Assembly (NCBI GenBank): GCA_027081395.1
Contig: JALWKQ010000151.1
Coordinates: 1-39,644, forward strand
Origin: Sulfurovum sp.
GTDB lineage: Bacteria; Campylobacterota; Campylobacteria; Campylobacterales; Sulfurovaceae
DNA length: 39,644 nt
Direction: 5' to 3'
Positions 1 through 39,644 of the stretch are shown piece after piece (the first letter of the stretch is position 1; the number at the start of each line of letters is the position of its first letter). The notes below the pieces were generated by a model, which was not told where the DNA came from, ran no database searches, and saw only the letters and a list, made by a program, of their open reading frames with translations. A program made the position numbers and the translations under genes.

Positions 1-1
1 C

Positions 2-847
2 GGTGAGCGGGTCGTCACTCTGGAGCATGACGGAGAAAGTGTCACCGGGGTCAAAACACCTCATGCGAGCTACAGTGCCGAGCATGTCGTCATCGCCACC
101 GGCGGCAAGGGGTATCCGATGCTCGGTACCGAAGGAGACGGATATCTGCTTGCTGAGGCTACCGGACACAAGGTCACACCCCTCTACCCTGCGATGATGC
201 CGCTCAAACTCAAAGAGAAGTGGGTCGCCAACTGCCGTGCCGACACCATCGCCAAGGTCGAGCTACGCGTTGATATGAAAAAATATAAAAAGCTGCATGC
301 CACAGGAGATCTCATCTTTACCAAAGAGGGTATCAGGGGCCCTGTAGTGCTCGACTTCTCCCGCGAGATCACACCGCTGCTTGCCAAGTATGACGAGGTG
401 CCGCTGCTTGCGAACTTCACCAAAGGGATGAACGAAGAGCAGATACGCACCCACTTTAAAAAGACGATACGCAAGTCACCCGACATCGACACCCTCGCCC
501 TTGTGCGTACCCTCCTCCCCGAGTCGCTCAGCCGTGAGCTCATTGCTCTGGCATCGTGCGATCCTGCCCTCACCCTCGCCAAACAGCAGGGCAACGCCCG
601 TGACCGCCTCATTAAGCTGCTGGTCGCCACACCACTGACGGTCAACGGTCACGACGGCTTCAAAATGGCAATGATCACCCGCGGTGGTGTACACCTCAAA
701 GAGATCGACCCCTACACCATGCAGAGCCGCCGCCTGGGCGGACTCTACTTCTGCGGTGAAGTGGTAAATCTCGATGGCCCGTGCGGCGGCTACAACCTGC
801 AGTGGTCTTTTGCAAGCGGATACCTTGCCGGGCAGCTTAAGTCCTGA
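2..847 (+). CDS. NAD(P)/FAD-dependent oxidoreductase, HI0933/YhiN-like, C-terminal part (5' truncated by window edge)
   Basis: Frame 2 is open from the window edge (..GERVVTLEHDGESVTGVKTPHASYSAEHVVIATGGKGYPMLGTEGDGY..) and ends ..GLYFCGEVVNLDGPCGGYNLQWSFASGYLAGQ, the typical C-terminus of the HI0933-like flavoprotein family. Confidence 0.85.
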   Translation, partial: GERVVTLEHDGESVTGVKTPHASYSAEHVVIATGGKGYPMLGTEGDGYLLAEATGHKVTPLYPAMMPLKLKEKWVANCRADTIAKVELRVDMKKYKKLHATGDLIFTKEGIRGPVVLDFSREITPLLAKYDEVPLLANFTKGMNEEQIRTHFKKTIRKSPDIDTLALVRTLLPESLSRELIALASCDPALTLAKQQGNARDRLIKLLVATPLTVNGHDGFKMAMITRGGVHLKEIDPYTMQSRRLGGLYFCGEVVNLDGPCGGYNLQWSFASGYLAGQLKS

Positions 848-901
848 TTTTTATGGTAAAATGCCATCCATTATTTATATAGATAAGCTAAGGATAGAAC
901 C

Positions 902-2485
902 TTGTTCAATATACAGAACTACTCCAAACAAAATATCAAAAACGACATCCTCTCAGGTGCGCTGGTCGCTGTGGCGCTGGTGCCTGAGGCGATCGCTTTT
1001 TCCTTTATCGCGGGAGTCTCTCCTGTGGTGGGGCTCTATGCTGCCTTTATTATCGGGCTGATCACAGCACTCATGGGCGGCAAGCCCGGGATGATCTCCG
1101 GTGCGACGGGCTCGGTCGCTGTGGTCTTCGTGAGTGTGGGGCTCTGGGTCAAGCAGCACTACCCGCAGCTCGATACCGAAGCACTCAGCTTTATGGTGCT
1201 CAACTACATCCTCATCATCTCCATCATCGCAGGACTGATACAGATACTTATCGGGCTTTTGAAGATGGGGAAGTTTATCCGTCTTGTCCCTCAGCCTGCG
1301 CTCTTTGGCTTCGTCAACGGTCTGGCGATCGTTATCGCACTCGCACAGCTGCCTTTCCTTGCTCCAAGCAACATGGATCAGTATGACTCATGGATCGAGA
1401 TCGTCAAGGCAAGTGGGCAGGAGAACTATGTGATGTATATCATCATCATCGCGACGATGGCGATCATGCAGTTCTTGCCCAAGATCAGCAAAGCCGTACC
1501 TGCCGGATTGGTTGCTATCGTGACGATCACGCTTATTGTACACTTCTTTCATATCGATACCAAAACTGTCGGGGATCTCGCCGATCTTTCCAATGTCTCA
1601 CTCCCCCACTTTGTCATGCCCCACTGGGAGCTGCTGACAAGCTGGGAGTCACTGGTGGTGATCTTCGGTACAGCAGTGATCGTCGCATTGGTGGGACTGA
1701 TAGAGTCTCTGCTGACGCTATCTGTACTCGATGAGATGGGCGGCAAGCGCGGATCGGGCAATCAGGAGTGTGTCGCCCTGGGTGTGGGCAATACCCTCTC
1801 AGGGCTCTTTGGCGGGATGGCAGGCTGTGCGATGATCGGTCAGTCGGTGATCAACTTCACCTCCGGCGGACTGGGACGACTCTCTTCGTTTACCGCTGCA
1901 ATCCTACTCATTACCCTTGTTGTGAGCTTCTCCCATGTGATCTCTGCGATCCCTATCGCAGTCTTGGTGGGGATCATGTTTATGGTGAGTATTGGTACTT
2001 TTGAGTTCTCTTCTCTCAAGCGTATCAAGCATATGCCGCGTTCGGACGCCTTTGTGCTTATCGTCGTGACCATCATCACCATCTTTGAAGATCTCGCCGT
2101 AGCTGTCATCGCAGGGATCATCATCTCGGCACTGGTCTTTGCATGGAAGCATGCCAAGATCTTTTCACGGACACACGTAGAGAACGGCAAAAAGATCTAT
2201 GAGCTCGAAGGCCCTCTCTTTTTCGGGTCAGTCACCTCTTTCAATGAAACGTTCGATATCGCCAATGATCCCCAAGAGGTGGTCATCGACTTCAAAAACG
2301 CCAGAGTGATGGACAGCTCCGGAGCTGAAGCGATTGACGCACTGACAGAGAAATACAAAAAAGCGGGTAAGAAGCTCACTCTCAGACACCTCTCTGAGGA
2401 TTGCAAAAAGACCCTCAAGATCGCCGGCCCTTTCTGTACCTATGAAGAGGATGATCCAACCTACAAGATCGCAGTCAACAAATAG
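902..2485 (+). CDS. SulP family inorganic anion transporter with C-terminal STAS domain
   Basis: Multi-TM protein starting NDILSGALVAVALVPEAIAFSFIAGVSPVVGLYAAF, C-terminal STAS-like VVIDFKNARVMDSSGAEAIDAL; TTG start. Confidence 0.92.
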   Translation: MFNIQNYSKQNIKNDILSGALVAVALVPEAIAFSFIAGVSPVVGLYAAFIIGLITALMGGKPGMISGATGSVAVVFVSVGLWVKQHYPQLDTEALSFMVLNYILIISIIAGLIQILIGLLKMGKFIRLVPQPALFGFVNGLAIVIALAQLPFLAPSNMDQYDSWIEIVKASGQENYVMYIIIIATMAIMQFLPKISKAVPAGLVAIVTITLIVHFFHIDTKTVGDLADLSNVSLPHFVMPHWELLTSWESLVVIFGTAVIVALVGLIESLLTLSVLDEMGGKRGSGNQECVALGVGNTLSGLFGGMAGCAMIGQSVINFTSGGLGRLSSFTAAILLITLVVSFSHVISAIPIAVLVGIMFMVSIGTFEFSSLKRIKHMPRSDAFVLIVVTIITIFEDLAVAVIAGIIISALVFAWKHAKIFSRTHVENGKKIYELEGPLFFGSVTSFNETFDIANDPQEVVIDFKNARVMDSSGAEAIDALTEKYKKAGKKLTLRHLSEDCKKTLKIAGPFCTYEEDDPTYKIAVNK

Positions 2486-2564
2486 AGCGTTGGGGGTAAT
2501 ACTATTATGCTATGATATAGATACTACGAGATGGAGTCGCCAAGATTCCCCGAAAGGAGTATCG

Positions 2565-3251
2565 ATGTATAGAGTTGTTTTTCTGCTGCTTGTCGGATCT
2601 GCCCTGCTTTTGCAGGCGAAAGAGATAAGCTTCGAATATGCGGGGATCCCCGTCAAACACACCTACAGTAACGGACAGAGCAAGACCTTTGTCGTCAAGC
2701 GTGACATTGCGCCGGAGTGCAAGAAGGTGCCCATCACCAATGAGATGCTCTGGACAGGCAACTATGCCAACCCGAAAGTCCCGCAAAACTGTGTCTCCAG
2801 CTATCTACATACCTCAGGTAAACTTCTGCCAATTACCATCAACGAAGATGTTAAAACGGTCGGTGAACTTGAGGTGCTTGCTTTTATCAAGCAAATGCAA
2901 AAACGCGATGATATGCTATTGATTGATGCGCGCAAAGAGGAGTGGTATAACTATCGTACCATTCCCGGAGCGATCAATATCCCTTTTAATTATATCAAAA
3001 ATCATGAGGCGCATGAATTTAGGTATGAAGAGTATCTCAAAATGATGGGGGTCGAAATTGACCGTCATACCAGGTTTGATTTTAGGAACGCAAAAAATCT
3101 GCTGGTTTTCTGTAACGGACCATGGTGTTCGCAATCTATAGCATTTATAGAGTCGCTCATCGAGGAGGGATATGATCCTGAGAAAATCAAATGGTACAGA
3201 GGCGGTATGCAGAGCTGGCTGCAGGCAGGTATGACCAGCACCAGAAAGTAG
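2565..3251 (+). CDS. Rhodanese-like domain protein with signal peptide
   Basis: MYRVVFLLLVGSALLLQAKE signal-like start; LLIDARKEEWYNYRTIPGAINIPF..LLVFCNGPWCSQS rhodanese active site; the ATG at 2565 is more plausible than the track start at 2442. Confidence 0.85.
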   Translation: MYRVVFLLLVGSALLLQAKEISFEYAGIPVKHTYSNGQSKTFVVKRDIAPECKKVPITNEMLWTGNYANPKVPQNCVSSYLHTSGKLLPITINEDVKTVGELEVLAFIKQMQKRDDMLLIDARKEEWYNYRTIPGAINIPFNYIKNHEAHEFRYEEYLKMMGVEIDRHTRFDFRNAKNLLVFCNGPWCSQSIAFIESLIEEGYDPEKIKWYRGGMQSWLQAGMTSTRK

Positions 3252-3254
3252 CCG

Positions 3255-3404
3255 CTACAGAAACATGATAGCTGCAATAAGGAGCAGAAAGGGAAGCATC
3301 GCCAGGGCATAGAGACTTTTTTGCGTCTTTAGTGCTTTGTAGATGCCCCAGAAAAAAAGTCCAACAGTAATGATAAAGAGCAACAGAAGCAGGCTGTTTG
3401 GCAT
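3255..3404 (-). CDS. Small membrane protein (49 aa), absent from the ORF track
   Basis: Minus strand reads MPNSLLLLLFIITVGLFFWGIYKALKTQKSLYALAMLPFLLLIAAIMFL*; its start overlaps the stop of the upstream ORF (TGATG), suggesting translational coupling. Confidence 0.6.
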   Translation of the reverse strand: MPNSLLLLLFIITVGLFFWGIYKALKTQKSLYALAMLPFLLLIAAIMFL

Positions 3405-3613
3405 CACTTCTCCATCTCCTCTTTGCTCAGGCGGTCGACCATTTTGATGCTCTCCATCGCATTGGTCAGTATCTTCTTGGTAGAGCTCAGCGGCTTCATG
3501 CGCAGATTGGTCTGCTTTTTGTCAAGGCTCTCATCCATGAGGACTTCCATCACCTCTTTTTCGAGCTCCTTGATGATCTCCTGTAGTTTGCTTTCAATGA
3601 AATCAATATTCAT
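3404..3613 (-). CDS. Small hypothetical protein, helical
   Basis: 69 aa ORF MNIDFIESKLQEIIKELEKEVMEVL.. downstream of mogA in the same orientation. Confidence 0.6.
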   Translation of the reverse strand: MNIDFIESKLQEIIKELEKEVMEVLMDESLDKKQTNLRMKPLSSTKKILTNAMESIKMVDRLSKEEMEK

Positions 3614-3629
3614 ATTATTTAGTATTCTC

Positions 3630-4163
3630 CTATTTCGCCTTGGGTCTGAAAGCTTTGATCACCTCTTCGTTGACCTCCATATAGCCGCCGCCTATCAAGT
3701 CAATACAGTATGGTACCGCAGGGAAAACCGCATCGAGACACTCACGGATCGACTTTGGTTTGCCGGGAAGGTTGATGATGAGCGAACCGTTGCAGATACC
3801 GGCTGTCTGTCTGGAGAGGATCGCAGTAGGCACATGCTGGAGACTGACCGCCCTCATCTGCTCACCAAAGCCCGGCAGCAGTTTCTGGCAGACATTTTCC
3901 GTCGCTTCGGTAGTGACATCTCTGGGTGCCGGTCCTGTACCGCCGGTTGTGACGATCAGGTCACAGTTGTGGTCTCTGGAGAGTTCGATCAGTGTCGTTT
4001 CGATGATACTCTGCTCGTCTGGAATACAGCGGTATTCATAGTCACACTCATTGAGCAGATACTCCTTCATCGTATCCATGATAGCCACACCGGAAATATC
4101 GTCGTAAATGCCCTGTGACGCTCTATCACTGGTAGTTACTACGCCAATTTTGATCTTATCCAT
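3630..4163 (-). CDS. mogA: Molybdopterin adenylyltransferase MogA/MoaB family
   Basis: MDKIKIGVVTTSDRASQGIYDDISG..DLIVTTGGTGPAPRDVTTEAT, MoCF_biosynth signature. Confidence 0.9.
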   Translation of the reverse strand: MDKIKIGVVTTSDRASQGIYDDISGVAIMDTMKEYLLNECDYEYRCIPDEQSIIETTLIELSRDHNCDLIVTTGGTGPAPRDVTTEATENVCQKLLPGFGEQMRAVSLQHVPTAILSRQTAGICNGSLIINLPGKPKSIRECLDAVFPAVPYCIDLIGGGYMEVNEEVIKAFRPKAK

Positions 4164-4273
4164 CTACTTCTCCTCTTTTCACGCTAATTTAGGAGAGATT
4201 ATATCCAATTATGCGTTAGTTATATACGATATTTAAGCTAAGACAACTATAATTAAGAACGATTCTGGGGAGA

Positions 4274-5389
4274 ATGTCAACAATGTCAAAAAATGAACAT
4301 AAAATACAACAAAAAGATAAGTCTAGATTTGTTGATACTAGTCATATAAAATATAATTATATATTAAAAGCATTTTCTATCCTTTCTATCGCCTTTACAC
4401 TTCCTTTGGGTAGCTATGCAGTATATAGGGATGACGATTTTTTAGCATCTTTACTAATAATAATATCTATATTGGCTGCAATTAACCTTTACCTTCTTTG
4501 TCAGAAGAAAATTTCATATAGTACTGCTTCCCATATATTGCTTTTTCCTGTTTTGATACTAATGCTTTATCTTGTTGCGACAGGTGGTGTAGAAAACTCA
4601 GGACATCTATGGATATACGCTACACCTGCTGTTACCCTATTTCTCTATGGATTAAGGCGAGGACTGATTATTTTAGGACTATTTGTAAGTCTAATTGCTT
4701 TCATACTTTTTAGCCCTGGAGATTTTTTTCATACGAATATCCATTATACCTTTGATTTTAAATTGAGGATTGTTTTGGTGTATATCTTAGTGAGTGCCTT
4801 GACATTAGCATATGCCTACTCTACTCAAGAAGTTTTTGATCATATGCATACCCTTACACACAAACTATCTAATATGGTAGATGAAGATCAACTGACAGGA
4901 CTTTATAATAGAAGAGGTATCCATTATTATCTAGAAAACTTTTATAAAACATGGAAAGAGAAAAATAAAAACTTTAGTATTATTTTGTGCGATATTGATT
5001 TTTTCAAGGACATTAATGATAGATTTGGTCATCAAGTTGGTGATCATGTTTTGGTTGAGATAGCCAATATTATTAAGCAGTCTATCCGAAGAACTGATCT
5101 GGCCGCACGCTGGGGCGGTGAAGAGTTTCTGATCGTTCTGCCCGGTGCAAGCCAGCGTGAAGCATACCAGGTTGCCGAAAAGATTCGTCAGAATGTCTTG
5201 AAGTTCCTATTCTGCCATCAGGGACAGGAGGTCAAGGTGAGTTTGAGTTCCGGTGTTGCCCAGATGAAGGATGCTGCTTCCATCGATGACCTTATCCGTC
5301 AGGCAGATGACTATATGTATCAGGCAAAAGCCAAAGGCAGAAATATCACGATGCCTTTCTATCTCACTGCGACACTCAACCACTTCTAA
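4274..5389 (+). CDS. Membrane-associated diguanylate cyclase (GGDEF domain, GGEEF with RxxD I-site)
   Basis: Six or so TM helices then DQLTGLYNRRGI..DIDFFKDINDRFGHQVGD..RRTDLAARWGGEEFLIVLPG. Confidence 0.92.
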   Translation: MSTMSKNEHKIQQKDKSRFVDTSHIKYNYILKAFSILSIAFTLPLGSYAVYRDDDFLASLLIIISILAAINLYLLCQKKISYSTASHILLFPVLILMLYLVATGGVENSGHLWIYATPAVTLFLYGLRRGLIILGLFVSLIAFILFSPGDFFHTNIHYTFDFKLRIVLVYILVSALTLAYAYSTQEVFDHMHTLTHKLSNMVDEDQLTGLYNRRGIHYYLENFYKTWKEKNKNFSIILCDIDFFKDINDRFGHQVGDHVLVEIANIIKQSIRRTDLAARWGGEEFLIVLPGASQREAYQVAEKIRQNVLKFLFCHQGQEVKVSLSSGVAQMKDAASIDDLIRQADDYMYQAKAKGRNITMPFYLTATLNHF

Positions 5390-6225
5390 CCGATTTTCAT
5401 CAGTATCCTATCGAGTGCGGAAGTACTCAGAATCCTTTTGAGATAGCCTAAAAGATAGGTTGCTTTAGTGATATAGTATCTAGGTTTTGGTTTGGGGGAA
5501 AGGAGGATGCGGTGCACCACACTGGCAACGGCATCCGCCTCTTCATTGAAGGGGACTTTCTTCCCTCCTCCCTGCAGTTTGGAGAGATACTCCTCTTTGA
5601 ATCGTGAGTGTTCAATATCGACATTTTCACGGAGTTTTCGCATCGCTGTCTCTCTAAAACGGCTGGTGATCGGTCCTGTATTTAGAAGTGAGACGGAGAT
5701 CCCGGTACCCTCGAGTTCGAGCCGCAGTGTATCGCTAAGCCCTTCGATGGCGTATTTGCTCGCATTGTAGGCACCTCTGCCAAAGAGAGAGACAAGCCCC
5801 AGTACCGAGGAGTGCTGGATGATCTTGCCGTAGCCTTGGGCTCTCATCACAGGGATGATCTGTCTGGTACACTCGTGAAGCCCAAAAACATTGGTCTCGA
5901 ACTGAACTCTAAGTACATCGGTACCTATATCCTCCAATGCCCCTGCCTGTCCATAGCCGGCATTGTTGAACCATGCATCGATCTTCCCCTCTTTTGCCAA
6001 AACTGCTTCTATCACGGCAGTGATCTCTTCGGTTTTGGTGACATCGAGCTGCATCGCATGCTCAAAACCGAGTGAACGGAGCATCTCCACATCCTCCGGT
6101 TTTCGCGCCGTAGGGTATACAGTAATGAACTTATCCTTGAGGTATTTGGCACTCTCAAGACCGATGCCCGAGGAGCATCCGGTGATGACGATGTTGGTTT
6201 TTGAAGGGTGTTTTTCAGCTTGCAA
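5386..6225 (-). CDS. SDR family oxidoreductase
   Basis: TNIVITGCSSGIGLESAKYL (TGxxxGxG), NNAGYGQAG, YNASKYAIEGLS (YxxxK). Start uncertain: a TTG at 6225 fits the junction with the upstream ORF, the track start 6297 overlaps that gene. Confidence 0.85.
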   Translation of the reverse strand: MQAEKHPSKTNIVITGCSSGIGLESAKYLKDKFITVYPTARKPEDVEMLRSLGFEHAMQLDVTKTEEITAVIEAVLAKEGKIDAWFNNAGYGQAGALEDIGTDVLRVQFETNVFGLHECTRQIIPVMRAQGYGKIIQHSSVLGLVSLFGRGAYNASKYAIEGLSDTLRLELEGTGISVSLLNTGPITSRFRETAMRKLRENVDIEHSRFKEEYLSKLQGGGKKVPFNEEADAVASVVHRILLSPKPKPRYYITKATYLLGYLKRILSTSALDRILMKIG

Positions 6226-6727
6226 GGAGATGTCCCGCCTTTTTGATGAGATAGGTTGTGGTAAGTTCGGAGAAGAAAGCATAGGCAGTTTCGGCATCGA
6301 TGATACGATCCTCTGCCCCTAAAAAGACTTCAATTTGTATCCCTTTTTGTTGAAGGGTATGCAGATCTTCCGCTTTCCATCGGTAATTGAGCAATGCTTC
6401 AAGGCTCTCTTTGTTACCCGGATGCAGATAGGGGGTCAGATCACGATCGGAGGGATAGGCAACATTTTGTAGAAAGGTCTGGATGTAGGCATCTTGGCCA
6501 CTCTCAAAATAACGCAGTTGTGCACGAATGAAGCTATCCTTTTGGTTTTGGAAAAAAGCCGGCGAGATCAGAATGAGCCTGTCGATACGGTGAGAACTTT
6601 GCAGCGCATACTCCAAAGCCTGCTGCGCACCATAGCTGAATCCGGCTACCGTTGTCTCCGTACCCGGAAGTATCTCTTTGAAAAGCTGCTCCTCACCACG
6701 GAGGGAAAACCCGTTGAAGTATTGCAT
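6215..6727 (-). CDS. bioV: Alpha/beta-hydrolase, probably the BioV-type pimeloyl-ACP methyl ester esterase of Campylobacterota
   Basis: MQYFNGFSLRGEEQLFKEILPGTETTVAGFSYGAQQALEYAL (GFSYG nucleophile elbow), short 170 aa protein; BioV name from family recall. Confidence 0.6.
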   Translation of the reverse strand: MQYFNGFSLRGEEQLFKEILPGTETTVAGFSYGAQQALEYALQSSHRIDRLILISPAFFQNQKDSFIRAQLRYFESGQDAYIQTFLQNVAYPSDRDLTPYLHPGNKESLEALLNYRWKAEDLHTLQQKGIQIEVFLGAEDRIIDAETAYAFFSELTTTYLIKKAGHLLAS

Positions 6728-6730
6728 CGG

Positions 6731-8404
6731 CTAAAAGATACCTCTCAAAATATCCCGGCACTTCTCCTGGGTGATGTTTTCATTTTCCAGAAGATATGCG
6801 GCAATCTCTTTGAGTGCTTTGTCGAGTGTCTGAAGCAATGTATTGACCTCTGAGACAGACTCACGCAGAAGCTCCTCTTCCTGTTGGGGGGTGATGATGA
6901 AGTTGTCACTCATCGCATACTCATAGATCACCTTACGCACAAGCTCTTTTGCCTGCATGATGTCACTGCTGGCATTGGTAAACTGCTCATTGTAGTGCAG
7001 CTTGGTTGCGATACTTCCGGCAAGATAGGTCTTGATACGGTTGAGCAACTGGGATTTGGAGAGTATCTCATGCTCCTGGGTCAAAAAGCGTGTATTGACG
7101 ATACCGATCTTTTCAAACTCCACATCGAGCCAGGTAGCGATGACCGCTTTGGCACCCTGGTAGAGTGCCTGTATCTGACGCTCCTCATCGGTAAAACTGA
7201 GGATCTTGCGCTTGCCCAGAAGTACCTTCTCTTTGACCGCTTCAAAGTCCGAAGTCTCTATCTCTCTTCTACCCTCTCGCATCGCATGGATCGCCGCTTC
7301 GTTGGTGAGTGTATCAAGCGCTGCGGAGTTGAAGCCGACAGTCATACGTGCCACCTGTTCGATATCGACACGGTGCGGCTTCTTGGCGAGATAGAGCTCA
7401 AGGGTCTTGATGCGATCCTCAAGGTCGGGCAGCGAGATATGGATACGTCTGTCAAAGCGCCCTGCGCGAAGCAGTGCCTCATCGAGCACATCGATCTTGT
7501 TGGTCGCACCGATCACGATAACCCCGGAGCTCTCTTCAAAGCCGTCCATTTCGGTCAGCAGCTGATTGAGTGTCGCCTCTCGCTCATCGTTGCGAAACTC
7601 CCCTCTGCTTTTGCCCACCGCATCGATCTCATCGATAAAGATAATACTGGGAGCATTCTGCTTTGCTTTGCGAAAGAGCTCGCTGACCCGCTTGGCCCCC
7701 ATACCTACATAGATATGCACAAAACTCGCCCCGCTTTGGTAAAAAAATGGTACACCCGCCTCTCCCGCGACCGCTTTGGAGATAAGTGTCTTGCCTACAC
7801 CCGGAGGACCAACCAGCAGTACCCCTTTGGGCAGACGTATATCGAGCTCTCTGTATTTCTGCGGTTCACGAAGAAAATCGATGATCTCCTCAAGCTCCTC
7901 TTTGACATCTTTGATTCCTGCAACATCATCGAAAGTAACGTTGGATTTGATCGCCACGATAGGCTCTATAACCTCGTTCTCACTGCTTCTTGAGACACTT
8001 CTGATCTGCTTGAGCTGCTGAAGTCTGCTCTGCTTCATAAAGCGGAAGAAGAGCGCAAACGCCCCTATAAGAATAAGCAGAGAGAGCAGATCAAAAAGAG
8101 AGATCGCACTCTGCTTTACTTCAACGGGATATTTGCTGAAAAAGGGAGCGGTATTGATCGCCTCTTTGTAGACTTTGTATCTGCCTTGGGGTGTCTGGAT
8201 ACGGATATAGTCACCATCGATGATCAGTTTCTCTATTTTGTCCTTGGTAAAGAGTGCATTTGCCTCTTTGTGAGTAATGAGCGGATCGGTATCACGCAGG
8301 AAGGCATAGCTGATCAGCAGTAGAAAAAGCAGCGTCAGTCCAATAATGATCCTAAGGTTCTTTTGGTTGATCCTGCGAGGATCAAATCTGCGCTTTGTTA
8401 CCAT
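6731..8404 (-). CDS. FtsH-like membrane AAA ATPase with degenerate protease domain
   Basis: Two N-terminal TM segments, GPPGVGKT Walker A, IIFIDEIDAVGK Walker B, RAGRFDRR SRH; the HEXXH position reads ALYQGAKAVI. Confidence 0.9.
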   Translation of the reverse strand: MVTKRRFDPRRINQKNLRIIIGLTLLFLLLISYAFLRDTDPLITHKEANALFTKDKIEKLIIDGDYIRIQTPQGRYKVYKEAINTAPFFSKYPVEVKQSAISLFDLLSLLILIGAFALFFRFMKQSRLQQLKQIRSVSRSSENEVIEPIVAIKSNVTFDDVAGIKDVKEELEEIIDFLREPQKYRELDIRLPKGVLLVGPPGVGKTLISKAVAGEAGVPFFYQSGASFVHIYVGMGAKRVSELFRKAKQNAPSIIFIDEIDAVGKSRGEFRNDEREATLNQLLTEMDGFEESSGVIVIGATNKIDVLDEALLRAGRFDRRIHISLPDLEDRIKTLELYLAKKPHRVDIEQVARMTVGFNSAALDTLTNEAAIHAMREGRREIETSDFEAVKEKVLLGKRKILSFTDEERQIQALYQGAKAVIATWLDVEFEKIGIVNTRFLTQEHEILSKSQLLNRIKTYLAGSIATKLHYNEQFTNASSDIMQAKELVRKVIYEYAMSDNFIITPQQEEELLRESVSEVNTLLQTLDKALKEIAAYLLENENITQEKCRDILRGIF

Positions 8405-9629
8405 GTGCGGTCACCTCCACCTGATTGAGGAGCACCCAGTTGCTGCTGAGATCTTCCTCACTTTTAACCTCGACCTTGTTGAAGTACTGGTCAAAACCGT
8501 GATAGACCCCATGCTTGCCGTTTTCGAGCAGTACTTCAAGGTTGTCGGTATGGGCACGCCTAAAGGCGTAGTTTTTGGTATTGACAAGTGCTGTGAGCTC
8601 TTTGTGACGCTCCTTGGCGATATTGCCTCTGACTTCCGGTTTCATCGTCGCGGATGCGGTGTTGTCACGTTTGGAGTAGCTGAATGCATGCACATGCGTC
8701 AGAGGCAGCTGCTTGACCCGCTCAATCGCCTCTGCCCAGCTCTTCTCATCCTCTCCGGGATGCCCTACGATAAAGTCAGTACCGATCGCATAGCCTTTTT
8801 GGGCGATCTTCTCAAAGAGTGCCAGATCGCTTTTGAAATCGTTTCTTCGGTTCATCAGTTTGAGCATTTTGTCAGAGGTATGCTGGAGTGCGATGTGCAG
8901 GTGCCTCGACATCCACGGCTCATCCAAAAGCTCCATAAAGGCATCATCGATCTGGATAGGTTCCAGACTGCCGATACGGATACGGCGGACACCGCGGATC
9001 ATACTCATCTTCTTAAGAAGCTCAGCCATCGAAGTACCGTGATCTTTGCCGTAACTTCCAACGTTGGTACCGGTGAGGATAAACTCTCCAAAACCGTTGC
9101 TCGCAAGCTTGCTGATCTGCTCAAGGATCGTCTCCTCTTTGTGTGATCTTGCCGCACCGCGTACCTGAGGGATGATGCAGTAGGAGCATGCGAAGTCACA
9201 CCCCTCCTGGATCTTGATAAATGCACGGCTCTTGCCTACAAACTCTTCGACGATGGTAGAGTCGATGTGCTCAAGATCCCCTATCTGGTAAAATGGCTTG
9301 GTCTCTCCCAGTATCTCATTGATCTTCTCTTTCTCAGAGTGTCCGATGACCCCAAAGACTTTCTTGTCCGCAAAGAGACTCTCACCCTTTGAGTGGGAGC
9401 CGCATCCGGCAAGGATGACACGGGCATTGGGGTTTTTGCGTTTCATCGATGAGATATAGTTGCGTACCGAGGAGTCTGCACCATTGGTAACGGTACAAGA
9501 GTTGACGACGATGATGTCTGACTCGAGCTCATTCATCGTCAGCTCATAATCCTTCAGCTTGGAGATCATCACCTGCGTATCGAACTGGTTGGTACGGCAG
9601 CCGAATGTTTTGAAATAGACTTTTTGCAT
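8382..9629 (-). CDS. mtaB: tRNA (N6-threonylcarbamoyladenosine(37)-C2)-methylthiotransferase MtaB
   Basis: MQKVYFKTFGCRTNQFDTQVM.., radical SAM CDFACSYCIIPQVRG motif. Confidence 0.9.
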   Translation of the reverse strand: MQKVYFKTFGCRTNQFDTQVMISKLKDYELTMNELESDIIVVNSCTVTNGADSSVRNYISSMKRKNPNARVILAGCGSHSKGESLFADKKVFGVIGHSEKEKINEILGETKPFYQIGDLEHIDSTIVEEFVGKSRAFIKIQEGCDFACSYCIIPQVRGAARSHKEETILEQISKLASNGFGEFILTGTNVGSYGKDHGTSMAELLKKMSMIRGVRRIRIGSLEPIQIDDAFMELLDEPWMSRHLHIALQHTSDKMLKLMNRRNDFKSDLALFEKIAQKGYAIGTDFIVGHPGEDEKSWAEAIERVKQLPLTHVHAFSYSKRDNTASATMKPEVRGNIAKERHKELTALVNTKNYAFRRAHTDNLEVLLENGKHGVYHGFDQYFNKVEVKSEEDLSSNWVLLNQVEVTAHGNKAQI

Positions 9630-11311
9630 CAGTAGGTCTCCTCACCCATTGGGATCTCTTTTTGTTCCGGTTTTGGTTTGCGTACATCTTTGTCGATGTA
9701 GATAGACTGTGTAGGATATGCCAGAGTGATACTCTCCTCCTCATGGAGTCTGCGGATGATCTCTGCGGAGATGGTACTCCTCAGTGTCAGGGTCGCATAG
9801 GAGTTGGTCAGGTACCATGCGGATATCTTCATCCCGTAATCCTCAATAAAGGTCAGAATACGCGGCTCGACATTGGTGTTTCTGATACTGTACTGACTGC
9901 GAAGCTTGTTGAGCTGTTTACGCGTGATGTCGGTGTATCCCTTGGAGTATTTACGCGTGACCTCCTTGGCGATCGAGGCAGCTTTTTGCACATCCGAATC
10001 AAATGTGATCACAAAGTCGATCCCGTCCCATACTGTTTTGAGTCCGGCATGGGAGTAGTTGGCGATCATATCGGTAAAGATATAGTTGTTGGGGATAAAG
10101 ATGATCCGCCCAGCACGTCTGTTGTGCATATAGGTGGTCAGCGTGACATCCTCATGTACGGTCATACGCAACAGCGAGATATCGACGATATCACCGATAT
10201 ACTCGACGCCGTCCTTGACAAACTTGACCCTGTCTCCGACATGGATCGTACCGCCCAGTATGATTGCAAACCACCCCATCAGCGACATAAACCAATCTTT
10301 CATCGCAATAGCAATACCCGCGGAGGCAAATCCGAGGATCGTTACCAGATAACTGACATTCTCGATATATGCCAAAAGGAGTGTCAATATCATCAAAAAA
10401 AGGAAAGTGATATTGAGTGCCTTATTGATCGTATAGAAGCGTTCATTGTCCGACATATATTTTCGGACAAAATACTTGATGATCAGCAGCAGCAGAATAA
10501 AGACAAGAATCACCGCACCGATGGTCATCGTCTTTTCAATTTCACGTTTGATATCGTTTTTGAGTTTGAGTTTGATCTCATCGATCTTTTTGGTATGGAC
10601 ATTGTTGGTGGTCTTGAAGATATCGAGTACCGGAAGGAATGTCTTGATCTCATCTTCGACCCGCTTGGCTTCCTGGGCATACTTCTTGTTGTTTGGATCG
10701 AGTTCTCTCAACTTTTTGAGGATCTCGTCACGCTCTTTGAGTTTGCTGACGATATGCTGCAGGGAAGCATAGCGGTTGTTGTACTCCTCCTGGTCGGATG
10801 TCAGCTTCTTTTGGTAGGAGAGCGCACTGATGATCGCAAAGGGATTCCCAACCGTTGGAACTTCTCCTATCTCCGGCGGTGTAAGGAGCTTTTTGAAAGG
10901 ATCCTTCTCGTACTCTTTGAGAAGTTGGAGCTTACCTTGAAGTGTCTGATACTCCTCTTTACTTGCAGCAAGTATCTCCTCTTCATCCTTGCTGCGCTTC
11001 TTTTTTGCCTCAAGCTTCTTGATCTGCGCCTCAAGTTTTTTCTTCTTTTGCTCAAGCTCTTTGTAGGTGTGATAGTTGCTGTAGATCTTGGACCAGATAT
11101 TGTTCTCCAGCAGCTCCTGGTCTATCTGGTCTTTGGATGCGAGCAGTGCCTTGATCTGTGACTGCTCCTGGCTGGAAGGTACTTCCGAAAGATTGAGCTC
11201 TTCTACTACTGCGGTTAGCGGTATATTTGCATCACTCTTTTGGGTAGTATTGTTTTCTGCATAGAGGGAAGCAGCAAGGAGGATAGTAATAAGCAGCAGG
11301 TATCGTCTCAT
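9629..11311 (-). CDS. Mechanosensitive ion channel (MscS family) with N-terminal signal and coiled-coil
   Basis: LGFASAGIAIAMKDWFMSLMGWFAIILGGTIHVGDRVKF MscS pore/beta domain; long Lys/Glu coiled-coil N-terminus. Confidence 0.9.
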   Translation of the reverse strand: MRRYLLLITILLAASLYAENNTTQKSDANIPLTAVVEELNLSEVPSSQEQSQIKALLASKDQIDQELLENNIWSKIYSNYHTYKELEQKKKKLEAQIKKLEAKKKRSKDEEEILAASKEEYQTLQGKLQLLKEYEKDPFKKLLTPPEIGEVPTVGNPFAIISALSYQKKLTSDQEEYNNRYASLQHIVSKLKERDEILKKLRELDPNNKKYAQEAKRVEDEIKTFLPVLDIFKTTNNVHTKKIDEIKLKLKNDIKREIEKTMTIGAVILVFILLLLIIKYFVRKYMSDNERFYTINKALNITFLFLMILTLLLAYIENVSYLVTILGFASAGIAIAMKDWFMSLMGWFAIILGGTIHVGDRVKFVKDGVEYIGDIVDISLLRMTVHEDVTLTTYMHNRRAGRIIFIPNNYIFTDMIANYSHAGLKTVWDGIDFVITFDSDVQKAASIAKEVTRKYSKGYTDITRKQLNKLRSQYSIRNTNVEPRILTFIEDYGMKISAWYLTNSYATLTLRSTISAEIIRRLHEEESITLAYPTQSIYIDKDVRKPKPEQKEIPMGEETY

Positions 11312-12360
11312 CCCTGCTCCTCAAACTGCTTCAGCACCTTTTTGACCTCTGCCTCATCGATATCTTGAACGATCCGATGCCCTCCGATACCTTCAGGGAG
11401 GATAAATTTGATGCTCCCTTTGGCACTCTTCTTGTCCAGGAAGAAATGCTCATAAAAGCTGTCGACATCCTTGATCGCATACTCGACGGGCAGATGATGC
11501 TTCTGCAAGAGTGCTTTGACCTCCTCTGCCTCCTCTGCCGACATGAATCCCAGTGAGACTGCCAGTGCATTTGCCATGACCATACCGATAGCGACCGCCT
11601 CACCGTGCAGATAGGTTTTGTATCCGGTCTCGTTCTCGATGACATGCCCAAAGGTATGCCCGTAATTGAGCACTGCCCTGATGCCCGCCTCTTTCTCATC
11701 CTGGTTGACGACCCATGCCTTGAGCTCGACACTGCGTCGGATCGTCTCTTTTAGTGTCTCTGTATCGTGCAGATCGGCTTCTTTGAGAAAATCAAAGTAG
11801 GCTTTGTCGAACATCACTGCCATCTTGATGATCTCTGCCACACCCGCGGCAAACTCCCGCTCGGGCAGTGTCTCAAGAAATGCAGGATCGATATAGACCG
11901 CTTTGGGCTGATAGAAGGCACCAATGAGATTTTTGCCGTACTTGTTGTTGACCCCTGTCTTCCCCCCTACACTCGCATCGACCTGAGAAAGGAGTGTCGT
12001 AGGTATCTGTACAAAATCGATCCCTCTTTGGTAGAGTGATGCCGTAAACCCCGTCATATCCCCGATCACGCCGCCGCCAAATGCGACCAGCAGTGATTTT
12101 CTGTCAAGTTTGTGTTCGAAGCATTCATCAAGTATCTGCTCAACAGTCTGGAGGGTCTTGTACTCCTCCCCGTCGGGTACCGTGACGACATGAAGCTGAT
12201 CGGCTTTGATATGCGAAAGCAGCCTGTCGAGATGGTAGCCTGCGACAGTCGGATTGGTGACAATGACCACATTGGTATCAAAGGTCAGCTCCGGCAGCGC
12301 ATCGATAGTGATGTCATACTTTACGGTACCGGTATGGGGCAATTCTATTGGAACGATCAT
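11308..12360 (-). CDS. aroB: 3-dehydroquinate synthase
   Basis: LVAFGGGVIGDMTGFTASLYQRGIDFVQIPTTLLSQVDASVGGKTGVN; ATG at 12360 (MIVPIELPHTG) favoured over track start at 12444. Confidence 0.95.
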   Translation of the reverse strand: MIVPIELPHTGTVKYDITIDALPELTFDTNVVIVTNPTVAGYHLDRLLSHIKADQLHVVTVPDGEEYKTLQTVEQILDECFEHKLDRKSLLVAFGGGVIGDMTGFTASLYQRGIDFVQIPTTLLSQVDASVGGKTGVNNKYGKNLIGAFYQPKAVYIDPAFLETLPEREFAAGVAEIIKMAVMFDKAYFDFLKEADLHDTETLKETIRRSVELKAWVVNQDEKEAGIRAVLNYGHTFGHVIENETGYKTYLHGEAVAIGMVMANALAVSLGFMSAEEAEEVKALLQKHHLPVEYAIKDVDSFYEHFFLDKKSAKGSIKFILPEGIGGHRIVQDIDEAEVKKVLKQFEEQG

Positions 12361-12380
12361 GGAGAAAAAGCCTTTTAGGA

Positions 12381-12528
12381 TTATCATTGAACCTTCGGAA
12401 AAAACTAATCCATTCGTATTGGGCAGGTGACGACAAAGGAGCATTAAACCCCTGAAAGGGGCGCTTGCGTTTGCGACTGCCGGAGTTGCCTGCCCGATAC
12501 GAATGGGCTTCAGAAGGTTTAATTGGCT
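12381..12528. repeat. Hairpin element copy A (conserved 55-nt apex, variable stem)
   Basis: Stem arms AACCTTCGGA (12390-12399)/TCAGAAGGTT (12510-12519) and CATTCGTATTGGGCAGG (12411-12427)/CCTGCCCGATACGAATG (12489-12505); apex 12431-12485 is 51/55 identical to 39328-39382. Confidence 0.8.
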
Positions 12529-12581
12529 TTATTTTATCTTATTTGTGGTTAAAGCTCGTTGTAGCGGCATGAAGAGGCTTT

Positions 12582-14024
12582 TTAGCCCTCCTCTTTACCC
12601 TCTGCAAGCGCAAACGGCACAAGTAGCTTGGGATGTTTTTGGCTGCGCAAAAGAAAGTCGTCTATTTTTGTCGAGAGGAGCTTCAGGAAGCCTTCTGAAC
12701 TCAACGCCTTTTCAAACGGCACAACCTGCAGGACATTCTCCATACGGGAGAGCTCTCTGATCGGGTTGGCGACCTTCTGTTCGATCTCTATATCGATATT
12801 GAAAATATGCGAGAGGGTCTCATAGTGTTCGAGTATCATCTTTTTACTCTCAAAATCCCCTTCCGGATCAAAGTCACAGAGTTTGAGTTTGAGTCCCAGC
12901 GATTCTGAGATATCAAATGCTGTAGAGGAGATCGATTCCATCTTCTCATCTTCACCGATGAGCACCACAGACTCATGGACATTGTATAGCGGACAATCGC
13001 CGAAAAGATAGACCAGTTTTTTGAGATTGTAAAGGATCTCTTTGAGCTCATCCGCCTCAAAAGTCTCGGTACTTGCAAGTACCAGTCCGATATCATGCTC
13101 ACCGATATCATACTCTATGATCGCCTTGGCATCCTCCTCATCATAGGAGATCAGGAGTGTGACCTGATCACTTTCGAACTTTCTCAGTTCATCGATCAGT
13201 GCAAAGTTGCTTGGGTTGATGATCCTGACAAAGAGAGATTTGTTTTCGAGTTTGTCTGTAAGATAGCTGCTCTCTCTGAGATGCTGCAGTGCTCTCTCCT
13301 GGTCATAGCGGAAATCAAGCAGCAAATAGAGGTCATGCCCAAAAGGTTCAGGGAAAAGCCCGATACGTTTGTTGATCGCACGGTATACCCCGTCAAGTAC
13401 CATAGGCTTACCCACGACCAACAGTGAATCGTTTGGGCGGATCATCGTCGCATTGGTCGGCAATATTTGCTTGTCATCCCGATATATAGCGGCGATCTTC
13501 CACTTGCGCTGCAGGATAGAACCGACGTGTCTGTAGGCATAGGCACTCCCAAAAGGGACATGGATCTCCATGATCTCACCGCGACCCAGACCGACATTCT
13601 GTGCGACCAGCGGGACATTGGGAAGCTGATCATAGAGGTGTGCCGCCATCAGCTCATTCACATCGATATGGGTGATGTTCTCCATATCCCTGCCGATCTC
13701 TTCGTCATCCCACTGGTTGACCAGAATGATACGCACTTTGGTATCGAGCAGACGGATATTTTTGAGGGCATAGAGTGCATCCTCTTTCTCCTCCATGACC
13801 ACAAAGATATGCGTAAATTTCACATCATCCATGATCCGTTTCATTTTGGCATAGGAGGTAGGATCGGCATGGATAAGGGTGATGTTTTTGCCTATCTTTT
13901 CGGGTGTGGCATCGGCTTTGTAGCAGGTGACGTAGTATTTGTTGTCAGCGATACGTTTGCGTCCTACCCACTCTACAAAGTGTCTGGCAATACTGCCGTC
14001 AGCAAGGATAAGTATATTCTTCAA
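12582..14024 (-). CDS. COG3400-type TrkA-like protein (NAD-binding and TrkA-C domains)
   Basis: MKNILILADGSIARHFVEWVG..; TrkA_C-like GRGEIMEIHVPFGSAYAYRHVGSILQRKWKIAAIYRDDK..PNDSLLVVGKP. Confidence 0.75.
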   Translation of the reverse strand: MKNILILADGSIARHFVEWVGRKRIADNKYYVTCYKADATPEKIGKNITLIHADPTSYAKMKRIMDDVKFTHIFVVMEEKEDALYALKNIRLLDTKVRIILVNQWDDEEIGRDMENITHIDVNELMAAHLYDQLPNVPLVAQNVGLGRGEIMEIHVPFGSAYAYRHVGSILQRKWKIAAIYRDDKQILPTNATMIRPNDSLLVVGKPMVLDGVYRAINKRIGLFPEPFGHDLYLLLDFRYDQERALQHLRESSYLTDKLENKSLFVRIINPSNFALIDELRKFESDQVTLLISYDEEDAKAIIEYDIGEHDIGLVLASTETFEADELKEILYNLKKLVYLFGDCPLYNVHESVVLIGEDEKMESISSTAFDISESLGLKLKLCDFDPEGDFESKKMILEHYETLSHIFNIDIEIEQKVANPIRELSRMENVLQVVPFEKALSSEGFLKLLSTKIDDFLLRSQKHPKLLVPFALAEGKEEG

Positions 14025-14040
14025 ATCATAAGCCCTATAA

Positions 14041-15240
<1,200 letters not shown>

Positions 15241-15813
15241 TTATCCGAGTTTGCGCTTCCAATAGTTGATCCATGTCGATCTAAGCTGTGAGCGCTTCAC
15301 TTTCCTCAGATGCTCCGGCAGATTCTGTCTGAGGTTTTTTTCCAGTTTTTTGGTCAAGGGTTTGCCCTTCATAATGGCGTTGAACCCTCCGGCTCCCTGC
15401 TGATGTGTCGCATAGAGCGTAAATGCCGAGACTTTATGCCCGTTGCGTTTGAGGCTTTGGATATTGTCGCGCATGATCGCACGGAAGATCTTGTCCTGAT
15501 TGTAGGGTTTTTTCCACAAATGTTTGGGGATACCGAGCTTTTTGGCATAGTAGGCTGCCGTGGATGGCATGATCTGATAGCGCCCGTAGGCACCGCTGCG
15601 ATGGTTTTTGACATCATACCTGCCCGTGGTTGATTCTATTTTCACCAGCTTTTCGACGATCTTTTCGAGTTTGGTTTTTGGGATACCGGCTATCTTGGAG
15701 AGTTTGGCGCAGGATGCCTGTGCCGTGGTACTGACAAAGAGCATTACGAGAGGGAAAGAGAATTGTCGGATCTTCTGTTTTTGGCGATCAATAAGATGCA
15801 GTAATCTTTTCAT
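15241..15813 (-). CDS. Secreted lytic transglycosylase-like (SLT) protein
   Basis: ATG at 15813 gives MKRLLHLIDRQKQKIRQFSFPLVMLFVSTTAQAS..IESTTGRYDVKNHRSGAYGRYQIMPSTAAYYAKKLG. Confidence 0.75.
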   Translation of the reverse strand: MKRLLHLIDRQKQKIRQFSFPLVMLFVSTTAQASCAKLSKIAGIPKTKLEKIVEKLVKIESTTGRYDVKNHRSGAYGRYQIMPSTAAYYAKKLGIPKHLWKKPYNQDKIFRAIMRDNIQSLKRNGHKVSAFTLYATHQQGAGGFNAIMKGKPLTKKLEKNLRQNLPEHLRKVKRSQLRSTWINYWKRKLG

Positions 15814-15896
15814 GCTATACTCCTTTGATAGATAGAGTACGGTTTCTATACCTATCATACTATAAATTAGAAAAAATATCAAAAAAAGGATTCTCC

Positions 15897-16472
15897 ATGA
15901 TACCGTTTGACCGCTTGGGATGGGCATTTCACAGCTTTGGTGGCATGATCTATCCCACACGTGTCAAAGAGACGCTTTGTCAAACACTGCAGCCGCTTGC
16001 TCCTGACGCCAGGATCCTCGATGTCGGTGCGGGTACAGGTATCCTCTGCCTCTTTGCATCGGCATGCAGAGATGATCTGCAGCTTGATGCGATAGATCCC
16101 GCAGCAGGTATGCTCAAATACTGCCCCAAGCAGACTGCAACCCACCTTGGCAGGGCGGAAGCACTCCCTTTTGAGAGCGCTGCATTTGACGCTGTTCTCA
16201 TCGGTGAAGCGCTGCACCATTTTGAAGATATAGACCTTGCGTTGCGTGAGATCAAACGGGTACTAAAAGATGAAGGCAGACTATTTATCTATGACTTTGA
16301 TCCCTCGACATGGATAGGAGGATTGATCGCCAAAGGAGAAAAGCTCCTCGGAGAACCCGGCAATTTTTTTGTACCCCAAAGATTGCAGAGCATACTGGAA
16401 GATCATGGTTTCGATATAAGCGTTGACGTTTTTGGTTTTCGATATATTGTTACGGCAAGGTTGAGAAAATAG
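15897..16472 (+). CDS. Class I SAM-dependent methyltransferase
   Basis: ILDVGAGTGILCLFASAC, LIGEALHHFEDIDLALREIKRVLKDEGRLFIYDF. Confidence 0.9.
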   Translation: MIPFDRLGWAFHSFGGMIYPTRVKETLCQTLQPLAPDARILDVGAGTGILCLFASACRDDLQLDAIDPAAGMLKYCPKQTATHLGRAEALPFESAAFDAVLIGEALHHFEDIDLALREIKRVLKDEGRLFIYDFDPSTWIGGLIAKGEKLLGEPGNFFVPQRLQSILEDHGFDISVDVFGFRYIVTARLRK

Positions 16473-16492
16473 ACCTTAATATTTATTAGTAT

Positions 16493-17383
16493 TTAACGCC
16501 TATACGGGACTTTTGCACTGGGTGTCTTTTTGGATGTCTCGTCGAGGTGGACATCCTGATCATCGAAAAAGATATCTGCATTGAAGGCTTTGACCACCCT
16601 CTTCTTCTCTACACCACCGAGGAAAAATGCCTCATCCACGCGGACATTCCAGGCATCGAACGTACGGATGACACGCTCGAATGTAGAGAAGTTTCGTGCC
16701 GTGATCAAGGCTGTCTTGATCGGTGCTTCTTCCATCGGGAACTCCTTTTGTATACGTGAGATCACTTTGAGCAGTTTGGCAAATGGACCCTTTGGCAGCG
16801 GATTTTTGGCATTTTTCTTCTCATGTGCAAGAAAGGCTTCAAGCCCCTCTTTTTTGTAGATCTTTTCAGATTCGTCCGAAAAGAGCACTGCATCACCGTC
16901 AAAGGCGATATGTACATCCCTCTTTTTGTGCTTCTTTTTGTACTTTTTGGGGATGATACGTGCAGCGGCGATACCGGCATTGATCGCTTCCTGAACATCC
17001 TCTTCGTGTGCAGAGAGGAAGAGGTCGACATCAAAGGCTTTGAGGTAACGGCTGATAGGGGTACCCGCCGTCCACCCTGCACGCTCTATATCCAGCTTGT
17101 ATTTGTCGATGGAGTTTTTGATACGCAGCCCGGTTGCAGCATTGTTGCGCGAGAGGATGATCACTTCGATCAGTTTGTCATCAAAGTGTCTGTTGATCCG
17201 CAAAATATTTTTGACAAAATCAAATGCAGCACCGCGTTTAAGCAGACGGTTTTCATTGTGTATCTGATAGCGGTAGTATTTCTCCAGACCCTTTTTTTCA
17301 AAGAGGCTGTTCTCCTCTTCGAGATCAAAAAGGGCACGCGAAGAGATAGCAATTACCAGTTTTTTCTTTAGATCATACGCCAT
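16493..17383 (-). CDS. 5'-nucleotidase (cytosolic cN-I-like family)
   Basis: MAYDLKKKLVIAISSRALFDLEEENSLFEKKGLEKYYRYQ..VIILSRNNAATGLRIKNSI..RAGWTAGTPISRYLKAFDVDLFLSA. Confidence 0.8.
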   Translation of the reverse strand: MAYDLKKKLVIAISSRALFDLEEENSLFEKKGLEKYYRYQIHNENRLLKRGAAFDFVKNILRINRHFDDKLIEVIILSRNNAATGLRIKNSIDKYKLDIERAGWTAGTPISRYLKAFDVDLFLSAHEEDVQEAINAGIAAARIIPKKYKKKHKKRDVHIAFDGDAVLFSDESEKIYKKEGLEAFLAHEKKNAKNPLPKGPFAKLLKVISRIQKEFPMEEAPIKTALITARNFSTFERVIRTFDAWNVRVDEAFFLGGVEKKRVVKAFNADIFFDDQDVHLDETSKKTPSAKVPYRR

Positions 17384-17474
17384 AGTCGACTCTTTTTGGG
17401 TAAGTATAGCACATCCAATATGACAATTTGACATTTTTTATAACTCTTCTTTCTGCCTGCGCTATAGTGCCGGT

Positions 17475-17816
17475 ATGTATCAGAAGAAAAAAGAGAGACT
17501 CTATATCAGTGATCTGCTTGAAAACCCTGCGGTCAGTTATCCGGCCTATTATACGCTTAGCAGTGCCATGGTACACAATGAGATGCTTCAGAGTGCGATC
17601 ATTGCACTGCACAGCTACGATTTTGCCTACTATGAAACGCCTAAAAGTTTTGATGATATTTTTGTGATGCTCCACTCGGGTACTTTCCCGATCTATAAAG
17701 AGAGGTATATAGTAGGGTATTTTGGAGGCAAGATGATGTATCTTGAGAGTGCCGGATGGAGAGCTATGCCTGCAACTGAGGCACTTTTCAAACTCGAAAA
17801 CTGGCTGGTGTGCTGA
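17475..17816 (+). CDS. Hypothetical protein (113 aa)
   Basis: ATG ORF MYQKKKERLYISDLLENPAVSYPAYYTLSSAMVHNEML..; no family recognised. Confidence 0.6.
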   Translation: MYQKKKERLYISDLLENPAVSYPAYYTLSSAMVHNEMLQSAIIALHSYDFAYYETPKSFDDIFVMLHSGTFPIYKERYIVGYFGGKMMYLESAGWRAMPATEALFKLENWLVC

Positions 17817-17911
17817 TGGGGTCCATAAGGTTTCAACAAATAATTTAAACAAATTATAGTTATAAGTTTCTAATTAAGACTAATTTTATCTTATTTAGCT
17901 ATAATTCTCTT

Positions 17912-18020
17912 ACATCTTAGGTGTCGAAGTGTATTTTTTTTATTCTTCCTCCTTTTAGAAAAAACATTGTTGTCCGACTACCAACGAACACCAAGCCCAT
18001 GTATCGGCACCTAAGATTAC
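17912..18020 (+). ncRNA. Candidate structured small RNA
   Basis: TATAAT at 17900-17905; predicted start about 17912; 5' ATCTTAGGTGTCGA (17914-17927) pairs with 3' TCGGCACCTAAGAT (18004-18017), 14 bp with one G-U; central U6/A6 stem with loop containing CUUCCUCC; no ORF. Confidence 0.5.
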
Positions 18021-18047
18021 TTCACATTTTAAATCTCAATCATTTTC

Positions 18048-18461
18048 TTATCGGCGATATTCATATCCGCCATGACTCCCTTTTCTATCATAGTTATAGC
18101 GCTGATATTCTCTATGTCGTTCTTTTTTGTATACACGTCTGTCATGCTTGAGATGTCTTCTGTATCTTGGATGGTGGTAGCGGTATCCGCGGTAGTAGTA
18201 GTGTCCCCTGTGCAGGCGACGTCCACGGTAGTAATAGTAGCCGTTTCTGTAATGTCCGCCATAATAGTATCTGTTGTGATAGACATAGCAAGGCGCATCA
18301 AGATACCTTGGGTAGTCATACACCCCGATGATCACACTGCTTCGAACCGGTGGCGAATAGTAGCCGTTGTGCGCAGGGTAACTGACACATCCGCTAAAGA
18401 GAAAGCCTGTACTTAGCAGACCAAGCAATAGAGGTATTTTGATTGTTCGTTTCATAGTCAT
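18048..18461 (-). CDS. Tyr/His/Arg-rich lipoprotein, hypothetical
   Basis: LLLGLLSTGFLFSGCVSYPAHNGYYSPP lipobox; low-complexity NRYYYGGHYRNGYYYYRGRRLHRGHYYYRGYRYHHPRYRR. Confidence 0.7.
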   Translation of the reverse strand: MTMKRTIKIPLLLGLLSTGFLFSGCVSYPAHNGYYSPPVRSSVIIGVYDYPRYLDAPCYVYHNRYYYGGHYRNGYYYYRGRRLHRGHYYYRGYRYHHPRYRRHLKHDRRVYKKERHREYQRYNYDRKGSHGGYEYRR

Positions 18462-18601
18462 TCCTTTATGATTGCTTGATGCAGCAATCTGATATATGAA
18501 ACTTTACAATCCTACTGTGTAGTAGTTGTGAGGTGTTCTGATAAGATTAGGTAATTTATGTTTGGAGGGGTATCACCCCGTCAGAACGACGGGGATGGGG
18601 A

Positions 18602-21178
18602 TTAGGAGATGTTAACGACAACTTCTCCGTTTTGTACATCAAAGACAACTTTGCTGCCTTCTTTGACCTTGTCCTCAAGGATAAGTTCTGCAAGTCTATC
18701 TTCGACTACATGGTCTATAGCTCTCTTTAAAGGTCTGGCACCATAGACCGGGTCATAACCAACTTCAGCGATGTAATCTTTCGCTGCATCGGTCAGGATC
18801 ACTTCGATATCACGCTCTTCAAGCTTCTTCTGAATCGTTCTGAACATAATATCAACGATCTTTCTTACCGCATCTTTATCCAATGGATTAAAGATCACAG
18901 TCTCATCGAGACGGTTGAGGAACTCAGGCTTGAAATAATTCTTGAGTTCATCCATGACCGCCACACGTCTGTCTTCAGGGTCTTTAAACTCCATGATCTT
19001 GTCTGACGCGATGTTACTTGTCAGAATGATGATGGTGTTCTTGAAGTCCACCGTCACCCCTTTGTTATCTGTCAGACGACCGTCATCAAGTACCTGAAGT
19101 AGTGTATTGAACACATCCGGGTGCGCCTTCTCGATCTCATCGAAAAGGATGACAGAGTACGGCTTTCTTCTGACCGCCTCGGTCAGCTGACCGCCCTCTT
19201 CGTACCCGACATATCCCGGAGGCGCACCTACGAGTCTGCTCGCCGCGTGTTTCTCCATATATTCACTCATATCGATACGGATCAGTGCCTTCTCTGTATC
19301 AAAGAGGAACTTCGCCAATGTCTTGGCAACCTGTGTCTTACCGACACCTGTAGGCCCAAGGAACATGAAGCTTCCTATCGGTCTGGTGGTATCACCAAGA
19401 CCTGCTTTGTTACGTTTGATGGCTCTTGCGATCGCCTTGATCGCATCATCCTGGTTGACAACCTCCTGCTTGAGGATCTCCTCTATCTTGAGGATCTTCT
19501 CTTTGTCGCTTTGGAGCATCTTGTTGACCGGGATACCTGTCCATCGGCTGACGATCGTTGCGATCATCTCTTCATCCACCGCATTTTTGAGCAGTGTACC
19601 CTCTTTGGTCATCTGATCCCATTTGGCTTCAAGCTGCTTGAGCTCTTCTTGAAGTTTCGGGATCTCTCCATATTCGATCTCTGCAGCCTTGTTGAAGTCA
19701 CCTTCACGCTTCGCTCTCTCTGCTTCAGTCTTGAGCGATTCGATCTTGCTTTTGATCTCAGCGATCTTTTCAAAGATCTCTTTTTCCTGTCTGAACTTCT
19801 CTTCAAGCTGTCTGCGTTTCTCTTCGAGATCTGCAAGCTCTTTTTCTATCTCTTCGATACGCTTCTTGTTCTTTTCGGTCTCCTCCATCTTGAGGGCCTC
19901 TTTTTCAACCTGAAGCTTCGAGATCTCACGCTTGATCTTGCTCAGTTCAGTCGGTTCACTCTCGATCTGCATCTTGAGCTCTGCCGCTGCTTCATCGATC
20001 AGGTCAATTGCCTTGTCCGGCAGATACCTGTCTGTAATGTATCTGTCAGAGAGCTTCGCAGCCGCCACCAGTGCACCATCAGTGATGATGACATTGTGGT
20101 GTGCCTCAAGTCTGTCTTTGATCCCTCTGAGGATCTGAAGTGCCTGATTGATATCGGGCTCATCGACTTTGACAGGCTGGAAACGTCTCTGAAGCGCCTG
20201 ATCCTTCTCAAAGTACTTTCTGTACTCTTTGAGTGTGGTTGCACCGATCGTATGGAGCTCACCACGTGCAAGTGCGGGCTTGAGGATGTTTGCCGCATCC
20301 ATACCGCCCTCTGTTGCACCGGCACCTACGATCGTATGGATCTCATCGATAAAGAGGATCACATTACCTGCCTCTTTGACTTCATCCACAACCGCCTTGA
20401 GTCTGTCTTCGAACTCACCTCTGTATTTCGCACCGGCAATCAGTCTGCTCATATCCAGAGAGATAACTCTCATATTCTGCAGGCTTGTCGGTACCTCTTT
20501 GTCAACGATACGCTGTGCAAGACCTTCAACGATCGCTGTTTTACCAGTTCCCGGTTCACCGATAAGGATCGGGTTGTTCTTGGTCTTTCTGATCAGGATC
20601 TGCATCACACGCTGGATCTCTTCATCACGGCCGATAACCGGATCGAGTTCGCCGTTGAGTGCTTTCTCGTTCAGATCGATACCATACTGGCTGAGTGCTT
20701 CAAGCGTCTCATCCGCACTCTGTGAGTCGATAGGCTTTCCGCCTCTGATCGATTCGAGTGTCTTCTTGAACTCCATGATATCGACATATTTGCCGATTGT
20801 ATCACGGATATAAGGTTCATTGGCGTTGGCTACAAGCCAGGTATCCACTGAGAGATACTTGTCGCCGTTTGCCGCCATGACACCTTCAGCATTCTGCAAA
20901 GAACGCACGAGATTCTGGGACATTTTGATCGTCTCTTTGGTGACTGTAGAGACTTTCGGCAGTTTATCCGCAAGACTCTTCGCCTCCAATTCAATCGCAA
21001 CTTTGTCGACATTCATTTTGTTCAGTACCTGGTTGAGTACCGAATTGCTGTTGGTCAGCAGTGCCCAGATAAGATGGATAGGCTCCACTTCCGGGTTTTT
21101 ATTGTGTAGTGCCAATGAGAGACCGGATTCTATCGTCTCCTGCATCTGATTGGTCAATTTTTCGAGTATGCTCATCAC
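18602..21178 (-). CDS. clpB: ATP-dependent chaperone ClpB
   Basis: Two AAA modules ([37 protein letters not shown]), ClpB middle coiled-coil. Confidence 0.97.
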
Positions 21179-21206
21179 TTCTCTCCTTTTTCTTTATGCT
21201 GACTGT

Positions 21207-21235
21207 ATTATACAACTTTAGTCACTCATTGTCAA
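21207..21235 (-). promoter_or_regulatory. Consensus sigma70 promoter of clpB (TTGACA-N17-TATAAT)
   Basis: Minus strand TTGACAATGAGTGACTAAAGTTGTATAAT upstream of the clpB start. Confidence 0.85.
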
Positions 21236-21236
21236 G
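21216..21236 (-). promoter_or_regulatory. HAIR-like (HspR) operator overlapping the clpB -35
   Basis: CTTGACA-N7-ACTAAAG versus HAIR consensus CTTGAGT-N7-ACTCAAG (5/7 and 6/7 matches). Confidence 0.5.
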
Positions 21237-21408
21237 TTTTTTAACAAAAAAATTAAAATAAACTTAAAAAAGCAACTAAAATCGATAAAAATAGCCATAA
21301 AACAGTGCCATTATAAGCCATTTGCGAAAAATAGTTTGCGACTTAAGTTCCATTTGGGCCAAACATCGGATTAAACATAGGTTTACCTATCTGCATTATA
21401 GTGAAAAA

Positions 21409-21568
21409 CCCAAATCTCTAAATAGTATTCTTTGAATTTGTGTTATGCTCGTATTTACAGGGTTTGCAGAAAAATTGAGTCGCACCCGTAGGTTCGGCGA
21501 TGGTTTTGTGCGAAGTCAGTGAATGCGATGATGACGCAAAGTCATGGATTTCTATTTCGAGATTTGGG
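21409..21568. repeat. 160-bp intergenic element bounded by 17-bp inverted repeats
   Basis: Left CCCAAATCTCTAAATAG (21409-21425), right CTATTTCGAGATTTGGG (21552-21568); third arm copy CCCAAATCTCGAAATAG at 14058-14074. Confidence 0.65.
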
Positions 21569-21631
21569 GAAAGCAACCTCTTAGAGGTTTTTCAATAAAA
21601 TTATAAACCAATTACGGAGATAGATACGATA

Positions 21632-22996
21632 ATGATTCAAAAAAGCAAAAAGATCATCATAGCAGGAGCGCTCTCTGCCTTTGCTGCTGCAGCACTGATG
21701 GGTACCTTCGCAGACGCAAAAGAGACCCACAGCAAATCCTCCAACGCCAAAGAGAAACTCGAAGCCTATATCAAGTTTACCCAGATCCTCAATGTGATCG
21801 AAAGCCAGTATGTCGATGATGTCAATACTTCGACACTTGTAGACAAAGCACTCAAAGGGCTGATGGCGAACCTCGATGCCCACTCGACCTTTATGGATAC
21901 CAAAGCCTACAAAGATCTGACGGTACAGACAAAAGGTGAGTTTGGCGGGCTGGGTATCTCCATAGGGATGAAAGACGGTGCGCTCACCGTCATCGCACCG
22001 CTTGACGGCACTCCGGCATACAAAGCGGGTGTCAAAGCGGGGGATATTATTCTCAAGATCGATGACAAAGCGACGATAGGAATGAATATCGACGAATCGG
22101 TCAAACTGATGCGCGGCAAGCCCGGCACACCTGTAACGCTTACTATAATAAGAAAAAATGAGCTCAAACCGCTCAAGATCAAGATCGTCAGAGACATCAT
22201 CAAGATCAAGTCGGTACACGCCAAGACGATCGATGACAATGTACTCTATCTGCATATCTCCTCTTTTGACCAGAAAGTAGTAGATGAAGTCAAAAAAGCG
22301 ATCCAGGCACACCCAAAAGCGAAGGGTATCGTCCTCGACCTGCGAAACAACCCGGGCGGACTCCTCGATCAGGCTGTAGGACTTGTCGATATGTTTGTGG
22401 ATAAAGGCGTGATCGTCTCACAAAAAGGCAAAGTAAAGAGTGAGAATATCGAGTATAAAGCCCACTCGGCAGATACAGACAAACATACGCCTGTCGTGAC
22501 ACTGGTCAACGGCGGAAGTGCGAGTGCCAGTGAGATCGTCTCCGGCGCACTTCAGGATTTCAATCGTTCTGTCGTGATCGGTGAAAAGACATTCGGCAAA
22601 GGCTCAGTGCAGGTCGTTATGCCTATAGGCAAAGATGAAGCGCTCAAGCTGACTGTCGCAAGATACTATTTGCCAAGCGGAAGAACGATCCAGAATGTCG
22701 GAGTTACACCCGATATCACCGTACATACCGGAAAGATCGATTTTGTCGAGGATCCGATACTACTCAAAGAGCGAGATCTCAAGAAACACCTCCAAAGCGA
22801 ACTTGAAAAGATAGACGGCAAAAAGAGCGAAAAACAAAAGAGTCTAAAAGGCAAAGAACACAATGCTACCGACAGCAACAGCACAAAAGTGGATGACACG
22901 GTCATCACCGAAGAGCAGCTCTACAAAGATGCACAGCTCAAAAGTGCAGTGGATGTCCTCAAGGCATTGATCATCACAAATAAAGGAAAGCAGTAA
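21632..22996 (+). CDS. ctpA: S41 family C-terminal processing peptidase
   Basis: PDZ region LGISIGMKDGALTVIAPLDGTPAYKAGVKAGDIILKID; VTLVNGGSASASEIVSGALQDFNRSVVIGEKTFGKGSVQ catalytic Ser/Lys. Confidence 0.92.
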   Translation: MIQKSKKIIIAGALSAFAAAALMGTFADAKETHSKSSNAKEKLEAYIKFTQILNVIESQYVDDVNTSTLVDKALKGLMANLDAHSTFMDTKAYKDLTVQTKGEFGGLGISIGMKDGALTVIAPLDGTPAYKAGVKAGDIILKIDDKATIGMNIDESVKLMRGKPGTPVTLTIIRKNELKPLKIKIVRDIIKIKSVHAKTIDDNVLYLHISSFDQKVVDEVKKAIQAHPKAKGIVLDLRNNPGGLLDQAVGLVDMFVDKGVIVSQKGKVKSENIEYKAHSADTDKHTPVVTLVNGGSASASEIVSGALQDFNRSVVIGEKTFGKGSVQVVMPIGKDEALKLTVARYYLPSGRTIQNVGVTPDITVHTGKIDFVEDPILLKERDLKKHLQSELEKIDGKKSEKQKSLKGKEHNATDSNSTKVDDTVITEEQLYKDAQLKSAVDVLKALIITNKGKQ

Positions 22997-22999
22997 GCA

Positions 23000-23713
23000 A
23001 TGGAAAAGAAATCTCTGGTTTATGAAGGAAAAGCGAAGAAGATCTGGTCAACAGAGGATGAAGGGCTCTATATCTCTGAGTTCAAAGATGACCTGACTGC
23101 TTTTAACGGCGAAAAGAAATCGAGTGAAGCGGGCAAAGGTGCGCTCAACAACAAGATCTCGACAGAACTCTTCAAATACCTCAATGAAAAAGGTATCCCT
23201 ACCCATTTTGTCGAAATGCTTGATGACAACCATATGCTTCACAAAAAGGCCGATGTCATTTTGATCGAAGTGATCGTCCGCAATATCGCCACAGGAAGTC
23301 TCAGTAGAAATCTCGGTATCGAAGACGGCAAGCCCCTCCCCTTTACACTCGTAGAGTTCGACTACAAAAACGATGAACTGGGCGATCCCAAACTCAATGA
23401 CCAGCACTGTCTGATCCTTGAACTGGTCAAAGATGAAGCCGAACTTGACTATATCCGCTATATGGCAAGGAAGATCAACGAACTTCTCAAAGCTTTCTAT
23501 GCCCAGCGCGGCTTGACACTGGTAGATTTCAAACTCGAGTTCGGACGTGATATCAATGATAATATCATCCTTATCGATGAACTTAGCCCAGACAACTTCA
23601 GACTCTGGGATAGCGAAAGCGGTGAGAGTATGGATAAAGACCGTTTCAGAAAGGGTCTTGGCGGGCTCAAGGTAGCCTATGAAGAGGTCTTAAACAGAAT
23701 ACTCGGCAAATAG
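23000..23713 (+). CDS. purC: Phosphoribosylaminoimidazole-succinocarboxamide synthase
   Basis: [38 protein letters not shown]. Confidence 0.95.
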
Positions 23714-23760
23714 GCAATAGCGAAACATACTAAACAATATCAAACTACAGGGAGTAACCA

Positions 23761-24000
23761 ATGACAGCAATTGTAAATGTATTTTTAAAAGAGGGTGTGC
23801 TTGATCCTCAGGGAAAAGCGGCACACCATGCACTCGATTCACTCGGCTTTGAAGGGGTAAAAGATGTCCGTATCGGAAAACAGATCGTGATCGAACTCGA
23901 TACTGATGACAGATCCAAGGCAGAGGCGGAAGTCAAGGAGATGTGTGAGACACTCCTTGCCAATACAGTCATTGAAGATTATACAATAGAGATACACTAA
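23761..24000 (+). CDS. purS: Phosphoribosylformylglycinamidine synthase subunit PurS
   Basis: 79 aa, VNVFLKEGVLDPQGKAAHHALDSLGFEGVKDVRIGKQ. Confidence 0.95.
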   Translation: MTAIVNVFLKEGVLDPQGKAAHHALDSLGFEGVKDVRIGKQIVIELDTDDRSKAEAEVKEMCETLLANTVIEDYTIEIH

Positions 24001-24001
24001 G

Positions 24002-24685
24002 ATGCAAAAGTCACTTAAAGTAGCCGTATTAAGATTTCCGGGTACAAACTGTGAGTTTGATACCCAGTATGCATTTGAGAAGTTGGGACATGAGACAGTA
24101 CTTGTCTGGCATGAAAACAAGTCACTCCCTGAAGATATAGACCTGGTTGTGGTACCTGGAGGATTCTCTTATGGGGACTACCTCCGCTCAGGTGCTATTG
24201 CGCGCTTTTCTCCAGTCATGGAAGCGGTCAAAGCCTATGCTGGGCAAGGCGGGAATGTACTGGGGATCTGCAACGGTTTCCAGATCCTGACAGAAGCCGG
24301 TCTGCTGCCTGGAGCACTGAAACGCAACAACAACCTTCACTTTATCTCAAAACACCAGACACTCAAAGTGGTCAACAATGACAATGCTTTTTTGAACCGG
24401 TGCGAAAAGGATGAAGTGCTCAATATCCCTATCGCACATGCAGACGGGAACTACTATATCGATGATGAGGGGCTCGCCGAACTTGAAGCAAACGGACAGG
24501 TACTCCTGCGCTACTGTGATGCGGAAGGCAACCCTGTCGTGGTCAACGGATCGGTCACCTCAATTGCTGGCGTCTGCAATGCCAAAAAGAATGTATTTGG
24601 TCTGATGCCCCACCCCGAACGTGCGCTCGAAGCGATCCTCGGCAGCGAGGATGGGGTCAAAATGCTCAAAGGCTTTGAAGCCTGA
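24002..24685 (+). CDS. purQ: Phosphoribosylformylglycinamidine synthase subunit PurQ
   Basis: VAVLRFPGTNCEFDTQYAFEKLG..VLGICNGFQILTEAGLLPGAL..MPHPERA. Confidence 0.95.
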   Translation: MQKSLKVAVLRFPGTNCEFDTQYAFEKLGHETVLVWHENKSLPEDIDLVVVPGGFSYGDYLRSGAIARFSPVMEAVKAYAGQGGNVLGICNGFQILTEAGLLPGALKRNNNLHFISKHQTLKVVNNDNAFLNRCEKDEVLNIPIAHADGNYYIDDEGLAELEANGQVLLRYCDAEGNPVVVNGSVTSIAGVCNAKKNVFGLMPHPERALEAILGSEDGVKMLKGFEA

Positions 24686-25749
24686 TGAGGGATCTGCGCT
24701 CCATCATACTCTTCTGGGCAGTGATCTTTCCCGCCCTGCTCTGGAGCCAGACAGAGGTCAGCTACAGCTATCTGCCCAAGAAGGTCTATGAGAATCAAGT
24801 CTTTCCTCTCACTCTCATCTCTACAGCAGCAGAGAGCAACGATACAGTCCGTTCTTTACACTTTGACACTTCAAGTGCCCAAAAACCTCTTTTTGACAAC
24901 CCTCTTGTGGTCAAAAACGGCAATGATATCTTCTATACCTTCTATTTCAAAGCCCCTGCACTCAAAAGCGGCAAAACGCATATCCAGATTCCAAGACTCT
25001 TTATCCGTACAGATCTGAGTCAACACAGTCTTGATCCTATGGCGATCCCCATCCGTTCCCTCGACTCGCTCCATCCCCCAAAAGATTTCTCGAATGTACT
25101 TGCCGCTTCCATGCGTATCAAAAACTATCAGGTCTCCAACTATGATGCCCAAAATCATCTGGTGACGATCTCGCTGGAGGCATATGAGGCGAATCTCGAG
25201 GATATCAAGGCACCTGAGGCGATACAGAGCGGAATAGAGGATCTTCTCAGGGATCATGCGAAAGTAACAGGTGATTTTTATGTGGTGCTTCCCCGCGCGC
25301 AAAAGCAGTTTGGCTTCAGCTACTACGATACGGTCAAACGACGTTTTATCCCCCTGCGTATCAAAGTCGAGCTTGCCAATGCTTCTGTAACCACCCAGTC
25401 CGATCTCAATCCAAAAGTCGATGCCTTTGCACGTCTGAAACGCTACAGCCTGATCGCACTCTCACTCTTTTTTATGCTGATGTTTCTCTGGAAAAGAGAC
25501 TTCTTCTATCTGGTGCTTGGGGTTATCTCTCTGATCACCCTGATGACCTTCTACATCCCGCACAAAAAGATATGTGTCAAACAGGGTGCACCGCTCTATA
25601 TCTTGCCCACGCAGACCAGTACGGTCAGTACCCATGTGGCGGACAGGTTTACGACAATGCTGCTTGGTGAGCGCGGCGAATTTAAAAAGATCGAACTCAA
25701 ACAAGGAGTGATAGGATGGATCAAAGATGAAGACATCTGTAAACGATAG
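24685..25749 (+). CDS. Secreted/membrane protein with BatD-like N-terminus and SH3-like C-terminus
   Basis: Signal-like start, beta-rich region, TM RYSLIALSLFFMLMFLW, C-terminal ICVKQGAPLYILPTQTSTVST..IELKQGVIGWIKDEDI. Confidence 0.55.
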   Translation: MRDLRSIILFWAVIFPALLWSQTEVSYSYLPKKVYENQVFPLTLISTAAESNDTVRSLHFDTSSAQKPLFDNPLVVKNGNDIFYTFYFKAPALKSGKTHIQIPRLFIRTDLSQHSLDPMAIPIRSLDSLHPPKDFSNVLAASMRIKNYQVSNYDAQNHLVTISLEAYEANLEDIKAPEAIQSGIEDLLRDHAKVTGDFYVVLPRAQKQFGFSYYDTVKRRFIPLRIKVELANASVTTQSDLNPKVDAFARLKRYSLIALSLFFMLMFLWKRDFFYLVLGVISLITLMTFYIPHKKICVKQGAPLYILPTQTSTVSTHVADRFTTMLLGERGEFKKIELKQGVIGWIKDEDICKR

Positions 25750-26461
25750 ACCAACCCTTTGGGAGCGCATCCGTTTCTACTGGGGAGCCTTTGTGATCTC
25801 TGCTGTGGTTGCGGGGATTATGATCCCCGGGATCATGCTCTTTCCCAAAAAGAAGGGGATCATCATGCACAAGCTCAACAGGGTGATCCTCAAACTCATC
25901 GGCGCCAAAGTCGAATCGACCGGAGAACTCGATCCGGAGGCGGATATGGTCATTATGAACCATCAGGGGATCATCGATATCATTGCAATGGAAGCACTGC
26001 AGACACAGCATCTGCGATGGGCAGCAAAAAAGGAGCTCTTCGATGCGACATGGTTTGGCAACCTGCTCAAGTATGGAGAGATGATCTCTCTCGATCGCGG
26101 AAGCAAAGCCGCCCTTGTCTCACTGCTCAAAAGTGTCAAAGAGTCCCGTAACAAACTGGGGCGTGCCGTAGCGATCTTTCCCGAAGGGACACGTGCCAAA
26201 GACCAGGAGCTTCTGCCGTTCAAGGCTGGTACCAAGATCGTCGCCGAAAAACTCGGACTCAAAGTGCAGCCCGTCGTCATCACCGGCAGCAAATGGGTAC
26301 TCAATGAGCACAACAAAACAGCACATAACGGTACGGTACACTACACCTTTCTGCCTACCATAGATGTAACTGGGGCCGATGATGACTGGTTCGACAAAGT
26401 CAGAGATGAGATGCAGCAGGTCATTGACCAAGAGGCTGCCACGCATCAGCGCAACCGCTAA
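25727..26461 (+). CDS. plsC: 1-acyl-sn-glycerol-3-phosphate acyltransferase
   Basis: VIMNHQGIIDIIAMEAL (NHxxxxD), FPEGTRAKDQELLPFKAGT. Confidence 0.92.
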   Translation: MKTSVNDRPTLWERIRFYWGAFVISAVVAGIMIPGIMLFPKKKGIIMHKLNRVILKLIGAKVESTGELDPEADMVIMNHQGIIDIIAMEALQTQHLRWAAKKELFDATWFGNLLKYGEMISLDRGSKAALVSLLKSVKESRNKLGRAVAIFPEGTRAKDQELLPFKAGTKIVAEKLGLKVQPVVITGSKWVLNEHNKTAHNGTVHYTFLPTIDVTGADDDWFDKVRDEMQQVIDQEAATHQRNR

Positions 26462-26480
26462 ACTAAAAACAGGAACAACA

Positions 26481-26741
26481 TTGTCTACACTGCAAGAAGA
26501 GATCAAAAAACACATCAAGATACTGGTGCATCCACTCAAAGAAGAGGAAGCACTCAAACTCGCACTCAAAGCGAAACTCACCAAAAAAGAGTTCAAACTG
26601 CTCAATGCCTGGGCAATGCAGAGTGATCTCGATACACTGCGCCAAAAGCTCAAACTCGATGATGCACGCTATGAGGAGCTCTCCGGGAAACTGATCAAAA
26701 AACTTAATCAGGAGAAGGTCAAACAAGCCATTTGTGACTAA
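26481..26741 (+). CDS. Small hypothetical helical protein
   Basis: TTG-start ORF LSTLQEEIKKHIKILVHPLKEEEALKLALKAKLTKKEFKLLNAW..; track start at 26379 overlaps plsC. Confidence 0.55.
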   Translation: MSTLQEEIKKHIKILVHPLKEEEALKLALKAKLTKKEFKLLNAWAMQSDLDTLRQKLKLDDARYEELSGKLIKKLNQEKVKQAICD

Positions 26742-26803
26742 AGTCCTATTTTGCCTCTTCAACACTGTGCTATAATGCAATAGATTAAAATGAAGGGGGA
26801 AAC

Positions 26804-27043
26804 ATGACGCTTGAGAGTCTCTACAGGTATTGTTAATTACAACTCGCAAAAGAGAGCAAACTCCCGCTGCATGCGGCAGCCTATGGTATCGTCATCGCTT
26901 CAGTTTCCAACTCCCTGGTCAAATTGGCGATCATCTTTTATCTTGCAGGCAGAAAGCTCGGGCTTAAAATGGCACTCTATTTTACCGTGACACTCGGGCT
27001 GATGTTTGCAGGATTTTATCTCAACAAAGCACTACTCTTTTAA
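26804..27043 (+). pseudogene. Decayed MgtC/DUF4010-type membrane protein: 10-codon N-terminus, in-frame TAA, then a DUF4010-like C-terminus
   Basis: One frame reads MTLESLYRYC*LQLAKESKLPLHAAAYGIVIASVSNSLVKLAIIFYLAGRKLGLKMALYFTVTLGLMFAGFYLNKALLF*; RBS and TATAAT retained upstream. Confidence 0.6.
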
Positions 27044-27051
27044 AGGAATAT

Positions 27052-27654
27052 ATGATGCCAAAATCACACAAGATCATCTATGCGCTCTATGTCGTTGTCT
27101 GGATACTCTCCGCGATCAATCCGAAGTACCCTCAGGACTGGCTGCTTGAGAATGTGCTGGTATTCATCTTCTTTCCGACAGTCGTCTGGCTCGATCTACG
27201 ATACAGGTTTACTGATCTGAGTCTGATCCTGCTGCTTATTTTCGCCTCGCTGCACTCTCTTGGTGCGCACTACACCTATGCCGAAATGGAGTATTTCAAA
27301 CCCATAATGCAGTTTTTCGGTCTGGAGCGCAATCATTTCGACCGGGTTGTGCACTTTCTCTTCGGTCTTTTGACCTTCAGGATCATCTTTGAGCTCATCA
27401 CACCCAAGGTCAAAAGCTGGGGTGCGGCACTCTTCTTTACCTTTATGACCATTGCGGGTATCTCGGCGATCTACGAGCTGATCGAGTGGGGAGCGGCTGT
27501 GATCCTGCATCCTGATCTGGGCATGGCATTTCTCGGTACACAGGGAGATATCTGGGATGCACACAAGGATATGCTGATGGCAAAGATCGGTGCGGCGATC
27601 AACCTGCTCCTTTATCCCTATTACAAACGTTTCTTTCTACGCTTACAGGAGTGA
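27052..27654 (+). CDS. DUF2238/YjdF-type membrane protein
   Basis: LGAHYTYAEM..LERNHFDRVVHFLFGLL..SAIYELIEWGAAVI..FLGTQGDIWDAHKDM. Confidence 0.85.
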   Translation: MMPKSHKIIYALYVVVWILSAINPKYPQDWLLENVLVFIFFPTVVWLDLRYRFTDLSLILLLIFASLHSLGAHYTYAEMEYFKPIMQFFGLERNHFDRVVHFLFGLLTFRIIFELITPKVKSWGAALFFTFMTIAGISAIYELIEWGAAVILHPDLGMAFLGTQGDIWDAHKDMLMAKIGAAINLLLYPYYKRFFLRLQE

Positions 27655-27655
27655 G

Positions 27656-27973
27656 CTACCGTATCTGGCACATGACCAGTGGAGCGAGCTTCTCCCCTTC
27701 TGGCTTGAGTATCTCCAGATAGGCATTTAAAAGCTTAGAGGGGCTCTCCACAAGAGAATAGTCCACCCATTTCCCCTCTTTTTTGGCATCCACTACCCCC
27801 GCTTCTTTGAGCTGCTTGAGATGTCTGGAGACCAGAGGCTGAGACAGCTTCAATGTATCGCATACCTCGCAGACACATACCGTCCCCTCACGCTGGATCA
27901 ATGCCGTTATCTGCATTCTGTTGATGTCACTCATTGCCTTGGAGAGACGCAGTGCTTCTTCAAACTCTTCCAT
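27656..27973 (-). CDS. ArsR/SmtB family transcriptional regulator
   Basis: RMQITALIQREGTVCVCEVCDTLKLSQPLVSRHLKQLKEAGVVDAKKEGKWVDYSL. Confidence 0.92.
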   Translation of the reverse strand: MEEFEEALRLSKAMSDINRMQITALIQREGTVCVCEVCDTLKLSQPLVSRHLKQLKEAGVVDAKKEGKWVDYSLVESPSKLLNAYLEILKPEGEKLAPLVMCQIR

Positions 27974-27996
27974 ATTTCAGCTCCTTTAAAGCGGCA

Positions 27997-28026
27997 GTAT
28001 CATATAACTGTATTGTTATATGATAC
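27997..28026. promoter_or_regulatory. Perfect 12-6-12 palindrome, probable ArsR-family operator
   Basis: GTATCATATAAC-TGTATT-GTTATATGATAC in the divergent intergenic region. Confidence 0.8.
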
Positions 28027-28055
28027 ACTATTTATATTGAAAGGCAGCAGCGAAA

Positions 28056-29246
28056 ATGGAGATCACACACTTTTTGGAAGCACTATGGCAACTAAGCGGC
28101 GCGATGGCACCCTATATCCTCTTTGGACTGCTCTTTGCAGGTATCCTGCATGAGCTCGTACCCGAGAGTATCGTCACGAAGCATTTGGGTAACGACAGTA
28201 TCGGCTCTGTAGTCAAGGCGACCCTCTTTGGTATCCCGCTGCCTGTCTGTTCATGCGGGGTGATCCCTCTGGCAACGGCTATCAAAAAGTCTGGTGCCTC
28301 CAAGGGTGCCACCCTCTCCTTTCTGATCTCCACCCCCATTACCGGGGTCGATTCGATCTTGGCAACCTATGGGATATTTGGATGGATATTTACCATCTAC
28401 CGTATCATCACCTCTATGATTATTGCCATCGTTGCAGGCATTTTGACAAATATCTTCGACAAAACGGACGAAATCCAAGAGCCAAAAACAGATCAAAACA
28501 GCAGTGCCGCACAGACAAACTTTGGCGGTGCTGTAGGGGTACAGCAGCCTACAGTAAATACTTTGAGACCTAATACAAACAACAAAACCTTCTCAACGCT
28601 CAACACTCAACGCTCAACGCTGTCAGATGATTGTTGCAGCGCTGCTTCATGTTGTGATACAAACGAGAAAAAAGGCTTCTCCTTCATCTCAGCACTCCGC
28701 TACGCCTTTGTGACACTGCTGGGCGATATCGCCAAACCGCTCTTTTGGGGACTGCTGCTTGGTGCACTGATCACGGTAGCGATCCCTGAAAATCTCAGCC
28801 AGCTTCTTGAGGGGAACAGTGCACTGAGCTATCTCATCGTGATCCTCATCGCGGTGCCGATGTATGTCTGTGCTACGGCATCACTGCCTATCGCTGCAGG
28901 GCTGATGCTCGGGGGTGTGAGTGCCGGTGCTGCCTTTGTTTTCCTCTCTGCCGGGCCTGCGACCAATACCGTCACGATCGGTGTGGTCAAAAAGATGCTC
29001 GGCAGCCGCTCACTGGCGATCTATCTTGGCAGTATCGTTGTAGGGAGTATCCTCTTTGGACTTGGGCTGGATTATATCTTCGATGCATCCCAGATCGATC
29101 CGGCAAGCATCGTGCATATGGATGAGCATGGCGGCATCATCGCTACCCTCTCCTCTGTGATCCTTTGGGGGCTGATACTTTACTTTATACTCAAGCCGTG
29201 GTTCAGCAAAAAAGATGCATGCAGCGGAGGGAGCTGTTGTGGGTAA
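28056..29246 (+). CDS. SO_0444-type Cu/Zn efflux permease (DUF318/UPF0718 family)
   Basis: GIPLPVCSCGVIPLATAIKKSGASKGATLSFLISTPITGVDS; Cys-rich linker DDCCSAASCCD and C-terminus CSGGSCCG. Confidence 0.85.
   Translation: MEITHFLEALWQLSGAMAPYILFGLLFAGILHELVPESIVTKHLGNDSIGSVVKATLFGIPLPVCSCGVIPLATAIKKSGASKGATLSFLISTPITGVDSILATYGIFGWIFTIYRIITSMIIAIVAGILTNIFDKTDEIQEPKTDQNSSAAQTNFGGAVGVQQPTVNTLRPNTNNKTFSTLNTQRSTLSDDCCSAASCCDTNEKKGFSFISALRYAFVTLLGDIAKPLFWGLLLGALITVAIPENLSQLLEGNSALSYLIVILIAVPMYVCATASLPIAAGLMLGGVSAGAAFVFLSAGPATNTVTIGVVKKMLGSRSLAIYLGSIVVGSILFGLGLDYIFDASQIDPASIVHMDEHGGIIATLSSVILWGLILYFILKPWFSKKDACSGGSCCG
28592..28619 (+). repeat. Four tandem 7-bp units CTCAACR within the permease gene
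   Basis: CTCAACG CTCAACA CTCAACG CTCAACG. Confidence 0.85.
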
Positions 29247-29271
29247 ACCAAAACTATGCTACACTAAGGAC

Positions 29272-29586
29272 ATGAAACGCAGACTGGTACAATTTCTTTT
29301 GCTGTTGTCACTCTTTTTCAATGTGGCACACGCTTCGATCATCGCTGTAGAGGACAAAGCGCATGGATGCCATCATCAAAGTGCATTGGCATATCTCACG
29401 GAGCAATCCCACAGTGATGCGTGCGGTGACCTCTGTGACCTGCATCCGCTCTTTCATTTTGTCGCCATTGTCATCACACACGATGTTGCGATGGCGATTC
29501 CAACACCACTGAAAGTAGCCCCATCTACCAAACCGGCTCTCTCTGGGGCCATTGCCGAAGAGAGCTTCAAGCCTCCCATCGCTTAA
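29272..29586 (+). CDS. Small secreted Cys/His-rich protein, hypothetical
   Basis: MKRRLVQFLLLLSLFFNVAHAS signal; HGCHHQ..HSDACGDLCDLHPLFH; ATG at 29272. Confidence 0.65.
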   Translation: MKRRLVQFLLLLSLFFNVAHASIIAVEDKAHGCHHQSALAYLTEQSHSDACGDLCDLHPLFHFVAIVITHDVAMAIPTPLKVAPSTKPALSGAIAEESFKPPIA

Positions 29587-29650
29587 CACCTATTTTTCTT
29601 TACCTTAGTACACAATCTATAACCATAATTACAACCATCAGGAGAACCCT

Positions 29651-30829
29651 ATGAAAAAAATCATATTCTTGATGATGCTCAGCTCACTCTATCTCTTCGG
29701 GATGAGCTACGAAGCATTCAAGAAAGAGACACTCAAACATACCAAAATACTCAAAGCACAAGAGATCAATGCAGCGCTTGCCAAGGTAGAAAGTGCGCGT
29801 ATGCTGCGCCCGGACAACCCCTCTGTGCAGATAGATTCGGTACGCTACAGACCTGACGCAAGCAGAGCCGGCTACGGATACAGCGCCATGCTTTCGCAGC
29901 CTGTCAGGACACCGGGGTTTATGCGGGGAGTGCAAGCCCAAAGCGAAGCAAATCGTGCACTGGCTCAAGCACTTACCGACAAAAGACGGGCAGATTTCCT
30001 CAAGGAGTTTGAGTCCTACTATACCGACTACATCTATCTCAATCGACTTGAAGCACTGCTGCGTCAGGAGAGCAAGCTGGCAAAACGTACAGTATCTATC
30101 GCCTATGCACGCTACAAAAACGGTGCGGCGGACAGAGTCTCCTACCTTAGAGCCAAAGCAGCTGCCCTGCAGCTTGCCACGCAGCGCTCAACTGTAGAGC
30201 GGGAGATCAAGTCACGCTACTATACACTCTTGACACTCTCCGGACTCAAAGCACCGCTTCGGATACCAAAGATGAAATTTATCTACCCTGTCAAGCTGCC
30301 CAAGCTGATCAAACATGGCAAAGCACCCAAAACAGCACTATACGCTGCAAAGCAAAAAGAGGCGGCTTCCAAGCTGATACAGGCAGAGACATTGGTCGAA
30401 AAGGTCAATATCTACGGTGGTGTAGAGAAGGAGCCCGATCAGTCTATTCTACGTCTTGGTCTTTCACTACCGCTGCCCCTGCTGCATCAAAAAAAGGAGG
30501 AGCGCCAGCTTGCCAAACTCAGATTGCAACAGCTGGGCATAGAGCAGAGACAATATGAAAATGAGATAGCCAACACCCGCCAATCACTCAAGGCATCACT
30601 GAGTAGCCTGATACAAGCATATAGAGAGAACCGACAGCTTGTCAGGGAGCAACGATCGATCGTTCGACTTTTACAGGAAGGCTACAAACTCTCCGGCGAA
30701 AAACTTTTTGAACTTGTCAGCGAACAAAAACGGCTCATAGACAACCAAAAATCGCTGCTAAACCTTGAAAAAGAGATCAACCAACTACACATCACACTAC
30801 GCTATATCCAAGGATACTACAATGAATAG
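29651..30829 (+). CDS. TolC/CzcC-like outer membrane efflux protein
   Basis: Signal peptide, long helical repeats (VESARMLRPDNPSVQIDSVRYRPDASRAGYGYSAMLSQPVRTPG..), upstream of an adaptor and RND pump. Confidence 0.85.
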   Translation: MKKIIFLMMLSSLYLFGMSYEAFKKETLKHTKILKAQEINAALAKVESARMLRPDNPSVQIDSVRYRPDASRAGYGYSAMLSQPVRTPGFMRGVQAQSEANRALAQALTDKRRADFLKEFESYYTDYIYLNRLEALLRQESKLAKRTVSIAYARYKNGAADRVSYLRAKAAALQLATQRSTVEREIKSRYYTLLTLSGLKAPLRIPKMKFIYPVKLPKLIKHGKAPKTALYAAKQKEAASKLIQAETLVEKVNIYGGVEKEPDQSILRLGLSLPLPLLHQKKEERQLAKLRLQQLGIEQRQYENEIANTRQSLKASLSSLIQAYRENRQLVREQRSIVRLLQEGYKLSGEKLFELVSEQKRLIDNQKSLLNLEKEINQLHITLRYIQGYYNE

Positions 30830-31976
30830 AAAATTGTTACTACAACTTACCATCACTCTCCTGCCTATTTTTGCGGCGGCAGCCCAGATCAAAACCGATA
30901 TCGCGCAAACAGGCAACATAGGAAAAGTGATCCGAACCAACGCTGAGATCACGCAGCTGAGCGATCAAAAACAGCAGATCGTATCGAGACTGCCGGGACA
31001 TATCGAAAACTATTTCGTCAAACCCGGAAGCCATGTCAACAAAGGTATGAAAGTAGCGGAGCTTACTTCAATCGCACTTTCAAAGATGACAGCCGAGTAT
31101 CTCGCACTCAAGGCACAAGAGCGTGCCGCCGCATCACAGCGTAAAACAGCAGAGATCCTCTACAAAAAAGGATTGGGATCCAGGAATGAACTCGGCAACA
31201 AGATCGTCTCGCTTGAACGGATCAGAGGCAAGCGCAATGCACTCGCTGCTTCGATGCGCTCACTCGGTATCGATCCGGAAGCTCTCAAAGCACCGACAGA
31301 CCGACTCATACTCAAAGCCCATGCAGAAGGTACTGTAGGACGTATACTGGTACCCCTGCATGCCAATGTTGATGCGCAGACTCCAATCTTGCGCATCGTC
31401 AAATCGCAAGGTTATTATGCCGTTGCTTATATGAAGATAGAGGATGCTTTGAAAGTAGATGATCAGAGCAAAGCGACCGTCACACTCATGAACAAACACT
31501 TCAGTGCGTCGTTCATACAGCTCTATCCCCAGGTGGATGAGGAGACGCAGCGTGCAAAAGTCCTATTCTCACTCAAGGGAGAGACGGGCAAACTGCTGCT
31601 GGGGGCTTTTGTACCTATCCAAGTCGAGATCGCTCCGTTTATCAAAGCGGTGACGCTCAAGCGCAGTGCCCTGACACTCTTCCAAGGCGAATGGGTGGTT
31701 TTTGTGCCAAAAGCAGATGATCAAGAGGATGAACACAAGGCAGCAGAGCACCACAAAGAGGATGAAGCAGAGGATGAAGGGCATGAGGAGGAGGAACACC
31801 ACCATGATGAAGCGCACGAAGTCCCCTATGCGCCACGAGTCGTTGAGATCCTTGCCTATAGCGGTGATCGTGTTGCCCTCAAGGGTATCGAAGCAGGTGA
31901 AGCCTATGTGAGTGAGGGTGTCTATTTCGTCAAATCTCTGCTGCTCAAATCTTCACTCGGCGAGCATGGTCATTAG
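30822..31976 (+). CDS. RND efflux periplasmic adaptor subunit (CzcB/CusB-like) with His/Glu-rich insert
   Basis: GHIENYFVKPGSHVNKGMKVAELTS..LILKAHAEGTVGRILVPLHANVDAQTPILRI; DQEDEHKAAEHHKEDEAEDEGHEEEEHHHDEAHE insert. Confidence 0.9.
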   Translation: MNRKLLLQLTITLLPIFAAAAQIKTDIAQTGNIGKVIRTNAEITQLSDQKQQIVSRLPGHIENYFVKPGSHVNKGMKVAELTSIALSKMTAEYLALKAQERAAASQRKTAEILYKKGLGSRNELGNKIVSLERIRGKRNALAASMRSLGIDPEALKAPTDRLILKAHAEGTVGRILVPLHANVDAQTPILRIVKSQGYYAVAYMKIEDALKVDDQSKATVTLMNKHFSASFIQLYPQVDEETQRAKVLFSLKGETGKLLLGAFVPIQVEIAPFIKAVTLKRSALTLFQGEWVVFVPKADDQEDEHKAAEHHKEDEAEDEGHEEEEHHHDEAHEVPYAPRVVEILAYSGDRVALKGIEAGEAYVSEGVYFVKSLLLKSSLGEHGH

Positions 31977-31985
31977 GAGTAGCAG

Positions 31986-34900
31986 ATGAAACGATTTTTT
32001 GAACTGCTCATAGAGTATAAATTTTTGATTTTGGCACTTTTTATCGCTATTGCGGGCTTCGGATACCGTGCCTATCAGGAGATCCCTGTCGATGCCTTTC
32101 CCGATATCACACCCAAACAGGTGGTCATCTATACAGAAAGTCCCGGTAACTCCGCTGAGGATATCGAGAAGCTGATCACCTACCCCGTAGAGTCTGCCAT
32201 GGCAGGGTTGCCGGGTGTAAAGATGATCCTCTCCAACTCAATCTTCGGTCTGAGCTATGTCTCGATCTTTTTTGAAGACAGCTACGATACCTATTTTCTC
32301 CGTCAGCTTGTTACAGAGAGGCTAAACAGTATCGAGATCCCCAAAGGATGGGGCAAACCGACGATGGGACCCAACACCACAGGTCTGGGACAGGTCTTTT
32401 GGTATCAGGTCAAAGATACAACCGGACAATACTGCACCACACAGCTCAGAGAGCTGCAGGAGTATGTCGTAGCACCGCTACTCAAATCGGTAGACGGTGT
32501 CGAAGAGGTGATAGGATGGGGAGGTTTCGAGAAACAATACAATGTACTGATCGACCCCAAACGGCTTCAAGCGACAGATACCACCTACGATGAGGTAGTC
32601 GATGCTCTCCAGAAGTCCAACATCTCCGCAGGAGGACAGTATCTGGAGTTTAACAAAGAGCAGTATCTTATCCGGGGGGCAGGCTTTTATAACACACTGG
32701 ATGATATACGCAATACCGTAGTGCGCAGCAAAGATGCCCTTGCTGTCACCATCGCCGATATCGCAGAGGTCAAAGAGGGAAAAGCACCACGTTTCGGTGC
32801 CGTGACGATCGATGGCAAAGAGGCGATGTTTGGGATGGTGCTGCAGCGCAGCGGTACCAATGCCGCCAAGGTGGTCGCCTCCATCAAAGAGAAGCTGCCC
32901 CTTGTCGATGCAGCCCTTCCCAAAGGAGTAAAGATCAAAACGATCTATGACCGTACCGAGATCACCCACAAAGCGGTCAACACGATGACATCCGCCCTGC
33001 TGACTGGATCGATACTGGTCGCGATCGTCCTCTTTTTGTTCCTCTTTGAACTGCGTTCGGCATTTATCGTCATCCTCTCTCTGCCGCTCTCTTTGCTGAT
33101 CGCCTTTTTGCTGATGCGCCATTACGGTATCTCGGCAAACCTGATGAGTCTCAGCGGACTTGCCATTGCCATCGGCATGATCGTCGACGGTACTATCGTT
33201 GTGGTAGAAAACAGCTTCAGACTACTGCATGACCATCCTGAGCTCTCCCGTGCAGAGGTGATCGCCCAGGCCACTTCTGAAGTCGCCAAACCGGTTATCT
33301 TCGCCCTGCTGATCATCGCAGTAGTCTTTATCCCGCTTTTGAGTCTGGCAGGATTGGCAGGCAAGCTCTATACACCTATGGCCCTGGATATCGTCTTTGT
33401 GATGCTCGGATCACTTGCAGTCGCACTGGGGCTGGTACCGGTACTCTCCTATATGCTGCTGCGCCCGGGCAAACATGCCAACTCACCACTGATGGGGATG
33501 ATCAAAGCGGTCTATACACCACTGCTTACCTTTGCGCTCAAACATGCCAAAAAGATCGTGATCATTACTTTTGTGATCTTCGCACTGCTTGCTGCGGCAC
33601 TCACCAAACAGGGACGGGAGTTTATGCCTGAGCTCAATGAGGAGTCGATCATGTACCGGGTTATCGCCATACCCGGTACTGCACTCTCCCAGAGTGTCGA
33701 TACAGGCAAAGCCATTGAGCACTATATCCTCAGACATTATCCTAAACAGGTCGAGAGTGTACTCTCCATGATAGGCAGGAGCGAAAAGGGAGAGACAGCA
33801 CAGGGCAACTACATGGAGGTGCTGCTCACACTCAAAAAAGATGTCAGCGATATCGAAGCACTTGCCCACAAAATGACGCAGGATCTTCAAGAGCACTTCA
33901 CCTATGTGCAGTTTATTCCCACCCAGCCTATTGCGATGCGTATCGAAGAGCTTCTTGAGGGGGTCAAAGCGGAACTTGCCGTCAAGATCTACGGAGAGGA
34001 TCAGAAGGTGATGGCAAAGATCGCTTCGGATATTCAGCGCGCCGTCTCCGGTATCAAAGGGCTTGAGAGACCCGAAGTTGAGTCTCAGCTGGGGCAGGCG
34101 CAGATCGTCATACGTCCAAACTACCTGGCACTTTCACGTTACGGCATCAGTGTCGATGAGGTGATGCGTCTGATCCGCCACGGTATCGGAGAGGAGGCTG
34201 TCACGGAGAAGATAGAGGGGGTCAGACGCTTTGGGATCGTCCCCAAGATCAAAGATGCCAAAAAGGATATCGAAGCGATCCGGTCAGTGCTGCTGCGCAG
34301 CAAAAGCGGCAAGGTAGTCCGGCTTGATCAGGTGAGTGATATCGAGGTGATTCAAGGGCCTGCCTTTATCAAGCGTGAGGATCTGAGTCGCTATATGGTG
34401 ATCTCGATGGAGGTAGAGGGGCGCGATATCGCCTCCTTTGTCGCCGAAGCCGATGCCAAGATCAAAAAAGAGGTCAAGATCCCTAACGGCTACTACATCA
34501 AGTGGGCGGGAGACTTCAAAAATATGCAAGAAGCCACGGCGACACTGGCACTGATCATCCCTGTGACACTGCTGCTGATTTTGCTGCTGCTCTACACGGC
34601 ATTCAACAGTTTCAAAAAAGCCTTTTTGATCCTGCTAGGTGTACCGCTTGGGCTCATAGGCGGTATCGCCGCACTGCTGATCGCCGATATCTATCTGAGT
34701 GTCTCGGCGATCGTAGGGTTTATCGCCATCTTTGCGATTGCTATCCTCAATGGTATCGTACTTGTAAGCTTCATCGATGAGCTTCGCAAGAAGTTTCCCC
34801 ATGTCAAAACAGTTGACCTGGTCAAGGATGCTACCCTGCTGCGGCTTCGCCCTGTACTGATGACGGCATTTACCACACTTTTCGGTATCCTGCCGCTGCT

Positions 34901-35042
34901 TTACGCCACAGGAGTGGGCAGCGAGATACAATACCCGCTTTCAGTGGTCGTCACAGGAGGCATTATCTCCTCCACGATCCTGACACTGCTCGTACTGCCG
35001 GGGCTGTATGTGTGGTTTTTCGCCAGAGAGGAAACGGTGTGA
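31986..35042 (+). CDS. CusA/CzcA family heavy-metal efflux RND transporter
   Basis: 1018 aa; IPVDAFPDITPKQVVIYTESPGNSAEDIEKLITYPVESAMAGLPGV; SGLAIAIGMIVDGTIVVVEN. Confidence 0.95.
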   Translation: MKRFFELLIEYKFLILALFIAIAGFGYRAYQEIPVDAFPDITPKQVVIYTESPGNSAEDIEKLITYPVESAMAGLPGVKMILSNSIFGLSYVSIFFEDSYDTYFLRQLVTERLNSIEIPKGWGKPTMGPNTTGLGQVFWYQVKDTTGQYCTTQLRELQEYVVAPLLKSVDGVEEVIGWGGFEKQYNVLIDPKRLQATDTTYDEVVDALQKSNISAGGQYLEFNKEQYLIRGAGFYNTLDDIRNTVVRSKDALAVTIADIAEVKEGKAPRFGAVTIDGKEAMFGMVLQRSGTNAAKVVASIKEKLPLVDAALPKGVKIKTIYDRTEITHKAVNTMTSALLTGSILVAIVLFLFLFELRSAFIVILSLPLSLLIAFLLMRHYGISANLMSLSGLAIAIGMIVDGTIVVVENSFRLLHDHPELSRAEVIAQATSEVAKPVIFALLIIAVVFIPLLSLAGLAGKLYTPMALDIVFVMLGSLAVALGLVPVLSYMLLRPGKHANSPLMGMIKAVYTPLLTFALKHAKKIVIITFVIFALLAAALTKQGREFMPELNEESIMYRVIAIPGTALSQSVDTGKAIEHYILRHYPKQVESVLSMIGRSEKGETAQGNYMEVLLTLKKDVSDIEALAHKMTQDLQEHFTYVQFIPTQPIAMRIEELLEGVKAELAVKIYGEDQKVMAKIASDIQRAVSGIKGLERPEVESQLGQAQIVIRPNYLALSRYGISVDEVMRLIRHGIGEEAVTEKIEGVRRFGIVPKIKDAKKDIEAIRSVLLRSKSGKVVRLDQVSDIEVIQGPAFIKREDLSRYMVISMEVEGRDIASFVAEADAKIKKEVKIPNGYYIKWAGDFKNMQEATATLALIIPVTLLLILLLLYTAFNSFKKAFLILLGVPLGLIGGIAALLIADIYLSVSAIVGFIAIFAIAILNGIVLVSFIDELRKKFPHVKTVDLVKDATLLRLRPVLMTAFTTLFGILPLLYATGVGSEIQYPLSVVVTGGIISSTILTLLVLPGLYVWFFAREETV

Positions 35043-35059
35043 TGCAGAACAAATCAATC

Positions 35060-35084
35060 TGCACACTTTGTGCACAAAAGTGCA
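35060..35084. promoter_or_regulatory. Near-perfect palindrome between the RND pump gene and the multicopper oxidase gene
   Basis: TGCACACTTTGTGCACAAAAGTGCA: symmetric around TGTGCACA with one base bulged. Confidence 0.5.
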
Positions 35085-35117
35085 TTAAACTTACAAAAAA
35101 ATAATGGAGAAACAGAT

Positions 35118-36578
35118 ATGAACAGAAGAGATTTTATTACATTTAGCGGCGTAGCTGTGATAGCACTGCTTGGCGGATGCGGCGGCTCCGGAGAAAACAG
35201 CTCCAATACAGGAAGCAGCGGAAACACATCCGGCGGCAATGCATCTACGGCAGATAGCGGCAAGCCCTTGCCTATTCCGGTTTTGCATACCGGAGAGCTT
35301 CGGGAAGGTGTCAGACATTTTGACCTGACAATCCAAGAGGCGAGTCACGAATTCTTTAGCGGCATACAGACTGCCACATGGGGGATTGATGCTACCTATC
35401 TCGGCCCTACACTTCTGATGCGCAGAGGAGAAGATGTCTCTGTCAACTACACAAACAGGCTGCCCGAAGCGACCACCATGCACGGTCACGGGATGCATGT
35501 ACCGGGGGAGATGGACGGTACGGCTCATCAACCTATCGCTGTCAACACAACATGGTCAGCCCAATACCATGTCGATCAAACAGCCTGTACCAACTGGTAT
35601 CACCCCCACTATATGCACAAGACCGCACCGCATGTCTATCAGGGGCTTGCGGGGATGATCATCATAGAGGACAGTGTCAGCCAGTCACTCGATCTGCCCA
35701 AACGATACGGTATAGATGACATTCCTCTGGTTTTGCAAGATCGCTTCTTCAGTGACGACAAGCGCTCACTCCTCTATGCGCCGAGCAATATGCAACTTGC
35801 AAGAGGGTATATAGGCGATACCTTTATCACCAACGGAGCGATCAAACCGGTATTTGATGCCGAAGCAAAAGAGCTTCGTTTGAGACTTCTCAACGGCTCC
35901 AACTCCACAGTCTACACCTTGGGCTTTAATGACAACCGCGCTTTCCATCAGATAGCTACGGATAACGGCTTTCTTGAAACACCTGTAAGCATGAGCAGAC
36001 TGACCCTCTCACCGGGTGAACGTGCAGAGATCGTGGTAGACCTAAGCAGCGATCTTGGAAGTACTCTCGTCCTTCATGAGTATCGGTACAATAAAGAGTT
36101 CTTGACTATCAATGTGAGCAAAGACCAGACAGCCACTACCTCACTCCCTGCATCACTTACCACACTCGATCCCATCCCAGCACCGACAAATACACGCACC
36201 TTCACGCTTGGCATGACAGGGATGGGTACCTTCACGATCAACGGGAAGACTATGGATCCCAATCGTATAGATGTGGCACTTTCTCAAGGAGACGTCGAGG
36301 AGTGGGAGATCATCAATGATATGAATATGGATCACAATTTCCATATACACGGAACACACTTTAGGGTTATTTCACGCAATGACGATCCCAATGCCGTACT
36401 TGAGAATGAAAAAGGATATAAGGATGTAGTCTATCTGCCCGCACAATCAAGAGTCAAATTCATTGTCTCCGTGCCAAATGACGGTGTAACGGCAGATGCA
36501 AATAATCCCTATATGTTTCACTGTCACTTTCTTGAACATGAAGACAACGGCATGATGGGACAATATACGGTGAGTTAA
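35118..36578 (+). CDS. Multicopper oxidase (Tat-type lipoprotein signal)
   Basis: MNRRDFITFSGVAVIALLGGCGG; copper motifs HGHGMHVPGEMDG, WYHPHYMH, HNFHIHGTHF, FHCHFLEHEDNGMM. Confidence 0.93.
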   Translation: MNRRDFITFSGVAVIALLGGCGGSGENSSNTGSSGNTSGGNASTADSGKPLPIPVLHTGELREGVRHFDLTIQEASHEFFSGIQTATWGIDATYLGPTLLMRRGEDVSVNYTNRLPEATTMHGHGMHVPGEMDGTAHQPIAVNTTWSAQYHVDQTACTNWYHPHYMHKTAPHVYQGLAGMIIIEDSVSQSLDLPKRYGIDDIPLVLQDRFFSDDKRSLLYAPSNMQLARGYIGDTFITNGAIKPVFDAEAKELRLRLLNGSNSTVYTLGFNDNRAFHQIATDNGFLETPVSMSRLTLSPGERAEIVVDLSSDLGSTLVLHEYRYNKEFLTINVSKDQTATTSLPASLTTLDPIPAPTNTRTFTLGMTGMGTFTINGKTMDPNRIDVALSQGDVEEWEIINDMNMDHNFHIHGTHFRVISRNDDPNAVLENEKGYKDVVYLPAQSRVKFIVSVPNDGVTADANNPYMFHCHFLEHEDNGMMGQYTVS

Positions 36579-36582
36579 GCTA

Positions 36583-37620
36583 CTATGCCAGTGTTTCAAG
36601 CACCTTTCTGATCTTCTCTTTGGCACTATGCAAAAAGAGTGTGCTTTTGCCCGAGAGTTTGCCCTCTTCGCTCATCGGTGTTGCGATGAAGCGCTTGATC
36701 GTCTCGACCAGGCTTTGAGTAACCTGCATCGTCTCCTGCGAACGCGGGGCATACTCTCTTTGATCATCATGGAAGCCCTCGAAGTGCAAGATGCGGCGCA
36801 GTTTGCCGTTTTGTTCAGCGAGAAGGATCTCGTAGTCTTTGAGTGTCGCGATGGCATCCTTGATGTGTGCATCGACCCTCTCCATCTCCTCTTTGCAGTT
36901 GGTTTTCCGGGCAACATACTCCTTGACATCTTCAAGCTGTTTTTGGGCGAAGTGGAGGTTTTTGTTGGCTTTGAGGGCGACACGTATCCAGTAGACCAGC
37001 ACCATCAGCAGCAAAATTGCCGCGGTCACAACCGCGATACCGACATAGTATGAGGAGACACCCGTATATCCGACTGTCTGGGCAAACCAGCCAAATAGCT
37101 TCTCAAGGGTACTCCGGTCCGGTGTTTTGGAGAGATCGAGGGTCATCTGCAGCTTCTCGGTCGCCAGATAGACCAGTCCGACCAGTGCACCCATACCGAC
37201 CAGTACCGCCATGATAAATGCCGTAAATTTTCCACTGCTGATATCTTTGGGCTCTACCGGAGGGATCTCTTCGGCAGGCTCGAAGAGGATGGTATCTTCC
37301 TCCTCCTTGGACGGATCATAGCCCAGCTCTTCCAGAAGCGCTTCGCTCTGTTCGAGAGCATTGGCACGAAGTTCCGCTTTGGCTTCATTGTAGGCTTTGA
37401 GGTCATTCTCAAGCAGGAGTCTGCACTCCTGCATCTGAGCCTCCGTGCTCTCTACCATCTCTTTGGCTTCGGAGACAAGCTGCTTTGCTATGATCTGTTT
37501 TTTGGGTTTTGGTTCGGAAGGGAGATCATTTGAGAGCGTCTTGGGGATCTCTTTGCTCTCTTGGGGCTGTTCAGGTACCTTTTCGACTCTCTCGGGTATC
37601 TCTTGGTCTCTCTCTTCCAT
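36583..37620 (-). CDS. Coiled-coil protein with two TM segments, hypothetical
   Basis: MEERDQEIPERVEKVPEQ.. with RBS AAGGA upstream; TMs FTAFIMAVLVGMGALVGLVYL and VGIAVVTAAILLLMVLVYWI. Confidence 0.7.
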   Translation of the reverse strand: MEERDQEIPERVEKVPEQPQESKEIPKTLSNDLPSEPKPKKQIIAKQLVSEAKEMVESTEAQMQECRLLLENDLKAYNEAKAELRANALEQSEALLEELGYDPSKEEEDTILFEPAEEIPPVEPKDISSGKFTAFIMAVLVGMGALVGLVYLATEKLQMTLDLSKTPDRSTLEKLFGWFAQTVGYTGVSSYYVGIAVVTAAILLLMVLVYWIRVALKANKNLHFAQKQLEDVKEYVARKTNCKEEMERVDAHIKDAIATLKDYEILLAEQNGKLRRILHFEGFHDDQREYAPRSQETMQVTQSLVETIKRFIATPMSEEGKLSGKSTLFLHSAKEKIRKVLETLA

Positions 37621-37647
37621 ATACCATCCTTTTTGTATACTTATAAA

Positions 37648-37913
37648 GGGCATCTCTAATAACCCTAGATGCTCATAACATTGCCAGCTTTGTTCTAGGC
37701 AAGGCACACTTTTGAAGTCCTAGCCGTAGCTAAGTCGAAAAAGTGTAACGCCGCATAGGACGAAGCTGGCATTGCCCGAAGGGTGGGCTTTGCAGACGCG
37801 ATATTTCACAAGATACTTCCATCGTCTTAGCTTTGGCTAGGACTTGAAAGCCTCTTACAAAATCTCACATCTGCAAAGCCCATTATGAGCGCCTAGGGTT
37901 ATTAGAGGTGCCC
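37648..37913. mobile_element. MITE-like non-autonomous element, 266 bp
   Basis: 31-bp TIRs, 28/31 identical (GGGCATCTCTAATAACCCTAGATGCTCATAA / inverse of TTATGAGCGCCTAGGGTTATTAGAGGTGCCC), TAAA on each side (37644-37647, 37914-37917), two internal hairpins, no ORF. Confidence 0.8.
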
Positions 37914-37978
37914 TAAAGTCTATTATAGATCATTATCTTTTAAGGCTTTATAAAACGGAGTAGGAGACTCCTGCTCTC

Positions 37979-38713
37979 CTAACTCATACTCGGTATATCG
38001 GAGTTGATCGTCATTTTTTTGATGGTACCGTTTTGGTCGCCCTGCTTTTCTCTGTCCGGGTTGCTTTTTGACGGATTGTTGGAGCTTTCCTGTTTGGACT
38101 CCTGCTTTTTCGTCTCTACTGCAGGGTTGGCAGCTTTGGATGCAGAAGCCTCCTGCTTGGAGACCTGCTGTTTTTGGAGAGTGAGTGCACCTTTTTTGGC
38201 GATATTGACAACCAGCCTGCCGTCTCTATACTCCGTCGTGATACTCGATACATCGGCATCCTGCGGCAGTGTGACTGCCTGCTGATAGACCCTCACGGAG
38301 CTGCTTTTGGCGATACCGTTGGGGGTTTTGTGCTCCTGCTCCTCTACCACTTTGGCAGTGATGGAGATCATCCCGTCTTTTGTCTGGATATCGATATGAT
38401 TCTCTTTGGACTCCGGGATCGTCGTAAGCAGCTCATAGTGGTCACCCTTGTCGACAAAACCGCTTTGTCCGGGCATCTTGAAGTGTGCTATAGGACCAAT
38501 TGAGCGCTGTGTACGCTGCAGCATTCTCTGGTGCATACGCTCAAACATCTTGTCCATCTGTGCCTGCATCTGCATCATCTCTTTGAAGATATCATCTCCA
38601 AAGGGATCTTGAAAAAAAGGATCCTTAAAAGGGTCATGAAAAGGATCAGCAGCATGAAGCGTACCTGCCATCACAAGCGGCAATGTAAATAATGCTAACG
38701 TTTTCTTCAACAT
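37979..38713 (-). CDS. Hsp20/alpha-crystallin-like protein with N-terminal signal peptide
   Basis: MLKKTLALFTLPLVMAGTLHAADPF signal; YELLTTIPESKENHIDIQTKDGMISITAKVVEE..RVYQQAVTLPQDADVSSITTEYRDGRLVVNIAKK. Confidence 0.8.
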   Translation of the reverse strand: MLKKTLALFTLPLVMAGTLHAADPFHDPFKDPFFQDPFGDDIFKEMMQMQAQMDKMFERMHQRMLQRTQRSIGPIAHFKMPGQSGFVDKGDHYELLTTIPESKENHIDIQTKDGMISITAKVVEEQEHKTPNGIAKSSSVRVYQQAVTLPQDADVSSITTEYRDGRLVVNIAKKGALTLQKQQVSKQEASASKAANPAVETKKQESKQESSNNPSKSNPDREKQGDQNGTIKKMTINSDIPSMS

Positions 38714-38807
38714 TTGATTACTCCTTAATCTCTGTTTTTCAGATTATAAAAAGCAAAGTTTAACCGAATTTTAACCCACCAAATGTTCTCAACAGTCTCT
38801 CTATCGA

Positions 38808-39005
38808 CTATGATTTTTGCTTCGCAGATTTGAAACGGCACTCTCCAAGTGTGACAGATTTGCCTTTGGCTATCTGGGAGAGGATATAGGCGAGTGTCCC
38901 CTCCGGATCGGTATCGGGCATCTCTTCGGAAATGAGTCGGAGTGCTTCTTGTTTGGTGGTAGGTGACCACTGCTTTTCGTGGGGCAGACGTGTCAGTATC
39001 TGCAT
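38808..39005 (-). CDS. Small hypothetical protein (65 aa)
   Basis: MQILTRLPHEKQWSPTTKQEALRLISEEMPDTDPEGTLAYILSQIAKGKSVTLGECRFKS; closely follows the 39009..39203 ORF. Confidence 0.55.
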   Translation of the reverse strand: MQILTRLPHEKQWSPTTKQEALRLISEEMPDTDPEGTLAYILSQIAKGKSVTLGECRFKSAKQKS

Positions 39006-39008
39006 CGC

Positions 39009-39203
39009 TCAGACAAGCCCCAATTCTGCGAAGATCGGCTCGACTTTGATCCACCAATCCTGCAGATGTGTCATCAGATCACCGATAGCGGCATCCTCTT
39101 TTTTCCACTCCTCTATCTTCTCGAGTATAGCGGACTTCTCCTCTTCGGGGATATCTTTGGATTTGCGTATATGCTCCTGTGCCTCTTCTATCTTCTTTTT
39201 CAT
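39009..39203 (-). CDS. Small DUF4404-like helical protein (64 aa)
   Basis: MKKKIEEAQEHIRKSKDIPEEEKSAILEKIEEWKKEDAAIGDLMTHLQDWWIKVEPIFAELGLV. Confidence 0.55.
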   Translation of the reverse strand: MKKKIEEAQEHIRKSKDIPEEEKSAILEKIEEWKKEDAAIGDLMTHLQDWWIKVEPIFAELGLV

Positions 39204-39278
39204 GCTTCAACTCCGTTTCTCTTTTTGTAAGATGATACACCATTCACTTTTCTTTGTCAATGCTTTCACTACGATGGA

Positions 39279-39425
39279 AGCCAATTGAAGCCTCTGAATA
39301 ATTATGCATGGAGGTTTCACACGATGGCGACAAAGGAGCATTCAACCCATGAAATGGGCGCTTGCGTTTGTGACTGCCGGAGCTATCGTGTGAAACCGGT
39401 AGTTTTTTATAGATCTTAATTGGCT
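39279..39425. repeat. Hairpin element copy B (conserved 55-nt apex, variable stem)
   Basis: Outer AGCCAATT (39279-39286)/AATTGGCT (39418-39425); stem GGTTTCACACGATGGC (39313-39328)/GCTATCGTGTGAAACC (39382-39397); apex 39328-39382. Confidence 0.8.
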
Positions 39426-39455
39426 ATAATAAGCAAAATAATTAAAGGAAATATC

Positions 39456-39644
39456 GTGACACACTCCATCAAAGATTATCTCAAGAAGGACTCCACTGCC
39501 GGCATACTGCTCATCGTAGTAACGCTTCTGGCACTCTTGATGCAGAACTCACCGCTTTCAGATATCTACACACAGTTCCTGCATACCCCGGTAGAGATCC
39601 GCTTTGGTGCGCTGCACATCGCCAAGCCGCTGCTTCTGTGGGTC
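39456..39644 (+). CDS. nhaA: Na+/H+ antiporter NhaA, N-terminal part (truncated by window edge)
   Basis: GTG start, (M)THSIKDYLKKDSTAGILLIVVTLLALLMQNSPLSDIYTQFLHTPVEIRFG; RBS AAAGGA. Confidence 0.85.
   Translation, partial: MTHSIKDYLKKDSTAGILLIVVTLLALLMQNSPLSDIYTQFLHTPVEIRFGALHIAKPLLLWV

Follow-up and report, generated by a model that had tools for sequence, protein, structure and literature searches.

Small palindromic repeats in bacterial genomes are usually regarded as junk or as simple mRNA hairpins. Insertion sequences (IS) of the IS200/IS605 group have neither target duplications nor terminal inverted repeats (TIRs), and their active strand lies on the lagging-strand template. Bacterial MITEs are non-coding elements of 70-300 bp with TIRs, target duplications and strong hairpins, found at AT-rich intergenic sites (PMC3733652, PMC10969869). 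Fork-directed insertion is known for several IS families and for clamp-binding transposases (PMC5371812). At the attC sites of sedentary integrons, the folding strand is the leading-strand template in 25 of 30 cases (PMC5371416). The window analysed here, a stretch of 39,644 nucleotides from Sulfurovum sp. (contig JALWKQ010000151.1, forward strand), contains two copies, A and B, of a hairpin element (Table 1). They belong to a family that is real, new and strongly supported.

The apices of copies A and B differ at 4 of 55 positions, and two of the four differences form a compensatory pair in the inner hairpin (CCCC/GGGG versus CCCA/TGGG), both as described in the first-pass annotation. The pattern derived from the apex matched twice in the window against 0 matches expected. 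The annotation was also right that TTAATTGGCT lies 34 nt past the end of the apex in both copies (starts 12519 and 39416); it represents the right terminus of the element together with the AATT duplication. The stems of A and B differ in sequence yet are self-complementary, and both folds are far beyond those of shuffled sequences (copy A, -65.3 kcal/mol, z -6.6; copy B, -52.0 kcal/mol, z -4.5). Pfam bears out the location of copy A between aroB and a TrkA-like gene, which carries a TrkA_C domain; both genes are on the minus strand. The nhaA gene beside copy B corresponds to PF06965. The AGCC...GGCT sequence flanking copy B is host target sequence and lies outside the element. Copy B abuts AATTGGCTATAATAAG (39418-39430), which resembles a -10 box and precedes the GTG start codon of nhaA by about 25 nt; insertion of copy B may have determined the upstream portion of the promoter of nhaA.

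Table 1. Positions of the two element copies and of their parts in the window.
Feature	Position	Strand	Basis or remark
Copy A, left target duplication CATT	12385..12388	.	Register from the family target duplication test; 3/4 match to the right AATT
Copy A, whole element, 132 bp	12389..12520	+	TIR GAACCTTCGGAAAA / CTTCAGAAGGTTT; family length 131 bp
Copy A, stem P1 left arm, CGTATTGG type	12410..12431	+	Fold, covariation
Copy A, conserved apex: internal loop GACAA/GCCGGA, helix P2, hp1, hp2	12431..12485	+	
Copy A, P2 left strand AGGAGCA, pairs with 12472-12478, central tandem G.A	12437..12443	+	Covariation
Copy A, hp1 CCCCT-GAA-AGGGG, GNA triloop	12449..12461	+	
Copy A, P2 right strand	12472..12478	+	Covariation
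Copy A, stem P1 right arm	12485..12506	+	Fold, covariation
Copy A, right target duplication AATT	12521..12524	.	Sequence, family target duplication test
Copy B, left target duplication AATT	39283..39286	.	Sequence, family target duplication test
Copy B, whole element, 131 bp, upstream of nhaA	39287..39417	+	TIR GAAGCCTCTGAATAA...
Copy B, stem P1 left arm GGTTTCACACGATGGC, host-genome majority type	39313..39328	+	Fold, covariation
Copy B, conserved apex	39328..39382	+	
Copy B, stem P1 right arm	39382..39397	+	Fold, covariation
Copy B, right target duplication AATT	39418..39421	.	Sequence, family target duplication test

Read along the plus strand, stem P1 (15-18 bp) leads through an internal loop (GACAA / GCMRGA) into helix P2 (7-9 bp, ending in GCA/UGC), which is followed by the CCC...GGG hairpin hp1 and a second small hairpin, hp2. 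Among 21 host copies, 99.4% of the cells are paired and 15 of 25 pairs have changed on both sides; for 30 diverse copies the values are 97.5% and 18 of 21, where related copies inflate the cell counts and not the number of pair types. None of 500 shuffles reached the covariation values of either set, and sliding the partner abolished pairing. P2 covaries too: a tandem G.A in most copies is replaced by AU/UA in L049 and by Watson-Crick pairs elsewhere. The sequence of the stem is free, and its pairing is under selection.

In the host MAG (1.6 Mb, 79% complete) the element is dispersed in 25 copies rather than 2. Although the stems of A and B differ, the idea of a copy-specific stem is only partly right: most host copies carry the copy B stem, GGTTTCAYNCGATGG, and a second type (CGTATTGG...) is common to copy A, L051, L053, L091, L117 and L118. 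The stems form subfamilies and are not unique to each copy. The first-pass annotation held that other copies with the same stem, as in an ordinary repeat, or a lack of significant covariation would speak against its reading; such copies do exist, but the covariation is overwhelming. A covariance model built from 21 host copies (R1) found matches in 13 of 60 relatives, all of the same genus. Matches to a stem-diverse model (R2) were confined to one family (f1) and three genera across 397 Campylobacterota genomes, with 11 candidates scored per genome, a setting under which weak single copies may escape. The rich genomes contain 25, 25, 27, 14, 13, 19, 16 and 48 copies, and nearly 190 were collected in all; around the common apex, every lineage has multiplied a stem and end variant of its own. 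No match was found in Rfam 15 at the gathering threshold or at E<=1, and viral contigs gave no match to the apex pattern. Over 84,980 species, this pattern hit 46 contigs, of which 45 are titled Sulfurovum and one Nitratiruptor. The latter copy (L209, WGBC01000063.1) combines a diverged apex with a paired P2 of its own and a stem of GCTTGC/GCAAGC, and reflects either a wider range of the family or a misbinned contig. Apart from this contig, all matches lay in the Sulfurovaceae. In a long form of the apex, hp2 is replaced by ~80 nt with conserved hairpins of its own (CGGTTCCGAAGC, AAGGACAAGCAGTTGTCCTT). This form is conserved between species (L051, L052 and L053 in the host, L124 and L125 in G009, L329 and L332 in G282) and may be the ancestral full-length core.

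Several copies occupy orthologous sites. In seven species it is flanked by a TPR gene and batD; in others, such sites adjoin gltX, ychF and cbpA (dnaJ-like) or separate a pair of hsp20 genes. Stems at these sites are sometimes wholly different (e.g. L203 versus L193), yet they still pair, and the copies share the same apex and P2; the stem therefore changes in situ while selection maintains its pairing. For close groups whose junctions can be aligned (L092, L097, L213), which do not comprise every pair, repeated insertion is excluded. Together with the covariation, these sites uphold the proposal that the fold is selected and that the element is not the product of simple copying. The other proposal, self-rewriting of the stem by the element, is not needed, because stepwise compensatory change accounts for the stems at orthologous sites. 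The persistence of old copies that lack TIRs and still pair suggests a role beyond movement.

Young copies are 131 bp long and are bounded by TIRs (GAACCCTCTGAAAAA / TTTTTCAGAGNACTC). Perfect 4-bp direct repeats flank 14 of the 28 copies that retain both ends (shuffled mean 4.6; reached in 0 of 5000 shuffles), and only the 4-bp register is clearly above shuffles. The duplications include AATT, AATA, AATG, AATC, CATT and AGTT, among others. One usable empty site (L288 versus L305) agrees with a 4-bp duplication; intergenic flanks among G282, G389 and G108 were mostly too diverged for this comparison. Since it combines TIRs and 4-bp target duplications in ~131 bp, and is also non-coding, multi-copy and intergenic, the element is MITE-like. 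A match to IS ends, which the first-pass annotation held would speak against its reading, was thus found in part, the ends being those of a MITE-like transposable element.

A scan for TIRs in G282 for an autonomous parent IS returned no convergent pair 1-3 kb apart and just more MITEs; the same scan in G278 matched a reversed control equally often. A RAYT/Y1 mobiliser was rejected: none of 30 Y1 loci contained a model match, and G389 carries 16 copies and no Y1 transposase. An intact integron integrase is encoded in G009 (L385, C75:37563-38513) and broken or partial ones in G013, G032 and G389; at the integrase loci examined, no element model match lay beside IntI. These searches identified no transposase or recombinase that mobilises the element. 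In G282, the same inverted ends surround CGTC-type REP hairpins (CGTCATCCTGAAC...) at L325, L330, L331 and L333, with the AATT flank present at least in L331. Common inverted ends around a CGTC-REP interior suggest one mobiliser for both. CGTC repeats have been reported without a link to any transposase (PMC3733652). A repeat of ~80 nt (CTATTCCGGACTTGATCCGGAATCCGG...TTCAGGATGACGG), itself a CGTC-type REP pair, lies in the right flank of L287 in G282 and occurs at ~20 places in G389.

The two strands are not equivalent. Single stem mismatches on the plus strand are far more often G.T than C.A, both at positions 1-12 (70 versus 21) and next to the loop (123 versus 7). A C.A on the plus strand is a G.U on the other, and it is therefore the plus strand that is kept foldable. 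It also folds better than the minus strand, in 145 of 181 copies under RNA parameters and in 135 of 181 under DNA parameters. The loop of hp1 is GNA (149) or GNNA (8) in 157 of 184 copies, where N is A, C, G or T, and is closed by C-G or T-A. Such loops form extraordinarily stable DNA mini-hairpins (PMC4686876), and for this reason, which is a resemblance and not a measurement, we lean towards DNA.

Orientation follows replication. In the orientation of the element, GC skew around the copies is negative at 154 of 190, which places the folding strand on the C-rich leading-strand template, and it is negative on average in every genome. The bias is seen in all four gene contexts (negative:positive, -E- 43:11, -E+ 42:9, +E- 20:4, +E+ 19:6). 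Genes do not account for it, because it holds where they run with the element. In G108, a closed genome, the skew changes sign near 0 and 1.1 Mb, and the plus strand of 12 of 13 copies is on the C-rich strand, i.e. the leading-strand template. Either insertion is directed by the fork, or those copies survive whose folding strand is least exposed. With the strand asymmetry and the GNA loops, this orientation inclines us to a folded single strand of DNA. As for gene context, 82 of 117 copies have a left-hand gene that is encoded on the minus strand and starts nearby, and neighbouring genes (gltX, ychF, cbpA, hsp20, batD, aroB, nhaA) have no common function. In the flank from which the plus strand would be transcribed, promoter-like motifs are not enriched. 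Just to the right of the elements, extended -10-like motifs reading leftward number 29 against 8 expected, and many copies thus seem to be situated in the 5' UTR of the left gene, between its start and a promoter. A riboswitch or leader was rejected, as neither gene context nor orientation is consistent among the copies.

The reading that we tentatively prefer, at slightly less than even confidence, is a Sulfurovaceae-specific non-autonomous MITE-like element that is kept as a folded single strand, with its apex read by a protein. A transposase acting in trans would use the TIRs and insert the element with 4-bp target duplications. The core hairpin, the conserved apex on its 15-18 bp stem, would have to fold on one strand (plus in the window). 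We infer that this strand is single-stranded DNA rather than RNA and that a protein reads the apex for movement or maintenance. Copies would survive mainly where the folding strand is the leading-strand template and folds least often, a pattern reported for integron attC sites. However, TIR-based transposition with target duplication is symmetric and by itself needs no folded single strand, tandem G.A, G.U and covariation suit RNA equally, and sliding-clamp-binding transposases could give an orientation bias without a folded strand (PMC5371812). The further claim of a new type of mobile DNA recognised as a folded strand, in which the enzyme reads the apex, the stem only pairs and the TIRs at the foot join the fold, we consider unlikely.

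The main rival, a structured small RNA or transcript module spread by a MITE, would also explain covariation on one strand with tolerance of G.U, the conserved internal loop with its tandem G.A, and the retention of TIR-less old copies at orthologous intergenic sites. The plus strand would be transcribed, the apex would bind a protein or ligand on a stem that serves as scaffold, and the old copies would be domesticated RNA genes. We regard this as somewhat unlikely, with both neighbouring genes on the opposite strand at most old sites, no promoter-like enrichment on the plus side, an orientation that tracks replication and not genes, and no Rfam match even at the permissive E-value. Palindromic MITEs with TIRs, target duplications and no coding capacity are common (PMC10969869), and orientation biases occur in several IS families (PMC5371812). 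The element might accordingly be one of these, its arms corrected by template switching at the fork (as in a quasi-palindrome), its fold without function and its orientation set by a clamp-binding transposase. Arm correction predicts equal numbers of G.T and C.A, contrary to the 70 and 21 observed, and leaves unexplained the conserved apex, covariation in P2 and the hp1 closing pair, the free N in a fixed GNA loop and retention at orthologous sites in seven species; this explanation is already weakened, and we think it quite improbable. A cis-acting mRNA element, REP-like and located in the 5' UTR or between cistrons, would act in the minus-strand RNA of the gene that starts 20-60 nt to the left. 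The frequent minus-strand left gene with its close start and the -10-like motifs that read leftward through the element from its right would fit. Minus-strand RNA predicts an excess of C.A over G.T on the plus strand, the opposite of what is observed; moreover, orientation is equal in convergent and co-directional contexts and the neighbouring genes share no function, which makes it very improbable.

The element can be compared with several known systems. Rfam structured RNAs likewise have covarying helices, a conserved internal loop and multi-hairpin apices, but the element matches no Rfam 15 model. REP/RAYT and IS200/IS605 systems resemble it in their short palindromes, single-strand hairpin recognition and replication-linked orientation. 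Unlike REP/RAYT, it has no GTAG/CGTC tag at its foot and no linked Y1 transposase; unlike IS200/IS605, it has TIRs and target duplications, and it folds on the leading-strand template, whereas the active strand of IS608 is the opposite one. With MITEs such as Correia/NEMIS, ERIC, RUP, Nezha and QMITE, it has size, TIRs, duplications and hairpins in common, whereas its lineage-own stem under one conserved apex, strand-specific covariation and replication-linked orientation set it apart. We know of no MITE with a covarying private stem beneath a conserved apex. The ~190 copies provide direct evolutionary evidence that the fold of one strand is selected, that the stem sequence is irrelevant and that orientation is linked to the fork and not to genes. 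Which folded strand a MITE needs, and what reads it, is now testable within one bacterial family. Membership among integron attC sites was rejected: RYYYAAC / GTTRRRY boxes occur in 5 of 190 copies, and the copies are dispersed and not beside IntI. In attC sites, as in this element, one folded strand is recognised and structure outweighs stem sequence; the attC apex is variable, whereas that of the element is conserved and accompanied by TIRs and target duplications. If the further claim of a new type of mobile DNA is true, this folded-strand DNA would resemble an attC site with recognition at its tip and with a TIR and target duplication chemistry of its own.
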